Assembly: GCF_900187385.1 (NCBI RefSeq)
Contig: NZ_FYEY01000001.1
Location: 2,542,001-2,606,000, forward strand
From: Streptomyces sp. 2114.4
GTDB taxonomy: Bacteria; Actinomycetota; Actinomycetes; Streptomycetales; Streptomycetaceae
Length of the DNA stretch: 64,000 nt
Reading direction: 5' to 3'
In this document: positions 1-64,000 of the stretch, piece by piece
How positions within the stretch are numbered: the stretch's first letter is position 1
Layout: every line of letters starts with the position of its first letter
Position numbers and translations under genes: made by a program
Notes under the pieces: generated by a model
What the model was told of the DNA's origin: nothing
Seen by the model: only the letters and a program-made list of their open reading frames with translations
Databases searched by the model: none

Positions 1-428
1 TGAGCGTGATGTGCCACAGCCGGGACGTCTCGCGCTGCGCGGCGTCCGGTCCGCGTTGTGCCGCCCCGTCCCGCTGTGCACCGCGCTCATCCGGCCGGCC
101 GGTGTCCTCGCCGGTTCCGACGCTGGTCAGCGTGCGCTCCGCCGTCCCTCGGGGCAGCGCCCCTGGGCGCCCTCGTCTCACCGGCGGCCTCCTGTGATGC
201 GAATCGCTCCGCCCTCGGGGGTGCGGAGCCTCGTACGTCGGCGGGTGCGCTCGCGCGCTGCGGGCGCCGCTCCCCTACGGCGTCCCCGCAACAAAGTTGA
301 CCAGCCCGCGGCCCGTCGCGGGGGCGTTTTCCCCAAGGTCTCCACGGAAAGGCCGGTCTCCGCACCGCGTGGTGGGCGGGGTTCACGGAGCGTGACGCCC
401 CTCGGCCGGAGGGCGCCGGAACGCGGCC
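1..428. other. non-coding or unassigned stretch downstream of proB
   Basis: I see no gene I can support here. All six frames contain open stretches, but none has a recognisable domain or the strong G/C third-position bias of the neighbours, and they read as arginine/proline-rich shadows. In related genomes proA follows proB on this strand, so proA probably begins to the left of the window. I did not find a clear terminator hairpin. Confidence 0.4.
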
Positions 429-1553
429 TCAGGGGTGCAGCAGCACCAGATCGTCGCGGTGCACGATCTCCCGCTCGTAGGCGGGGCCCAGCTCACGGGC
501 GAGATCGCGGGTCGAACGCCCCATCAAACGGGGGATTTCCCGGGCATCGAAATTGACGAGCCCCCGGGCGACCGCGCGGCCCTCGGCGTCCCGCAGCTCG
601 ACCGGGTCGCCGGCGGAGAACTCGCCGTCCACGGAGGCGATGCCGGCCGGCAGCAGCGAGGAGCGCCGGTCGACGACGGCCCGTACGGCGCCGTCGTCCA
701 GGACGAGGGCGCCGCGCGGCGTGGAGGCGTGCGCGAGCCACAGCAGCCGGTCGGCGGAGCGGCGGCCGGTGCGCAGGAAGTGGGTGCCGGTCGAGCCGCC
801 GGCCAGGGCGTCCGCGGCGTGCACGGCCGAGGTCAGGACGACCGGGATGCCGGCCGCGGCCGCGATCCGGGCCGCCTCGACCTTGGTGACCATGCCGCCG
901 GTGCCGACCCCGGCCTTGCCCGCGCTGCCGATGGAGACGCCCTCCAGGTCCGCGGGGCCGCCGACCTCCGCTATCCGGGAGGTCCCGGGGGCGGACGGGT
1001 CGCCGTCGTAGAGGCCGTCCACGTCCGAGAGCAGGATCAGCAGGTCGGCGCGGACGAGATGGGCGACCAGGGCCGCCAGCCGGTCGTTGTCGCCGAACCG
1101 GATCTCGTCGGTGGCGACGGTGTCGTTCTCGTTGACGATCGGCACGGCGCCCATGGCCAGCAGCTGGTCGAGGGTCCGGTAGGCGTTGCGGTAGTGAGCC
1201 CGGCGGCTGGTGTCGTCGGAGGTCAGCAGGACCTGGCCGACCCGGCGGCCGTAGCGGGCGAAGGACGCGGTGTAGCGGGCGACCAGCAGGCCCTGGCCGA
1301 CGCTGGCGGCGGCCTGCTGCCGGGCCAGGTCACGGGGCCGCCGCTCCAGCCCCAGGGGCGCCAGCCCGGCCGCGATGGCTCCGGAGGAGACCAGCACGAT
1401 CTCCTTGTCCCGGTGCTTGGCCAGCACGTCCACCAGCGCGTCCACACGGTCCGCGTCCAGTCCCCCGGCGGCCGTGGTCAGCGAGGACGAGCCGACCTTC
1501 ACCACGATCCGGCGAGCGTCCTTCACGTCCTGCCTTGCGCCTGCCACCTGCAT
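429..1553 (-). CDS. proB: glutamate 5-kinase
   Basis: ProB phosphorylates glutamate to gamma-glutamyl phosphate, the first committed step of proline synthesis, in the cytosol. The 374-residue protein has an amino-acid kinase domain (about residues 15-260: VKVGSSSLTT near the N-terminus, VNENDTV in the middle, GTGGMVTKVEAA later) followed by a PUA domain (about 285-370), the full bacterial architecture. The annotated ATG has no good ribosome site. A GTG at 1524-1526, which gives a protein starting VKDARRIVVKVG, is preceded by AAGGCAGGA and may be the real start (365 aa). It lies downstream of obgE on the same strand, but the TagF-like gene on the other strand sits between them, so proB needs its own promoter. 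The identification is secure; the start is not. Confidence 0.95.
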   Translation of the reverse strand: MQVAGARQDVKDARRIVVKVGSSSLTTAAGGLDADRVDALVDVLAKHRDKEIVLVSSGAIAAGLAPLGLERRPRDLARQQAAASVGQGLLVARYTASFARYGRRVGQVLLTSDDTSRRAHYRNAYRTLDQLLAMGAVPIVNENDTVATDEIRFGDNDRLAALVAHLVRADLLILLSDVDGLYDGDPSAPGTSRIAEVGGPADLEGVSIGSAGKAGVGTGGMVTKVEAARIAAAAGIPVVLTSAVHAADALAGGSTGTHFLRTGRRSADRLLWLAHASTPRGALVLDDGAVRAVVDRRSSLLPAGIASVDGEFSAGDPVELRDAEGRAVARGLVNFDAREIPRLMGRSTRDLARELGPAYEREIVHRDDLVLLHP

Positions 1554-1994
1554 ACCCCTGTGCTCGCCGATCTCACCGCCGTACGGGGGATTACCGCCCG
1601 ACCCGCACCACGGCCCTACGGGCGCAATCTACGGCAGAGCGGACCCCGGGCGCTTCGTGATATCGCCTGGCGGACGCCCTGCGGGAGGGGAGGGGCGGGA
1701 CCCGGCGCCCGGCGAAGGGCGCAGAATAGGGGCCGAAATGCCGGGCCTTGCTTCCGTGCCTTTCCCCGCCCGCACGGTTTTCCTTAAGAGGGAAGCCGAG
1801 GCCAGCAGGTTGCGTTCGATTGGTCCGCTTTCGCGGTGATGAGAGCCACAGCAGATTGTCACCAAGGCCAACAAGGTCATACGGTCGGGTGTCCATCGGT
1901 CCCGTTTCGCCGCTCCGGCGGCGTCGCAGCGCGGGACCCGGCCGCCCCCCTCGGCCTCCCCTTTGACCTTTCGTGCTGCCAGGAGCCCTCCCCC
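1554..1994. other. intergenic region between divergent proB and TagF-like gene
   Basis: These 441 bp separate two divergent genes and hold no gene I can support. The right part carries a good promoter-like sequence for the TagF-like gene (entered separately). I could not pick a convincing proB promoter. Confidence 0.6.
1856..1885 (+). promoter_or_regulatory. predicted promoter of the TagF-like gene
   Basis: TTGTCA at 1856-1861, an 18-nt spacer, then TACGGT at 1880-1885. This fits the Streptomyces housekeeping (HrdB) pattern of TTGAC and TANNNT. A start near 1892 would leave a leader of about 100 nt before the GTG at 1995. It is based on sequence pattern only. Confidence 0.5.
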
Positions 1995-4082
1995 GTGCCT
2001 TCCGCCGGAATCGCCCCCCGCCGAGCCGTCCAGCTCGCGGCACTCTTCGCGATGATGGTCGCGTTCACCGCCCAGTTGGTCGGTGCGCTGCTGCCCGTCA
2101 TCCCGCTGTTCATCGTCGCATCCGTGGTCAACCTGGGTCTCGACCTGGTCCTCCAGCACAAGCAGCCCGGCCTGCTCGCGGTGCTCGGCCGGATCCGGTT
2201 CGATGTCACGGTGCGCCAGTTGCTGCGCGACATGCTGATACTGGTCGGCCTGCTGCACATCGACGGCATCAACCCGCTCGAGGAGCAGGCGCCGCTCACC
2301 ATCACGCTGCTCCTCTTCTACGGCACCCACTTCGTGTGCCAGGCGGTCGCAGTGCTGGTCCGCAGGACCCGCAGTCTGCCGTTCGTGACCCGCAACATCG
2401 ACGCGAGCGCGCTGCGGCTGTGCGACGCCCCGCCGCGCATCCTCTCCCGCCAGACGGGCCGGCGGCTGCTGCGTTTCTCCGTGCCCACCACGGTCGGCAT
2501 GATGCTCACCGCGATCACCACCGACGCCTACTGGGGCGGCATCGGCCTCGCCGTCTCCCTGACCCTGTCCGCCGGCGGCACCCTCTACCTGGGCACCTGG
2601 CTGCTGCCCAAGAAGCGGGTGGCGAGCGAGAAGCAGGCCCTGGCGTGGCTGGACGACTGGCTGGCCGAGTACCGGCCGACGGTCGGCATGTACTTCTCCG
2701 GCGGCTCCTCCTCCGCCTACCAGGCCAACATGTGGCTGAGCACCCTGGCCTCCCTCGACGGCAACCCGATCATCGTGCTCCGTGAGCGCTTCATGGTGCA
2801 GAAGATCGAGGCCACGGACGTGCCGATCGTCTGCATCCCCAAGGTCGCCAACCTGATGCGGCTGGAGCACTCCACGCTCAAGGTCCTGCTGCACCCGGCG
2901 AACTCCGGCAAGACCTCGCAGATCCTGCGCATCCCCTCCATCAAGCACGCCTTCACCAACCACGGCGAGAGCGACAAGCTGTCCTCCTGCAACCCGTACG
3001 CCAAGGCGTACGACGAGGTGTGGGTGGCGGGCCCGGCGGCCCGTGACCGCTACCAGCTCGCCGACATCGGCGTCGAGGACAAGGACGTCATCGAGGTCGG
3101 CCGCCCCCAGCTGGCCCCGATCCAGCCGTACGCGGGCGCCCCGGCCGGCCGGATGACCACCGTGCTGTACGCCCCGACCTGGGAGGGCTGGGACGGCAAC
3201 CCGGGCAACACCTCGGTGATCCTGGCGGGCGAGAACATCGTCCGCGAACTGCTCGCCGACGAGAACGTGCAGCTGCTGTACAAGCCGCACCCGATGACCG
3301 GTTCCGTGGACCCGCGCGCGGGCGCCGCCAACACCCGCATCCAGGCGATGATCACGGAGGCGAACACCCGGCGCAGCGGTGAGCGTCCCGGCCCGGAGGC
3401 CGCCGCCGAGCTGGCCCGCCGCGCCGAAGAGCTCAGCGCGCTGACCACCTCCGCGTTCCGCAAGAGCGCGGACGAGCTGGAGCGGATGGGCCTGCAGGGC
3501 ACCCCCGAGGAGGGCCGCGCCGCCGCCGTCGAAGCGGCCGTCACCGCCTGGGAGGCGGCGTACTGGAACTCCTTCCCCCGGTGGGAGCACCGCATCATCA
3601 CCACCGCCCGCCCCGGCATCTTCAGCTGCTTCAACCAGGCCGACGTGCTGATCAGCGATGTCTCCAGCGTGGTCTCCGACTACCTGAGCAGCGAGAAGCC
3701 GTACGCGGTCGCCAACACCTCGGGGATGAGCGAGGACGACTTCAGGGCGAACTTCCCGACGGTGCGGGCCGCGACGATCCTCACGCCCGACGCGCACGAG
3801 GTGGCCGGTCTGCTCGACGCGGTCCGCAACCCGGAGCGCGACACCCTGGCCGCGGAGCGGGCCGAGCTCAAGGAGCATCTGCTGGGCCCGTCGGACCCGC
3901 CGTCGTCGGTCCGCTTCAACCAGGCCGCGCTGGATCTGGCAGCGAAGGCCGACGAGCGGCGCATCCGGATGGAGAACCGGCTGTCCGGTATCCCCGGCCA
4001 GCGCTCGCAGGAGGACGTGGACGCCTCCGAGACGGCCGAGAACGAGGCCAGCGGCGCCTCGGACACCACGGCCGCCGTCTAG
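1995..4082 (+). CDS. membrane-anchored CDP-glycerol glycerophosphotransferase-like (TagF-like) polymerase
   Basis: The protein is 695 residues from the GTG at 1995, which has AGGAG 9 nt upstream; a longer open frame from 1836 has no ribosome site. The first 225 residues hold about five hydrophobic segments (for example VAFTAQLVGALLPVIPLFIV and TVGMMLTAITTDAYWGGIG). The rest is a cytosolic GT-B type domain. Its pieces recall TagF/CDP-glycerol glycerophosphotransferases: VLYAPTWEGWDGN, LLYKPHPMTGS and FNQADVLISDVSSVVSDYL. This family builds poly-alditol-phosphate wall polymers, acting at the inner face of the membrane. The fused N-terminal membrane domain is not part of classical TagF. It lies near rodA/pbp2/mre, which in Streptomyces act in spore-wall synthesis, and I recall a TagF-like membrane protein from this region being linked to that complex. 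The substrate is unknown; the family call is good. Confidence 0.75.
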   Translation: MPSAGIAPRRAVQLAALFAMMVAFTAQLVGALLPVIPLFIVASVVNLGLDLVLQHKQPGLLAVLGRIRFDVTVRQLLRDMLILVGLLHIDGINPLEEQAPLTITLLLFYGTHFVCQAVAVLVRRTRSLPFVTRNIDASALRLCDAPPRILSRQTGRRLLRFSVPTTVGMMLTAITTDAYWGGIGLAVSLTLSAGGTLYLGTWLLPKKRVASEKQALAWLDDWLAEYRPTVGMYFSGGSSSAYQANMWLSTLASLDGNPIIVLRERFMVQKIEATDVPIVCIPKVANLMRLEHSTLKVLLHPANSGKTSQILRIPSIKHAFTNHGESDKLSSCNPYAKAYDEVWVAGPAARDRYQLADIGVEDKDVIEVGRPQLAPIQPYAGAPAGRMTTVLYAPTWEGWDGNPGNTSVILAGENIVRELLADENVQLLYKPHPMTGSVDPRAGAANTRIQAMITEANTRRSGERPGPEAAAELARRAEELSALTTSAFRKSADELERMGLQGTPEEGRAAAVEAAVTAWEAAYWNSFPRWEHRIITTARPGIFSCFNQADVLISDVSSVVSDYLSSEKPYAVANTSGMSEDDFRANFPTVRAATILTPDAHEVAGLLDAVRNPERDTLAAERAELKEHLLGPSDPPSSVRFNQAALDLAAKADERRIRMENRLSGIPGQRSQEDVDASETAENEASGASDTTAAV

Positions 4083-4130
4083 GCCGCAGCGGGCCGCTCA
4101 CGGCTTCGGCCGCGGCGCGGGCCACGCCGA

Positions 4131-4179
4131 CAACGGGGAAGGCCCCCGGGAGTTCTCCTCCCGGGGGCCTTCCCCGTTG
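4131..4179. terminator. bidirectional terminator between TagF-like gene and obgE
   Basis: A perfect 22-bp inverted repeat (arms 4131-4152 and 4158-4179, 5-nt loop) lies between two convergent genes. Confidence 0.85.
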
Positions 4180-4238
4180 CTGTGGGTTGCTGTGGCCGCT
4201 GCCGTGGCCGCCGTGCCAGGGCAGTCCGCCCGGCGGCC

Positions 4239-5675
4239 TCAGAAGGGCCGGAAGCCGTCGTACTCCTGGTCGGCCTCGTCCCGTGCCAGGTCCCGGTCCC
4301 TGCGGCGCTGCGCGGCCGGCCGGGGCGCCTCCATACGGTGGTCCTCGCCGCGCCGGCCCAGCATCTCCGCGCCGGCCGCCATCATCGGCTCCCAGTCGAA
4401 GACGACCGCGTTGTCCTCGGGGCCGATGGCGATGCCGTCGCCCGCGTGCGCGCCCGCCTTGCGCAGCTCGTCCTCGACGCCGAGGCGGTTGAGGCGGTCG
4501 GCGAGGTAGCCGACGGCCTCGTCGTTGTTGAAGTCGGTCTGGCGGACCCAGCGTTCGGGCTTCTCGCCGCGCACGCGGAAGAAGTTCTCGCCCTCCGCCG
4601 TGATCGTGAAGCCGGCGTCGTCGACGGCCTGGGGCCGGATGACGATACGGGTGGCCTCCTGGACGGGCTTGGCGGCGCGGGCCTTGGAGACGACGTCGGC
4701 GAGCGCGAACGACAGCTCCTTCAGGCCCGTGTGGGCGGCCGCGGAGACCTCGAACACGCGGTAGCCGCGCTCCTCCAGGTCGGGGCGGACCAGGTCGGCG
4801 AGGTCCTTGCCGTCCGGGACGTCGATCTTGTTGAGGACGACCATCCGGGGCCGGTTGTCCAGGCCGCCGTACTGCGTCAGCTCCTCCTCGATGATGTCGA
4901 GGTCGGAGACCGGGTCGCGGTCGGACTCCAGGGTCGCGGTGTCCAGGACGTGCACCAGCACCTCGCAGCGCTCGACGTGCCGCAGGAACTCCAGGCCCAG
5001 GCCCTTGCCCTGGCTCGCGCCGGGGATCAGACCGGGGACGTCCGCGATGGTGTAGACGGTCGAACCGGCCGTCACCACACCGAGGTTGGGCACCAGGGTG
5101 GTGAAGGGGTAGTCGGCGATCTTGGGCTTGGCGGCGGAGAGCACCGAGATCAGCGAGGACTTGCCGGCGCTCGGGTAGCCGACCAGCGCGACGTCCGCGA
5201 CGGTCTTGAGCTCCAGCACGATGTCGCGGGCCTCACCGGGCTCGCCGAGCAGCGCGAAACCGGGGGCCTTGCGGCGGGCGGAGGCCAGCGCGGCGTTGCC
5301 GAGGCCGCCGCGGCCGCCCTGCCCGGCGACGAAGGTGGTGCCCTGGCCGACGAGGTCGGCGAGCACATTGCCCGCGCGGTCCAGGACGACGGTGCCGTCG
5401 GGGACCGGCAGGACCAGGTCCTGGCCGTTCTTGCCGGAGCGGTTGTCGCCCGCGCCCGGCTGGCCGTTGGTGGCCTTGCGGTGCGGGTGGTGGTGGTAGT
5501 CGAGAAGGGTGGTGACGTCCTGGTCGACGACGAGGATCACATCGCCGCCACGGCCGCCGTTGCCGCCGTCCGGGCCGCCCAGCGGCTTGAACTTCTCCCG
5601 CATCACGGAGGCCACGCCGTGGCCTCCGTTACCCGCGGCGACGTGCAGCTCGACGCGGTCCACGAAGGTGGTCAT
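4239..5675 (-). CDS. obgE: Obg-family GTPase ObgE/CgtA
   Basis: Obg is an essential GTPase that binds the 50S ribosome. In Streptomyces it also influences the onset of aerial growth. The 478 residues show the glycine-rich Obg fold (about 1-158), then the G domain (GYPSAGKSS as G1 near residue 170, DVPG as G3, NKID as G4), and a C-terminal OCT domain followed by an acidic, D/E-rich tail. It follows rplU and rpmA on the same strand, the usual order in bacteria, although an imperfect hairpin after rpmA suggests partial termination and independent expression. GGAGG lies about 10 nt before the ATG. Confidence 0.97.
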
Positions 5676-5764
5676 GGTGGGGGTGCCTCCAGATAACTAC
5701 GGGTATGTCGCTCTACTGCGCGCATGTCTCTGCCCTGCGCACACGTCTCTGTACTAACACGCAA

Positions 5765-5809
5765 GGGCGGACCGGCCTTCCCGCTCGCGCGGGAGAAGGC
5801 GGTCCGCCC
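5765..5809 (-). terminator. terminator/attenuator after rpmA
   Basis: The outer stem GGGCGGACCG (5765-5774) pairs with 5800-5809, and the inner stem continues with a small bulge around a short loop. It lies between rpmA and obgE and could reduce read-through into obgE. Confidence 0.65.
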
Positions 5810-5852
5810 CTGAGTGATGCTGATGCTGAGCTATCGCTCGGTCAGGCCGGAA

Positions 5853-6110
5853 TTACTCGGCGACCGGAACGATGTTCACGACCTTGCGGCCACGGTGGGT
5901 GCCGAACTGCACCGCACCGGCAGCCAGCGCGAACAGGGTGTCGTCGCCGCCGCGGCCGACGCCCGTGCCCGGGTGGAAGTGGGTGCCACGCTGGCGGACC
6001 AGGATCTCACCGGCGAGGACGGCCTGACCGCCGAAGCGCTTCACGCCGAGCCGCTGAGCATTGGAATCGCGACCGTTCCGAGTGGACGATGCGCCCTTCT
6101 TGTGTGCCAT
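5853..6110 (-). CDS. rpmA: 50S ribosomal protein L27
   Basis: L27 reaches the peptidyl transferase centre of the 50S subunit. The 85 residues match the family in full: [16 protein letters not shown] at the N-terminus and [13 protein letters not shown] later. There is no N-terminal extension needing cleavage of the type seen in Firmicutes; the lysine-rich start begins straight after Met. It lies 14 nt after rplU and is almost certainly co-transcribed with it. Confidence 0.98.
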
Positions 6111-6124
6111 GTCTCCTCAGTCCC

Positions 6125-6445
6125 TTACTTCGCCGGAGCGTCGATGCCGGTGATCTTCAGCGCCGTGTGGAGCTGGCGGTGGCCGATCCGCTTCTTGTAA
6201 CCGGTCTTGTTCTTGTACTTCTGGATCCGGATCTTGTCGCCCTTGTGGTGGTCGACGACCTCGCCCTGGACCTTCACGCCGGCCAGGACCCACGGGTCGC
6301 TGGTGACCGAGTCGCCGTCGACAACCAGCAGCGTCGAGAGCTCGACGGTGTCGCCGACCTTGCTGGTGGAAATGCGGTCAACCTCGATGACGTCGCCAAC
6401 AGCAACCTTCTGCTGGCGTCCGCCGGTGCGCACGATCGCGTACAC
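6125..6445 (-). CDS. rplU: 50S ribosomal protein L21
   Basis: L21 binds 23S rRNA early in 50S assembly. The 106-residue protein has the typical start [14 protein letters not shown] and the C-terminal [10 protein letters not shown] signature. It is the first gene of the rplU-rpmA(-obgE) unit. A near-consensus promoter and a leader of about 150 nt with hairpins lie upstream (separate entries), so autoregulation at the leader is plausible but unproven. Confidence 0.98.
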
Positions 6446-6593
6446 GCGGAACTCTCTTTCGCTAGGAACGGATCCTCTGATGCCAGCCGCTCACACGGGC
6501 TCGGGATGGGGCCCGTGGAATCCGAGTGGACGAGCGGCCTCTCCCGGCGGACCGAGAGGTGTTTGCTCAGGGGTTCGGTGTCACAGACACCGA
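6446..6593 (-). promoter_or_regulatory. structured 5' leader of rplU-rpmA
   Basis: The predicted transcript starts near 6593 and its first bases fold into a hairpin (6576-6592: arms CGGTGTC/GACACCG, 3-nt loop). Another perfect hairpin, 7-bp arms CACGGGC/GCCCGTG, is at 6494-6517, and a weaker one lies between them (CCTCTC ... GAGAGG). Ribosomal-protein leaders often bind the encoded protein; L21 leaders are known in Firmicutes. That this is an actinobacterial equivalent is inference. Confidence 0.4.
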
Positions 6594-6599
6594 CGGTCA

Positions 6600-6628
6600 A
6601 GATTACGGGGCCTTGACCAGGGGGTCAA
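6600..6628 (-). promoter_or_regulatory. promoter of rplU
   Basis: Reading the minus strand, TTGACC (6628-6623), a 17-nt spacer and TAATCT (6605-6600) make a near-consensus vegetative promoter. It sits just after the rne terminator, so the ribosomal genes are independent of rne. Confidence 0.75.
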
Positions 6629-6632
6629 ACCG

Positions 6633-6658
6633 GCCCCGGACCGCTGACGGTCCGGGGC
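6633..6658 (-). terminator. terminator of rne
   Basis: An 11-bp perfect stem (6633-6643 with 6648-6658) with a 4-nt loop lies 22 nt past the rne stop codon. Confidence 0.7.
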
Positions 6659-6679
6659 ACGGCCGTGCTGCGCCGCGGC

Positions 6680-9600
6680 TTACGCCACGCCCTCCGCCTG
6701 CGCCGCCGACGACTCCTCGGCGGCAGCGGTCTTCTTGGCCGCCGCCTTCTTGGCCGTCGCCTTCTTGGCGGTGGTCTTCTTCGCCGTGGCCTTCTTGGCG
6801 GTGGTGGTCTTCTTCGCCGCCGCCTTCTTGGCCGTGGTCTTCTTCGCCGCGGTCTTCTTGGCGGTGGCCTTCTTGGCCGCCGTCTTCTTCGCGGTCTTCT
6901 TGGCCGCGGGCTCCGCCTCCGCCCCGGTGCCCTCGGCGGGCTCCGCGACCCCGGCCGGCTCCGGCTCGCCGACCGGCTCGGCCGACGGCGCCGGCTCGGC
7001 GGGCACCACGATCTCGGCGGCCTCACCGGCGGCCTTGGGGGCGCCCGCCGGAGCGGTCACCTTCCGGGTCGCGCGACGGCGCGGACGGGCCGGTGCGGGC
7101 TCCGCGGCCGGCGCCTCGGCGACCGGCTCGGGGGCCTGCTCCGGCTCGGCTGCCGGGGCCGGCTCGGCCGGCACCACGATCTCGGCGGCCTCACCGGCGG
7201 CCTTGGGGGCGCCCGCCGGAGCGGACACCTTCCGGCTCGCCCGGCGGCGGCCACGGCCGCGTCCGGCGGCCGCCTCGGCCTCGGCCGGGCTGCCGAACCA
7301 CTCGTCGGTCCCCTCCACCGCGGGCTGCAGCTCGGCCTCCGTCACGGGGGCGGGCTCCAGCTCGGGGGCAGCGGCCTCCGCGGCACCGGCCTCGGGGGCG
7401 GGCTCGACGGCCTCGGCCTCGTGGACGTGCGGCTCGGCCTGGGTGCCCTTGCCCTTCTTCTTGCGCTTGCCACCGCCGCCGGCCGCCGTCGGCTGGTCCA
7501 TGTGGACGATGACGCCACGGCCGTTGCAGTGCACACACGACTCGGAGAAGGACTCCAGCAGGCCCTGACCGACCCGCTTACGGGTCATCTGGACCAGGCC
7601 GAGCGAGGTGACCTCGGCGACCTGGTGCTTCGTACGGTCCCGGCCCAGGCACTCCAGCATCCGCCGCAGCACCAGGTCCCGGTTGGACTCCAGCACCATG
7701 TCGATGAAGTCGATGACGACGATGCCGCCGAGGTCGCGCAGCCGCAGCTGGCGCACGATCTCCTCGGCCGCCTCCAGGTTGTTCCTGGTGACGGTCTCCT
7801 CGAGATTGCCGCCCTGACCGGTGAACTTCCCGGTGTTGACGTCGATCACGACCATCGCTTCGGTCTTGTCGATCACCAGCGAACCACCGCTGGGCAGCCA
7901 GACCTTGCGGTCCAGCGCCTTCATCAGCTGCTCGTCGATGCGGTACGTCGCGAAGACGTCGACGTCCGAAGTCCACTTCTGCAGCCGGTCGGTGAGATCC
8001 GGGGCGACGTGCGCGACATAGCCGTGGATGGTCTGCCACGCGTCGTCACCGCTGACGATGACCTTGGAGAAGTCCTCGTTGAAGATGTCGCGGACCACCC
8101 GGACGGTCATGTCCGGCTCGCCGTAGAGGAGCGACGGGGAGCTGGTGGAAGCTGCCTTCGCCTTCTTCTGGATCTCTTCCCACTGCGCCTGCAGCCGCTG
8201 GACGTCGCGCGCCAGCTCGTCCTCGCTCGCGCCCTCGGCGGCGGTGCGCACGATGACGCCCGCGTCCTCGGGGACGATCTTCTTGAGGATCTGCTTCAGC
8301 CGCGCCCGCTCGGTGTCGGGGAGCTTACGGCTGATACCGGTCATCGAGCCCTCGGGCACGTAGACCAGGTAGCGGCCGGGGAGCGAGACCTGGCTGGTGA
8401 GCCGGGCGCCCTTGTGGCCGATCGGGTCCTTGGTGACCTGCACCAGCACGGACTGGCCGGACTTCAGCGCGGTCTCGATGCGGCGCGGGCCGTTGGACAT
8501 GCCCAGCGCCTCGAAGTTGACCTCACCGGCGTACAGCACGGCGTTGCGGCCCTTGCCGATGTCGACGAAGGCGGCCTCCATCGAGGGCAGGACGTTCTGC
8601 ACCTTGCCGAGGTAGACATTGCCGACGTACGAGGTCGCCTGCTCCTTGTTGACGAAGTGCTCGACGAGCACGTTGTCCTCGAGGACGCCGATCTGCGTGC
8701 GCTCGCCGCTCTGGCGGACGACCATCACCCGCTCGACGGCCTCGCGGCGGGCCAGGAACTCCGCCTCGGTGATGATCGGCACCCGGCGGCGGCCCTGCTC
8801 GCGGCCCTCCCGGCGGCGCTGCTTCTTGGCCTCCAGGCGCGTCGATCCCTTGATCGACTGCACCTCGTCGGCGCTGGTGGACTCGTCCTTCTTGCGGGGC
8901 TCGCGGACCTTGACGACCGTGCGCTCCGGGTCGTCGGTGCCGGTGAACCCGTCCTCGCCGGCGTCACCGGTGCGACGGCGGCGACGACGGCGACGGCGGC
9001 TGCTGCTGGAGCCGCCGCCCGGCTGCTCCTCGGCCTCCTCCTCCGCCTCGGGCTGCTCGTCGTCCTCCTCGGGCTCGGCCCGCTCGCTCTCGCGCTCCTC
9101 GGCGCCGCGGTCCTCGGCGGACTGCTCCTCGGCGCCCTCGGCGGCCTCACCGCGACGGCGGCGACGGCCACCACGGCGGCGGCGGCGCGAGGGGCGGCCG
9201 TCGGACTCGTCCTCGCCCTGGCCGCTCACGGCCTGCTCGGTCTCCGGTTCGGCCGCCGCTACGGCCTCCTCGGCCGCCGGCTCCTCGACGGGGGCGGCGG
9301 ACACCTGCTCGGGCTCGGCCGGGGCACCACGGCGGCGACGGCGGCGCGCACCGGCGGGCTGCTCCTCCACGGCCGGCTCGGCGGCGGTCTCCTCCTGGCG
9401 CGCCGCGGCAGCGGCGGCGGCCGCGGTCTCCGGCGTCTGGAACATCGGCTCGGTGAAGACCGGTGCCTGGAAGACGGCCGTCGGGGGCCGCTGCGCCCGG
9501 CGGCGGCCGCGCTGCGGCGCCTCCTGCGCGGGCTCCTCCTCGGCGCGGGGCGCCTCGGCGGCGGGCTCGGCGGCACGCTCGCCCCGGCGGCGTGCGCGGC

Positions 9601-10519
9601 GGCGGGGGGCCTCGGCGGTCTCGTCCTGGGCGGTCCCGGCGTCGGCGGTCCCGGCGGTCCCGGCCTCGGCGGCCGGAGTCTGCTCGGCCTCCGCCTCCGC
9701 GGCCTGCGGCGCACCCGCGGGGGCGGTGGCCTTACGGGTGGCACGGCGGCGGGCGCGGGCGGGCCCCGCGTCCTCGGCGGCGGCCGGGGTCTCCTCGGCG
9801 CTCTCGGCCGGGGCGGCCGGTGCCACGGCCTCGGCGGCGGGCGCGGCGCTCTCCCCGACCGCCTCGCCGGCGTCGCTCACCTGCGGGGCTCCGGCCGGAG
9901 CGGTGACCTTACGGGTCGCCCGGCGGCGGGTACGGCGCGGCGCGGCGTCCTCGGTCTCCTCGGCGGCGGCCGGGGCGGGCTGCGCGGCGGGCGCGGGCTC
10001 TTCGGCGGCGGCCGGGGCGGAGGGCGCGGGCTCTTCGGCGGCGGGCTCCTGACCGGCCTCGTGCTGCGGGGCACCGGCCGGCGCGGACACCTTGCGGGTC
10101 GCCCGGCGGCGGCCGCGGCGCGGCGCGGCGTCCTCGGCCTGCGGCGTCTCGGCGGCGGCCGCGGGCGTCTCGGCGGCGGCTTCGGCCGGTTCGTCACCGG
10201 CCGGCTGCGGGGCTCCGGCGGGAGAGGTGACCTTACGGGTCGCGCGGCGGCGGGAGCGGGCCGGCTTGGCCTCGTCCCCGGTGGTCACCGCGGAGGCGGC
10301 GGCCTCCTCGCCGAGGGCCGGACCGGCCTCGGCAGCGGCGGTGGCCTCGGTGCTCACCACCTCGGCTGCGGCGGCGCCACCGGCCACCGGAGGACCGGCC
10401 GGCCGGGAGGCCGCACGGCGCCGGCGGCGCGGCGGCAGCGTGTCGCTGGGTGAGTGATTGTCGTCGGCACCACGGTCCTGGGACTGCGTGGCGCGGGTGG
10501 GCTCAATGGGCTCGAGCAT
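6680..10519 (-). CDS. rne: ribonuclease E/G (RNase ES type)
   Basis: This endoribonuclease starts mRNA decay and matures rRNA and tRNA. At 1279 residues it has the actinobacterial layout, with the catalytic core in the middle. Residues 1-600 are low-complexity, rich in Ala/Glu/Pro and basic blocks. The S1-like domain begins near residue 605 (GERTQIGVLEDNVLVEHFVN). The two metal-binding aspartates lie in VVIDVNTGKF (about 889) and VVIDFIDM (about 938), and the zinc-link CVHC is near 994. A lysine/alanine tail (AKKTTAKKA-type repeats) ends the protein. The motif RRRATRKVTAPAGAP recurs six times, four before and two after the core. The ATG has GGGAGA at 10529-10534. It follows the TIGR03936 gene after 220 nt and ends in its own terminator. 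Confidence 0.95.
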   Translation of the reverse strand: MLEPIEPTRATQSQDRGADDNHSPSDTLPPRRRRRAASRPAGPPVAGGAAAAEVVSTEATAAAEAGPALGEEAAASAVTTGDEAKPARSRRRATRKVTSPAGAPQPAGDEPAEAAAETPAAAAETPQAEDAAPRRGRRRATRKVSAPAGAPQHEAGQEPAAEEPAPSAPAAAEEPAPAAQPAPAAAEETEDAAPRRTRRRATRKVTAPAGAPQVSDAGEAVGESAAPAAEAVAPAAPAESAEETPAAAEDAGPARARRRATRKATAPAGAPQAAEAEAEQTPAAEAGTAGTADAGTAQDETAEAPRRRARRRGERAAEPAAEAPRAEEEPAQEAPQRGRRRAQRPPTAVFQAPVFTEPMFQTPETAAAAAAAARQEETAAEPAVEEQPAGARRRRRRGAPAEPEQVSAAPVEEPAAEEAVAAAEPETEQAVSGQGEDESDGRPSRRRRRGGRRRRRGEAAEGAEEQSAEDRGAEERESERAEPEEDDEQPEAEEEAEEQPGGGSSSSRRRRRRRRRTGDAGEDGFTGTDDPERTVVKVREPRKKDESTSADEVQSIKGSTRLEAKKQRRREGREQGRRRVPIITEAEFLARREAVERVMVVRQSGERTQIGVLEDNVLVEHFVNKEQATSYVGNVYLGKVQNVLPSMEAAFVDIGKGRNAVLYAGEVNFEALGMSNGPRRIETALKSGQSVLVQVTKDPIGHKGARLTSQVSLPGRYLVYVPEGSMTGISRKLPDTERARLKQILKKIVPEDAGVIVRTAAEGASEDELARDVQRLQAQWEEIQKKAKAASTSSPSLLYGEPDMTVRVVRDIFNEDFSKVIVSGDDAWQTIHGYVAHVAPDLTDRLQKWTSDVDVFATYRIDEQLMKALDRKVWLPSGGSLVIDKTEAMVVIDVNTGKFTGQGGNLEETVTRNNLEAAEEIVRQLRLRDLGGIVVIDFIDMVLESNRDLVLRRMLECLGRDRTKHQVAEVTSLGLVQMTRKRVGQGLLESFSESCVHCNGRGVIVHMDQPTAAGGGGKRKKKGKGTQAEPHVHEAEAVEPAPEAGAAEAAAPELEPAPVTEAELQPAVEGTDEWFGSPAEAEAAAGRGRGRRRASRKVSAPAGAPKAAGEAAEIVVPAEPAPAAEPEQAPEPVAEAPAAEPAPARPRRRATRKVTAPAGAPKAAGEAAEIVVPAEPAPSAEPVGEPEPAGVAEPAEGTGAEAEPAAKKTAKKTAAKKATAKKTAAKKTTAKKAAAKKTTTAKKATAKKTTAKKATAKKAAAKKTAAAEESSAAQAEGVA

Positions 10520-10739
10520 GCGGGCGGTTCTCCCGTCACGCTCCCGGGCGCCGCGCCTGATTCCGGCCGCGGTCCGCGTGATGAGCGCGGTCCCGCTGTC
10601 CGGGGCGTGGGCGCCGCACGGGAGCTGTCGTCTCGCTCGCCGATCCCCGTAGGGCAGGGACCGGCGAAAGTCTCCTGGTCAGTGCGTCTGCCGGACCGGG
10701 GTGGCTCCCTGGCTGATCGGCGACGCGACGACGGCGGTC

Positions 10740-11540
10740 CTACGCAGTACCGTCCCCGGCTGCCGGGGAGGCCCCGCTCGTCACCTTCGCGGCACTCAGC
10801 CCGGCGGCCGTGGGTGGGGCGGCCGTGGCAGCGTCGCGGTCGGGCTCAAGCGGGTCGGTCACCGCGCCGGTCTCCTCATCGAGCAGCCCCTGCGCCAGCC
10901 TGGTCACCGCTGCGGGGACCGGCGGCGCCAGGTCGGCCGTAGCTCGGAGGCCGGACAGGACGTCGTCGGGTCGAACGGCAGGTGTCAGATGCCGAACAAC
11001 CAGCCGCAGTATCGCACAGGCTTTGCCGTCGGGCCTATCGCCGGCGTGACCGGTGGCTTCCAGACGCGTCACCGCGGCCCGTGCGTCAAAGGTCCGCATG
11101 CCGTTTTTCGTCCGCCGCTCGACCAGCACCTCGTCCGCGGCGAGGAACGCCTCGACCGCGCGACCGGCCTCCCGGGGCTCGACCCCGTCGAGCCGGAGCT
11201 CCCACACCGAGGCCTGGAGCCGGTCGGCCAGGCCGCTGGTGCGGGCCTCGACCGCGTCGGTCACATCGAGCCCGTCCGGCAGCGACGCGTCGAGCAGGGT
11301 GCGCAGCGTGTCCGGATCGCGGTGCTCGGTGAGCTGGATCTCCAGGTACTCGGCCTCGCTGCCCGTACCGGTCGGGGCGGCGTTGGCGTACGACACCTTG
11401 GGGTGCGGGGTGAAGCCCGCCGAATAGGCCATGGGGACCTCGGCGCGGCGCAGCGCCCGCTCGAAAGCGCGCTGGAAGTCGCGGTGGCTGGTGAACCGGA
11501 GGCGGCCGCGCTTGGTGTAGCGCAGTCGGATGCGCTGCAC
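10740..11540 (-). CDS. TIGR03936-family radical SAM-linked protein (DUF2344)
   Basis: The 266-residue protein begins MQRIRLRYTKRGRLRFTSH and contains HRDFQRAFERALRRAEVP and GFTPHPKVSYANAAP, hallmarks of the family. It has no radical SAM cysteines of its own. In many Firmicutes this domain is fused to, or sits next to, the TIGR03960 radical SAM protein, which is here the third gene upstream (13.4-15.4 kb). The co-occurrence with RNase E/G and L21/L27 is widely conserved, which points to RNA or ribosome modification, but the reaction is not known to me. The last 25 or so residues are low-complexity Ala/Pro. Confidence 0.9.
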   Translation of the reverse strand: MQRIRLRYTKRGRLRFTSHRDFQRAFERALRRAEVPMAYSAGFTPHPKVSYANAAPTGTGSEAEYLEIQLTEHRDPDTLRTLLDASLPDGLDVTDAVEARTSGLADRLQASVWELRLDGVEPREAGRAVEAFLAADEVLVERRTKNGMRTFDARAAVTRLEATGHAGDRPDGKACAILRLVVRHLTPAVRPDDVLSGLRATADLAPPVPAAVTRLAQGLLDEETGAVTDPLEPDRDAATAAPPTAAGLSAAKVTSGASPAAGDGTA

Positions 11541-11588
11541 CGCCGGTGCGGGCGGCGGGCCTTCGGGCTGTCGCTTGCCCAGTGTCGT

Positions 11589-12737
11589 TCAGTCCTTCGT
11601 GAGTGCGGTCGTACTGCTACCTAGAGTACGTGTGCCGGGGGCTCCCGGTTCCCGCCGGGGCTCGGCAGCGGTGGCCGGCCGGGGCTCGGCGGGGGCGCCG
11701 AACAGTGCCCGCCGGATCTCCCTGCGGGTCTGCCGCACGGTCGCGCGGGCGGTGCGCAGGGCCTGCCGGACCGGCCGCCAGATGCCGTCCCGGATGCCGT
11801 GCCCGAGAGGGGTGAGCACCGTGCGGTACACCCACCGCAGCGGCTCGACGAGGACCCACCGCAGCACCGCGGCGAGAAACCGGCCAAGGGCCCTGGAGAT
11901 GATCCCCGCGGCCCGCCAGCAGTGCCCGAGCGCCGCTCCCGTCTCGCGCACCACCGCCGTCACCACGGCGGCCGACAGCCGCCCGGCGGGCACCAGCACA
12001 TACCGCCACAGGGTGACCAGCGGCACGACCACGAGCCACCGCACGAGCGTGGCGAGAACGGTGCCGAGGCCGCGCACCAGCCAGGCGAGGCCCCGTCCGG
12101 CCGGTGTCAGCACATGGACGTACAGCCACTGGGCGGGCACGACGACGAGCAGGCGGACCAGCCATGCCAGGACCGCGCCGGTCCCCCGGCCGACGGGCGC
12201 CAGCACATACCGCCACAGCGCCACCCACGGCCACACGAACAACGCGCGGCCCACCCACCGCAGGGCCGCGCCCAGTCCGCGCAGCAGCCAGGCGAGGCCG
12301 TGCCCCACCGGGGTCAGTACGTGGGTGTACAGCCACTGCGCGGGGAGCACGAGCAGCTGCCGCACCAGCCACGCCACCGCCCTGCCGGTCCCCCGGCCGA
12401 CCGGGGCGAGCACGGCGCGCCACAGCCACCCCAGCGGGGCGACGACCAGCGTGCGCCAGGTCCACCCGAGCGGGAGCACGACGAGGGTGCGCCAGGCCCA
12501 GGCCAGGGGGGCGAGGACGAGGGTGCGCCACAGCCGGGCGAGGCCGCGGCCGAGGGGGCGCAGCACGCTCCGGTCGACGGCCCGGCCGGCGGCGGTCAGC
12601 GCGTCCCACACCAGGCGCACCGGCACCACGAGGACCAGCACCACGATCCGTACCGGAATACGGACCACTTGGGTCACACAGCCCTCGCCCGGCGCGTAAC
12701 GGGCGGGCACCCGCCGCTCGTTGTCGGTGGGCTCCAT
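11589..12737 (-). CDS. repeat-built hydrophobic W/R-rich protein of unknown function
   Basis: I do not recognise a family. The 382 residues start at the ATG 12735-12737 (MEPTDNERRVP); a longer frame upstream merely overlaps the acetyltransferase. After an ordinary N-terminus, about residues 20-330 are hydrophobic segments punctuated by Trp, Arg and the motif L-(A/T/V/R)-P-(V/L/A)-G-(R/H)-G, which returns about seven times. A unit of about 69 residues (LAPVGRGTG ... VPAQWLYVHV ... LWRYV) is present twice with high identity. The C-terminus (about 50 residues) is Ala/Pro/Arg-rich and soluble. The segments look like amphipathic or membrane-lying helices more than classical spanning helices. It lies between the two radical SAM-linked genes on the same strand, 48 nt before the TIGR03936 gene. 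Real gene: likely, from third-position G/C and repeat conservation. Confidence 0.7.
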   Translation of the reverse strand: MEPTDNERRVPARYAPGEGCVTQVVRIPVRIVVLVLVVPVRLVWDALTAAGRAVDRSVLRPLGRGLARLWRTLVLAPLAWAWRTLVVLPLGWTWRTLVVAPLGWLWRAVLAPVGRGTGRAVAWLVRQLLVLPAQWLYTHVLTPVGHGLAWLLRGLGAALRWVGRALFVWPWVALWRYVLAPVGRGTGAVLAWLVRLLVVVPAQWLYVHVLTPAGRGLAWLVRGLGTVLATLVRWLVVVPLVTLWRYVLVPAGRLSAAVVTAVVRETGAALGHCWRAAGIISRALGRFLAAVLRWVLVEPLRWVYRTVLTPLGHGIRDGIWRPVRQALRTARATVRQTRREIRRALFGAPAEPRPATAAEPRREPGAPGTRTLGSSTTALTKD

Positions 12738-12789
12738 CCGGCCCCTCCCCCTGGTTCTTCCGTCGCCGTACCGCGGGTGCACCGGCCCC

Positions 12790-13362
12790 TCAGACGCGCC
12801 GGTGCGGCTGCTCTCCGGCGGCGGGCGCGGCCGCGTGGATCCAGTAGCGCAGCTTCTCCCCCCGCTGGTCCTCGAAGACCCCGCCGCAGGCCTCGATGAC
12901 CTTACGCGAGCCGGTGTTGGTGTGGTCGCAGGTGACCAGCACCGGGTCGATGCCCAGCTCGTGATGGGCGAAGGGCAGTGCGGCGCGCAGCATCGCGGTG
13001 GCGTGGCCACGGCGGCGGGCACCGGGGCGTACGCCATAGCCGATGTGGCCGCCGTAGTGGAGGAGTTCATCGGTGAGGCGGTGGCGGAAGGTGACCCGTC
13101 CCAGATAGCTGCCGTCCGCCACCCACCACCGGGTGGTCGTGGGGACCACCCCGTCGGCGCGTACCTCACCCGGGGCGCCGCTGATCGCGTCGACGTACTC
13201 CGCGAACCCCTCCACGGTCGGCCAGCGGGTGGCCCAAGTCCGCAGCTCGCGGGCGAGGTTGGAGTGCGGTACCTGCTCGGCGCCGTCGGCGCGGAACTCG
13301 TCCATCGCGGCGAGGAAGGAGGCATGGACGCGGGCGGTGGGGGCGATGAGCTGCGGTGACAT
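12790..13362 (-). CDS. GNAT family N-acetyltransferase
   Basis: The 190-residue protein starts at ATG 13360-13362 (MSPQLIAPTARVHASFLAAM). The acetyl-CoA binding motif is GYGVRPGARRRGHATAML, giving the R-x-x-G-x-A signature, followed by VLVTCDHTNTGSRKVIEACGG, typical of single-domain GNATs that acetylate small amines or protein N-termini. The substrate cannot be told. No clear ribosome site precedes the ATG. It lies 77 nt after the TIGR03960 gene. Confidence 0.88.
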   Translation of the reverse strand: MSPQLIAPTARVHASFLAAMDEFRADGAEQVPHSNLARELRTWATRWPTVEGFAEYVDAISGAPGEVRADGVVPTTTRWWVADGSYLGRVTFRHRLTDELLHYGGHIGYGVRPGARRRGHATAMLRAALPFAHHELGIDPVLVTCDHTNTGSRKVIEACGGVFEDQRGEKLRYWIHAAAPAAGEQPHRRV

Positions 13363-13439
13363 CACGTCATTGTGCAGGAGTACGCCACGGCCCGGCCCCC
13401 GGGGTGCGGGGACCGGGCCGAAGAGGTATACGGGAGGCG

Positions 13440-15365
13440 CTACTTGACGACGGTCAGGGGCAGCAGCTTCTTGCCGGTGGGGCCGATCTGGATGTCGAGG
13501 TCGAGCTGCGGGCAGACGCCGCAGTCGAAGCACGGAGTCCAGCGGCAGTCCTCGACCTCGGTCTCGTCGAGCGCGTCCTGCCAGTCCTCCCAGAGCCAGT
13601 CCTTGTCGAGGCCGGAGTCCAAGTGGTCCCAGGGCAGGACCTCTTCGTACTCCCGCTCGCGGGTGGTGTACCAGGCGACGTCGACGCCGAAGCCGGGCAG
13701 CGTCTCCTCGGCGGCCTTCATCCAGCGGTCGTACGAGAAGTGCTCGCGCCAGCCGTCGAAGCGGCCGCCGCCCTCGTAGACGGCGCGGATGACCGAGCCG
13801 ACGCGGCGGTCGCCGCGCGAGAGCAGGCCCTCGACGATGCCGGGCTTGCCGTCGTGGTAGCGGAAGCCGATGGAGCGGCCGTACTTCTTGTCGCCGCGGA
13901 TCTTGTCCCGGAGCTTTTCGAGACGGGCGTCCGTCTCCTCCGCCGACAGCTGCGGCGCCCACTGGAAGGGGGTGTGCGGCTTGGGGACGAAGCCGCCGAT
14001 GGAGACCGTGCAGCGGATGTCGTTCTGTCCGGAGACCTTGCGGCCCTCGGCGATGACCTTGACCGCCATGTCGCCGATCTGGAGCACGTCCTCATCGGTC
14101 TCGGTCGGCAGACCGCACATGAAGTACAGCTTCACCTGCCGCCAGCCGTTGCCGTAGGCCGTGGAGACGGTCCTGATCAGGTCCTCTTCGGAGACCATCT
14201 TGTTGATGACCTTGCGCATCCGCTCGGAGCCGCCCTCGGGCGCGAAGGTCAGACCGGAGCGACGGCCGTTGCGCGTCAGCTCGTTGGCAAGATCGACGTT
14301 GAAGGCGTCCACCCGGGTCGAGGGCAGCGACAGGCCGATCTTGTCTTCCTCGTACCGGTCGGCGAGCCCCTTGGCGATGTCGCCGATCTCGGTGTGGTCC
14401 GCGGAGGACAGCGACAGCAGGCCGACCTCCTCGAATCCCGTGGCCTTCAGGCCCTTGTCCACCATGTCGCCGATGCCGGTGATGCTTCGCTCCCGCACGG
14501 GGCGCGTGATCATGCCGGCCTGGCAGAAACGGCAGCCGCGGGTGCAGCCACGGAAGATCTCGACGGACATCCGCTCGTGGACGGTCTCGGCCAGGGGGAC
14601 GAGCGGCTGCTTGGGGTAGGGCCACTCGTCCAGGTCCATGACGGTGTGCTTGGACACCCGCCACGGGACGCCGGAGCGGTTCGGCACGACACGGGAGATC
14701 CGCCCGTCGGCCAGGTATTCGACGTCGTAGAACTTGGGGACGTAGACGCTGCCGGTCTTCGCCAGGCGGAACAGCAGCTCATCCCGGCCGCCGGGCCGGT
14801 CCTCGGCCTTCCAGGCGCGGATGATCTCGGTGATCTCCAGCACCGCCTGCTCGCCGTCGCCCACGACCGCGCAGTCCAGGAAGTCCGCGATCGGCTCGGG
14901 GTTGAAGGCCGCATGGCCGCCCGCCAGGACGATCGGGTGGTCCTCCGTGCGGTCCTTGGCCTCCATCGGGATACCGGCGAGGTCCAGGGCGGTGAGGAGG
15001 TTGGTGTAGCCCAGCTCGGTCGAGAAGGAGACACCGAGCACGTCGAAGGCGCCGACGGGGCGGTGCGCGTCGACCGTGAACTGCGGGACGTGGTGCTCAC
15101 GCATCAGCGCTTCGAGGTCCGGCCACACGCTGTACGTGCGCTCGGCCAGCACGCCCTCGCGTTCGTTGAGGACCTCGTAGAGGATCATGACGCCCTGGTT
15201 GGGCAGACCGACCTCGTAGGCGTCCGGGTACATGAGCGACCACCGCACATCACAGGAGTCCCAGTCCTTGACGGTGGAGTTCAGCTCACCGCCGACGTAC
15301 TGAATGGGCTTCTGCACATGCGGGAGCAGGGCCTCGAGCTGCGGGAAGACCGACTCGGCAGACAT
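13440..15365 (-). CDS. TIGR03960-family B12-binding/radical SAM protein
   Basis: At 641 residues it has an N-terminal B12-binding-like region (LMYPDAYEVGLPNQGVMILY; VLAGGHAAFNPEPIADF) and a central radical SAM domain with the cluster motif CTRGCRFC in EIFRGCTRGCRFCQAGMI. It works with the TIGR03936 protein, encoded 1.9 kb further along the same strand. The pair is conserved next to rne/rplU and is thought to modify RNA or ribosomal components, though the product is not established as far as I know. The C-terminus contains a CFDCGVC cluster that may hold a second metal site. Confidence 0.92.
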   Translation of the reverse strand: MSAESVFPQLEALLPHVQKPIQYVGGELNSTVKDWDSCDVRWSLMYPDAYEVGLPNQGVMILYEVLNEREGVLAERTYSVWPDLEALMREHHVPQFTVDAHRPVGAFDVLGVSFSTELGYTNLLTALDLAGIPMEAKDRTEDHPIVLAGGHAAFNPEPIADFLDCAVVGDGEQAVLEITEIIRAWKAEDRPGGRDELLFRLAKTGSVYVPKFYDVEYLADGRISRVVPNRSGVPWRVSKHTVMDLDEWPYPKQPLVPLAETVHERMSVEIFRGCTRGCRFCQAGMITRPVRERSITGIGDMVDKGLKATGFEEVGLLSLSSADHTEIGDIAKGLADRYEEDKIGLSLPSTRVDAFNVDLANELTRNGRRSGLTFAPEGGSERMRKVINKMVSEEDLIRTVSTAYGNGWRQVKLYFMCGLPTETDEDVLQIGDMAVKVIAEGRKVSGQNDIRCTVSIGGFVPKPHTPFQWAPQLSAEETDARLEKLRDKIRGDKKYGRSIGFRYHDGKPGIVEGLLSRGDRRVGSVIRAVYEGGGRFDGWREHFSYDRWMKAAEETLPGFGVDVAWYTTREREYEEVLPWDHLDSGLDKDWLWEDWQDALDETEVEDCRWTPCFDCGVCPQLDLDIQIGPTGKKLLPLTVVK

Positions 15366-15559
15366 CTCGAACCTTCGTGAGCTGGCAGGGGGCGACTCTC
15401 AAGCGTAACCGCTCGAAGCCACCCCCTCGCACGGCGAGCCGGCAGGCCGCGGCGCCCCTGCTGAGCAGGCGGCTGGCGGCCGGGCCGGGAGCGCGTGGTG
15501 CGGCGGCCGGCCGCCGTGCGGTGAGGCGGCCCGCCGTGGTGCGCCCCACCGCCGCGCGC

Positions 15560-17263
15560 TCACGGCCGGAGCGCGGCCCGGTGCTTGCGCCGGGAGGCCT
15601 TCTTCCACCGGCGTGGCAGCTCCCGCTCCCGGTCCGCCGCACGGGCCTCCTCACGCCCGTGGAGCAGACCGAAGGTGAAGCCGCCCTCACCGGCCCGCTG
15701 TGCCTGGGTGGCCAGCTCGCGCAGCGCGCCGCGCGCCACCACGCTGTCCTGGTGGTCGCCCAGCAGCTGCTGCACCCGCTTGATCCGCTTGGCGAACTTC
15801 TTCGCCGGCCGGCCGAGCGCCGGACGGGCGGCCTCCGCCGCGTACCGCGTCCGCTTGGCGGCCTTGCGGGCGCCGTGCAGCGCCTCGTCCCGCGCCTGCC
15901 CGGCCGGGGCCGCCAGCGCGGCCTCCACCCGGCGGGCCAGCCGCCGGTAGTCCTTCAGCACGGCGCCGGCCACCACGTCGGGCGCCGGCCGGTCCGCGGC
16001 CGGGCGCAGCGGCGGCTCCTGAAGGAGGGCGTGCAGGGTCTTCAGCAGCTCCAGATAGCGGGGTCCGTCCAAGACGGAGAGCACTTCCCTGCGCGCGTCG
16101 GCGCGGCGCCGCTCGGACCAGATGCGCAGCCGGGCGGCCACCGGGCCGAGCCGCAGCGTGCGGGGCACCTCGGCCAGCGCCTGCTGCAGCCGCGCGGTCA
16201 GCACCTCGCGGTCCCGGTCCACCCCCAGCTCCGCCGCCAGCCACTGGAGCTCCAGGCCGATGGGCCGGGTGACGGCGCGGTCGAGCACCTTCGTGTACGA
16301 GCGGAAGGCGCTGCGCAGCCGGCGGGTGGCGACCCTCATCCGGTGTACCGAGTCGGGCAGATCGCGCCGTACCGCCGGATCCAGCTCGATGATCACCCGT
16401 ACCTGCTCGCGGACGTACCGGAGCACCACGTCTCCGGCGGTGGGTTCCTTCTTCTTGCCGGCCGTGGTCTTGTTGTTCCCGGCCGTGGTCTTGTTGTTCC
16501 CGGCCGTGGTCTTGTTGTTCCCGGCCGTGGTCTTGTTGTTCCCGGCCGTGGCCTTGTTCTTCGCCGTCATGGCCTTGCCTCCGCGTTTGCCGGAGCCTTG
16601 GGGGCGGGACGTTTCCCCTCCCGCGCCGGGACGTGCGGGGCGCTCGCGCGCCAGGCCCGTCTCGGCGAGTGCCCGCGCCAGCTTCGACTCCGCTGAGGCG
16701 GGGCGCGCCCCGGCCGCGACCAGGGCCCGGCCGACCTCGTCCAGCAACCCGCTGTCGCCGCCCCCGAGCAGTTCCACCTCGATCTCGCGCCACCGGGCCC
16801 CGCCCGCGCCGCTCTTGGCGGACTTCCCCGCCCGCTGTGCGTGCACCTCGTCCACCGCCAGCTCCGCGAGCGGTGCGCCCCCGGCATCGTGCAGCACCCG
16901 GACCGTGCGCCGCGTCCGCAGCCGGATGAGGGGCACCAGTTCCTCCTCCAGCACCCGTGACCGGACGAGCGCGGTCAGCTCCGGGGGCGGTGTGTCGGAC
17001 AGCGGCGCCCGCACTTCGTCCCGGACGCCCGGCGCAACCGGCAGCTTCAGGTGCCAGCCCGCGTCCCTGCCGCCGGTGCGTCTGCGCAGCGTGAGGGCGT
17101 CGGCGGCGAGGCGCTGGTCAGGAGTGTCGTAGTAGCGGGCGTCCAGCTCCTCGACACCCGATTCCGCCACGGTGGCGACCCGGCCGACGCCGGCCAGGTC
17201 GGGCAGCCGCGCACCGTCGTCGATCTCGTACTTCCGTTCGATTTCCCGCACGGTGTCCGCCAT
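15560..17263 (-). CDS. CYTH and CHAD domain protein
   Basis: The 567 residues carry an N-terminal CYTH triphosphate-tunnel domain (about 1-210: EIERKYEIDD gives the ExExK signature, then the acidic/basic strands of the tunnel) and a C-terminal CHAD helical domain (about 280-520: VHRMRVATRRLRSAF, HGARKAAKRTRYAAE). CYTH binds triphosphates and CHAD binds polyphosphate, so a role in polyphosphate metabolism or localisation is likely. The linker holds four perfect NNKTTAG repeats encoded by a 21-bp DNA repeat. TAGCCT lies 6 nt before the ATG with no ribosome site, so the mRNA may be leaderless. Confidence 0.9.
   Translation of the reverse strand: MADTVREIERKYEIDDGARLPDLAGVGRVATVAESGVEELDARYYDTPDQRLAADALTLRRRTGGRDAGWHLKLPVAPGVRDEVRAPLSDTPPPELTALVRSRVLEEELVPLIRLRTRRTVRVLHDAGGAPLAELAVDEVHAQRAGKSAKSGAGGARWREIEVELLGGGDSGLLDEVGRALVAAGARPASAESKLARALAETGLARERPARPGAGGETSRPQGSGKRGGKAMTAKNKATAGNNKTTAGNNKTTAGNNKTTAGNNKTTAGKKKEPTAGDVVLRYVREQVRVIIELDPAVRRDLPDSVHRMRVATRRLRSAFRSYTKVLDRAVTRPIGLELQWLAAELGVDRDREVLTARLQQALAEVPRTLRLGPVAARLRIWSERRRADARREVLSVLDGPRYLELLKTLHALLQEPPLRPAADRPAPDVVAGAVLKDYRRLARRVEAALAAPAGQARDEALHGARKAAKRTRYAAEAARPALGRPAKKFAKRIKRVQQLLGDHQDSVVARGALRELATQAQRAGEGGFTFGLLHGREEARAADRERELPRRWKKASRRKHRAALRP
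16460..16543 (-). repeat. four perfect 21-bp tandem repeats inside the CYTH-CHAD gene
   Basis: Four identical 21-nt units (GGCCGTGGTCTTGTTGTTCCC less its last base is the core) run head to tail, with a fifth diverged copy to about 16560. On the coding strand each gives Gly-Asn-Asn-Lys-Thr-Thr-Ala. Identity at silent positions shows recent expansion, so copy number may vary between strains. Confidence 0.95.
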
Positions 17264-17471
17264 GCATCGAGGCTAGCCACCCGCCCCGGCCGGGGCCACC
17301 CGCCCGGACGGGGAAACCGCCCCACCGCGCGGTCCGCGGCAGGGGTCCGCGGGAACGGGTAGCGCCGCACACACCAGGTGGGTTACTCTGTGTGACGAAC
17401 CGAGTACGCAGAGTACGAATCGAGCGTGCAACCCGCTCGCCACTCACTCGCCCCCAGGGGAGGGAGACACC

Positions 17472-17912
17472 GTGCACCCCTCAACCGCGCCCGTCACCCG
17501 GACACGCCTCCGCGTCTCGGCGGGCGCCAGGCCGTACGTTCTCACCGCACCGAGCACCCCCACCGCCCCCAAGGCCGCGCGCGATTTCGTCCACGCCGTG
17601 CTGCGCCGCACCCCGCTCTCCCCGCTCCTCGACACCGCCGTGCTGCTCACCTCGGAGGCGGTGACCCGCGCGCATCTGCACACACCGCACACGGCGGACA
17701 TCCTGCTGCGGATGCTGACCGCCGGGCAGGGCCTGCGGATCAGCGTGCACGACCGGGCACCGGTCCGGATTCCGCGGCCGGTGCCCGGCGGGCAGCCGGA
17801 CGACTACGGGCTCCTGCTGACCGGCCACCTCGCCGACGACTGGGGCACGACGCCGCCCGAGGACCTGCCGCGGCCCACCTCGCTGTGGTTCGAGCTCCAC
17901 CTCAGGCAGTGA
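17472..17912 (+). CDS. ATP-binding (HATPase_c_2) anti-sigma-like protein, degenerate
   Basis: The 146 residues from the GTG at 17472 (GGGAGGGAGA just upstream) match small regulatory GHKL ATPases of the RsbW/SpoIIAB type that abound in Streptomyces: ARDFVHAVLRR, LLTSEAVTRAHLHT, LRISVHDRAPV and LADDWG. In active family members the N-box reads ELVTNAVRHA. Here the Mg-binding Asn is Arg (EAVTRAHLH) and the G1 box GRGLLL is replaced by DYGLLL. ATP binding or kinase activity may therefore be lost and the protein may act only by binding partners. It is convergent with rodA (7-nt gap), facing the cell-wall cluster. Confidence 0.7.
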   Translation: MHPSTAPVTRTRLRVSAGARPYVLTAPSTPTAPKAARDFVHAVLRRTPLSPLLDTAVLLTSEAVTRAHLHTPHTADILLRMLTAGQGLRISVHDRAPVRIPRPVPGGQPDDYGLLLTGHLADDWGTTPPEDLPRPTSLWFELHLRQ

Positions 17913-17919
17913 GGCGGCG

Positions 17920-19134
17920 TCAGCGCGAAGCCGACAGGGGGCGCTGTACGCGGATCGACTGGAGCAGCCCGATCGCGATCCAGACGGCGAACATCGAGGT
18001 GCCGCCGTAGGAGACGAACGGCAGGGGGAGGCCGGTGACGGGCATGATGCCGAGGGTCATCCCGACGTTCTCGAAGGACTGGAAGGCGAACCACGCGATG
18101 ATCCCGGCGGCGACGATGGTGCCGTAGAGCTCGGTGGACTCGCGCGCGATCCGGCAGGCGCGCCACAGGACGACGCCGAGCAGCACGATGATCAGGCCCG
18201 CGCCCAGGAAGCCGAGCTCCTCACCGGCGACGGTGAAGATGAAGTCCGTCTGCTGTTCGGGGACGAACTGGCCGGTGGTCTGGCTGCCGTGGAAGAGCCC
18301 GGAGCCGGTCAGTCCGCCGCCGCCGATCGCGATCCGTGCCTGGTTGGTGTTGTAGCCGACGCCGGCCGGATCGAGGCTCGGGTTGGCGAACGCGGCGAAG
18401 CGGGCGATCTGGTAGGCGTCCAGTAGCCCGAGCTGCCAGATGGCGACACAGCCCACGACGCCGGTGCCGACCAGTCCGAGGATCCAGCGGTTGGAGGCGC
18501 CGGAGGAGAGCAGGACGCCCAGGATGACGGCGCCGAGCACCATCACCGATCCGAGGTCGGGCATCAGCATGATCACGGCGACCGGGACGGCCGCCAGGCC
18601 GAGGGCCGTGACGACGGTGCGGTGGCCGGGGTGCGGGCGGTCCCCCGCGTCGACCCGGGACGCCAGGATCATCGCCATGCCGAGCGTGATGGTGATCTTC
18701 GCGAACTCCGCGGGCTGGAGCGAGAAGCCGCCGGGGATCGCCAGCCAGGAACGCGAACCGTTGATGGTGGCGCCCAGCGGCGTCAGGACCAGCAGCGCCA
18801 GCACGACCGACAGGGCGTAGAGGATCGGGACCGCGCCGCGGAGGGTGCGGTGCCCGAGCCAGATCGTGCCGGCGGCCAGCGCCAGGCCGATACCGAGATT
18901 CAGCAGATGGTGCAGGAAGTAGTAGTACTCGTCGCCGTGGTTGAGCTCGGTGCGGTTGCGGGTGGCGGAGAAGACCAGCAGCGACCCCATCAGCGACAGC
19001 ACCAGGCAGGACAGCAGCAGCACCCAGTCCAGTTTGCGCAGCACCGAATCACGCGCCGTCAGCTTGCCCCAGGTACCGAGCTCGGGGGTGTAGCGCCGGA
19101 TCGAGAACGCCCGGGAGGTAGGGCTGGTCGTCAC
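17920..19134 (-). CDS. rodA: RodA/FtsW-type peptidoglycan glycosyltransferase (Sfr)
   Basis: This SEDS-family enzyme polymerises lipid II in the membrane, paired with the class B PBP encoded just upstream. The 404 residues give about ten membrane segments. Conserved pieces are GSRSWLAIPGGFSLQPAEFAK, NTNQARIAIGGGGLTGSGLF, QQTDFIFTVAGEELGF and GLPLPFVSYGGTS. The start overlaps the pbp2 stop by 4 nt (ATGA), so the pair is translationally coupled. In Streptomyces this locus serves spore-wall synthesis with MreBCD. Confidence 0.96.
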   Translation of the reverse strand: MTTSPTSRAFSIRRYTPELGTWGKLTARDSVLRKLDWVLLLSCLVLSLMGSLLVFSATRNRTELNHGDEYYYFLHHLLNLGIGLALAAGTIWLGHRTLRGAVPILYALSVVLALLVLTPLGATINGSRSWLAIPGGFSLQPAEFAKITITLGMAMILASRVDAGDRPHPGHRTVVTALGLAAVPVAVIMLMPDLGSVMVLGAVILGVLLSSGASNRWILGLVGTGVVGCVAIWQLGLLDAYQIARFAAFANPSLDPAGVGYNTNQARIAIGGGGLTGSGLFHGSQTTGQFVPEQQTDFIFTVAGEELGFLGAGLIIVLLGVVLWRACRIARESTELYGTIVAAGIIAWFAFQSFENVGMTLGIMPVTGLPLPFVSYGGTSMFAVWIAIGLLQSIRVQRPLSASR

Positions 19135-21281
19135 TGTGGGCTCTCCGATGCGGACGGCGACGGCGACGGCAGGACGTAGGGCTTGATGGGCTGAGCCTCG
19201 ATGGTCCCGTCACCCTCGATCTTGGGGAGCGAGCCCTGGGGCTTCGGCAGCAGGGCGGCCTTCGGGTTGATGCCCCCCTTCTCGTCGACTCCGTACAGGG
19301 CGTTGTAGATGTTGCGTACGGCCGGACCGGAGGCGCCGGAGCCGGTACCACCCTGGGCGATCGTCATGACGATCGTGTAGTCCTTGGTGTACGTCGCGAA
19401 CCACGAGGTGGTCTGCTTGCCGTAGACCTCGGCGGTACCGGTCTTGGCGTGCATCGGAATCTTGTCCTGCGGCCAGCCCTGGAAGCGCCAGGCGGCGGTA
19501 CCGCGGGTGGCCACACCCGCCAGCGCGGAATCGATCTGCTGGAGCGTCTTGGGGCTGTCCGGCAGCTTGCCGTGCGACGTGGGCTTGATCTGCTGCACCT
19601 TCTTGCCGTCGGGGCTGACGACGGCCTTGCCGACGGTCGGGTTGTAGAGGGTGCCGCCGTTGGCGATCGCGCCGTAGATGGTCGCCATCTGGATCGGTGT
19701 GACGAGGGTGTCGCCCTGCCCGATGGCGTAGTTGATGGAGTCGTAGGCGTGCAGCTTCATGCCTTCGAGGCAGCCCTCACGGGCGAGCTTGGTACCGAAG
19801 TCCTTCTTCTTGGGCCAGGCCTTGGCCTGCTTGCACCAGCCGTCCTTGTTGGCCTTCCAGAAGTCGGTCTTCCACTTGCGGTCGGGGACCCGGCCGGTGA
19901 CCTCGTTGGGCAGGTCGATGCCGGTCTCCTTGCCGAGGCCGAACTGGTGGGCGGTCTTGTAGAACCAGTCGTTGGGGTCCTTCTTGGGCTTGTCCCCGCC
20001 GTCCTTCTTCCACTCCTCGTGCGAGAGCCGGTAGAAGACGGTGTCGCAGGAGACCTCCAGCGCCCGGCCCAGGCTGATGTCGCCGTGGCCCTCGCCCTCG
20101 AAGTTCTTGAAGGTCTGGCCGCCGATGCTGTACGAGCTGGTGCAGGGGTAGTGGCCGTTGAAGTCGTAGCCCGCGTTGATCGCGGCCGTGGTCGAGATGA
20201 CCTTGAAGATCGAGCCGGGGGCGGCCTGTCCCTGGATGGCGCGGTTCAGCAGCGGGTAGTTGGAGTCCTTGCCGGTGAGGTGGGCGTAGTCCTTGCCGGA
20301 GATGCCGCCGACCCAGGCGTTGGGGTCGTAGCTGGGGTTGGAGGCCATCGCCACCACCCGGCCGGTCTTGGCCTCCATCACGACCACGGCGCCCGAGTCG
20401 GCCTTGTAGTTGGTGCCGGTGTTCTTGTCGTGCACCTTGCGGGCGTCCTTCATGGCCTGCTCGAGCTGCTTCTCCGCTATGGCCTGCACGCGGGCGTCGA
20501 TGCTGGTGACGACGCTCGCGCCGCCCTGGCCCTTCTCGCTCTTGGCCTGGCCGATGACCCGGCCGAGGTTGTCGACCTCATAGCGGGTGACGGCGGCCTT
20601 GCCGCGCAGATAGCGGTCGTACGTACGTTCCAGACCGGACCGGCCGATCTGGTCGGAGCGCAGGAACGGCGAGCGGGTGTTCTTGGCCTTGTTGATCTCC
20701 TCGTCGGTCACCGGCGAGAGGTAGCCGAGCACCTGGGCGGTGTTGGCGTTGCCGGGCTCGGCGTAGCGCCGTACGGCGGTGGGTTCGGCGCTGATGCCGG
20801 GGAACGCCTCGGAGCGTTCGCGGATCTGGAGGGCCTGCTGGGTGGTGGCCTCGTCGGTGATCGGGATCGGCTGGTAGGGCGAACCGTTCCAGCAGGGCTG
20901 CGGGGTCTTGGCGTCGCACAGCCGGACCTTGTTGCGGATCTCCTTCTCGGACATCCCGAGCACCTTGGCCAGCCGGCCGAGCACGGCCTTGCCGTCGTCC
21001 TTCATCTTCAGCAGATCGGTACGGCTCGCGGAGACGACCAGGCGGGTCTGGTTGTCGGCCAGCGGCACCCCCCGCGCATCGAGGATCGAGCCGCGGGTGG
21101 CGGGCTCGATGACCTGCTGAACGTGGTTGTTCTTCGCCTCGGTGGCGTACTCCTGGCCGTTGCGGATCTGCAGATACCAGAGCCGGCCGCCGAGGGTGAG
21201 CAGCAGGGAGAAGACCAGGATCTGGATCGCGATGAGCCGGACGCTGACCCGGGAGGTCCGGGTTTCCGGGAGATTACTCAT
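19131..21281 (-). CDS. mrdA: penicillin-binding protein 2 (class B transpeptidase)
   Basis: This is the class B transpeptidase partner of RodA. The ATG at 21281 (MSNLPETRTSRVS) has GGAGG 10 nt upstream and is preferred over a GTG six codons earlier; it gives 716 residues. One N-terminal membrane helix (LIAIQILVFSLLLTLGGRLW) is followed by the PBP dimer domain and the transpeptidase domain with SIFK (near residue 355), SIN (near 515) and KTG (near 610). A Pro/Ser-rich tail ends it. It is part of the mreB-mreC-mreD-pbp2-rodA unit, 48 nt after mreD. Confidence 0.96.
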   Translation of the reverse strand: MSNLPETRTSRVSVRLIAIQILVFSLLLTLGGRLWYLQIRNGQEYATEAKNNHVQQVIEPATRGSILDARGVPLADNQTRLVVSASRTDLLKMKDDGKAVLGRLAKVLGMSEKEIRNKVRLCDAKTPQPCWNGSPYQPIPITDEATTQQALQIRERSEAFPGISAEPTAVRRYAEPGNANTAQVLGYLSPVTDEEINKAKNTRSPFLRSDQIGRSGLERTYDRYLRGKAAVTRYEVDNLGRVIGQAKSEKGQGGASVVTSIDARVQAIAEKQLEQAMKDARKVHDKNTGTNYKADSGAVVVMEAKTGRVVAMASNPSYDPNAWVGGISGKDYAHLTGKDSNYPLLNRAIQGQAAPGSIFKVISTTAAINAGYDFNGHYPCTSSYSIGGQTFKNFEGEGHGDISLGRALEVSCDTVFYRLSHEEWKKDGGDKPKKDPNDWFYKTAHQFGLGKETGIDLPNEVTGRVPDRKWKTDFWKANKDGWCKQAKAWPKKKDFGTKLAREGCLEGMKLHAYDSINYAIGQGDTLVTPIQMATIYGAIANGGTLYNPTVGKAVVSPDGKKVQQIKPTSHGKLPDSPKTLQQIDSALAGVATRGTAAWRFQGWPQDKIPMHAKTGTAEVYGKQTTSWFATYTKDYTIVMTIAQGGTGSGASGPAVRNIYNALYGVDEKGGINPKAALLPKPQGSLPKIEGDGTIEAQPIKPYVLPSPSPSASESPQ

Positions 21282-21329
21282 GGCGCGCAGCGCCTCCACG
21301 AGGGGTGGTGATCGGAAGGAGACAGGGCG

Positions 21330-22049
21330 TCACAGTCGCTTGACCCCCTTGATGCGGCCCACCTTGTCGCGGGCCGACTTGCCGAGCAGGCTGCCGCGCT
21401 GGCTGCCGATGCCCGTGCCCGTGCGCAGGGATTTCATGGCACCGCGGCTGGCCTTGAGTCCCGTGCCGGTGGTGAGCCAGCCGTATCCCGCATCGCGGCT
21501 GCCGGCCCCGCCGCTCTGGCTGCCGGAACTGTCGCCGGCCAGCAGATCGCCCTCGGTTTTCCGCGCCACAGCCATCACGAGAGGAACCGTGAAGGGGGCC
21601 AGCAGCAGGTCGTAGAGGGTGGCGCTGAGCAGCAGTCCGACGATGCCGACGTGGCGGGCGGCGGTGTCACCGACCAGCGAGCCGACGCCGGCGTACATCA
21701 GCGTCGAGCCGACGGCGGCACCGAGGACGACGAGCAGCGGAAGCGTCGCCGAGCGGTGCCGGCCCGAGTCCGGCTTGGTCAGACCCGCGGCATAGCCGAT
21801 GACGCAGAGCACCAGCGCATAGCGGCCGATGGCGTGGTCGGACGGCGGGGCGAGGTCGGCCAGCAGCCCGGCGAAGAAGCCGACCAGCGCGCCGCCGACA
21901 TGGCCGTAGACCAGCGCGAGGCCGACCACGACGAGCAGCAGCAGATCCGGTACCGCACCGGGAAGTTGGAGTCTGGCGAGAATGGTGACCTGGATGACGA
22001 GGGCGACGACCACCAGCGGGGCCGAGAGCAGGATCCGGTTGATGCGCAT
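21330..22049 (-). CDS. mreD: rod shape-determining membrane protein MreD
   Basis: MreD is a small polytopic membrane partner of MreC. The 239 residues have about five or six hydrophobic segments starting with ILLSAPLVVVALVIQVTILA, and PGAVPDLLLLVVVGLALVYG is typical. The last 70 residues are a hydrophilic Ser/Gly/Arg-rich tail longer than in rod-shaped bacteria. It begins 3 nt after mreC. Confidence 0.93.
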   Translation of the reverse strand: MRINRILLSAPLVVVALVIQVTILARLQLPGAVPDLLLLVVVGLALVYGHVGGALVGFFAGLLADLAPPSDHAIGRYALVLCVIGYAAGLTKPDSGRHRSATLPLLVVLGAAVGSTLMYAGVGSLVGDTAARHVGIVGLLLSATLYDLLLAPFTVPLVMAVARKTEGDLLAGDSSGSQSGGAGSRDAGYGWLTTGTGLKASRGAMKSLRTGTGIGSQRGSLLGKSARDKVGRIKGVKRL

Positions 22050-22052
22050 CGG

Positions 22053-22985
22053 TCAGCTCCTGGGTGAAGCGCTCGCGGAGGGGGTGGCCGTGACGGTGAC
22101 CGTCGGCGTCGGCTTGGGCTTCGCGGGCGCAGGCGGCAGGACGGTGTCGCGGGGGTCCTGGCGGGGCGGTGCGACGACCACGCCGACGATGTCGAGCTGG
22201 GAGAACGAGACGAACGGCCGGACCTGGAGGTTGCGGGTCAGATCGCCGTTGGACGGCTCGACCTTGACGACCCTGCCGACGGGCACCCCGGGCACGAACG
22301 GCTTGTCCCGGCTGGAGCCGAAGGTGACCAGGCGGTCGCCCCGCTTGATGTTGGCCTTGCCGTTGAGAAGCTGCACGCGCAGCGAGCGGACGCCCTGCCC
22401 GTTGGCGAAGCCGATCTCGTTGGTCTTCTCCATACGGGTGCCGACGGTGAAGTCGGGGTCGGCGGCCAGCAGGACGGTGGAGGTGTCGGCGCCGACCGTG
22501 GTGACCCGGCCGACCAGACCGTCGCCGTTGAGGACGGTCATGTCGCGGGCGATGCCGTCCCGGCGGCCGGCGTCGATGGTGACGGTCCAGGAGAAGCCCT
22601 GGGCCGAGCCGATGGCGATGACCTGGGCGCCCTTGATGCCGTACTGGCCGGTGCCGGCGGTCTTGAGGATCTTGTCGAGCTCGGCGGCGCGGCTGCGGTT
22701 GCGGTCGGAGGAGCCGAGCTTGGCCTTCAGCGCCTCGTTCTCGTGCTCCAGCGTGCTGATCCGGTTGTGCCGGCGGCCGGAGTCCCGCACGGCACCGATG
22801 GCGTTGCCGACCGGATTGACGACGCGGGCCACGCCGCCCTCGACCGGGCCGAAGGCGGAGGCGGCGGCTTGCCGGGCACCATCGAGCGGGGACTGTTCGC
22901 CGCCGCGGATATCGACCGTGATCAGCGCGAACGCGATCGCGATCAGCAGCACCAGCAGCAGCCGGCTCTCTCGTGTGTCCCTCAC
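22053..22985 (-). CDS. mreC: rod shape-determining protein MreC
   Basis: MreC is a bitopic scaffold linking MreB with the periplasmic wall enzymes. The 310 residues begin with a short cytosolic part and one membrane helix (LLLVLLIAIAFALITVDI), then a coiled coil (about 75-100: RISTLEHENEALKAKL) and the beta-rich MreC core (DGIARDMTVLNGDGLVGRV; VVKVEPSNGDLTRNLQVRPF). The GTG start is weakly supported: GGAAGGA lies 13 nt upstream. The C-terminal 30 residues are Pro/Thr-rich. Confidence 0.95.
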   Translation of the reverse strand: MRDTRESRLLLVLLIAIAFALITVDIRGGEQSPLDGARQAAASAFGPVEGGVARVVNPVGNAIGAVRDSGRRHNRISTLEHENEALKAKLGSSDRNRSRAAELDKILKTAGTGQYGIKGAQVIAIGSAQGFSWTVTIDAGRRDGIARDMTVLNGDGLVGRVTTVGADTSTVLLAADPDFTVGTRMEKTNEIGFANGQGVRSLRVQLLNGKANIKRGDRLVTFGSSRDKPFVPGVPVGRVVKVEPSNGDLTRNLQVRPFVSFSQLDIVGVVVAPPRQDPRDTVLPPAPAKPKPTPTVTVTATPSASASPRS

Positions 22986-23178
22986 GTGCGGCGGCCGTGT
23001 CCTTCCTCGTAGGACCGGCCGGCTGCGGGCCCCGCCGGTCTCGTTCGGGAGTTGAGCGTTGTGCCTGATGTGACGGCGCCGGATGATGAAGCGTCAGGAC
23101 ACCGTGTCTGTCGGGATGTTGTGCCTGTATATCAGCGATCCGCCGGGCGGACCGGCCGGGGTCGCCAGGGGCCCCGAC

Positions 23179-23208
23179 CGCCGCGGACGCCGTTCGGCGT
23201 CCGCGGCG
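23179..23208 (-). terminator. terminator or attenuator between mreB and mreC
   Basis: A perfect 13-bp stem (23179-23191 with 23196-23208) around a GTTC loop lies 22 nt after the mreB stop. It would lower read-through so that mreB is made in excess over mreC/mreD. Confidence 0.75.
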
Positions 23209-23229
23209 TGGAGCGGGACCCGGGCCGTG

Positions 23230-24261
23230 CTACCTGCGCGGCTGGGAGTCGAGGACCTGCTGCAGCGCCTCGAACTCCTCGACGCACTTGCCGGAACCGA
23301 GCGCGACGGAGTCGAGCGGGTCCTCGGCGATGTGGATGGGCATACCGGTCTCGCGGCGCAGCCGCTCGTCGAGGCCGCGGAGCAGGGCGCCGCCTCCGGT
23401 GAGCACGATGCCGCGGTCCATGACGTCACCGGACAGCTCCGGCGGGCACTTGTCGAGCGTCGTCTTGACCGCGTCGACGATGGAGTTGACCGGCTCCTCG
23501 ATGGCCTTGCGGACCTCGGCGGCCGAGATGACGACGGTCTTCGGCAGGCCGGAGACCAGGTCACGGCCGCGGATCTCGGTGTGCTCGTCCTGCTCGAGGT
23601 CGTACGCCGAACCGATGGTGATCTTGATGCTCTCGGCGGTGCGCTCGCCCAGCAGAAGGCTGTACTCCTTCTTGATGTGCTGGATGATCGCGTTGTCGAG
23701 TTCGTCGCCGGCCACCCGGATGGACTGCGCGGTGACGATGCCGCCGAGCGAGATGACCGCGACCTCGGTGGTACCGCCGCCGATGTCCACGACCATGTTG
23801 CCGGTGGCCTCGTGCACCGGCAGGCCGGACCCGATCGCGGCGGCCATCGGCTCCTCGATGATGTGGACCTGGCGCGCGCCGGCCTGGGTCGAGGCCTCGA
23901 TGACCGCGCGGCGCTCCACGCCGGTGATGCCGGAGGGGACACACACGACGACCCGCGGGCGGGCCAGATAGCGCCGCTTGTGGATCTTCAGGATGAAGTA
24001 GCGGAGCATCCGCTCGGTGATCTCGAAATCGGCGATCACGCCGTCTTTCAGGGGCCGTACGGCGACGATGTTGCCGGGCGTGCGCCCGATCATCTTCTTC
24101 GCCTCAGCACCTACCGCGAGAATCCCGCCGGTGTTGGTGTTGATGGCCACGACCGACGGCTCGTTGAGGACGATGCCGCGGCCCCTGACGTACACCAGCG
24201 TGTTGGCGGTCCCGAGGTCGACAGCCATGTCACGGCCGATGAACGACATGTTGTTCCCCAT
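23230..24261 (-). CDS. mreB: actin-like rod shape protein MreB
   Basis: MreB is a bacterial actin. In Streptomyces it localises to sporulation septa and guides spore-wall thickening. The 343 residues contain the phosphate 1 loop DLGTANT, phosphate 2 DIGGGTTE and adenosine motif [11 protein letters not shown], with the full family length. Two starts are possible: ATG 24261 (MGNNMSFIG) or the in-frame ATG four codons on, which has GGGG 6 nt before it. It is the first gene of the mre-pbp2-rodA group; a strong hairpin follows it. Confidence 0.97.
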
Positions 24262-24483
24262 GAGGATACGTCTGGCCTTCCCAACTGGAGCGAATGCTTA
24301 CTGGAGGTCGGCAGGAGGTGATGCGCTGTGCGGCGCGGAAGCCTCCATCGTAGTTCGTAGTGCGCCCACTCGAACACGTCGGGAGGCTGTTTCGCCATTG
24401 TCAGCCGTACACGCACCCGCCCCCCTTAATGGTGACGTCGTGTCGCGATGATGCGTTCCCCCGATCGTGTCGTATACACCAAA

Positions 24484-24511
24484 GGGCGACCGATGTTTTT
24501 TTCGGTCGCCC
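24484..24511 (-). terminator. terminator of ndk
   Basis: A perfect 10-bp stem GGGCGACCGA/TCGGTCGCCC (24484-24493 with 24502-24511) with a T-rich loop lies 30-60 nt past the ndk stop. Confidence 0.75.
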
Positions 24512-24543
24512 CTGGTCACGAGGGGTGTGTAGCTGACGAGACG

Positions 24544-24957
24544 TCAGGAGATGCCGGGGAAGAAAATCTTGATTTCACGCTCTGCGGACTCTTCGGAATC
24601 CGATGCATGGATCAGATTCTCTCGGGTGATCGTTCCGAAGTCCCCACGAATGGACCCACCCGGCGCGGCAATCGGGTCAGTCGGACCGGCCAGCGTCCGC
24701 ACGCCCTCGATCACCCGCTCGCCCTCGACGACCATCGAGACCACCGGCCCGGAGGACATAAAGGCGACCAGGGGCTCGTAGAACGGCTTGCCGACGTGCT
24801 CGGCGTAGTGCTGCTCGAGCAGCGCGCGGTCCAGGCTGCGCAGCTCCAGCGCGCTGATCGTCCAGCCGGCCTTTTTCTCGATACGGCCGAGAATCTCGCC
24901 GATCAGACCGCGCTGGACGGCGTCGGGCTTGAGGAGGACGAGGGTGCGCTGGCTCAC
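24544..24957 (-). CDS. ndk: nucleoside diphosphate kinase
   Basis: Ndk equilibrates nucleoside di- and triphosphates through a phosphohistidine. The GTG at 24955-24957 (SQRTLVLLKPDAVQRG) has GGGAG 7 nt upstream and gives 137 residues, the normal length. The catalytic His is in ENLIHASDS near residue 115. KPDAVQRGLIGEI and GTIRGDF-type motifs (GGSIRGDFG here) are intact. An in-frame upstream extension to 25122 lacks support. Confidence 0.97.
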   Translation of the reverse strand: MSQRTLVLLKPDAVQRGLIGEILGRIEKKAGWTISALELRSLDRALLEQHYAEHVGKPFYEPLVAFMSSGPVVSMVVEGERVIEGVRTLAGPTDPIAAPGGSIRGDFGTITRENLIHASDSEESAEREIKIFFPGIS

Positions 24958-25082
24958 GGAGGAACTCCCTGGATATGAACAATGGTCAGCGGGTGAACTG
25001 AGGCTACATGGGTGACCCGGCCCCGGGCGGCCCCGCCCCCGGCCACCTTCCCCGGGGCCCGGGGCGGCGCCCGCGCCCTGTC

Positions 25083-25436
25083 TCAGGCCGGCTCGCCCGG
25101 CGCCTCGGCCTGCGCGGCCCAACGGGCCTTCGCCTCATCGATCTTGCGTCCGAAGTGGACCGACGCCCACCACAGGGCCGCGAAGACCGCGCCCAGGAAG
25201 AACATCGTCGGGACCACGAAACCGGCGGCGATCAGGGCGAGCTGCAGCACCCAGCCGAGCTGGACGCCCCCCGGGCGGCTGAGCATCCCGCACAGCAGGA
25301 GGCTCAGCAGCATCCCGATGCCGCTGACCGTCCAGACCGTGGCCGCCGGCAGGTCGGTCATCTGCATCGCCACCAGGCCCGCGAAGCCGATCACGAAGAA
25401 TTCACCTATCAGGGTGCTCGCACACAGGGTGCGCAT
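25083..25436 (-). CDS. DUF4233 small membrane protein
   Basis: The 117 residues form about four hydrophobic segments (LIGEFFVIGFAGLVAM, VWTVSGIGMLLSLLLCGML, VLQLALIAAGFVVPTMFF). The family is found after folC in actinobacteria; here it starts 2 nt past the folC stop, so the two are co-translated. No function is known to me. Confidence 0.85.
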   Translation of the reverse strand: MRTLCASTLIGEFFVIGFAGLVAMQMTDLPAATVWTVSGIGMLLSLLLCGMLSRPGGVQLGWVLQLALIAAGFVVPTMFFLGAVFAALWWASVHFGRKIDEAKARWAAQAEAPGEPA

Positions 25437-25438
25437 GA

Positions 25439-26953
25439 TCAGCCCCTTCCCATCAGCAGCCGGGCCTCGCCGACCGTGATCACCGAGCCGGTCACCAGCA
25501 CACCCGCTCCGGAGAACTCGCCCTCTTCCTCGGCGAGGGTGATCGCCGCCTCCAGGGCGTCGTCGAGCCGCGGCTCGACCTGCACGCGCTCGGCGCCGAA
25601 GACCTCGACGGCCACGGCGGCCAGCTCATCGGGATCCATCGCACGATGGCTGGAATTACGTGTCACCACGACCTCGGCGAAGATCGGCTCGAAGGCCTCC
25701 AGAAAACCGCGTACGTCCTTGTCCCCGCTGGCCCCGACGACACCCACCAGCCGGCTGAACCCGAACGCCTCGGTGACCGCCTCGGCCGCCGCCCGCGCAC
25801 CCGCGGGGTTGTGTGCCGCGTCCAGCACGACCGTCGGGCTGCGCCGTACGACCTCCATCCGGCCGGGCGAGCTGACCGCGGCGAACGCGGAGCGGATGGT
25901 GTCGATGTCCAGCGTGCGGGCGTGGTCCGAGCCGACGCCGAAGAACGCCTCGACCGCGGCGAGCGCCACCGCGGCGTTGTGGGCCTGGTGGGCGCCGTAC
26001 AGCGGCAGGAAGATCTCGGGGTACTCGCCGCCCAGTCCGCGCAGGGTCAGCATCTGTCCGCCGACCGCGACCTCGCGGCTGAGCACGCCGAACTCCATGC
26101 CCTCACGGGCGACCGTGGCATCCACCTCGACCGCGCGCTTGAGCATCACCGACGCCGCGTCCACCGGCTGCTGCGCCAGCACGACCGTGGCGTCCTTCTT
26201 GATGATCCCGGACTTCTCGCCGGCGATCTGCTCGGGCGTCTCCCCCAGCCGGTCGGTGTGGTCCAGGGAGATCGGGGTGACCACGGCGACATCGCCGTCA
26301 ATGACGTTGGTCGCGTCCCACGTGCCGCCCATGCCGACCTCGACGACCGCGACGTCCACGGGGCTGTCGGCGAAGGCGGCGTACGCCATGGCCGTCAGCA
26401 CCTCGAAGAACGAGAGGCGGTACTCCTGCTGGGAGTCGACCATCTCCACGTACGGGGCGATGTCCCGGTAGGTCTCGATGAACTGCTCGGCGGAGATCGG
26501 GGCGGCGTCCAGGCTGATCCGCTCGGTGATCGACTGGACGTGCGGGCTGGTGTAACGGCCGGTGCGCAGGTCGAAGGCGGACAGCAGGGCCTCGATCATG
26601 CGGGCGGTGCTGGTCTTGCCGTTGGTGCCGGTGATGTGGATGGACGGGTAGGCACGCTGGGGTTCGCCCAGGATGTCCAGCAGCGCCGCGATGCGCTGTA
26701 CCGACGGGTCGAGCTTGGTCTCGCCCCAGCGGCCGGCCAGCTCGTCCTCGACGGCGCGCAGCGCACGGTCGACCTCGGGGTCGGCCGGGCGGGCAGGGAT
26801 CCCGTCCCCCTGCGGCGGCCCGGCCTGGGCGCGCAGGGTCCGGCTGCCGGCCTCGATCACCGCAAGATCCGGGTCACGGTCGGTCTCCGCCTCGACCAGT
26901 TCGTCGAAGGCTTCGTTCGGGTCGGGGTCGTCGTTCTGGGGGCGCTCGCTCAC
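25439..26953 (-). CDS. folC: folylpolyglutamate synthase / dihydrofolate synthase
   Basis: FolC adds glutamate to dihydropteroate and folates. The protein is 504 residues from the GTG at 26951-26953 (SERPQNDDPDPNEAFDE). The P-loop HITGTNGKTSTARM and the Mur-ligase motifs (VVEVGMGGTWDATN, ISLDHTDRLG, VVLDAAHNPAG) are intact. An N-terminal acidic extension of about 80 residues precedes the catalytic part, as in other Streptomyces. TAGACT ends 7 nt before the GTG and no ribosome site is present, so the transcript is probably leaderless. Confidence 0.96.
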   Translation of the reverse strand: MSERPQNDDPDPNEAFDELVEAETDRDPDLAVIEAGSRTLRAQAGPPQGDGIPARPADPEVDRALRAVEDELAGRWGETKLDPSVQRIAALLDILGEPQRAYPSIHITGTNGKTSTARMIEALLSAFDLRTGRYTSPHVQSITERISLDAAPISAEQFIETYRDIAPYVEMVDSQQEYRLSFFEVLTAMAYAAFADSPVDVAVVEVGMGGTWDATNVIDGDVAVVTPISLDHTDRLGETPEQIAGEKSGIIKKDATVVLAQQPVDAASVMLKRAVEVDATVAREGMEFGVLSREVAVGGQMLTLRGLGGEYPEIFLPLYGAHQAHNAAVALAAVEAFFGVGSDHARTLDIDTIRSAFAAVSSPGRMEVVRRSPTVVLDAAHNPAGARAAAEAVTEAFGFSRLVGVVGASGDKDVRGFLEAFEPIFAEVVVTRNSSHRAMDPDELAAVAVEVFGAERVQVEPRLDDALEAAITLAEEEGEFSGAGVLVTGSVITVGEARLLMGRG

Positions 26954-26960
26954 GCCGACC

Positions 26961-26966
26961 AGTCTA
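26961..26966 (-). promoter_or_regulatory. -10 element of a leaderless folC promoter
   Basis: TAGACT on the minus strand is followed by 7 nt and then the GTG of folC. There is no purine-rich ribosome site in between. The -35 region is weak. Confidence 0.55.
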
Positions 26967-27150
26967 CGAGGCACGTGTGACAGCGGTGCGCTGCGCTGCC
27001 CCCTCCCGGGTACCACGCCGCCTGAGGGAGCGGGAGGCCGGCGCGACCGGCCCCGGACCGCGCCCGTACGCCGGGCCCGGCCCCGGCCCGGCCCCGGCCC
27101 GGCCCCGGGCCCGTACGCCGGAGCCGCCCCCTCCCCTGCGCCCGTGCCGC

Positions 27151-28605
27151 CTATGCCAGCGCCGCCTTCATCATCGCCCGCGCGGCCGGTGCCGCCAGCC
27201 CGTTGCCGGAGACCTCGTTGCGGGCGGCATGCCCGTCCTCGACCATCACGGCCACCGCCACCCGGTGCCCCTTGCCGTCCTCGGCGTAGGAGACGAACCA
27301 GGCGTAGGGCGTACCGTTGTTGTCGACGCCGTGCTGGGCGGTGCCCGTCTTGCCGCCGACGGTCAGTCCGCCGATCTTCGCGCCGGACCCGGTGCCCTTG
27401 TCCACGACCGTCCGCATCGCCGATTTCAGCTGCCCGGCCGTGTGCGCCGACACGGCCTTCCCGCCGCGGTACGCCGCCGGGCCGAAGTCCTGGACGGTGT
27501 TGCCGCCGCCGTCGGTCAGCTTGTCGGCCAGCTGCGGCTTCTTGAGCTCACCGCCGTTCGCGAGGGCCGAGGAGACCATCGCCATCTGCAGCGGGGTCGC
27601 CTGGTCGTCGAACTGGCCGATCCCGGACAGCGCGGTCTGCGCCTCGTCCATGTCGGAGGGGTAGACGCTCTTGCCTGCCCGCACCGGGGTGTCCACCTTC
27701 TCGTCGTTGAAGCCGAACTTCTCGGCCTGCGCCTTCACCTTGTCCTTGCCCAGGTCGACGGCCATCTTCGCGAAGACGGTGTTGCAGGAGTACTGGAGCG
27801 CGGTGCGGATGTCCGCGTTCTTGCAGGGCGCGGCGCGGTTCTCGTTGGTGAGCTTGGTGCGGGTGTGCGGGAGGGTGTACGGGTCGGGGCTGTGGGTGGG
27901 CTCGTCCACCGAGGAGTACAGACCGTTCTCCAGCGCGGCCGCGGCGACCACCAGCTTGAAGGTGGAGCCGGGCGGCAGCGGCTGCCGCAGCGCCCGGTTG
28001 ACCTCGGGGTGGTCCGGGTCGGCGGACATCTTCTGCCAGGCCTTCTGGTCGGACCCGGCGGACCCCGCGAACGTCCCCGGATCGTACGAAGGGGTGCTGA
28101 CCATGCCCAGGATCCGCCCGGTGTCCGGGTCCATGGCGACGGCGGCGCCCTTCTTGCCGTCCAGCGCCCGGTAGCCGGCCTTCTGCACCGCGGGGTCGAT
28201 GGTGGTGGCCACGTCGCCGCCCTTGGCCCGGGTGCGGGTCAGCGCGTCGGCGGGGCTCTGCAGCCGGCTGTCGGAGCCGTCGAGGAGGTCGCCGTAGAGG
28301 CTCTCCAGCTGGTTGTGGCCGAAGATCTGCGAGGTGAAACCGGTGACCGGGGCGTAGAGCGGGCCGTCCTTGTAGGTCCGCTTGTACTTGAGCGTGGAGG
28401 AGGTGGCGGCGGAGCCGGTCACGGGTTCCCCGCCGACGAGGATGTTGCCCAGCGGCGCCGCGTACTTGCCGATCGCCACCCGCGGATTGTGCGGGTCCTC
28501 CTTGTACTCGCCGGCCTTCGCGCCCTGGAGCCAGGTGACCCAGCCCATCAGCGCGACGATGAGGGCCAGGCAGAAGATCGAGGCCCGGCGCAGGGGCTTG
28601 TTCAT
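27151..28605 (-). CDS. PbpA-like class B penicillin-binding transpeptidase
   Basis: The ATG at 28603-28605 (MNKPLRRASIFCLALIVALM) has GAGGAG upstream and gives 484 residues. One N-terminal membrane anchor is followed by a transpeptidase domain with STFK (near 214), SCN (near 273) and KTGT (near 417). Its start and length are those of the actinobacterial PbpA group, whose usual gene lies beside an FtsW gene near pknB, so this is probably an extra paralogue. It stands alone between folC and valS without a SEDS partner next to it; the adjacent + strand gene is a different kind of membrane protein. It may act in sporulation-specific cross-linking, but that is inference. Confidence 0.88.
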   Translation of the reverse strand: MNKPLRRASIFCLALIVALMGWVTWLQGAKAGEYKEDPHNPRVAIGKYAAPLGNILVGGEPVTGSAATSSTLKYKRTYKDGPLYAPVTGFTSQIFGHNQLESLYGDLLDGSDSRLQSPADALTRTRAKGGDVATTIDPAVQKAGYRALDGKKGAAVAMDPDTGRILGMVSTPSYDPGTFAGSAGSDQKAWQKMSADPDHPEVNRALRQPLPPGSTFKLVVAAAALENGLYSSVDEPTHSPDPYTLPHTRTKLTNENRAAPCKNADIRTALQYSCNTVFAKMAVDLGKDKVKAQAEKFGFNDEKVDTPVRAGKSVYPSDMDEAQTALSGIGQFDDQATPLQMAMVSSALANGGELKKPQLADKLTDGGGNTVQDFGPAAYRGGKAVSAHTAGQLKSAMRTVVDKGTGSGAKIGGLTVGGKTGTAQHGVDNNGTPYAWFVSYAEDGKGHRVAVAVMVEDGHAARNEVSGNGLAAPAARAMMKAALA

Positions 28606-28832
28606 GGAGCGCGGCTCCTCGGTGGGGGACGGGCGGTGGTGCGGGCATTCCGGCATTCCGGCATTCCGTTCCACCGTGCCCCGGCTTTATGAGAGCGCGA
28701 TGAGAACCGCCGGACCGGCCCCTGCGGGACAACTTCCCGCCGCCTTTCGCCCTCTTCCACGGCGGGCTGTCCACGCCTCCGGGATCAAGATCATCACCAC
28801 ACAGCGCACGGGAAGGCTGGAGCTGAGGACCG

Positions 28833-30050
28833 GTGCCGGCAATCAGTCAGCGGATGCATTTGGTACTGCTCACCGCCTGGACGGTGCTGTGGTTCGTCCT
28901 CGTCGAACCGCACGGCGGCTTCTCCTGGCACTATCTGCGCACCGGCGGCGAACTGATCTACCAGGGCGACGCGGGCGACGGCTCCGGCGGCCTGAACCTC
29001 TACGCGCACCACCCCGAGCTCCAGATGGGCCCGCTCAGCTTCCTGACGGCCGGCCTGTTCAACCCCTTCCCCGAGGCCACCGGGCAGTTCCTGGCCGCGG
29101 CGCTGATGTCGCTGCTCGGCCTGGTGATCGTGGTGCTGGCGGGCCGCAGCGCCGCCTTCCACTTCCTGGGCACCGGCACCAACCACCAGCGGCTGCGGCA
29201 GCGCGTACTGATCGCCGGGCTGGCCTTCATCCCCATGTGGATCGAGGTCGCGGTCCGCTTCGGGCATCTCGACGACGTCCTCGCGCTGTTCTTCACCGCC
29301 CTCGCGGTACGGGCCCTCACCCGCGGCAACGCCGCGCTCACCGGCGTCTGCCTGGCCCTGGCGATGGATTCCAAGCCCACCGCGCTGGCCTTCCTCCCGC
29401 TGCTGCTCGCCCTGCCGAGGGAGAAGTGGCTGCGCGCCGGGGTGTGGTGCGCGGGCCTGGTCGCCCTGGCGTGGCTGCCGTTCTTCGCCGGCGACCCGCA
29501 GTCCTTCGCCGCGGCGAAGTTCGCCATCCCCAACCATCCGGCATCCGCACTGCGCTGGCTGGGCGTCGGCGACCCCGAGACCCCGGGCTGGGACCGCCCC
29601 GCCCAGGCCGCGCTCGGCCTGGCACTGGGCTCGGTCGCCGTGTGGCGGGGGCGCTGGGCGGCGGTGGTGCTGCTCGGCGCCAACGCCCGTATCGTCCTCG
29701 ACCCCAGCGTCTACACCTACTACACCGCGTCGGTGCTGCTGGGCACCCTGCTGTGGGACGTGATCGGCCAGCGCCGACTGGTCCCCTGGTGGAGCTGGCT
29801 GGCCCTGCTGATCCTCTACGGCAGCGTCTTCGCCGTCCCCGACGACGCCGCCCGGGGCCTGATCCGTCTGGCGTTCGTGACCGTCTCGACGGCGTACGTC
29901 CTGCTCTGGCCGGTACGCGAACGGGGCCGGCGGGAGCCGGGACGGCGCAGGCCCCCCGCCCGTACGGACGAGGGGCCTGCACACGACGGCCTTGGGGACG
30001 GCCCGGGGCCCGCGGTTACGCCTGGGGCAGGGCCGCCAGCTGCGCGGTGA
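28833..30050 (+). CDS. polytopic membrane protein, possible GT-C type glycosyltransferase
   Basis: The 405 residues from the GTG at 28833 form about nine or ten membrane segments. The layout is that of GT-C (GT87/DUF2029-like) mannosyltransferases: an early helix, then a loop with [15 protein letters not shown] and [15 protein letters not shown], and later [20 protein letters not shown]. The DSKP and HPELQMGP segments resemble the substrate loops of that group, but I cannot show the catalytic acids with certainty. The C-terminal 50 residues are Arg/Pro/Gly-rich. Its last 35 nt overlap the 3' end of valS tail to tail. GAGG and GGAG lie before the start. It stands divergently beside the PbpA-like gene, so a cell-envelope role is plausible. 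Confidence 0.6.
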
Positions 30051-32664
30051 TCCGGACGATGTCCGCCTCCGCGGCCTGAAGCCGGCCGCGGATCTTCTCC
30101 ACGACCTTCTCCGGCGCCTTGGCGAGGAACGCCTCGTTGCCGAGCTTGGCGGTGGCCTGCGCCTTCTCCTTCTCGGCGGCGCCCAGGTCCTTCGTCAGCC
30201 GCTTGCGCTCGGCCTCGACGTCGATCGCGCCGGACAGGTCCAGTGCGACCGTGGCGCCCGCGACCGGCAGCGAGGCGGTGGCGCTGAAGCCCTCGCCGGC
30301 CGGCTGCAGCCGCAGCAGCGAGCGCATCGCGGCCTCGTGGGGCGCCAGCGCCGTACCGGACAGCTCCAGCTGCGCGGGGACCTTCTGGCCGGGCTGCAGC
30401 CCCTGGTCCGAGCGGAAGCGGCGGACCTCGGTCACCACCTGCTGGACGGTCTCGATCTCCCGCTCGGCCGCCACGTCCCGGAAGCCGCCCGGGGCGTCGG
30501 CCCCAGCAACGGCCACCGCCTTCGGCCAGTCGGCGATCACGACCGACTCACCGCCGGTCAGCGTCGTCCACAGGGTCTCGGTGACGAACGGGACGATCGG
30601 GTGCAGCAGCCGCAGCGTGACGTCCAGGACCTCGCCCAGCACCCGGCGCGAGGCGTCGGCGGCCGGGCCGCCCGCCATGAACGTGGTCTTGGACAGCTCG
30701 ACGTACCAGTCGAAGACCTCGTCCCAGGCGAAGTGGAAGAGGGTGTCCGACAGCTTCGCGAACTGGTAGTCGTCGTAGTACGCATCGACCTCGGCGACAA
30801 CCGAGTTCAGCCGGGACAGGATCCACCGGTCGGTCGCCGACAGCTGCTCGGCGGGCGGCAGGTCGCCCTCCACCGTCGCACCGTTCATCAGCGCGAAGCG
30901 GGTGGCGTTCCAGATCTTGTTGGCGAAGTTCCGGGAGCCCTGGACCCAGTCCTCGCCGATCGGGACGTCGACACCGGGGTTGGCGCCGCGGGCGAGGGTG
31001 AACCGGACGGCGTCGGAGCCGTACGCGTCCATCCAGTCCAGCGGATTGACCGCGTTCCCGAAGGACTTGGACATCTTCTTGCCGAACTGGTCGCGGACCA
31101 TGCCGTGCAGCGCGATGGTGTGGAACGGCGGGGTGCCGTCCATCGCGTACAGCCCGAACATCATCATCCGGGCGACCCAGAAGAAGAGGATGTCGTAGCC
31201 GGTGACCAGGACGGAGTTCGGATAGAACTTCCCGACGCTCGGGGTCTGCTCGGGCCAGCCGAGCGTGGAGAACGGCCACAGCCCGGAGGAGAACCAGGTG
31301 TCCAGGACGTCGGTGTCCTGCGTCCAGCCCTCGCCGCTGGGCGCCTCGTCGTCGGGTCCGACGCAGACGACCTCACCGTTCGGGCCGTACCAGACCGGGA
31401 TGCGGTGGCCCCACCACAGCTGCCGCGAGATGCACCAGTCGTGGAGGTTGTCGACCCAGCCGAAGTAGCGGGACTCCATCTCCTTGGGGTGGATCGCGAC
31501 CTTGCCGTCGCGGACCGCGTCCCCCGCGGCCTTCGCCAGCGGGCCGACCTTGACCCACCACTGCATCGACAGCCGCGGCTCGATGGTGGTCTTGCAGCGC
31601 GAGCAGTGGCCGACGGAGTGGGTGTACGGGCGCTTCTCGGCGACGATCCGGCCGTCGGCGCGCAGCGCACCGACGATCGCGGACCGGGCCTCGAAGCGGT
31701 CCAGGCCCTGGAACGGGCCGTGCGCCGTGATGACGCCGCGCTCGTCGAGGACGGCGAGATTGGGCAGGCCGTGCCGGCGCCCGATCTCGAAGTCGTTGGG
31801 GTCGTGGGCCGGGGTGACCTTGACCGCGCCGGTGCCGAACTCCGGGTCGACGTGCTCGTCGGCGACGACCGGGATCCGGCGGCCGGTCAGCGGCAACTCG
31901 ATCTCGGTGCCGACGAGATGGGCGTAGCGCTCGTCCTCCGGGTGAACGGCGACCGCGGTGTCGCCGAGCATCGTCTCGGCGCGGGTGGTCGCCACGACGA
32001 TGGAGTTCTCGCCCTCGCCGTAGCGAATGGAGACCAGCTCGCCGTCGTCGTCCTGGTACTCCACCTCGATGTCCGAGATGGCGGTCAGACAGCGCGGGCA
32101 CCAGTTGATGATGCGCTCGGCGCGGTAGATCAGCTCGTCGTCGTAGAGCCGCTTGAAGATCGTCTGGACGGCCTTGGACAGGCCCTCGTCCATGGTGAAG
32201 CGCTCCCGCGACCAGGCGACGCCGTCGCCGAGCCGGCGCATCTGGCCGGAGATCTGGCCGCCGGACTCGTTCTTCCACTGCCAGACCCGCTCGACGAACG
32301 CCTCGCGGCCCAGGTCGTGCCGGGAGACGCCCTCCTTGGCAAGTTCGCGCTCGACGACGTTCTGGGTGGCGATACCGGCATGGTCCATGCCCGGCTGCCA
32401 CAGGGTCTCGTAGCCCTGCATGCGCTTGCGGCGGGTGAGGGCGTCGATCAGCGTGTGCTCGAAGGCGTGGCCCAGGTGCAGGGAGCCGGTGACGTTCGGC
32501 GGCGGGATGACGATGGTGTACGGCGGCTTGTCGCTCTTCTCGTCCGCCTCGAAGTAACCCCGCTCTACCCAGCGCTCGTACAGCGGCCCCTCTACATCGG
32601 CCGGCGTGTACTGAGTCGGCAGTTCGGGGGCGCTGTGGTTGCTCTGCTGAGTGTTCTCGGTCAC
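30016..32664 (-). CDS. valS: valyl-tRNA synthetase
   Basis: ValS charges tRNA-Val and edits threonine. From the GTG at 32662-32664 ([18 protein letters not shown]) it is 882 residues, with HLGH in [10 protein letters not shown] and KMSKS in KKMSKSFGN, a CP1 editing domain between them, and a C-terminal coiled-coil arm (about 820-880). TACACT ends 7 nt before the GTG without a ribosome site, which predicts a leaderless mRNA and leaves no room for a T-box. Its tail overlaps the convergent membrane protein gene by 35 nt. Confidence 0.97.
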
Positions 32665-32671
32665 GACGCAC

Positions 32672-32677
32672 AGTGTA
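32672..32677 (-). promoter_or_regulatory. -10 element of a leaderless valS promoter
   Basis: TACACT on the minus strand, 7 nt, then the GTG of valS. No Shine-Dalgarno sequence is seen. The -35 region is not convincing. Confidence 0.55.
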
Positions 32678-32814
32678 CGGGCGCGGATGTCGCAGCTTCG
32701 AATCGGTTTCGCCCCCCGGGCACCGGCTGTCAGCGGCGTCATACAGGATGTCGGAAGCGTATAAACATCACGCAGCACTCAACTGGCTTCAGTTGTCACG
32801 AGGGGAACCGCTCC

Positions 32815-33756
32815 ATGAGCTTCAACCAGCCGCCTCCCGGCCCGTACGGCCAGCAGCCCCAGCAGCCCGGCCCATACGGCCAGCCGCAGCAGCCGCAGGC
32901 CCCGCAGCCGGGCTACGGCTACCCGCAGCAGGGCGGCCAGGTACCGGGGCAGCAGCCGGGCTACGGCTACCCGCAGCAGGCCCCCCAGCAGGGCTACGGC
33001 TACCCCCAGCAGGGCGGCCAGCCCGGCTACGGCCAGCAGGCTCCGTACGGCGGCCAGCAGACCCCCTACGGCACGATCCCGCAGGGCGCTCCGGAGAGCG
33101 GTGGCAACGGCAAGAAGATCGGCCTGATCGCCGGCGCGGTCGCGGTCGTCGCGGCGATCGGCGTGGGGGCGTACTTCGCGTTCGGGTCGGGCGGGGAGGT
33201 GAAGCCGTACACGATGGTCCTGCCGGACAGCCTGCTGAGCGGTCAGTACACCAAGGCGACCGACGCCGGGTCCGGCGGGTCCAAGCCCATCGCCGACGAC
33301 AAGGAAGCCAAGGCGATGGGCATCACCAACGGCACCTCCGTCGACGCGAAGTACCAGAAGAGCAAGGCAGATCTGCTCACTGTCGGCGGCGTCTACGGCA
33401 ACATCGCGGACCCGACCGGAGCGGTGGACAAGATGTTCGCCAAGATCGACGAAGGCCAGAAGCAGAGCGAGTCCAAGGCCAAGGTGGAGACGGTCACACC
33501 AGTCACCGCGTACTCCCCGGATGGCTTCGACGGCGAGGTCATGAAGTGCAAGGCCTACAAGGTCTCCTTCACCTCCGGGACCATCACCGCGTCCGGCGGG
33601 ATGAGCGTCTGCATTTGGGGAGATTCCAGCGCGGTGGGCGTGGTGATGAACCAGGCGATCCCCTCGCCGAGCGCCCCCTCGGCCCAGGCCGCCACCGCCG
33701 AGCAGCTCTCCGAGAAGACCTCCAAGATCCGCAACGAGGTCCGCAAGGAAAAGTAG
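32815..33756 (+). CDS. bitopic membrane protein with PQQ/GYGYPQ repeats
   Basis: The ATG at 32815 has AGGGG 9 nt upstream; 313 residues. Residues 1-95 are a low-complexity Pro/Gln/Gly/Tyr tract in which GYGYPQQ returns four times. One membrane helix follows (KIGLIAGAVAVVAAIGVGAYFAF, about 99-121), then an extracellular domain of about 190 residues with two cysteines (VMKCKAYKV, MSVCIWG) that could form a disulfide. Pro/Gln/Tyr-rich N-termini before a single helix are common in Streptomyces surface proteins of unknown role. I do not recognise the exported domain. A good terminator follows. Confidence 0.75.
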   Translation: MSFNQPPPGPYGQQPQQPGPYGQPQQPQAPQPGYGYPQQGGQVPGQQPGYGYPQQAPQQGYGYPQQGGQPGYGQQAPYGGQQTPYGTIPQGAPESGGNGKKIGLIAGAVAVVAAIGVGAYFAFGSGGEVKPYTMVLPDSLLSGQYTKATDAGSGGSKPIADDKEAKAMGITNGTSVDAKYQKSKADLLTVGGVYGNIADPTGAVDKMFAKIDEGQKQSESKAKVETVTPVTAYSPDGFDGEVMKCKAYKVSFTSGTITASGGMSVCIWGDSSAVGVVMNQAIPSPSAPSAQAATAEQLSEKTSKIRNEVRKEK

Positions 33757-33781
33757 CGGTCCAGCCCGGTCTTGAAGCTTC

Positions 33782-33816
33782 AAGGCGCTCGATGAGGTGG
33801 CCTCGTCGGGCGCCTT
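33782..33816 (+). terminator. terminator after the PQQ-repeat membrane protein
   Basis: A 16-bp stem (33782-33797 with 33801-33816, two G-U pairs) with a 3-nt loop. Confidence 0.7.
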
Positions 33817-33942
33817 TGCTCACGGAGGCGGAACCGCACACTCGGCAGAGCCTTGGCCAAAACCTTGCGCATCCCAGAGAAAGGGACGTATGGACTGCTA
33901 GCCTCACCTCGACCGAAAGATCAACAACGAGGGGGGTTGTTC

Positions 33943-34251
33943 ATGCACAAAGCGATACGTCGCCTTGCCGCAGCGACTGGAGTACTGGTGGCGGCAGGTG
34001 CGCTTCCGATCGTGGCGACCGCGCCGGCCCAGGCCACCACCAAGCAGTGCACGTCGTTCCTTGCCGAAGGCGGGTACAAGGTGGGACCGAAGGTCCGTGC
34101 CGCATGCAAGATGACAGGGGAGGGCGGGCTCATCGAGCGGAATAACAACGTCCCCTTCTGCCAGGCGTACCTAATCACGATCAAGGTCGACTCGAGGATT
34201 GCCGAAAGGGCATGCCAGCTCGGTGCCGACGGGCCATCATCTCACGTGTAA
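33943..34251 (+). CDS. small secreted protein with four cysteines
   Basis: The ATG at 33943 is preceded by GAGGGGGG and begins a Sec signal peptide ([20 protein letters not shown] ... APAQA); an upstream in-frame ATG has no such support. The mature part of about 71 residues has four cysteines (TKQCTSF, RAACKM, VPFCQAY, ERACQL), enough for two disulfides. It is basic and has no family I know. A perfect terminator follows. Third-position G/C is weaker than in the neighbours, in keeping with a young or acquired gene. Confidence 0.7.
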
Positions 34252-34258
34252 CAACACG

Positions 34259-34294
34259 GAGCCGCCCGGCAGCGATCACGCTGCCGGGCGGCTC
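34259..34294. terminator. bidirectional terminator before clpX 3' end
   Basis: A perfect 16-bp stem (34259-34274 with 34279-34294) with a 4-nt loop sits between the secreted protein gene (+) and clpX (-). Confidence 0.85.
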
Positions 34295-34314
34295 TTGCGG
34301 TGCGTGCGGAGCGC

Positions 34315-35598
<1,284 letters not shown>

Positions 35599-35766
35599 GA
35601 GGTGCTTCCCCTTCGCCTGGGATCCGCATTGCTTCACGGACCCGGGTGCTTGCCTATCGACGGTACCTTGCCGGGCCCCCCGTTCGGGCCCCCCTTGGAC
35701 CGACTCGGTTCACTCGATCCGATTTGGTCCAAGGGGGCAACGCTCCGGCTCACTTCGCGAGGATCG

Positions 35767-36444
35767 TCAGCCGATGGAGACGGACGACTTCCGCGTCGAG
35801 ACGATCTGGTCGACCAGACCGTACGCCAGGGACTCCTCGGCGGTCAGAATCTTGTCACGCTCGATATCGTCACGGATCTTCTCGACCGGCGTGGAGGAGT
35901 GCTTGGCCAGCAGGTCCTCCAGCTGCGAACGCATCCGCAGGATTTCGTTGGCGGCGATCTCCAGGTCGGAGACCTGGCCGCGGCCGGTCTCACTGTAGGG
36001 CTGGTGGATCAGCACCCGGGCGTTCGGCAGCGCCATCCGCTTGCCGGGGGTACCGGCGGCGAGCAGCACGGCCGCGGCGGAGGCCGCCTGGCCCATGCAG
36101 ACCGTCTGGATGTCCGGCTTCACGAACTGCATCGTGTCGTAGATGGCCGTGAGCGCCGTGAAGGAGCCGCCGGGGCTGTTGATGTAGATCGAGATGTCCC
36201 GGTCCGGGTCCATCGACTCCAGGCACAGCAGCTGCGCCATGACGTCGTTGGCCGAGGCGTCGTCGATCTGCACGCCGAGGAAGATCACGCGCTCCTCGAA
36301 CAGCTTCGCGTACGGGTCGTACTCGCGCACGCCCTGCGAGGTGCGCTCGACGAAGCGCGGGACGATGTAGCGGGACTCTGCGCGCGGGCCGGAAAACTCG
36401 GACTCCGCGCCCTGGGAGAGGCCGCTGCCGGGGTAGTTGTTCAT
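35767..36444 (-). CDS. clpP2: ATP-dependent Clp protease proteolytic subunit ClpP2
   Basis: This is the second of two ClpP subunits that form the mixed tetradecamer. From the ATG 36442-36444 ([15 protein letters not shown]) it is 225 residues. The catalytic Ser is in [11 protein letters not shown], a variant of the usual GxAASMGxFLL seen in actinobacterial ClpP2; the His is in LIHQPYSE. There is an N-terminal extension of about 30 residues. It starts 65 nt after clpP1 and is likely co-transcribed. Confidence 0.95.
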
Positions 36445-36509
36445 CGTGGTGTTCACCGTCCTGGTGGCGATCAAGTGGGCTGGGGGCTGTAGGGCGAGTG
36501 GTACGGGGC

Positions 36510-37124
36510 TCAGGCCCCGGTGCCGCCCCCGCCCGGAACGCCGGCGGCGGAGGTCATCACATCGTCGATCAGGCCGTACTCCTTGGCCTCATCGGCGGAG
36601 AACCAGCGGTCGCGGTCCGAGTCCTGGGTGATCCGCTCGACGGTCTGACCGGTGTGGAAGGCCGTCAGCTCCGCCATCCGCTTCTTGGTGTGCAGCAGCC
36701 GCTCGGCGTGGATCTTGATGTCCGACGCGGAGCCCGCCAGGCCCGCGGAGGGCTGGTGGATGAGGATCTCGGCGTTCGGCAGCGCGAAGCGCTTGCCGGG
36801 GGTGCCGGCGCTCAGCAGGAACTGTCCCATGGAGGCCGCGAGGCCCATCGCGATCGTCACCACGTCGTTCTTGATGTACTGCATGGTGTCGTAGATCGCC
36901 AACCCGGCCGAGATCGAGCCGCCCGGGGAGTTGATGTAGAGGAAGATGTCCTTGTCCGGGTCCGCGGCGAGGAGAAGCAGCTGCGCGGTGATCTTGTTGG
37001 CGATGTCGTCGTCGACCGGCTGGCCGAGGAAGATGATCCGCTCGCCGAGCAGCCGGTTGTAGACCTGGTCGCCGAGGCCACCGAAGGTCGGCTCAGCGGC
37101 GGCGGAAGGCATCGGGATCGTCAC
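36510..37124 (-). CDS. clpP1: ATP-dependent Clp protease proteolytic subunit ClpP1
   Basis: ClpP1 has the standard triad, with Ser in [11 protein letters not shown], His in ILIHQPSAG and Asp in [11 protein letters not shown]. Start: the GTG at 37122-37124 ([14 protein letters not shown]) has AGGTGG just upstream, unlike the ATG four codons later; this gives 204 residues. A ClgR-like palindrome lies upstream (separate entry); in Streptomyces ClgR activates clpP1P2, and ClpP1 degrades ClgR. Confidence 0.95.
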
Positions 37125-37293
37125 GTGTCCACCTGCTCGTTGTCGGACGGCTCCAGGCCGTCTCAGCGTCGTCTGCTGGGGCGTGGGGAGGCGGCGCCGT
37201 GTGTGGCCCCGGCGCGGTTTCAGGGACTCCCCTGCCCTCGTATCTACGGACCCTAACGCGCAGGTCGGACAACGCCATCCCGCATCGATAACT

Positions 37294-37310
37294 GTTCGCT
37301 GTGAGCGCAG
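37294..37310 (-). promoter_or_regulatory. candidate ClgR operator upstream of clpP1
   Basis: GTTCGCTGTGAGCGCAG: one perfect GTTCGC half-site, 5 nt, and a partial match to GCGAAC. It matches my recollection of the ClgR consensus (GTTCGC-N5-GCGAAC). It lies 170-186 nt before the clpP1 GTG. TAGGGT at 37251-37256 downstream could be the -10 element. Confidence 0.5.
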
Positions 37311-37329
37311 GCTCACGGGGCGGTACGAC

Positions 37330-37369
37330 CACGGGCCCGAACACGCGGACGTGCGTGTTCGGGCCCGTG
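37330..37369 (-). terminator. terminator of tig
   Basis: A perfect 17-bp stem (37330-37346 with 37353-37369), 6-nt loop, 40 nt past the tig stop. Confidence 0.8.
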
Positions 37370-37409
37370 CTCACAGAGCTGCGCGCAGGCGCAGGGCGGT
37401 GTCCGGGGC

Positions 37410-38798
37410 TCAGGCCTCGGGCTTCTCCTCCGCGACCGCCTCGGTCTCGTCGGCCTCGGTGGCCTCGACCGTCTCGGCGGTCTCGTCCTCGTCGTCGAGC
37501 TCGATGACCTCGCCGTTGCTGTCCTTGACCGTGGCGGCCTCGACGACGACCGCGAGGGCCTTGCCGCGGGCGACCTCACCGACGAGCATCGGCACCTGGC
37601 CGCCCTCGACGACGGCCTGGGCGAACTGGTCGGGGGACATGCCGGAGGACTGCGCGCGGCGCATGAGGTGCTCGGTGAGCTCCTCCTGGCTGACGTTCAG
37701 CTTCTCCTTGTTGACCAGCTCGTCCAGGATGAACTGGGTCTTGATGCCCTTCTCGGCCTGCTCCTTGGTCTCGGCGTCGAACTCCTCCTCGCTCTTGCCC
37801 TGGATCTCCAGGTACTTCGCGAGGTCGAGGCCCATCTGGCCGAGCTGGTGGTTGACCAGGTTGTGCTTGCGGGTCTCGATCTCGTCCGCGAGCAGCTTCT
37901 CCGGCATCGGCACCTCGACGAGCTTCAGCAGCTCGTCCAGGACCTTCTCCTGCGCCTGGGTGGCCTGGTCGTACTTCTTCATCTGCTCGAGGCGCTTGCG
38001 GCTGTCCGCGCGCAGCTCCTCGAGGGTGTCGAACTCGCTCGCCAGCTGGGCGAAGTCGTCGTCCAGCTCGGGCAGTTCGCGGGACTTGACCTCGGTGACC
38101 TCGACCGTGACCTCGGCCTCCTTGCCCTCGGCGGAACCGCCCTTGAGCTCGGAGGTGAAGGTGGCGCTGTTGCCGGCCTCCACGCCGGTGACGGCCTCGT
38201 CGATGCCGTCGAGGAGCTCGCCGGAACCGACGGTGTACGAGACACCCTCGGCGACGCCGTCCTCCAGCACCTCGCCGTCCACCTTGGCCTCGAGGTTCAG
38301 CGTCAGGACGTCGCCGTCCTGGGCCGCGCGCTCGACCGGGCTGGTCGTCGCGAAGCGCTCACGCAGCTGCTCGACGGACTTGTCCACGTCCTCGTCCGAC
38401 ACCTCGACGGCGTCGACCTCGACCTCGATGCCGGAGTAGTCCGGGATCTCGAGGGCGGGGCGGATGTCGACCTCGGCGGTGAAGGCCAGCAGCTCGCCGT
38501 CCTTCAGCTCGGTGATGTCGACCTCGGGCTGGCCGAGGACGTTCAGCTCACCCTCGTTGACCGCCTCGGTGTAGAACTTCGGGAGCGCGTCGTTGACGGC
38601 CTCCTCCAGCACGGCGCCACGGCCGAACCGCTGGTCGATGACCCGGGCCGGGATCTTGCCCTGGCGGAAGCCCTTCACCGTGACCTGCTGGTTGATCTTT
38701 TTGTACGCCGCGTCGAGGCTGGGCTTGAGCTCCTCGAAGGGCACCTCGACAGTGAGCCGAACCCGAGTCGGGTTCAGGGTCTCCACGGCGCTCTTCAC
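37410..38798 (-). CDS. tig: trigger factor
   Basis: Trigger factor is the ribosome-bound chaperone and prolyl isomerase. The GTG at 38796-38798 ([18 protein letters not shown]) has AAGGAGA upstream and gives 462 residues. The ribosome-docking loop is GFRQGKIP (near 45), an FKBP-type domain lies at about 155-240 and the helical C-terminal domain follows. The last 35 residues are very acidic ([17 protein letters not shown]). TACTAT at 38914-38919 may be the -10 of its promoter. Confidence 0.97.
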
Positions 38799-39031
38799 GG
38801 TTCGGTCTCCTTGGGGCTGACTTCTGGGGTTCTGCGTGAGATCTGCCTGTGCCCGGCTGATCCGGGTCCGGCCGATCTCGCCCGGTACACAGACACACGG
38901 GCACGCAGCTTGCATAGTAACCGCAAGAAGGATGACGCCCACAACGCGACCTTGGACGGCCGCTCCCGGGCGGCGCCGCCACGGTGGGCCGGGGCCCCGC
39001 CCGACACCGTGTCGTCGGGCTGACCTGCTGC

Positions 39032-39108
39032 TGGTCGGGGTGGCCGGATTCGAACCGACGACCTTCCGCTCCCAAAGCGGACGCGCTACCAAGCTGCGCC
39101 ACACCCCG
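39032..39108 (-). tRNA. tRNA-Pro (UGG)
   Basis: On the minus strand the acceptor arms CGGGGTG and CACCCCG pair. The D-loop holds GG, the anticodon loop is TTTGGGA (anticodon TGG) and the T-loop is TTCGAAT. A 3' CCA is encoded (ACCA at 39035-39032), giving 77 nt with CCA. Confidence 0.97.
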
Positions 39109-39290
39109 TCGGTGCGACACGTAGGGTACATGGCCGCAGGCGGTACGGCTGCCAGTTACCCGGATGCCCCGTGGGGCGATGTGCGGGCCCGGACGGGCCG
39201 TCCGCCTCGTCCGCGCGAGGGGATGTGCGGTGCACCGCCGCGACCCGCTAGGATGCACTGCGTGCCGAGGTCCTGCGACCTGCGGCGCTC

Positions 39291-39361
39291 GCGGGCGTAG
39301 CTCAATGGTAGAGCCCTAGTCTTCCAAACTAGCTACGCGGGTTCGATTCCCGTCGCCCGCT
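39291..39361 (+). tRNA. tRNA-Gly (UCC)
   Basis: Acceptor arms GCGGGCG (39291-39297) and CGCCCGC (39354-39360) pair. The anticodon loop is CTTCCAA with anticodon TCC, flanked by the stem CTAGT/ACTAG, and the T-loop is TTCGATT. CCA is not encoded. Confidence 0.97.
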
Positions 39362-39461
39362 CTCACCAGGAAACCCCGGGCCGGATGGCCTGGGGTTTTC
39401 CGCTCTCCGGAACGAGCCACCCGGTGTCCGCACGCCCCTTCGCGCCGGGCCGCGGCCCCCA

Positions 39462-39467
39462 TAAGGT
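39462..39467 (+). promoter_or_regulatory. -10 element of a leaderless promoter for the ArsC-like gene
   Basis: TAAGGT, then 7 nt, then the ATG at 39475. No ribosome site is present between them. TTCGCG at 39439-39444 (17-nt spacer) is a weak -35. Confidence 0.5.
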
Positions 39468-39474
39468 GGCCCGC

Positions 39475-39861
39475 ATGGAGATCTGGCTCAACCCCGCGTG
39501 CTCCAAGTGCCGTTCGGCCGTGGAGATCCTGGACGAAGAGGGCGCCCGCTACACCGTGCGCAGATACCTCGAGGACCCGCCCAACGCCGATGACCTGCGC
39601 GGCGTGCTGACGCGGCTGGGCCTGGCGCCCTGGGACATCACCCGGACCCAGGAGGACGAGGCGAAGACATTGGGCCTCGCGCAGTGGGAGCGCACCGACG
39701 CCGCGCGCGAGCGGTGGATCGCGGCGCTGGCGGCACACCCCCGGCTGATCCAGCGGCCGATCATCACGGCGGACGACGGCTCGGCGCTGGTGGGACGGAG
39801 CGAGGAAGCCGTACGCGAGGCAGTGGCGCGGACCGGGGGCGAAGAGGCCTCGAAGGGCTGA
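39475..39861 (+). CDS. ArsC/Spx-family reductase-like protein
   Basis: The 128-residue thioredoxin-fold protein begins MEIWLNPACSKCRSAVEIL and contains LIQRPIITADDG, both typical of glutaredoxin-linked arsenate reductases. The active site here is CSKC rather than the C-x-x-S/R form of E. coli ArsC, so it may be a dithiol reductase of another substrate. There are no arsenic genes nearby, so I do not infer arsenate resistance. TAAGGT 7 nt before the ATG predicts a leaderless mRNA. Confidence 0.85.
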   Translation: MEIWLNPACSKCRSAVEILDEEGARYTVRRYLEDPPNADDLRGVLTRLGLAPWDITRTQEDEAKTLGLAQWERTDAARERWIAALAAHPRLIQRPIITADDGSALVGRSEEAVREAVARTGGEEASKG

Positions 39862-39912
39862 ACCCCGTGCGGCGCCCGGCACGGGGCCGGCGGACACCCG
39901 GAGGCGGGCCGC

Positions 39913-40116
39913 CTAGAAGGTGATGTGGTTGATGGTGTTGGCGATCGAGTTGAGGAACCGGTTGATCGACGGGGCCATGCCCGTGGAGGCGAGGAAGAAG
40001 CCGAACAGTATGGCGACGAACGCCGGACCCGCCTTGATCGACTTCCCTCTGATCAGGACGATCAGAACGATTCCCAACAGCAGCACCACTGACAGCGAAA
40101 GAGCCACACTGATCAC
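39913..40116 (-). CDS. small two-helix membrane protein
   Basis: 67 residues with two membrane segments (VALSLSVVLLLGIVLIVLI; GPAFVAILFGFFLASTGM) joined by a short basic loop (RGKSIKAG), then an amphipathic tail (SINRFLNSIANTINHITF). I know no function. Start uncertain: the GTG at 40114-40116 is too close to the GAGGG upstream, and a second GTG three codons on (40105-40107) is better spaced. It is convergent with the ArsC-like gene, 51 nt away. Confidence 0.65.
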   Translation of the reverse strand: MISVALSLSVVLLLGIVLIVLIRGKSIKAGPAFVAILFGFFLASTGMAPSINRFLNSIANTINHITF

Positions 40117-40687
40117 ACCCTCGGTCGGAACGCCTCACCGGCCCGGGGGCATGCCGCGCACACCCCCCTGCACCCATCGTGCCACCAACTCCATGCCCAC
40201 TGCAGGGCGGTGACGAATCATCGGCCAACGCTTTGCCCGATTCCCGTCGATGGTGGCTACGGCGCGGCGGCAGGGTGACGCGCGGGCGGCGTGGCGGTGC
40301 CCGCCCGGCGCCACGGACGGACGGGCCACCTCGCGCCGGGCCGCCGCCGGGAATTTCTCCGCCTGCCACGGCGTCGGCAATTCACCACAGCTCGCCACGA
40401 CTATTCCGCCCGGGCATTCTGATCATTTTCCGGCCCGGAGAATTTCCCACCCGTGGCATCCGTCACTGCGGTGAAGGGCGCCATCAAGGCTGATGAGCAT
40501 TCGGACATAAGACTAAGGAATCGGACATTCCCCCTGAGTCGTTTGCGGGGGATACAGGGCGATTTGAGGGGACGATAGGGAGCGAATCGGGCGGCGATGG
40601 TGTGGGCTGTCCGGGGCGATAGCGCATGTTATCCACGCCCCGTCCGCTGTGTAACCCAAGGAAATAGGGGAATGCCTTCGAGGCGGT
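40117..40687. other. intergenic region without a recognisable gene
   Basis: About 570 bp between the small membrane protein and the acyltransferase gene. No frame shows a known domain. The right half (40380-40690) is richer in A/T than the rest of the window and has a repeated CGGACAT (about 40502 and 40523) and TTTCCGGCCCGGAGAA. It could hold regulatory sites or a small RNA, but I cannot point to one. Confidence 0.4.
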
Positions 40688-40716
40688 TTTACGCATTCGC
40701 CGGCCGCCGCTATCGT
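40688..40716 (+). promoter_or_regulatory. leaderless promoter of the acyltransferase gene
   Basis: TTTACG (40688-40693), 17-nt spacer, TATCGT (40711-40716), then 7 nt to the ATG at 40724. There is no ribosome site before the ATG. Confidence 0.6.
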
Positions 40717-40723
40717 GCCTCCA

Positions 40724-41902
40724 ATGTTTCCCGCTGCCCCGACACCGCGCACCGAACTGCCCCCTGCCCGCGCGGCGGAGGGCACCGACCGGCCGGAGCC
40801 CACGGACCGGTCGTCCGGGGCGGACGGCGCCAAAGGTGCCGAGGGCGCGGCGCCACCCGCACCCAAGAGCGATGGCCGCAACGCCTTCTTCGACAACGCG
40901 AAGTATCTGGCCATCGTGCTGGTGGCGATGGGGCACGCATGGGAACCGCTGACCGACGGCAGTCGCGCCGCCGAGGCGCTCTACATGACCGTCTACACCT
41001 TCCACATGCCGGCCTTCATCATCATTTCCGGCTACTTCTCGCGCAGCTTCGACATGCGCAAGGACCGGCTGCAGCGGCTGGTCACCGGGGTCGCGGTCCC
41101 CTATGTCCTCTTCGAGACCGCCTATGCGTTCTTCAAGCGCTGGGCGGACGACGATCCCGGGCACCCCATCAGCCTGCTCGACCCGTGGTTCCTGACGTGG
41201 TTCCTGGTGGCGCTGTTCATCTGGCGTCTGACCACCCCGCTGTGGAAGATCGTCCGCTGGCCGATTCCGCTCGCGGTGGCCATCGCCGTCATGGCCTCCG
41301 TGTCCCCGGACATCGGCGATGACCTGGATCTCCAGCGGGTGCTGCAGTTCCTCCCGTTCTTCGTCCTGGGACTGGCGCTGCGGCCCGAGCACTTCAAGCT
41401 GGTGCAGCGGCGGGCCGTGCGGATCGCCTCGCTGCCGGTCTTCGCCTGCGCGCTGGTGATGGCCTACTGGGCGGCGCCCCGGATGAGCTCGGCGTGGTTC
41501 TACCACCGCGACAGCGCCCAGGAGTTGGGCACCACCTGGTGGATCGGCGTGGTGATGACGCTGGCGCTCTTCGGCTGCTCGATCGTGATGACGGCCTGTT
41601 TCTTCTCCTGGGTACCGACCCGGCGGACGTGGTTCACGGTGCTGGGCGCCGGGACGCTCTACGGCTACCTGCTGCACGGTTTCCTGGCCAAGGGCTCGCG
41701 GTTCTGGGGCTGGTTCGACGACTACGAGTGGCTGCACTCCCCGCTCGGCGAGATCGCGGTCACCCTGCTCGCGGGAGCCATCGTGACGGCCCTGTGCACC
41801 CCGCCGGTCCGCAGGGTGTTCCGCTTCGCGATGGAGCCGACGATGGCCTGGGCGTTCCGGAAGGACCCGGCCGACACGGCGCGGGCCCGCGTCAGCGCCT
41901 GA
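40724..41902 (+). CDS. acyltransferase-3 family membrane protein
   Basis: I choose the ATG at 40724 (MFPAAPTPRTELPP) because a -10 box lies 7 nt upstream; a GTG three codons earlier overlaps the spacer. The 392 residues have a Pro/Ala-rich start (1-50), then about ten membrane helices. The family signature is FFDNAKYLAIVLVAMGHAWE (catalytic His in the first helix end) and FHMPAFIIISGYFSR. Members O-acylate sugars or wall/lipid glycans using cytosolic acyl donors. The nearest relatives I recall are fucose 4-O-acetylase-like proteins. The substrate is unknown. Confidence 0.85.
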   Translation: MFPAAPTPRTELPPARAAEGTDRPEPTDRSSGADGAKGAEGAAPPAPKSDGRNAFFDNAKYLAIVLVAMGHAWEPLTDGSRAAEALYMTVYTFHMPAFIIISGYFSRSFDMRKDRLQRLVTGVAVPYVLFETAYAFFKRWADDDPGHPISLLDPWFLTWFLVALFIWRLTTPLWKIVRWPIPLAVAIAVMASVSPDIGDDLDLQRVLQFLPFFVLGLALRPEHFKLVQRRAVRIASLPVFACALVMAYWAAPRMSSAWFYHRDSAQELGTTWWIGVVMTLALFGCSIVMTACFFSWVPTRRTWFTVLGAGTLYGYLLHGFLAKGSRFWGWFDDYEWLHSPLGEIAVTLLAGAIVTALCTPPVRRVFRFAMEPTMAWAFRKDPADTARARVSA

Positions 41903-42008
41903 GCGCGTCGTCACGGGGCCGGCCGGGCATCGTCACGGCGGCGGCCGGGCGTCCGCCCCGGGCTCCGGTCCCCTCGTGTGACGCGTCCTCGTGCCAGGCG
42001 TCCTCGGG

Positions 42009-43154
42009 TTACGCGTCCCGGCAGATCAGCAGCAGCGCGCGGTCGTCGTTGACGTCCTTGGCGACGGCCTCGATCAGGTGCCAGGCGGCCCCGGCGAAAC
42101 CACTGGCGACATAGCGGTCGGCCTCGCCGGTCAGCCGGTCGATGCCCTCGGCGATATCACGCTCGGCGGACTCGACCAGACCGTCGGTGAACAGCATCAG
42201 GACATCGCCCGGCCGCAGCGTCCCCTTGACCGGGTCGAACTGGGCGCCGTCGTAGACACCGAGCAGCGGCCCCTCCCCCGGCTTCTCCTCCCAGCGGCCG
42301 CTGCCGGCACTGAGCTGGAGGGCCGGCAGGTGTCCCGCGGAGAGGAGTTCGTAGTCGCCGGACTCCAGGTCGAGGACGAGATGGATGGACGTGGCGAACC
42401 CCTCGTCCCAGTCCTGGCGCAGCAGATAGCCGTTGGCGGCGGGCAGGAAGCCGTGCGGCGGCAGCGAGCCGAGCAGGCCGCCGAAGGCACCGGACAGCAG
42501 CAGCGCGCGGGAGGCCGCGTCCATGCCCTTGCCGGAGACATCGGTCAGCACCACTTCGAGGATCTGGCCGCCGTGGGTGCGGGAGGCCACCACGAAGTCG
42601 CCGGAGAAGAACTGGCCGCCGGCCGGGCGCAGCGCCATCTCGTGGTGCCAGCCCTCGGGGAGCGCGGGCAGCGTGCTCTGGACCCGGATCCGTTCGCGCA
42701 GGTCGAAGAGCATGGTGCCGCCGCGCCGCCAGGGCACCCCGACCCGGCTGCGGAACTGGGCGATCAGCAGGCCGGAGAACCCGACCGCGGCGACGACCAG
42801 GACCGTGCCCGGAGTGATCCGTTCCGGCCCTTCGTCATACGGGCCGAACAGCGCGGCCTCGACGACCAGCGCGGCCGCGGAAGCGGCGTACAGGATCAGG
42901 AGGTTGGCCGGCCGCAGCAGCAGTCCGCCGGCGATGACCGGGAGGACCAGCGCCGTCGGGGCGATCCATTCGGGCCATCCGAGGGTGCCCGCGGCGAGGG
43001 CGGGTATGGCGAGGAGGAGGACGGCCAGCGCGAACCGGTCGGAGCCGTCGCCGCGGAAGTAGTCGACACCGGCCTTGCGCACGCCGATGCGGGCCCGGTG
43101 CAGGCTTTTGTGCACCCGGGCCGTCAGGGCTTCCGTTCCCTGGCCGGTTGTCAT
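42009..43154 (-). CDS. membrane PP2C (SpoIIE-type) serine/threonine phosphatase
   Basis: 381 residues. Four hydrophobic segments (about 40-150) are followed by a SpoIIE/RsbU-type phosphatase domain (about 170-380): the metal-binding pieces GGQFFSGDF, VLTDVSGKGMDAA, GDVLMLFTDGLVES and DDRALLLI are present. Such enzymes dephosphorylate anti-anti-sigma factors in sigma-B-like switches; Streptomyces encodes dozens. No anti-sigma or sigma gene is next to it, and no sensor domain other than the membrane part is visible. TAAGGT lies 9 nt before the ATG with TCGACG 18 nt further up, so the leader would be only 2-3 nt. Confidence 0.88.
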   Translation of the reverse strand: MTTGQGTEALTARVHKSLHRARIGVRKAGVDYFRGDGSDRFALAVLLLAIPALAAGTLGWPEWIAPTALVLPVIAGGLLLRPANLLILYAASAAALVVEAALFGPYDEGPERITPGTVLVVAAVGFSGLLIAQFRSRVGVPWRRGGTMLFDLRERIRVQSTLPALPEGWHHEMALRPAGGQFFSGDFVVASRTHGGQILEVVLTDVSGKGMDAASRALLLSGAFGGLLGSLPPHGFLPAANGYLLRQDWDEGFATSIHLVLDLESGDYELLSAGHLPALQLSAGSGRWEEKPGEGPLLGVYDGAQFDPVKGTLRPGDVLMLFTDGLVESAERDIAEGIDRLTGEADRYVASGFAGAAWHLIEAVAKDVNDDRALLLICRDA

Positions 43155-43163
43155 TGTTCTGGG

Positions 43164-43193
43164 ACCTTATCCACCCGTTCGGCGGCGCGTCGA
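43164..43193 (-). promoter_or_regulatory. promoter of the PP2C phosphatase gene
   Basis: On the minus strand, TCGACG (43193-43188), 18 nt, TAAGGT (43169-43164); the ATG follows after 9 nt with no ribosome site. Confidence 0.5.
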
Positions 43194-43281
43194 TTCGCCG
43201 CACGTCGCCCCGGAGAATAGCCGGGAAACACCGTTCGAAATGCGGTCGCGCGGCCGGAGAGCACCCTGCTGGGCATGGGCC

Positions 43282-43690
43282 ATGGCGAGCGCATCGCGGA
43301 CATTGCGGGACACCGAGTGGGACGACTGGTCGAACGCGCTGGAGCGGGCGTTCGGCGGGGTGCCGCCGTCCGAGGAGGAGCGTGCGCTCCGGCGCGCCCT
43401 CACCGAGGTCGCACGGGCCCTGGCCATCGGTGCCGGACCCGTTCTGCCCCTGGAACGAGGGGCGTTGGCGGCTGTCCGGCGACGCGGCGGGCGCGGTCTG
43501 CGAGCGGGCCGCGGCCCCGGCCGGTCTGGCGCTGTCGGTGCGGGAGCTGGGCTCGGCCTGTCCGGGCGGGTTCTCGCTGCGCGCGCCGGCGTCGGCGGGG
43601 CGGGTGCGCGAGCTGCGGCCCGGTGCGGTGGCGGCCGCCTCGTGGGCGTTCGGGTCGCAGGTGGCGCCCTGGCTGCCGCACGGGTTCTGA
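43282..43690 (+). pseudogene. remnant of an Eis-family GNAT acetyltransferase, middle deleted
   Basis: From the ATG at 43282 one frame gives DTEWDDWSNALERAFGG and SEEERALRRALTEVARALA, which resembles the N-terminus of Eis-type acetyltransferases. Near 43425-43440 the good coding frame ends, and the next frame takes over with CPWNEGRWRLSGDAAGAVC, VRELGSACPGGFSL, AGRVRELRPGAVAAAS and VAPWLPHGF, which resembles the family's SCP2-like C-terminus. Both halves have strong G/C third positions, each only in its own frame. A complete Eis protein is about 400 residues; here only about 50 and 80 remain, joined out of frame. The family call is from memory of the motifs. Confidence 0.6.
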
Positions 43691-43715
43691 GGGCCGGTGC
43701 GGCCCTCCCCGGCGG

Positions 43716-44612
43716 TCAGCCGCCGCCGGTGGACGGCTGGCAGCCCGGACACCAGAAGAGGTTGCGGGCGGCGAGCCCGGCGGTGCGGATCTCGCTGCCG
43801 CAGAGGTGGCAGTCCTGGTGGGCCCGGCGGTAGACGTACACCTCGCCGCCGTGGTCGTCGACCCGCGGCGGGCGGCCCATGGCCTCCGGCAGGTGTTCCG
43901 GGCGGACGGTGTCGATCCGGTTGTCCCGGACGCCCTCGGCCATCAGGAACACCAGGTCGGACCAGATCGCGTCCCATTCGGTGCGGGTGAGGTCGCGGCC
44001 GGGGCGGTAGGGGTCGATGTGGTGGCGGAAAAGGACCTCGGCGCGGTAGACGTTGCCGACCCCGGCGATGATCTTCTGGTCGAGCAGCAGCGCCGCGATC
44101 GTCGTACGGCTGCGGGAGATCCGCTGCCAGGCGCGGGTGCCGTCGTCCCCGGGGCGCAGCGGGTCGGGGCCCAGCCGGTCGTGTATCGCGCGCTTCTCGT
44201 CCTCGGAGATCAGGGCGCAGGTGGTGGGGCCGCGCAGGTCCGCGTAGGCGGCCGGGTTCGCGAGCCGGAGGCGCACGGTGTCGGTGGGCGGCGGGGCGGG
44301 GGCCGGGCCGAAGCCGAGCTTGCCGAACAGGCCGAGGTGCACATGGATCCAGCGATGGGGGTACCCCCTGGACCGATGGGGGTCCCCCCGGTCGAACGGA
44401 GGTGAGACCGGGGGATCGTCGGAGGTCCTTGGGGGACCGAAGCCGAGGAAGAGGTGTTTGCCGTGCGCCTCCGCGGTGGTCATGACCTGGCCGTCCACGA
44501 GGGCGGCGCCGTCGGCGAACTTGCCCTGGGGGCTGCTCGCCCGTACCGGTCCGCCCTCGAAGCGGGCGCGGTGGTCCAGGGCGAGGCGGTGGATCGTATG
44601 CCCCTCGGGCAC
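43716..44612 (-). CDS. nei: Fpg/Nei-family DNA glycosylase (endonuclease VIII type)
   Basis: It removes oxidised bases and nicks the strand. The 298 residues start MPEGHTIHRLA, giving the catalytic N-terminal Pro and Glu after Met removal; the start GTG has GGAGG upstream. The H2TH region carries AGVGNVYRAEVLF, and the zinc finger is CHLCGSEIRTAG ... CPGC. Between HGKHLFLGF and WIHVHLGLFGK there is an extra stretch of about 25 residues, encoded by a palindromic G/C-rich repeat (44355-44425), where relatives have a short loop. The fold should tolerate it, but activity is untested. Confidence 0.9.
   Translation of the reverse strand: MPEGHTIHRLALDHRARFEGGPVRASSPQGKFADGAALVDGQVMTTAEAHGKHLFLGFGPPRTSDDPPVSPPFDRGDPHRSRGYPHRWIHVHLGLFGKLGFGPAPAPPPTDTVRLRLANPAAYADLRGPTTCALISEDEKRAIHDRLGPDPLRPGDDGTRAWQRISRSRTTIAALLLDQKIIAGVGNVYRAEVLFRHHIDPYRPGRDLTRTEWDAIWSDLVFLMAEGVRDNRIDTVRPEHLPEAMGRPPRVDDHGGEVYVYRRAHQDCHLCGSEIRTAGLAARNLFWCPGCQPSTGGG
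44355..44425. repeat. G/C palindromic repeat inserted in frame inside nei
   Basis: Contains ATGGGGGTACCCCCT, ATGGGGGTCCCCCC and a GGTGAGACCGGGGGA piece. It resembles palindromic elements common between Streptomyces genes, but here it is translated (DDPPVSPPFDRGDPHRSRGY). It keeps the reading frame. Confidence 0.65.
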
Positions 44613-44632
44613 GGGTGTCCTCCAGCGGGCGC

Positions 44633-44665
44633 GCCCGCCCGCCCCGGCGGCCGGGGCGGGCGGGC
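44633..44665 (-). terminator. terminator of rpiB
   Basis: A perfect 15-bp G/C stem (44633-44647 with 44651-44665) with a 3-nt loop just after the rpiB stop and before nei. Confidence 0.75.
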
Positions 44666-44682
44666 GACGGGATGAACGGGGG

Positions 44683-45168
44683 TCAGCCCTGCGGGTGGTG
44701 GGCGGGGATGGCGGGCAGCTCGCCGGTGGTCTCGTAGGCCGAGAGCATGTCGATGCGGCGGGTGTGCCGCTCCTCGCCCGAGTAGGGCGTGCCGAGGAAG
44801 ACCTCGATGAAGCGGGTCGCCTCTTCCTGGGTGTGCATCCGGCCGCCCACGGAGATGACGTTGGCGTTGTTGTGCTCGCGGCCGAGCTTGGCGGTCTCCT
44901 CGCTCCAGGCCAGCGCGGCCCGTACGCCCTTGACCTTGTTGGCGGCGATCTGCTCGCCGTTGCCGGAGCCGCCGATCACGATGCCGAGGCTGTCCGGGTC
45001 GGCGGCGGTCCGCTCCGCGGCGCGCAGGCAGAACGGGGGGTAGTCGTCCTGGGCGTCGTAAATGTGGGGACCGCAGTCGACGGGCTCGTGGCCGTGGGCC
45101 GTGAGCCACTCGACGAGGTGGTTCTTGAGTTCGAAACCTGCATGGTCGGAGCCGAGGTACACGCGCAT
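44683..45168 (-). CDS. rpiB: ribose-5-phosphate isomerase B
   Basis: RpiB interconverts ribose 5-phosphate and ribulose 5-phosphate in the pentose phosphate pathway. The 161 residues start MRVYLGSDHAGFELKNH; the anion hole GGSGNGEQIAANK and the substrate HTRRI are intact. The general base is the Glu of GNGEQ, the actinobacterial type, not the Cys of E. coli RpiB. CACACT lies 6 nt before the ATG with no ribosome site, a possible leaderless start. Confidence 0.95.
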   Translation of the reverse strand: MRVYLGSDHAGFELKNHLVEWLTAHGHEPVDCGPHIYDAQDDYPPFCLRAAERTAADPDSLGIVIGGSGNGEQIAANKVKGVRAALAWSEETAKLGREHNNANVISVGGRMHTQEEATRFIEVFLGTPYSGEERHTRRIDMLSAYETTGELPAIPAHHPQG

Positions 45169-45268
45169 GCGATGAGTGTGACACGTGCGGCGGCGGGTAG
45201 GCGCCGCTGGGTCTTACCGGGCTGTGTGCACAGAAAGCGACTCTCCGCCTTCCGTACGCAAGCACAGC

Positions 45269-45290
45269 GCGAAACCATCCAGGGTTTCGC
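45269..45290. promoter_or_regulatory. inverted repeat between divergent rpiB and permease 1
   Basis: GCGAAACC (45269-45276), 6 nt, GGTTTCGC (45283-45290). It lies 100 bp from rpiB and 90 bp from the permease, so it could be an operator for either gene. No regulator assigned. Confidence 0.4.
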
Positions 45291-45379
45291 ACAACAATCC
45301 GGCTCCAGACCTTCCAATCAACGGTTAACGAAGATCTAATGCGGGGGGATCCATCCGCGAACGCACGAAGGACGGTCAC

Positions 45380-46912
45380 ATGGGCGCGCACCCTTCCCCG
45401 AGCTCTCCAGGAGCAGGGGGCACCCCCACCTCCACCTCGGTCCCCACCCCCGGCACCGGCGGCGGCGGGTCCACCGGGGGGCAGTCGCAGGACGGACTGC
45501 AGGCAGGGCTCAAGAATCGCCATCTGTCGATGATCGCCATCGGCGGTGTCATCGGCGCCGGCCTGTTCGTCGGCTCCGGCGCCGGTATCGCGGCCGCCGG
45601 GCCCGGCATCCTGCTCTCCTACGCGCTGACCGGTCTGCTGGTCGTGCTGGTCATGCGGATGCTGGGCGAGATGGCCGCGGCCTCGCCCACCTCAGGATCG
45701 TTCTCCGCGTACGCGGACCGGGCGCTGGGCCGCTGGGCCGGGTTCACGATCGGCTGGCTGTACTGGTTCTTCTGGTCGGTCGTGCTGGCCGTCGAGGCGA
45801 CCGCGGCCGCCTCGATCCTCACCGGCTGGGTCCCGGCCGTCCCGCAGTGGGCCTGGGCGCTGCTGGTGATGATCGTGCTGACCGGTACCAACCTGATCTC
45901 GGTCGGGTCCTTCGGCGAGTTCGAGTTCTGGTTCGCCGGGATCAAGGTCGTCGCGATCGTCGTCTTCATCGTGGTGGGCGCGCTGGCGATATGCGGGCTG
46001 CCGCCGGGCGGTGCCCCGGTCGGCACGGAGAACCTGACCGGGCACGGCGGGTTCCTGCCGCACGGTCCCGGCGCGATCCTCTCCGGCATGCTGCTGGTGG
46101 TCTTCTCCTTCATGGGCAGCGAGATCGTGACGCTGGCGGCGAGCGAGGCACCGAACCCGGTGCAGGCCGTCCGCAAGGCCGTCAACAGCGTCATCTGGCG
46201 GATCGCGCTCTTCTACCTCGGCTCGATCGCGGTGATCGTGACGCTGCTTCCGTGGAACGCCAAGGCGGTGGAGAAGAGCCCGTACGTGGCCGTGCTGCAG
46301 TCGCTGGACATCCCGTACGCGGGCACCGTGATGGACGTCGTGGTGCTGACCGCGGTGCTGTCCTGTCTGAACTCCGGGCTCTACACCGCCTCCCGGATGG
46401 CGTTCTCGCTCGGTCAGCGCGGCGATGCGCCGAAGTCGTTCGCCACCGTCAACAAGGGCGGGGTGCCGGCGGTCGCGATCTGGGCGTCGGTCGCCTTCGG
46501 CTTCGTGGCGACGATCTTCAGCTACACCTCGAAGGACACCATCTTCCAGTTCCTGCTGAATTCGTCGGGCGCGGTGGCGCTGTTCGTGTGGCTGGTCATC
46601 TGCTTCTCGCAGCTGCGGATGCGCCGGGTCATCGAGCGGGAGACGCCGGAGCGGCTGACGGTGCGGATGTGGCTGTACCCGTGGCTGACCTACGCAACGA
46701 TCGGGCTGATCGTCTTCGTCATCGGCTACATGTTCTACAACCCGGACGGGCGCCAGCAGATGGTGCTGTCGGTGGTCGCGGCCGTGGTGGTGCTGGCGGT
46801 CGGGCTGATCCTCGACCGGCGGCGGCCGCGGACGGCCGTGGCGGACGGGGCGGACGGGGCGGACGGGGCGGGTGCTCCGGGCGTCGGCGCCGGGGTGACG
46901 GACCGGGCGTAG
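45380..46912 (+). CDS. amino acid permease (APC superfamily, AAT family) 1
   Basis: The ATG at 45380 has GAAGGA 8 nt upstream; 510 residues with 12 membrane helices. The AAT signature HLSMIAIGGVIGAGLFVGSG opens helix 1, and GEFEFWFAGIKVVAI lies near helix 5-6. It resembles GabP/CycA-type proton-coupled permeases; the substrate is not certain. The N-terminus (about 40 residues, Gly/Thr/Pro-rich) is partly encoded by a GGGGGCACCCCC repeat. The C-terminus has ADGADGADGAG. It is the first of three paralogues. A 31-bp hairpin follows. Confidence 0.9.
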   Translation: MGAHPSPSSPGAGGTPTSTSVPTPGTGGGGSTGGQSQDGLQAGLKNRHLSMIAIGGVIGAGLFVGSGAGIAAAGPGILLSYALTGLLVVLVMRMLGEMAAASPTSGSFSAYADRALGRWAGFTIGWLYWFFWSVVLAVEATAAASILTGWVPAVPQWAWALLVMIVLTGTNLISVGSFGEFEFWFAGIKVVAIVVFIVVGALAICGLPPGGAPVGTENLTGHGGFLPHGPGAILSGMLLVVFSFMGSEIVTLAASEAPNPVQAVRKAVNSVIWRIALFYLGSIAVIVTLLPWNAKAVEKSPYVAVLQSLDIPYAGTVMDVVVLTAVLSCLNSGLYTASRMAFSLGQRGDAPKSFATVNKGGVPAVAIWASVAFGFVATIFSYTSKDTIFQFLLNSSGAVALFVWLVICFSQLRMRRVIERETPERLTVRMWLYPWLTYATIGLIVFVIGYMFYNPDGRQQMVLSVVAAVVVLAVGLILDRRRPRTAVADGADGADGAGAPGVGAGVTDRA

Positions 46913-46920
46913 GACAGGCA

Positions 46921-46987
46921 GCACGCGAAGGGGCCGGGCCCCGTGCGCACCACAGGGGTGCGTACGGGGCCCGGCCCCTTCGCGTGC
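46921..46987. terminator. long bidirectional terminator between permease 1 and bioY
   Basis: A 24-bp perfect outer stem (46921-46944 with 46964-46987) continues with a 7-bp inner stem and a 5-nt loop, 31 bp in all, between convergent genes. Confidence 0.88.
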
Positions 46988-47001
46988 GGTGTGCGGCCCG
47001 C

Positions 47002-47598
47002 TCAGCCGCGGCGCCCGGCCAGCTTCCAGGCCGTGGGCAGCGCGCCCATGGCCAGCGCGGCCTTGAGGGCGTCGCCGATCAGGAACGGGACGAGGCCGGC
47101 GGCGACGGCCTGGCCGAGGGACATGCCGGTGCTCAGCGCCAGGCAGGGGACGCCGACGGCGTAGATCACGGCGGTGCCCGCGGCCATGGTGGCGGCGGTG
47201 CGCAGCACCCCGCGGTCGCCGCCGCGCCGGGCCAGCGCGCCCACGACGGTGGCGGCGAGCAGCATGCCCACGACATAGCCGAAGGTGGCGCCGCCCGCGC
47301 CCGAGGCACCGCCGGCGAACCACGGCAGGCCCGCCATCCCCGCCAGGGCGTACAGCGCCAGCGACAGCGCACCGCGGCCCGCGCCGAGCGAGGCGCCGAC
47401 CAGGAGGGCGGCGAAGGTCTGGCCGGTGACCGGGACCGGTGAGCCGGGAACCGGGACGGCGATCTGCGCCGCGATGCCGGTGAGCGCGGCGCCGCCGAGC
47501 ACCAGCGCGGCGTCACGGACGCGGGCGCGGGAGGCGGTGGCGGCCGGCAGCAGATCGGCCAGGACGGTGCCAGGACGGGAAAGAGCGGCAGTGCTCAT
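47002..47598 (-). CDS. bioY: biotin transporter BioY (S component)
   Basis: BioY is the substrate-binding membrane subunit of ECF-type biotin uptake. 198 residues, about six helices. The family pieces are IAVPVPGSPVPVTGQTFAAL, GAGGATFGYVVGMLLAA and LVPFLIGDALKAALA. No EcfA/EcfT genes are adjacent, so it would use shared energy-coupling components or act alone. It lies between permeases 1 and 2 on the opposite strand. Confidence 0.93.
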   Translation of the reverse strand: MSTAALSRPGTVLADLLPAATASRARVRDAALVLGGAALTGIAAQIAVPVPGSPVPVTGQTFAALLVGASLGAGRGALSLALYALAGMAGLPWFAGGASGAGGATFGYVVGMLLAATVVGALARRGGDRGVLRTAATMAAGTAVIYAVGVPCLALSTGMSLGQAVAAGLVPFLIGDALKAALAMGALPTAWKLAGRRG

Positions 47599-47937
47599 CG
47601 GGGCTCCGCGGGTGTGAGAGGGACAGGACGGGACGCGCTGACGTTAGTCCAGCGGACCGCCGGAGATCATCGTGTGGCGGCGACAAAGCCGGAGCGGCCC
47701 GCTTGGAGAGTTCCGAACAGGAGTTCCGAACCACCGCCAGAATGCCGGGCGCCGGCGGGCCGTGCGGCGTCATCGCAGGTCACGTGATGCTCATCACGGC
47801 CCGGGCCGCCTCTGGACGCCGGTTTTGTGGTAGCGCGCGACATGCGGCGACACTGGGCGCGCCCCGCGGTGACCTGTGGAGTTCCCCCAACCCGCCGGCG
47901 GCCCCCGCCGCCCCGGCCCTTGCGAGAGTACGAGCCC
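47599..47937. other. intergenic region between bioY and permease 2, with two candidate operators
   Basis: Holds an 11-bp perfect direct repeat GAGTTCCGAAC (47708-47718 and 47721-47731, one and a quarter helical turns apart) and a palindrome CGTGATG-CT-CATCACG (47783-47798). No gene is recognisable here. A frame continuous with permease 2 starts at 47827 but lacks a ribosome site. Confidence 0.5.
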
Positions 47938-49386
47938 ATGCACGACGCACCGACCCATGCCGTCGAATCCTCCCCGGGGACGGCCGCCGACGGGAAAGAG
48001 CCGCTGGCCGCGGGCCTCAAGCAGCGCCATCTGACGATGCTGGGCCTGGGCGGAGTGATCGGCGCGGGCCTGTTCGTGGGCTCCGGCGCGGGGATCGCGG
48101 TCGCCGGTCCCGGGATCGTGCTGTCGTATCTGATCGCGGGCGCGCTGGCCATGCTGGTCATGCGGATGCTCGGCGAGATGTCGGCGGCGATGCCGGCGTC
48201 CGGGGCGTTCTCGGTGCACGCGGAGCGGGCGCTGGGGCGCTGGGCCGGCTTCAGCGTCGGCTGGCTGTACTGGTTCCTGCTGGTCGTGGTGCTGGCCGTG
48301 GAGGCCACCGGTGCGGCGCAGATCGCGAACGGCTGGGCCCCGGCGGTGCCGCAGTGGGGCTGGGTGCTGATCTTCATGATCGTCTTCACCCTCGCCAACC
48401 TGGCCGCGGTGAAGAACTTCGGCGAGTTCGAGTTCTGGTTCGCGACGCTGAAGGTCACCGCGATCGTGCTGTTCCTCGCGCTGAGCCTGCTGGCGGTCTT
48501 CGGGGTGCTGCCGGACACCGAGCCCGTCGGGCTGGCGAACCTCACCGGGCACGGCGGCTTCCTGCCGCACGGCTGGTCCGGGGTGGTCTCCGGGGTCCTG
48601 GCCGTGGTGTTCGCCTTCGGCGGCCTGGAGGTCGTCACCATCGCCGCGGCCGAGTCGGACGATCCGGCGCGTGCGGTGGGCCGGGCGGTGCGCAGCGCGG
48701 TCTGGCGCATCCTGTTCTTCTACGTCGGCTCGATGCTGGTCATCGTGACCCTGCTGCCCTGGTCGTCGATGCAGCCGGGCAAGAGCCCCTACGTCGCGGT
48801 GCTGGACAGCCTCGGGGTGCCGGGCGCCGGCCAGATCATGAACATCGTGGTGTTCGTGGCGCTGCTCTCCGCGCTGAACGCCAACCTCTACGGCTCGTCG
48901 CGGATGATCTTCTCGCTGGCCGAGCGGGGCGAGGCGCCGCGGGCGCTGCTGAAGGTGTCGGGAGGGGGGTCCCCCCGCTCGGGCGGAGCCGAGAGTGGGG
49001 GAGGGGTGCCGCGGCGTGCGGTGCTGGCCTCGGTGGCGTTCGGGTTCGTCTCCGTCCTGCTGAATCTGAAGTGGCCGGATTCGGTCTTCCTCTACATGCT
49101 CAACGCGGTCGGCGCGGTGCTGCTCTTCGTCTGGGGCCTGATCGCCGTCTCCCAGCTGCGGCTGCGTCCGCGGATCGCCCGCGAGACGCCCGAGAAGCTG
49201 ACCCTGCGGATGTGGGGCTTCCCGTATCTGACCTGGGCGTCGCTGGTGGCGATGGGCGGGGTGCTGATCCTGATGCTGACCGATGACACGGCCCGGCCGC
49301 AGCTTTTGTGGTCGGCCGGGGCGACCGGTCTGGTGCTGCTCGTCGCGGGCGTACGGGCGCTCCGGGAGCGTCGCGGGCGCCGCTGA
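47938..49386 (+). CDS. amino acid permease (APC superfamily, AAT family) 2
   Basis: From the ATG at 47938 (MHDAPTHAVESSPGT) it is 482 residues, 12 helices, with HLTMLGLGGVIGAGLFVGSG and GEFEFWFATLKVTAI. It is close to permeases 1 and 3. Compared with permease 3, where the loop reads VSSGVPRRAV, this one reads VS, then 15 residues (GGGSPRSGGAESGGG), then VPRRAV. The extra residues come from a palindromic DNA repeat. The loop is cytosolic between helices 8 and 9, so function is probably kept. Confidence 0.9.
   Translation: MHDAPTHAVESSPGTAADGKEPLAAGLKQRHLTMLGLGGVIGAGLFVGSGAGIAVAGPGIVLSYLIAGALAMLVMRMLGEMSAAMPASGAFSVHAERALGRWAGFSVGWLYWFLLVVVLAVEATGAAQIANGWAPAVPQWGWVLIFMIVFTLANLAAVKNFGEFEFWFATLKVTAIVLFLALSLLAVFGVLPDTEPVGLANLTGHGGFLPHGWSGVVSGVLAVVFAFGGLEVVTIAAAESDDPARAVGRAVRSAVWRILFFYVGSMLVIVTLLPWSSMQPGKSPYVAVLDSLGVPGAGQIMNIVVFVALLSALNANLYGSSRMIFSLAERGEAPRALLKVSGGGSPRSGGAESGGGVPRRAVLASVAFGFVSVLLNLKWPDSVFLYMLNAVGAVLLFVWGLIAVSQLRLRPRIARETPEKLTLRMWGFPYLTWASLVAMGGVLILMLTDDTARPQLLWSAGATGLVLLVAGVRALRERRGRR
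48961..49005 (+). repeat. in-frame palindromic repeat inside permease 2
   Basis: GGAGGGGGGTCCCCCC, then CTCGGGCGGAGCCGAG (arms CTCGG/CCGAG) and AGTGGGGGAGGGG; 45 nt, 15 codons. The same layout recurs often between Streptomyces genes. The paralogue lacks it, with 2 codons at this place. Confidence 0.8.
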
Positions 49387-49682
49387 CTCCCGGCCGGCGG
49401 GGGTCACCCCACGTCACAATCGACCACACATTGGACACACACGGTGCCGAACACGTCTGAATACCGAACATTCGCTGCACGACTGTTGCCCTGAGCGGAC
49501 ACCGGCGCTCAAACTGAGCCCGCTTTGCCGAGGACCCCGAAGTACAGCCGTCGGCAGGCCCTGCGCGATCCGCCCGCAAACCGGCGGGGTCCGGGGGGCC
49601 CGGCAGCACCGTCGCACCGGTCGCGGCCCGGGGGAACGCAGTATCGCCTTGCTCCGCTCTCACCTACTGGGACAGGTACGAC
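49387..49682. other. intergenic region between permeases 2 and 3
   Basis: About 296 bp without a supported gene. The left part (49410-49500) is A/T-richer than its surroundings and probably holds the permease 3 promoter, but no -35/-10 pair is convincing. Confidence 0.4.
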
Positions 49683-51122
49683 ATGAATCGGACACCCTCG
49701 TCCGCCGCATCCGCGCGCGAGCACGGCGACGCGGTCCAGGGCGCCGGCCCCGACAGCTCCTCGCTGTCCAACGGCCTCAAGCAGCGCCACCTCTCGATGA
49801 TCGCCCTGGGCGGGGTGATCGGCGCGGGCCTGTTCGTCGGCTCCCGCGCCGGCATCGCGGCGGCCGGTCCGTCGATCGTGCTGGCCTATGCCGTCTCCGG
49901 CGCGCTGGTCATGCTGATCATGCGGATGCTCGGCGAGATGGCCGCGGCGAATCCGGCCTCCGGCTCCTTTTCCGTGCACGCCGAGCGCTCCATAGGCTCC
50001 TGGGCCGGGTTCACGGTGGGCTGGATGTTCACCGCGCTGCTGTGTGTGGCGGTGGCCGCCGAGGCGCTGGGCGCCGCGGACGTGATGCACCAGTGGTTCC
50101 CCGGCACCCAGCCCTGGGTGTGGGTCCTGCTGTTCATGCTGCTCTTCACCGGAACCAACCTGACCGCGGTCTCCAACTTCGGTGAGTTCGAGTTCTGGTT
50201 CGCCGCCCTGAAGGTCGCGGCGATCGGCCTCTTCCTGATCCTGGGCCTGCTGGCCATCTTCGGTGTGCTCCCCGGCACCCACGCCCCGGGCACCTCGCAC
50301 CTCACCGGTGACGGCGGCTTCCTGCCCAAGGGCGTCGACGGCCTGATGGTCGGTCTGCTGGCGTCGGTGTTCGCCTACGGCGGGCTGGAGACGGTGACCA
50401 TCGCGGCCGCCGAGTCCAAGGACCCGGTACGCGGTGTGGCCCGCGCCGTGCGCACCGCGATGTGGCGGATAGCCCTCTTCTACGTCGGCTCGATGGCCGT
50501 CATCGTCACGGTCATCCCCTGGAGTGCCCCCTCCATCGCCAAGAGCGGCCCGTACGTCGCGGTCCTGGACTATCTCAAGATCCCGGCGGCCGGCCAGATC
50601 ATGAACGTGGTCATCCTGATCGCGCTGCTCTCCGCGGTGAACGCCAACCTCTACGGCGCCTCGCGGATGGCCTACTCCCTCATCTCCCGCGGCCAGGGCC
50701 CGGCCTTCCTCGCCAAGGTGAGCAGCGGCGTCCCGCGCCGGGCCGTCCTGCTGTGCTCCGCCTTCGGCTTCCTCGCGGTCCTCTTCAGCTTCCTGTGGCC
50801 CACCACGGTCTTCCAGTGGCTGCTGAACATGGTCGGCGCGGCCGTCCTGGTGGTGTGGGGCTTCATCGCCGTCGCCCAGCTGCGGATGCGGCGCCGGCTG
50901 GAGCGCGAGGCGCCCGAGAAGCTCGTGGTGAAGATGTGGGCCTTCCCGGTCCTGACCTGGGTGGCGCTGGCGGGCATCGTCGTCGTGCTGCTGCTGATGG
51001 TGCGCGACGAGAACCAGCGGATCCAGCTGCTGTTCACCGGTGGCTTCGGGGCGGTGCTGGCCGTGATCGGGCTCATCCGGCAGCGATCGCTGGGCAGCGG
51101 CGCCGGCCTGGCCAAGGAGTAG
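49683..51122 (+). CDS. amino acid permease (APC superfamily, AAT family) 3
   Basis: 479 residues from the ATG at 49683, 12 helices: HLSMIALGGVIGAGLFVGSR, GEFEFWFAALKVAAI. It lacks both repeat insertions seen in its paralogues, so it probably shows the ancestral form. Substrate unknown; GabP/AnsP/CycA-like. A 17-bp terminator follows. It does not share a transcript with permease 2 in any obvious way. Confidence 0.92.
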   Translation: MNRTPSSAASAREHGDAVQGAGPDSSSLSNGLKQRHLSMIALGGVIGAGLFVGSRAGIAAAGPSIVLAYAVSGALVMLIMRMLGEMAAANPASGSFSVHAERSIGSWAGFTVGWMFTALLCVAVAAEALGAADVMHQWFPGTQPWVWVLLFMLLFTGTNLTAVSNFGEFEFWFAALKVAAIGLFLILGLLAIFGVLPGTHAPGTSHLTGDGGFLPKGVDGLMVGLLASVFAYGGLETVTIAAAESKDPVRGVARAVRTAMWRIALFYVGSMAVIVTVIPWSAPSIAKSGPYVAVLDYLKIPAAGQIMNVVILIALLSAVNANLYGASRMAYSLISRGQGPAFLAKVSSGVPRRAVLLCSAFGFLAVLFSFLWPTTVFQWLLNMVGAAVLVVWGFIAVAQLRMRRRLEREAPEKLVVKMWAFPVLTWVALAGIVVVLLLMVRDENQRIQLLFTGGFGAVLAVIGLIRQRSLGSGAGLAKE

Positions 51123-51152
51123 CCGCTCCGCAGCGCTCCCCCCACTCCCCAC

Positions 51153-51191
51153 AGGCGGGGCGGGACCTCCTTCCGAGGTCCCGCCCCGCCT
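51153..51191 (+). terminator. terminator of permease 3
   Basis: A perfect 17-bp stem (51153-51169 with 51175-51191), 5-nt loop. Confidence 0.85.
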
Positions 51192-51255
51192 CCGTCTTCG
51201 GGACCAGGCCGGTCGCCGCACCCGGCTGTTGATCACTCCTGCTGATAGCGTGCTC

Positions 51256-51272
51256 TTGCACATTGATTGCAA
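51256..51272 (+). promoter_or_regulatory. Nur box (nickel-responsive operator) before sodF
   Basis: TTGCAC-ATTGA-TTGCAA fits the Nur consensus (TTGCAA-N5-TTGCAA, one mismatch). It lies 36 nt before the sodF ATG, about where transcription should begin. In S. coelicolor, Nur with nickel represses sodF here. Confidence 0.75.
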
Positions 51273-51307
51273 CTACTGCTCATCAGCAGCTTGGAGGCGG
51301 GATCGGC

Positions 51308-51949
51308 ATGGCCACCTACACACTTCCTGAACTTCCGTACGACTACTCGGCGCTGGCTCCGGTCATCAGCCCCGAGATCATCGAGCTGCACCACGACAAG
51401 CACCACGCGGCGTACGTGAAGGGCGCGAACGACACCCTGGAGCAGCTCGCCGAGGCCCGCGACAAGGAAGCGTGGGGCAACATCAACGGCCTGGAGAAGA
51501 ACCTCGCGTTCCACCTCTCCGGCCACATCCTGCACAGCATCTACTGGCACAACATGACCGGTGACGGTGGCGGCGAGCCGCTGGAGAAGGACGGCGTGGG
51601 CGAGCTGGCCGACGCGATCGCCGAGTCCTTCGGCTCGTTCGCGCAGTTCAAGGCCCAGCTGACCAAGGCCTCGGCCACCACCCAGGGCTCCGGCTGGGGC
51701 GTCCTCGCCTACGAGCCGGTCTCCGGGCGGCTGATCGTCGAGCAGATCTACGACCACCAGGGCAACGTCGGGCAGGGCTCGGTCCCGATCCTGGTCTTCG
51801 ACGCCTGGGAGCACGCCTTCTACCTGCAGTACAAGAACCAGAAGGTGGACTTCATCGAGGCCATGTGGCAGGTCGTGAACTGGCAGGACGTCGCCAAGCG
51901 GTACGCCACCGCCAAGGAGCGCGCACACAGCCTGCTGCTGGCGCCGTAG
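51308..51949 (+). CDS. sodF: iron (Fe/Mn-family) superoxide dismutase
   Basis: It dismutates superoxide in the cytosol. 213 residues from the ATG at 51308, with GGAGG upstream. Metal ligands are the His of [16 protein letters not shown], the His of [11 protein letters not shown], and the Asp and His of [11 protein letters not shown]. Streptomyces has an Fe/Zn SodF made when nickel is scarce and a SodN made when nickel is present. The Nur box just upstream says this one is SodF. Confidence 0.95.
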
Positions 51950-52025
51950 CGCCCTTGCCGGCGGCACCCGGTCGTCCTGCCTCGTGATCGTCTTCTCACC
52001 CTTCACCTGGCAGGCGGAATGACGG

Positions 52026-52060
52026 AGCGCCCCCGCACGTCCGATACGTGCGGGGGCGCT
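52026..52060. terminator. bidirectional terminator after sodF
   Basis: A 15-bp perfect stem (52026-52040 with 52046-52060) between convergent sodF and the DsbA-like gene. Confidence 0.8.
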
Positions 52061-52102
52061 CCCATGGGCATCAGTGCATGGACGTCGGCCGAACCATGGA
52101 CA

Positions 52103-52747
52103 TCAGTCGAAATTGGGCCCCTGGGTCCGGGTCCGCTTGATCTCGTAGAAGCCGGGGATGGACGCGACCATCAGCGTCCCGTCCCACAGCTTGGCGGCCT
52201 CCTCGCCCTTGGGGGCGGGGGTGACGACCGGGCCGAAGAAGGCGATCTGCTCGCCGTCGTGGCCGGGGACGGCGATGACCGGGGTGCCGACCTCCTGGCC
52301 GACCAGGTCGATGCCCGCCTTGTGGGAGGCGCGCAGCTCGGCGTCGTAGGTGTCCTTGTCGGCGTACGCGATCAGCTCGGCGGGCAGGCCCGCGTCGTCC
52401 AGGGCGGCGGCGATGCTCTCCGGGTTCACCCCGAGGCCTTCGTTGTGGATGCGGGTGCCGAGCGCGGTGTAGAGCCTGCCCACGACCTCGTCGCCGTGCA
52501 GCTGCTGCGCGGCGATCGCCACGCGGACCGGGCCCCAGGCCTTGCCGCCGGGACGCATGTTCTCGGCGTACTGGGCGGGGAGCTCGTCGAGCCTGTTCTC
52601 GTTGAGCACCGCCAGGCTCATCACGTGCCAGCGCACCTCGACCGGGCGGACCTTCTCGACCTCCAGCATCCAGCGGGAGGTCATCCAGGCCCAGGGGCAC
52701 AGCGGGTCGAACCAGAAGTCGGCGGGGGTCTTCGCGGAGTCGGACAC
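52103..52747 (-). CDS. DsbA-family oxidoreductase (Rv2466c-like, mycothiol-dependent type)
   Basis: 214 residues from the GTG at 52747 (AAGGAGA upstream). The thioredoxin fold holds a helical insert. The start WFDPLCPWAWMTSRWMLEV is that of Rv2466c-like proteins, which reduce substrates with mycothiol. In the M. tuberculosis protein I recall CPWC; here the second cysteine is Ala (CPWA), so it should work through a monothiol mechanism. There is no signal peptide, so it is cytosolic. Position beside sodF suits an oxidative-stress role, which is inference. Confidence 0.85.
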   Translation of the reverse strand: MSDSAKTPADFWFDPLCPWAWMTSRWMLEVEKVRPVEVRWHVMSLAVLNENRLDELPAQYAENMRPGGKAWGPVRVAIAAQQLHGDEVVGRLYTALGTRIHNEGLGVNPESIAAALDDAGLPAELIAYADKDTYDAELRASHKAGIDLVGQEVGTPVIAVPGHDGEQIAFFGPVVTPAPKGEEAAKLWDGTLMVASIPGFYEIKRTRTQGPNFD

Positions 52748-52873
52748 GGGGTCTCCTTATGAGAGCTGTGCTGGGTCGGTTCACGATGCTGTTCCGTGGA
52801 CGGTTCAACCGACGGCGGGCGTGCCATGATTCCCGTTGTTCGATATTCGAGACGAGGACGAGGGAGTCACGCC

Positions 52874-55462
52874 GTGCCAGGTGAGAATCTGTCCCGGGAC
52901 GAGGCGCAGGAGCGGGGACGGCTGCTGAGCGTCGACGCCTATGACGTGGCGCTGGACGTCCGCTCAGCGGTCGCGTCCGGTCCGGAAGCGGAGACCTTCC
53001 GCTCCCTGACGACGCTGCGCTTCCGCTGTGCCGAGCCCGGCGCCTCGGCCTTCGCCGACCTGCTGGCGCCGTCGGTCACCTCCATCACCCTCAACGGCCG
53101 GGAGCTGGACCCCGCCGAGGTCTTCGACGGCACCCGGATCACGCTGGACGCGCTGGCCGCCGAGAACACCCTGGTCGTCGACGCCCGGTGCGCCTACAGC
53201 CGGAGCGGTGAGGGCATGCACCGCTTCGTGGACCCCGAGGACGGCGAGGTCTACCTCTACACCCAGTACGAGCCGGCCGATGCCCGACGGGTTTTCGCCA
53301 ATTTCGAACAGCCTGACCTGAAAGCCCCGTTCACCTTCGAGGTCACCGCCCCCGAGGGCTGGCAGGTGCTCAGCAACGGTGCCCGGGACGGCGAGGCCGA
53401 GGGCGGACGGCACCGCTTCGCGACGACCGAGCCGATCTCGACGTACATCACGGCCGTGGTCGCCGGCCCGTACCACTACGTCTGTGATGTCTACCGGCGT
53501 ACGTTCGAGGACGGCACCGAGCTGGAGGTGCCGCTGGGCGCGCTGTGCCGCAAGGGCCTGGCGAAGCACTTCGACGCGGACGACATCTTCACCGTCACCA
53601 AGCAGGGCCTGGACTTCTTCCACGACCACTTCGACTTCCCCTACCCCTTTGGGAAGTACGACCAGGCCTTCGTCCCGGAGTACAACCTCGGGGCCATGGA
53701 GAACCCCGGCTGCGTCACCTTCCGCGAGGAGTTCATCTTCCGCGGGAAGGTCACCGAGGCGTCCTACGAGCGGCGGGCCAACGTCATCCTGCACGAGATG
53801 GCGCACATGTGGTTCGGCGATCTGGTCACCATGCAGTGGTGGGACGACCTGTGGCTCAAGGAGTCCTACGCGGACTTCATGGGCGCCTTCGCGCAGGTGG
53901 GGGCGACGCGCTTCGCCGACGGCTGGATCACCTTCGCCAACCGCCGCAAGTCCTGGGCCTACCACGCCGACCAGCTGCCCTCCACCCACCCGGTCACCGC
54001 CGACATCCGTGACCTGGAGGACGCCAAGCTCAACTTCGACGGCATCACCTACGCCAAGGGCGCAGCCGTCCTCAAGCAACTGGTGGCGTACGTGGGGCAG
54101 GACGCCTTCCTGGAGGGCGCGCGGCGCTACTTCAAGCGGCACGCCTACGGCAACACCCGGCTCGGGGACCTGCTGGCGGTGCTGGAGGAGACCTCGGGCC
54201 GGGACCTGGCGTCCTGGTCACGGTCCTGGCTGGAGACCGCGGGCGTCAACTCCCTGACCCCGCAGGTCACCTATGACGCGCAGGACCGGATCACCGAGCT
54301 GAGCATCCTCCAGGAGGCGGCGCCCTCGCACCCGCAGCTGCGGGTGCACCGGGTCGCGGTCGGCCTCTACCGGCGCCAGGACGCGGATGCGGCGCTGGTG
54401 CGCTACGCCCGCGCCGAGGTGGACGTGGACGGGCCGCGGACCGCCGTACCCGCGCTGGCCGGCGTCGAACGCCCCGAACTGGTGCTGGTCAACGACGAGG
54501 ACCTGACGTACGCCAAGGTCCGCTTCGACGAGGGGTCGCTGGCCACCCTGCGGGCCCGGCTCGGCGATCTGGCCGACCCGATGGCGCGGGCGGTGTGCTG
54601 GGCCGCGCTGTGGGGCCTGACCCGCGACGGGCTGATGCCGGCCCGCGACTACCTCGACCTGGTGCGGCGGTTCGCCGGCCGGGAGACCGGCATCGGCGTG
54701 CTGCAGTCGTTGCACGGACAGGCGCAGACGGCGCTGGAGCTGTACTCGGCGCCGGACCGCCGGGAGCAGGCCGCCAGGGAGCTTGCCGAGGCCGCGCTGC
54801 ACGAGCTGCGGCTGGCCGAGCCCGGCAGCGGCCATCAGCTCGCCTGGGCCCGGCACTTCATCGCCCTCGCCGCCGCCCCCGCCGATCTCCAGCTGCTCCA
54901 GGGTCTGCTGGACGGCACCGCGAAGGTCGACGGCCTGGACGTGGACCAGGAGCTGCGCTGGACGATCCTGGAGCCGCTGGCCGCGCACGGCGTCGCGGAC
55001 GAGAGCGTGATCAACGCCGAGCTGGCCCGCGACAACACCGCCTCCGGCAAGCGCCACCAGGTGCGCTGCCTGGCCGCCCGCCCCTCGGCCGAGGTCAAGG
55101 CCGGGGCATGGGAGCAGGCCGTGGAGTCCGATGTGCTCTCCAACGCCCTGGTGGAGGCGACGAACGCCGGGTTCGCGCAGTTCGGGCAGCGGGAGCTGCT
55201 GGTCCCGTACCGGCCGCGCTACTTCGCGGCGATCGAGCGGGTGTGGCGGGAGCGTTCCATCGAGATCGGGATGGAGGTGGTGCGCGCGCTGTTCCCGGCC
55301 TGGCTGGTGGAGCAGGACACCCTGGACGCCGCGGACGGCTGGCTGGAGGGGCACCCGCAGGCGGCGCCCGCGCTGCGCCGGCTGGTCCTGGAGAAGCGGG
55401 ACGATCTGGCGCGGGCACTGCGGGCACAAGCTTGTGACGAGGCGGCCGGGCCGAGGCCGTAA
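52874..55462 (+). CDS. pepN: aminopeptidase N (M1 family)
   Basis: This zinc exopeptidase removes N-terminal residues from peptides. From the GTG at 52874 (PGENLSRDEAQERGRLL), with GAGGGAG upstream, it is 862 residues. The exopeptidase motif GAMEN is in NLGAMENPGCVTF, and the zinc site is HEMAHMWFGDLVT ... E (LKESYADF). An ERAP1-like C-terminal domain is complete. Another M1 gene lies 6 kb on (61.5 kb), and the two are clear paralogues; this copy has replaced several conserved residues around GAMEN (PGCVTF for AGAVTI). Confidence 0.95.
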   Translation: MPGENLSRDEAQERGRLLSVDAYDVALDVRSAVASGPEAETFRSLTTLRFRCAEPGASAFADLLAPSVTSITLNGRELDPAEVFDGTRITLDALAAENTLVVDARCAYSRSGEGMHRFVDPEDGEVYLYTQYEPADARRVFANFEQPDLKAPFTFEVTAPEGWQVLSNGARDGEAEGGRHRFATTEPISTYITAVVAGPYHYVCDVYRRTFEDGTELEVPLGALCRKGLAKHFDADDIFTVTKQGLDFFHDHFDFPYPFGKYDQAFVPEYNLGAMENPGCVTFREEFIFRGKVTEASYERRANVILHEMAHMWFGDLVTMQWWDDLWLKESYADFMGAFAQVGATRFADGWITFANRRKSWAYHADQLPSTHPVTADIRDLEDAKLNFDGITYAKGAAVLKQLVAYVGQDAFLEGARRYFKRHAYGNTRLGDLLAVLEETSGRDLASWSRSWLETAGVNSLTPQVTYDAQDRITELSILQEAAPSHPQLRVHRVAVGLYRRQDADAALVRYARAEVDVDGPRTAVPALAGVERPELVLVNDEDLTYAKVRFDEGSLATLRARLGDLADPMARAVCWAALWGLTRDGLMPARDYLDLVRRFAGRETGIGVLQSLHGQAQTALELYSAPDRREQAARELAEAALHELRLAEPGSGHQLAWARHFIALAAAPADLQLLQGLLDGTAKVDGLDVDQELRWTILEPLAAHGVADESVINAELARDNTASGKRHQVRCLAARPSAEVKAGAWEQAVESDVLSNALVEATNAGFAQFGQRELLVPYRPRYFAAIERVWRERSIEIGMEVVRALFPAWLVEQDTLDAADGWLEGHPQAAPALRRLVLEKRDDLARALRAQACDEAAGPRP

Positions 55463-55586
55463 CCCCCGGGGCGACCAGCCCCTTTCGGCAGTCGAACGCC
55501 CGTACTTTAGTACAGGGTTGTCCGGTTTGTGGTACGGGCGTGTAACAGCGGTTAGGGGGCGGAGCGGGCGCGGGAATCGAGGTGAC

Positions 55587-56609
55587 ATGAACCACGACAC
55601 CCCGCTCTCCCCCCTCCCCCTCCGTCACCTCTCCGAGGCGCAGTGCCGGGTGATGACCACCCGGCAGCTGCGGGAGCACGGCGTCCCGGCCGCGGAGACC
55701 ACCGAACGCTGCCGCGCCGGCGGCCCCTGGCAACAACTGCTCCCCGGTGTCTATCTGCTGCACGCGGGGCCGCCCACCAGCGAGGAACGGCTGCATGCGG
55801 CCCTGCTGTACGCCAGCCACCGGGGGCCGGCGGTGCCCCGGCAGGGCGACGGGTCCGACGGCGCCCCCGAGGCGATGATCACGGGTCTGGCGGCGCTCGC
55901 CCTGCACGGCTTCACCGAGGCGCCCCCGCTGCTCGCCCTGGACCGCATCGAGGTCCTGGTGGCCCGCACCCGGCGGCTGCGCTCGACCGGTTTCGCCCGG
56001 ATCGTACGGACCGTGGAGCTGCCCGTCGCCCAGGAGATCACCGGGGTGCCGGCCGCGCCGGTGCCGCGCGCGGTCGCGGACGCGGTCGGCACGCTCACGG
56101 ATGCCACGACGGTGCGCCGGCTGCTGACCGAGGCGGTGCGCGGCGGCCACTGCGAGGCGACCTCGGTGGTGCGGGAGCTGAGCCGGGCCAGGCTGCTGAC
56201 CCGGCCGCACGTGGCGGACGCGGTGGACACCCTGCTCGCCGAGGGCCGGGCGCTGGCCGAGCAGCGGCTCTATGCGATGGTGCGCGCCCACGGCCTGCCC
56301 GACCCGCTGTGGAACGTCGAACTGCGGCTGCCGGGCGGGCCGCAGCTGGGCGGCGTGGACGCCTTCTGGCCGGAGCACGCGGTGGCCCTGGAGATCGACA
56401 CCCGGGCGCCGCGCCCCGAGGAGGACCCGCTGCAGTCGCCGTTCTTCCACAAGCGCGAGCATCTGGAGCGGCTGGGCATCACCGTCGTCCGCTGTCTGCC
56501 GCGCACCCTGCGCACGTCCCCCGAGCAGCAGGCCGCGGTGATCCGTACGGCGCTGATGGCGGCGGGGGACCGGGAGCCGAGCGCGTATGTGGTGGTACTG
56601 CCGCGTTAG
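55587..56609 (+). CDS. AbiEi-antitoxin-like / DUF559-like hypothetical protein
   Basis: 340 residues from the ATG at 55587 (GAGGTG upstream). The N-terminus (about 15-110) looks like a winged-helix AbiEi antitoxin domain: VMTTRQLREHGV, WQQLLPGVYLLHAGPPTSEE, ALALHGF. The C-terminus (about 240-330) looks like the vsr/DUF559 nuclease fold: PQLGGVDAFWPEHAVALEID, EHLERLGITVVRCLPRTLR. The acidic residues of that fold (D in GVDAFW, E in LEID) are present, but no HxxxR step that I can confirm. No AbiEii toxin gene is adjacent. Proteins like this are numerous in Streptomyces and have no assigned role. Confidence 0.65.
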   Translation: MNHDTPLSPLPLRHLSEAQCRVMTTRQLREHGVPAAETTERCRAGGPWQQLLPGVYLLHAGPPTSEERLHAALLYASHRGPAVPRQGDGSDGAPEAMITGLAALALHGFTEAPPLLALDRIEVLVARTRRLRSTGFARIVRTVELPVAQEITGVPAAPVPRAVADAVGTLTDATTVRRLLTEAVRGGHCEATSVVRELSRARLLTRPHVADAVDTLLAEGRALAEQRLYAMVRAHGLPDPLWNVELRLPGGPQLGGVDAFWPEHAVALEIDTRAPRPEEDPLQSPFFHKREHLERLGITVVRCLPRTLRTSPEQQAAVIRTALMAAGDREPSAYVVVLPR

Positions 56610-56661
56610 GGGCCTGTCAGGGTCCGTCAGGGTCCCTGTCAGGGGGTGTCCCCCGGCGCTG

Positions 56662-58407
56662 TCAGCTCCGCTTGAGCAGCAGCTCGACGTTGCGGTCCCG
56701 GGACGTTCCCGCCAGGTCGCTGCGGGCCTCGGGGGCGTTGAAGGACAGCTCGCGGTAGAGGGCCGCCAGCCCGGTCTGCGAGAGGTCGCCGAAGTCCGTG
56801 CGGTGCGGGGCGGCCGACTCGATCAGGGTGGTGAACAGCGACAGCGTGCCGTCGTGGTTGTCCACCAGCTCGATGACCCGGGCCAGCTGCGGGAAGTCGA
56901 TGTGCGAGGCGGTGGAGACCTCCCAGAAGCTGCCGTGCGCGATGATCTCGTTCTTGTGGCTGTGGCCGTTGATCCAGCCGACGACACGGGGGTGGGCGGC
57001 CAGCAGCTCCACCAGCTCGGCACCGTTGTGCCGCTTCTCGTGCGGGCGGGCCGGGTCGGGCCGGGAGTTGTTCATCGTCTTGCTGGTGTGGTGGCTGAAG
57101 ACCAGCACATGGGCCTTCTCCCCCTTCTCGTTCTCCTTCAGCGTCCGCTCCAGCCAGCGCAGCTGGGCGTCACCGACCGAGCCGGTGTAGTGGCCGCCGG
57201 GGTCGGTGGTGTCCAGGCTGATCCCGAGCACGTCGTCGGAGACCCGGAAGGTGTAGTAGAGGCGCATCCCGTCGAGATGGGCGGAGGTGTAGCCGTGGCC
57301 GTGCGGACCGGGTCCGGTGTGCGCCGGGTCGAGGTGGGCGCGCAGATACTCGGCCCGGGTGAAGGGGGCGCGCCGCTCGTCGGGGGTGACCCTCCTGGCC
57401 TGCTTGGCGTGCGCCGTCAGCAGCCGCTTGAAGTCCGCCCCCTCGGGGTCGAGGCCGTCCTTGACCGCCTTCCAGACCTTCGCGGCCTCCGCGGCGGGCA
57501 GCGTCTCCAGCTTGCGGCCGCCGGTGGCGATCTCGGTCCAGAAGGGGTCGCCGGGGGCGTAACAACCGCCGGGCAGCGAGTCGTGGTTACCGACCGTCGA
57601 GTACCAGGGCAGGTGCAGACCCGGGCTGTGGACGGTGCGGATCGCGGCCGCCAGGAACCCGTCCAGCCGCGGGAAGCCCCGCTCCTTGTCGGCGTCGCGC
57701 AGGGCGCGCTCCGGCTGCCAGTACAGCGTCAGCCCGCTGTCCTGGACCCCTTCGTAGCGGCGCGGGTCGCCGGAATTCGGGGTGATCCTGCCGCCGCTCA
57801 TCGCGGTCAGGAACCACTCCAGCTCCAGCTTGGAGTTGTTGTCGGTGTTGTCGCCGGTGGTCATCACGAAGGACAGCGGGGCGCCGGTGGCGGGCCCGCC
57901 GGGCAGCGCGTTGACCCGCTCGACCAGCGAGACGGCCCCGGCGACCGACAGCGCCTCCTGGGGCCGCCAGGCGCTGGCGGTCTCGGCGCGCAGGTACTCG
58001 TAGCGCAGCGGGCTCTGCACATCGACCAGGTGCAGGTCGGTGAACTGCACGAACGACGCCAGCGCGGTACGCCGCTTGTCGCGCCCGCCGTGGGCCGTGG
58101 CGAGGTCGGCGCGGACCACCCGGTCCCAGGCGGGGCCGTCACCGAGCCGGCGGTAGCCTCCGCTGCCGCGCGGGGCGGACACCCCGGCGAGGGTGGTGCC
58201 GCGGGTGTACGGCGTACGGGGGACGGCGGGGGCTTCGACCGGGACCGGCGCGGCCGGGGCCGGGCCGGAGGTAACGGTGGCGGCCTCGGCCTGGCGGTCC
58301 GGGCCGACGCCGAAGGCGAGCCCGAGCCCGGTGGCGGCGCCGACCGCTCCGGTGGCGGTGAGGAACGTACGGCGGTCGAAGGTGGCAGCGGACCGTATAC
58401 GGGACAT
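56662..58407 (-). CDS. Tat-exported metallophosphoesterase (TIGR03767 family)
   Basis: 581 residues from the ATG at 58405-58407 (GGGGAG upstream). A twin-arginine signal peptide (FDRRTFLTATGAVGAATG ... ) is followed by a Pro/Ala linker. The dimetal site is complete: QFTDLHLVD, TTGDNTDN, VGNHDS, FSHHTS and GHSHKN. The natural substrate is not known; these proteins resemble exported phosphodiesterases. It is divergent from asd. Confidence 0.88.
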   Translation of the reverse strand: MSRIRSAATFDRRTFLTATGAVGAATGLGLAFGVGPDRQAEAATVTSGPAPAAPVPVEAPAVPRTPYTRGTTLAGVSAPRGSGGYRRLGDGPAWDRVVRADLATAHGGRDKRRTALASFVQFTDLHLVDVQSPLRYEYLRAETASAWRPQEALSVAGAVSLVERVNALPGGPATGAPLSFVMTTGDNTDNNSKLELEWFLTAMSGGRITPNSGDPRRYEGVQDSGLTLYWQPERALRDADKERGFPRLDGFLAAAIRTVHSPGLHLPWYSTVGNHDSLPGGCYAPGDPFWTEIATGGRKLETLPAAEAAKVWKAVKDGLDPEGADFKRLLTAHAKQARRVTPDERRAPFTRAEYLRAHLDPAHTGPGPHGHGYTSAHLDGMRLYYTFRVSDDVLGISLDTTDPGGHYTGSVGDAQLRWLERTLKENEKGEKAHVLVFSHHTSKTMNNSRPDPARPHEKRHNGAELVELLAAHPRVVGWINGHSHKNEIIAHGSFWEVSTASHIDFPQLARVIELVDNHDGTLSLFTTLIESAAPHRTDFGDLSQTGLAALYRELSFNAPEARSDLAGTSRDRNVELLLKRS

Positions 58408-59982
<1,575 letters not shown>

Positions 59983-60016
59983 GGACCGCTCAGGCGGCCC
60001 GCACCAGCGGTCGCGG

Positions 60017-60364
60017 TCAGAGCGCCAGATGGCGGCGCAGCGCGGCGTCAACCTCGGCCATGCGCCGGCGTGGCACCGCGCCGACCTTGTGGAGCACGCG
60101 TTCCGGCGCGACGGCGCGCAGCTGCTCGCACTGTGCTTTGGAGTCCTTGGGCAGACGGCACTCGTCGGCCCCGAGGAAGACCTGGAAGGAAAGCACCCGC
60201 GAGGTGTTCGACGTCAGGGGAACGACCGTGACCACCCCACGCCGGTGGGACTCAACCGACTGATTGGCGCCGTTGTTGGACACGATCAGGGCCGGGCGGA
60301 TCTTGTTGGCCTCACTGCCGAGCGTCGGCTCGAGGTCAACCATGTAGATGTCACCACGCCTCAT
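60017..60364 (-). CDS. mazF: MazF/PemK-family toxin (endoribonuclease)
   Basis: 115 residues from the ATG at 60362-60364. MRRGDIYMVDLEPTLGSE, NKIRPALIVSNN, VVPLTSNTSRVLSFQVFL and QLRAVAPERV match the MazF fold and its RNA-binding/catalytic Arg and Ser/Thr. It overlaps the antitoxin gene by 14 nt, so translation is coupled. Codon use is less G/C-biased than the neighbours. It is part of a cassette between duplicated asd ends. Confidence 0.93.
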   Translation of the reverse strand: MRRGDIYMVDLEPTLGSEANKIRPALIVSNNGANQSVESHRRGVVTVVPLTSNTSRVLSFQVFLGADECRLPKDSKAQCEQLRAVAPERVLHKVGAVPRRRMAEVDAALRRHLAL

Positions 60365-60581
60365 CGGCAAGTCCGTCCCTGCTCGTGCGGTCCCACAGCG
60401 CCGCGTCCTCGCCCTTCTCCCACTCCGCGAAAGCCTCGGTGTACTCGGCTTCGAGCTGCGCGGCACGCAGCAGCTCAATGGCCGCGTGTATCACGGCGGA
60501 CCGCGATTCGCCCTTTGTTCTCGCCGCGTACTCGTCGACGAAGGCAACATCCTCCTGCGGCAGGCTCACACTGATCTTCAT
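60351..60581 (-). CDS. mazE: ribbon-helix-helix antitoxin (MazE type)
   Basis: 76 residues. The N-terminus MKISVSLPQEDVAFVDEY and RTKGESRSAVIHAAIEL form a ribbon-helix-helix DNA-binding domain; the acidic C-terminus (EAFAEWEKGEDAALWD) should wrap the toxin. It is the first gene of the operon and overlaps mazF by 14 nt. A triple half-site array before it (60591-60619) suggests self-repression. Confidence 0.9.
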   Translation of the reverse strand: MKISVSLPQEDVAFVDEYAARTKGESRSAVIHAAIELLRAAQLEAEYTEAFAEWEKGEDAALWDRTSRDGLADEAW

Positions 60582-60590
60582 ACCCTCGAT

Positions 60591-60619
60591 GCTACCGAGG
60601 TAGCCAATATCTTGCTACC
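60591..60619 (-). promoter_or_regulatory. candidate MazE operator
   Basis: Three alternating half-sites: GCTACC (60591-60596), GGTAGC (60599-60604) and GCTACC (60614-60619), 10-29 nt before the mazE ATG. The layout suits a ribbon-helix-helix repressor that binds its own promoter. Confidence 0.6.
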
Positions 60620-60648
60620 GCGAATGCCACCCACACTTTCGCCGGGAC

Positions 60649-60779
60649 AGGGCGCGGCGCTGAACGCCGTCCAGATCGCGGAGCTGGTCGCCGCGGAGCT
60701 GCGCGGCTGACGTCTGCTGCCTGCACACGGCGGGTGCCCCTGCGGAGTCTCCGCAGGGGCACCCGCCGTTTCCGGCCCC
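60649..60779 (+). repeat. direct repeat copy 2 (asd 3' end fragment plus terminator)
   Basis: A second copy of 59852-59982, 130 of 131 identical. It still encodes the last residues of Asd ([17 protein letters not shown]) but has no start of its own, so it is a duplicated fragment. It ends one base before the stop codon of the DUF1203 gene. Confidence 0.97.
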
Positions 60780-61340
60780 CTAGCCGACCGGCCGCACCTC
60801 GAACTGGAAGCAGCCGTACTCCACGGCCCGTACGTGCACCAGCGCCGTCCGCGGGTCGGCGAACGCTTCCCCGAGGGCCGCGTCGAACGCGGCCTCGGCA
60901 TCCTCGGGGACCTCCAGGTACCGGCCGCCGATGATCTGCCCCTGGTCGTTGTAGCGGCGCAGCACGCGCAGCGCACCGGCACGCATGTCCGGATACCGGC
61001 CGGCCGCCCCGTCCGGCCCGCCGCACGCCTCGGCGTGGACGAACACCGGCCCCTGCTCGTCGTACGCCCCGGGCGTCGCCCCGGCCCCGGCCGCCCAGCG
61101 GCGCAGCGGCGCATACGAGACCAGCGCCACCCGCTCGCCGGCCCGGACGTCGCGCAGACAGCAGCGCAGCAGCGCCCCGATGCAGTCCAGCGGCACCCCG
61201 TCCGCGCGTGCGGTGAACGGCTCGGTGGGCCGCCCGGCGTCGTCGGTGACCTGCAGTTCCTCGAGCGCGGCCTCCGGGATGGCGAGAGCGGTGTGGTGGT
61301 TGGTGTGCGGGTGGGTGCGGTGCGCGGTGTGGGTGGTCAT
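60780..61340 (-). CDS. DUF1203 family protein
   Basis: 186 residues. LRCCLRDVRAGERVALVSYA, GPVFVHAEACGG, YPDMRAGALRVLRRY and GGRYLEV match DUF1203, a small cytosolic family of unknown function. The N-terminus is His/Thr-rich (HTAHRTHPHTNHHTALA). Without the toxin-antitoxin cassette it would be the direct convergent neighbour of asd and share its terminator. Confidence 0.85.
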   Translation of the reverse strand: MTTHTAHRTHPHTNHHTALAIPEAALEELQVTDDAGRPTEPFTARADGVPLDCIGALLRCCLRDVRAGERVALVSYAPLRRWAAGAGATPGAYDEQGPVFVHAEACGGPDGAAGRYPDMRAGALRVLRRYNDQGQIIGGRYLEVPEDAEAAFDAALGEAFADPRTALVHVRAVEYGCFQFEVRPVG

Positions 61341-61524
61341 GCCTCCAGCGTCGGCCTCGCGGGCGCTGTGTGCTGGCGGGAATCGGACGCTGCGCTTGCG
61401 GCCGCGGTGCAGCGGGCGCCAGACGGGCGGCGACCGATCCCGAGCTGCCCACGATCAAGGGGCCCCTGCCGTGGAAGGATGACGGAAACGCCGCATACGA
61501 GGCCGCTTACGAGGAGATGACCTG

Positions 61525-64000
61525 GTGCCTGGCACGAATCTGACCCGCGACGAGGCGCAGCAGCGGGCGCGCCTGCTGACCGTGGACGCGTATGAGATCG
61601 ATCTCGACCTCTCCGGCGCGCAGGAGGGGGGTACCCCGGGCGACGACGGGAACGGGGGTGGCACGTTCCGGTCGGAGACGACGGTGCACTTCGATGCGGC
61701 CGACGCGGGCGCGGAGACCTTCATCGACCTGGTGGCGCCGGCCGTGCACGAGGTCGTGCTCAACGGCGAGGCGCTGGACCCGGAAGCGGTGTTCAAGGAC
61801 TCGCGGATCGCGCTGCCGGGGCTGCGGGCCGGCCGCAACGAGCTGAAGGTGGTGGCGGACTGCGCCTACACCAACACCGGTGAGGGACTGCACCGCTTTG
61901 TCGACCCCGTGGACCAACAGGCCTATCTCTACACGCAGTTCGAGGTACCGGACGCGCGGCGGGTGTTCGCCTCGTTCGAGCAGCCGGACCTCAAGGCGAC
62001 TTTCCAATTCACCGTGAAGGCTCCGGAGGGCTGGACGGTGATCTCCAATTCGCCGACGCCGGAGCCGAGCGGCACCCTCTGGCGCTTCGAGCCGACGCCA
62101 CGGATCTCCACCTACATCACGGCGCTGATCGCCGGTCCTTACCACAGCGTGCACAGCTCGTACGAGAAGGACGGGCGGACGGTGCCGCTGGGCATCTACT
62201 GCCGGCCGTCGCTGGCCGAGCACCTGGACGCGGAGGAGATCTTCGCCGTCACCCGGCAGGGTTTCGACTGGTTCCAGGAGAAGTTCGACTACGCCTACCC
62301 GTTCGCGAAGTACGACCAGCTCTTCGTGCCGGAGTTCAACGCCGGCGCGATGGAGAACGCGGGCGCGGTGACCATCCGCGACCAGTACGTCTTCCGCTCG
62401 AAGGTGACGGACGCGGCGTACGAGGTGCGGGCGGAGACGATCCTGCACGAGCTGGCGCACATGTGGTTCGGCGACCTGGTCACCATGGAGTGGTGGAACG
62501 ACCTGTGGCTGAACGAGTCGTTCGCCACCTACACCTCGATCGCCTGCCAGGCCAACGCCCCGGGCTCGAAGTGGCCGCACTCGTGGACGACGTTCGCCAA
62601 CTCCATGAAGACCTGGGCGTACCGGCAGGACCAGCTGCCGTCCACCCACCCGATCATGGCCGAGATCAACGACCTGGACGACGTCCTGGTCAACTTCGAC
62701 GGCATCACCTATGCCAAGGGCGCCAGCGTCCTCAAGCAGCTGGTCGCCTATGTCGGCATGGACGAGTTCTTCCAGGGCGTCCAGGCCTACTTCAAGGCGC
62801 ACGCCTACGGGAACACCCGGCTGTCGGACCTGCTCGGTGCGCTGGAGGAGACCAGCGGGCGGGACCTGAAGACCTGGTCGAAGAAGTGGCTGGAGACCGC
62901 GGGGATCAACATCCTGCGGCCGGAGATCGAGGTGGACGGCGCGGGCGTCATCACCTCCTTCGCGGTCCGGCAGGAGGCCCCGGCGCTGCCGGCCGGCGCC
63001 AAGGGCGAGCCGGTGCTGCGGCCGCACCGGATCGCGATCGGCGCCTATGAACTCCAGGGCGGCAAGCTGGTCCGCACCGAGCGGATCGAGCTGGACGTGG
63101 ACGGCGAACTGACCGCCGTGCCGCAGCTGGTGGGCACGGCCCGGCCGGCCGTCATCCTCCTCAACGAGGACGATCTGTCCTACGCCAAGGTCCGGATGGA
63201 CGAGGAGTCGCTGAAGACCGTCACCGAACACCTCGGTGACTTCACCGAGTCGCTGCCGCGCGCCCTGTCGTGGGCGTCGGCCTGGGACATGACGCGGGAC
63301 GGCGAACTGGCCACCCGCGACTACCTGTCGCTGGTGCTGTCCGGCATCGGCAAGGAGTCGGACATCGGCGTCGTCCAGTCGCTGCACCGCCAGGTGAAGC
63401 TGGCGCTGGACCTGTACGCGGCTCCGGAGTGGCGCGAGACGGGGCTTGCGACCTGGACGGCGGCGGCCCTGGAGCAGCTGCGGGCGGCCGAGCCGGGCAG
63501 CGACCACCAGCTGGCCTGGGCCCGTGCGTTCGCCGCCTCGGCCCGTACGGACGAGCAACTGGACCTGCTGCAGGGCCTGCTGGACGGCACGCAGGAGGTC
63601 CCCGGGCTCGCCGTGGACACCGAGCTGCGCTGGTCGCTGCTGCACCGGCTGGCCGCCACCGGCCGGGCGGACGAGAAGGACATCGCGGCGGAGCTGGACC
63701 GGGACAAGACCTCGGCGGGCGAGCGGTACGCCGCGACCTGCCGCGCCGCGCGTCCGACTGCGGAGGCGAAGGCCGAGGCCTGGGCCTCGGTGGTGGAGTC
63801 GGACCGGCTCCCCAACTCCACGCAGGAGGCCGTCATCGGCGGCTTCGTGCAGACCGACCAGCGGGAGCTGCTGGCGTCGTACACCACGAAGTACTTCGAC
63901 GTGGTGAAGGACATCTGGAACTCCCGCAGCCATGAGATGGCGCAGCAGATCGCGGTGGGCCTCTACCCGGCGCTGCAGGTCTCGCAGGAGACGCTGGACG
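61525..64000 (+). CDS. pepN: aminopeptidase N (M1 family), second copy, cut by the window end
   Basis: From the GTG at 61525 (PGTNLTRDEAQQRARLL), with GAGGAGATG upstream, 825 codons are visible and the end is beyond the window; about 30 residues are missing by comparison with the first copy. GAMENAGAVTIRDQYVFRS and HELAHMWFGDLVT ... LNESF are canonical, so this is probably the main housekeeping PepN. Near residue 35 it carries EGGTPGDDGNGGG where the first copy has a shorter stretch; the DNA there (GAGGGGGGTACCCCGGG) looks like another repeat insertion. Confidence 0.95.
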   Translation, partial: MPGTNLTRDEAQQRARLLTVDAYEIDLDLSGAQEGGTPGDDGNGGGTFRSETTVHFDAADAGAETFIDLVAPAVHEVVLNGEALDPEAVFKDSRIALPGLRAGRNELKVVADCAYTNTGEGLHRFVDPVDQQAYLYTQFEVPDARRVFASFEQPDLKATFQFTVKAPEGWTVISNSPTPEPSGTLWRFEPTPRISTYITALIAGPYHSVHSSYEKDGRTVPLGIYCRPSLAEHLDAEEIFAVTRQGFDWFQEKFDYAYPFAKYDQLFVPEFNAGAMENAGAVTIRDQYVFRSKVTDAAYEVRAETILHELAHMWFGDLVTMEWWNDLWLNESFATYTSIACQANAPGSKWPHSWTTFANSMKTWAYRQDQLPSTHPIMAEINDLDDVLVNFDGITYAKGASVLKQLVAYVGMDEFFQGVQAYFKAHAYGNTRLSDLLGALEETSGRDLKTWSKKWLETAGINILRPEIEVDGAGVITSFAVRQEAPALPAGAKGEPVLRPHRIAIGAYELQGGKLVRTERIELDVDGELTAVPQLVGTARPAVILLNEDDLSYAKVRMDEESLKTVTEHLGDFTESLPRALSWASAWDMTRDGELATRDYLSLVLSGIGKESDIGVVQSLHRQVKLALDLYAAPEWRETGLATWTAAALEQLRAAEPGSDHQLAWARAFAASARTDEQLDLLQGLLDGTQEVPGLAVDTELRWSLLHRLAATGRADEKDIAAELDRDKTSAGERYAATCRAARPTAEAKAEAWASVVESDRLPNSTQEAVIGGFVQTDQRELLASYTTKYFDVVKDIWNSRSHEMAQQIAVGLYPALQVSQETLD

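Follow-up and report, generated by a model that had tools for sequence, protein, structure and literature searches.

A widespread Streptomyces protein family patterned as a very long amphipathic helix that is re-phased at its prolines

Giant amphipathic helices are known mainly from animal proteins, and the design is best known from the coats of fat droplets. In apolipoprotein A-I and the exchangeable apolipoproteins, amphipathic helices are punctuated by prolines and turn the same face to lipid, and the value for an 11-mer helix is 98.2 degrees per residue. Plin4, a droplet-coating protein, is described (PMC5889406) as consisting of 29 ungapped 33-mers of weak hydrophobicity, with three positive and two negative charges per 33-mer, and its longer pieces bind better. 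On the bacterial side, MLDS of Rhodococcus is described as a lipid-surface protein that also binds nucleic acid (PMC5504291). Among the literature matches listed, none concerned a bacterial giant amphipathic helix by title or abstract. Here we describe a widespread, uncharacterised Streptomyces family with an Arg/Trp-rich giant-helix design and re-phasing prolines which, if our reading is true, would give Streptomyces a first candidate for an extended coat on lipid surfaces.

The window, i.e. the whole 64,000-nucleotide stretch of Streptomyces DNA that was analysed, contains one member of this family (Table 1). The open reading frame is a real gene, with a G+C content by codon position (0.78/0.58/0.92) that is compatible with a coding frame. 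Relatives were found encoded at 456 loci in a scan of genome contigs, and the best 80, all titled Streptomyces, were retained; 40 pairs with more than 84% identity showed purifying selection, with a median dN/dS of 0.21 (range 0.12-0.48). A sequence-only reading of the window had recognised no family, which agrees with our searches, since the window protein matched no Pfam or NCBIfam family even at E 10 and no PDB sequence, and 50 family members searched against Pfam reached a best E of 0.052 with no match to a curated model. PDB profile matches at E ~0.6 (ABC exporters, an ATP synthase subunit) were at chance level and were discarded, and a literature search under the locus name SCO2601 found nothing.

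Table 1. Positions of the features discussed, in window coordinates
Feature	Position	Strand	Basis
Amphipathic-helix protein gene	11589..12737	-	ORF ATG to TGA, 382 aa plus stop
Conserved N-terminal motif, residues 19-47	12597..12683	-	Alignments A1 (20 rows) and A2 (50 rows)
Predicted long helix 1, residues 20-179	12201..12680	-	AlphaFold2; ten-residue blocks mostly pLDDT 78-92, 69 near start, 66 at end
Predicted long helix 2, residues 188-346	11700..12176	-	AlphaFold2; ten-residue blocks 73-89 from residue 191, 52 at preceding break
First 69-residue unit, residues 109-177	12207..12413	-	48/69 identical to second unit
Second 69-residue unit, residues 178-246	12000..12206	-	48/69 identical to first unit
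C-terminal motif RRALFG, residues 342-347	11697..11714	-	Pattern in homologues
DNA element CACGTACTCTAGGTAGCAGTACGACC within last codons	11607..11632	-	Near-invariant third codon positions
AAGGA, probable ribosome-binding site of TIGR03936 gene, in last codons of gene	11593..11597	-	Sequence
TIGR03936 (DUF2344, radical SAM-associated) gene	10740..11582	-	NCBIfam TIGR03936, E 1e-55
RNase E/G family gene, downstream, same direction	6680..10519	-	NCBIfam TIGR00757, E 1.5e-152
GNAT acetyltransferase gene	12790..13362	-	Pfam Acetyltransf_3, E 2.5e-14; start codon chosen by the analysts
TIGR03960 B12-binding radical SAM gene	13440..15365	-	NCBIfam, E 7e-212

The description of the protein as repeat-built and rich in Trp and Arg held: its 330-residue core is both basic (net charge +37) and hydrophobic (GRAVY 0.73; mean hydrophobicity 0.71), with 43 Arg and 24 Trp against 6 acidic residues, and its runs free of R/K/D/E/H do not exceed 12 residues. 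The seven or so L-x-P-x-G-(R/H)-G turns that had been counted correspond to six exact copies and a seventh reading LVPAGRL. Internal duplication is clear from the two 69-residue units; the term near-identical was, however, too strong for units that also share only 147 of 207 positions in their DNA. Comparison across strains, proposed with that reading, revealed that the repeat number does vary, with 6-13 proline motifs in the 80 homologues, which are 333-492 aa long. Together with two same-genus short forms (L023 and L024, frames of 211 and 220 aa), they would offer a natural length series for tests of the tuning of membrane binding by length and proline spacing. Among 1139 proline-to-proline distances from 76 homologues, 11 was by far the most frequent (489), followed by 16 (153), 38 (112), 12 (87), 22 (76) and 45 (71).

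Both faces of a helix can be read from this core. In the window protein, R/K/H residues recur with a peak at 95.5 degrees per residue and LIVFM residues with a peak at 94.5, and their peak powers of 12.8 and 12.1 lie just above the maxima of 300 shuffles (11.7 and 11.5, respectively). As a modest control, the power for charged residues was 12.0 in the core versus 8.7 in the best other frame among 135 window frames of at least 200 aa. Trp taken alone had no helical period beyond its shuffles in the window protein, so that, of the regular Arg and Trp reported earlier, the basic residues are confirmed and regular Trp is unsupported for this protein by itself. The same basic period recurs throughout the family: in 76/76 homologues the R/K/H signal is strongest between 94 and 96 degrees per residue, which gives one coherent polar face over hundreds of residues, and in 74/76 the LIVFM signal is, too; four of the 80 homologues were missed by the periodicity script and recovered later, giving 81 sequences with the window protein, and L075, the frame of which ends before its reported match end, was retained in the pooled counts. 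Across these 81 sequences the overall period was 95.4 degrees per residue and the LIVFM phase lay 209 degrees (SD 9) from the R/K/H phase. An 11/3 periodicity in ungapped 11-mers was absent, given this period and proline spacings of 11, 12, 16, 22, 38, 45 and others. Proline-free segments (n=597) peaked at 99.5 degrees, near the normal alpha-helix value, and the lag from that value therefore comes with the prolines.

The pattern shifts by about one residue per proline, well beyond controls. In a pooled fit, the rotation came out at 99 degrees for both R/K/H and LIVFM and the shift per proline at -75 degrees for R/K/H and -80 degrees for LIVFM; with these shifts, the pooled R/K/H power rose from 10.8 to 26.4 (maximum of 30 random placements, 11.4) and the LIVFM power from 12.7 to 23.6. 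The shift is carried by both proline classes, and the best two-class fit for LIVFM used unequal shifts of -105 and -60 degrees (power 25.6). A hinge at one proline type alone was rejected, with R/K/H powers of 11.2 or 8.9 versus 26.4, and LIVFM powers of 6.1 or 14.4 versus 22.0 for equal shifts. Sequence by sequence, the real prolines beat all random placements (60 for each homologue, 1000 for the window protein) in 74/81 cases for R/K/H and 68/81 for LIVFM, and in 71-76 of the 81 they outscored every one of 40 placements with permuted spacings or at random hydrophobic residues, which leaves 5-13 sequences in which they do not win outright over the controls. For the window protein alone, 1-3 of 1000 control placements reached the observed value. 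Once the prolines were deleted in silico, the moment over 54 residues at 100 degrees was 0.323, up from 0.139 (maximum of 500 random deletions, 0.275); with the prolines left in, a single angle of 95.4 degrees already yielded 0.266. Taken singly, six relatives from other families and the two short same-genus forms did no better under the proline rule than under the best of 100 random placements; in the two relatives from family f3, each of which has 11 prolines, the plain stripe is strong and lies at 98-99 degrees.

On the proline-corrected pooled wheel, the share of R/K was 28-41% between -30 and 30 degrees and fell to about 0% at 150-180 degrees, LIVFM reached 74% at 180-210 degrees and Pro lay at 60-150 degrees. 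The mean direction fell at 0-150 degrees for Trp and at 210-360 degrees for Gly in 81/81 of these related sequences, and the Trp wheel of the window protein alone was blurred under the pooled parameters. That Arg, hydrophobics, Trp, Gly and Pro each occupy a sector of their own suggests, at the level of sequence, a flat-lying coat with an Arg track.

Our preferred reading, which we regard as fairly probable, is a monotopic protein that coats or scaffolds a lipid surface by means of flat-lying amphipathic helix. About 320 residues of alpha-helix would rest against the cell membrane from the cytosolic side, or against lipid droplets, with the V/L-rich face sunk into lipid and the Arg stripe towards the head groups and the cytosol. 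The prolines, often 11 and 16 residues apart, would re-register the pattern to keep the same face down, by one-residue skips or by restarts of shorter helices. With Trp on one shoulder of the wheel and Gly on the other throughout the family, neighbouring helices might pack side by side, and as the repeat number varies, the footprint would depend on length. The gene, its conservation, the two-faced pattern and the re-phasing at prolines are seen in the sequences and the long helices are predicted; that the protein binds lipid, packs laterally and serves as a coat or scaffold is what we infer.

The family shares its principle with Plin4 or apolipoprotein A-I and differs in being strongly basic and rich in Arg and Trp. 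With Plin4 (PMC5889406) it has in common a very long, repeat-built, single-faced amphipathic helix. Unlike Plin4, the Streptomyces protein has prolines often 11 and 16 apart, strong hydrophobicity, a Trp-rich composition and a polar face that is mostly Arg. Features of the perilipin family, namely the PAT domain and the C-terminal four-helix bundle, were not found, as there is no Pfam match and long helices are predicted over residues 20-346. The proline-punctuated amphipathic helices of constant face that characterise apolipoprotein A-I are found here, too, in that the pattern is re-phased at prolines with the same face kept; unlike apolipoprotein A-I, the Streptomyces protein has no Pfam match, is one-sidedly basic and turns by 95.4 degrees per residue.

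In one version of the preferred reading, to which we give somewhat less than an even chance, the protein would be a chain of short helices of the apolipoprotein A-I kind, each starting at a proline with the same face down, and would contain no long unbroken helix. A model restarting the helix at each proline fitted about as well as one skipping a residue (R/K/H, 21.9, or 25.2 with two phases, versus 26.4; LIVFM, 30.0 versus 23.6). The sequence is compatible with one unbroken helix and with a series of short ones begun anew at the prolines; what it shows is a helix face set relative to each proline, whether or not the helix is interrupted there. Short helices are also in line with a table note in the Plin4 paper (PMC5889406), which describes a helix broken by seven kink-inducing prolines, probably that of apolipoprotein A-I. 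A literature search on prolines, skip residues and pi-bulges in amphipathic membrane helices found largely nothing. AlphaFold2, in contrast, continued the predicted helix through 17 of the 18 prolines of residues 20-346.

The structure prediction that had been proposed as a check was carried out with 50 sequences and drew two long helices of ~160 residues each (mean pLDDT 76, pTM 0.33). A homologue of 333 residues (L062) was likewise modelled with helices at 19-138 and 144-301 (mean pLDDT 80, pTM 0.37). Along the helices the models carry moderate to high confidence, but their overall shape is predicted with low confidence, and long helices are what AlphaFold2 tends to produce from sequences of this kind. 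A Foldseek search with the model of the window protein returned no PDB match.

These models bear on a further alternative, a multi-pass or re-entrant membrane protein, in which the L-x-P-x-G-R-G turns would serve as loops, the hydrophobic segments would cross the membrane wholly or halfway and their arginines would snorkel. The hydrophobic core speaks for it, as do charge-free (R/K/D/E/H) stretches of at least 18 residues in 71/81 sequences, proline-free in 44/81, because of which homologues could span the membrane. The window protein is not among these 71, and with no uncharged run above 12 residues, ordinary membrane spans were not seen in it. The single Arg face along the core in 76/76 homologues and the long helices of both AlphaFold2 models also argue against spans, and we consider this alternative unlikely. 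The earlier view of segments that look more like interface-lying than membrane helices is supported for the window protein by the Arg stripe, the short charge-free runs and the long predicted helices.

A coat of lipid droplets (triacylglycerol bodies), i.e. a bacterial perilipin-like protein, would share its physical design with the giant helix of Plin4 (PMC5889406), and Rhodococcus is described as having a droplet protein, MLDS, that binds DNA as well (PMC5504291); the comparison with MLDS applies only if RNA or DNA is bound by the Arg stripe. Plin4, however, is weakly hydrophobic with mixed charges, and the strong hydrophobicity and net charge of the core rather favour an anionic bilayer over a droplet, which makes the droplet coat distinctly unlikely.

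The gene is not universal in the genus. It was matched at E 0.001 in 45 of 63 different same-genus genomes, drawn from a single-sequence search (37) and a profile search (28) combined; among the 45, G005 has only partial matches spread over different frames, so its copy may be broken, and the copy in G017 runs off the contig end. All 18 genomes without a match keep TIGR03936, and no intact copy was found in the 1.5 kb upstream of it by motif scan by eye or by tblastn with eight homologues. One of them (G025, locus L142, about 1000-1375) retains a frame-broken remnant without an intact copy, two (L147 and L149) match in tblastn only over the tail, and L146 has a tail-like stretch by eye. Of the two outcomes named at the outset as refuting that reading, a known family hit was not obtained, and loss of the frame in close relatives was seen in part: the 80 retained loci keep a long open frame, but 18/63 genomes have no match. 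On a TIGR03936 tree including 16 of the 18 loci without the gene, nine presence changes are needed; only two are forced by starred branches and several absent rows are long branches, so that recurrent loss is likely but unproven. Outside the genus, relatives occur in families f3 and f20 (three genomes each) and, on weaker evidence for a shared design, in one genome of a third family, f6 (E 2e-5). The relative in G048 (f3) lies beyond a galactokinase gene downstream of TIGR03960, and that in G081 (f6) near the ESX genes eccE and eccB.

In all 80 retained loci, TIGR03936 follows the gene in the same direction; within the fetched flank, TIGR03960 lies upstream in 41/80, RNase E downstream in 66/80 and the GNAT gene in 11/80. 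The neighbourhood, called very conserved, is so for the neighbours and not for the gene itself. Its placement between two RNA-modification partner genes was not borne out as worded, as the neighbours are TIGR03960 and TIGR03936, and in the window the GNAT gene intervenes before the radical SAM gene. Literature searches found nothing on TIGR03960 and, by title and abstract, nothing on the function of DUF2344. The neighbouring genes suggest a possible link to RNA metabolism. The S. coelicolor RNase ES gene can be disrupted with small effect, according to a published account, and, the gene being missing from 18/63 genomes as well, its role is likely to be supporting rather than essential.

That the protein anchors RNase ES or other RNA-decay components, with the Arg stripe or the C-terminal part bringing RNase E or RNA to the membrane, is improbable: in E. 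coli, RNase E is attached to the inner membrane according to a published source, the gene order is as described and an Arg stripe could bind RNA, but gene order is the whole of the direct evidence, TIGR03936 persists in the 18 genomes without the gene, and G106, G334 and G274 carry the relative and TIGR03936 on different contigs (two of these assemblies being fragmented). An extended form of the lipid-surface coat, in which a helix of nearly 50 nm (about 325 residues at 0.15 nm each) would lie on the membrane with one-residue skips at prolines, pack Trp-to-Gly into a sheet and hold RNA or the RNase ES machinery on its Arg track, is highly doubtful.

The N-terminal motif has invariant G19, C20, R26, P28, P39, R41, W44 and D45 in A1 (20 of 29 distinct genes from the single-sequence genome search; those with no start found, truncated, broken or very distant were excluded) and A2 (the window protein and 49 of the 80 loci; A3 comprises 49/80 loci); distant relatives have a similar motif without the Cys. 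The Gly-Cys pair (residues 19-20; window 12678-12683, -) is invariant in the aligned Streptomyces sequences and stands before the first helix, with acylation or a disulfide as candidate uses. Near the C-terminus, a pattern scan found R.{1,3}[LM][LFVG]{1,2}G in 73/76 homologues, and distant relatives end LFG-like.

Beyond this motif, the last codons (RTLGSSTTALTKD) encode a protein tail that looks conserved, and their third positions are nearly invariant, too, as counted over 57 loci that had been selected for sharing this tail in protein. They contain a 26-base element, CACGTACTCT(A/T)GGTAGCAGTACGACC, which has an imperfect inverted repeat and lies about 48 bases before a CTG that occupies the probable TIGR03936 start site in 99/99 Streptomyces loci. 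The core of the element occurs within 260 bases in 67/81 loci with the gene and 6/18 without it, and in four of the latter (L137, L144, L147, L148) it stands 45-49 bases before the CTG. TIGR03936 probably starts at this codon (CTG 11582; 11580-11582, -) behind AAGGA and not at GTG 11540. Since the third positions are near-invariant, AAGGA lies inside the tail and the element is kept in some loci without the gene, the conserved tail is probably mainly DNA, a cis element of the downstream TIGR03936 gene; the 26-base element may be a promoter, an operator or an RNA hairpin.

In the spacer before TIGR03936, loci L036, L038 and L041 have G+C-rich possible stem-loops (CCCCGCC..CGCGGGG), and an Rfam search of L038, 4200-5200, gave no match. 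Upstream of the radical SAM gene, the protein at window 15560-17263 (-) contains several tandem TAGNNKT units and has no NCBIfam match. A 1262-aa ORF overlapping the RNase E gene on the opposite strand is probably a G+C artefact. The RNase E protein itself carries long Lys/Ala repeats at its C-terminus, where a histone H1-like model matches below its cut-off.
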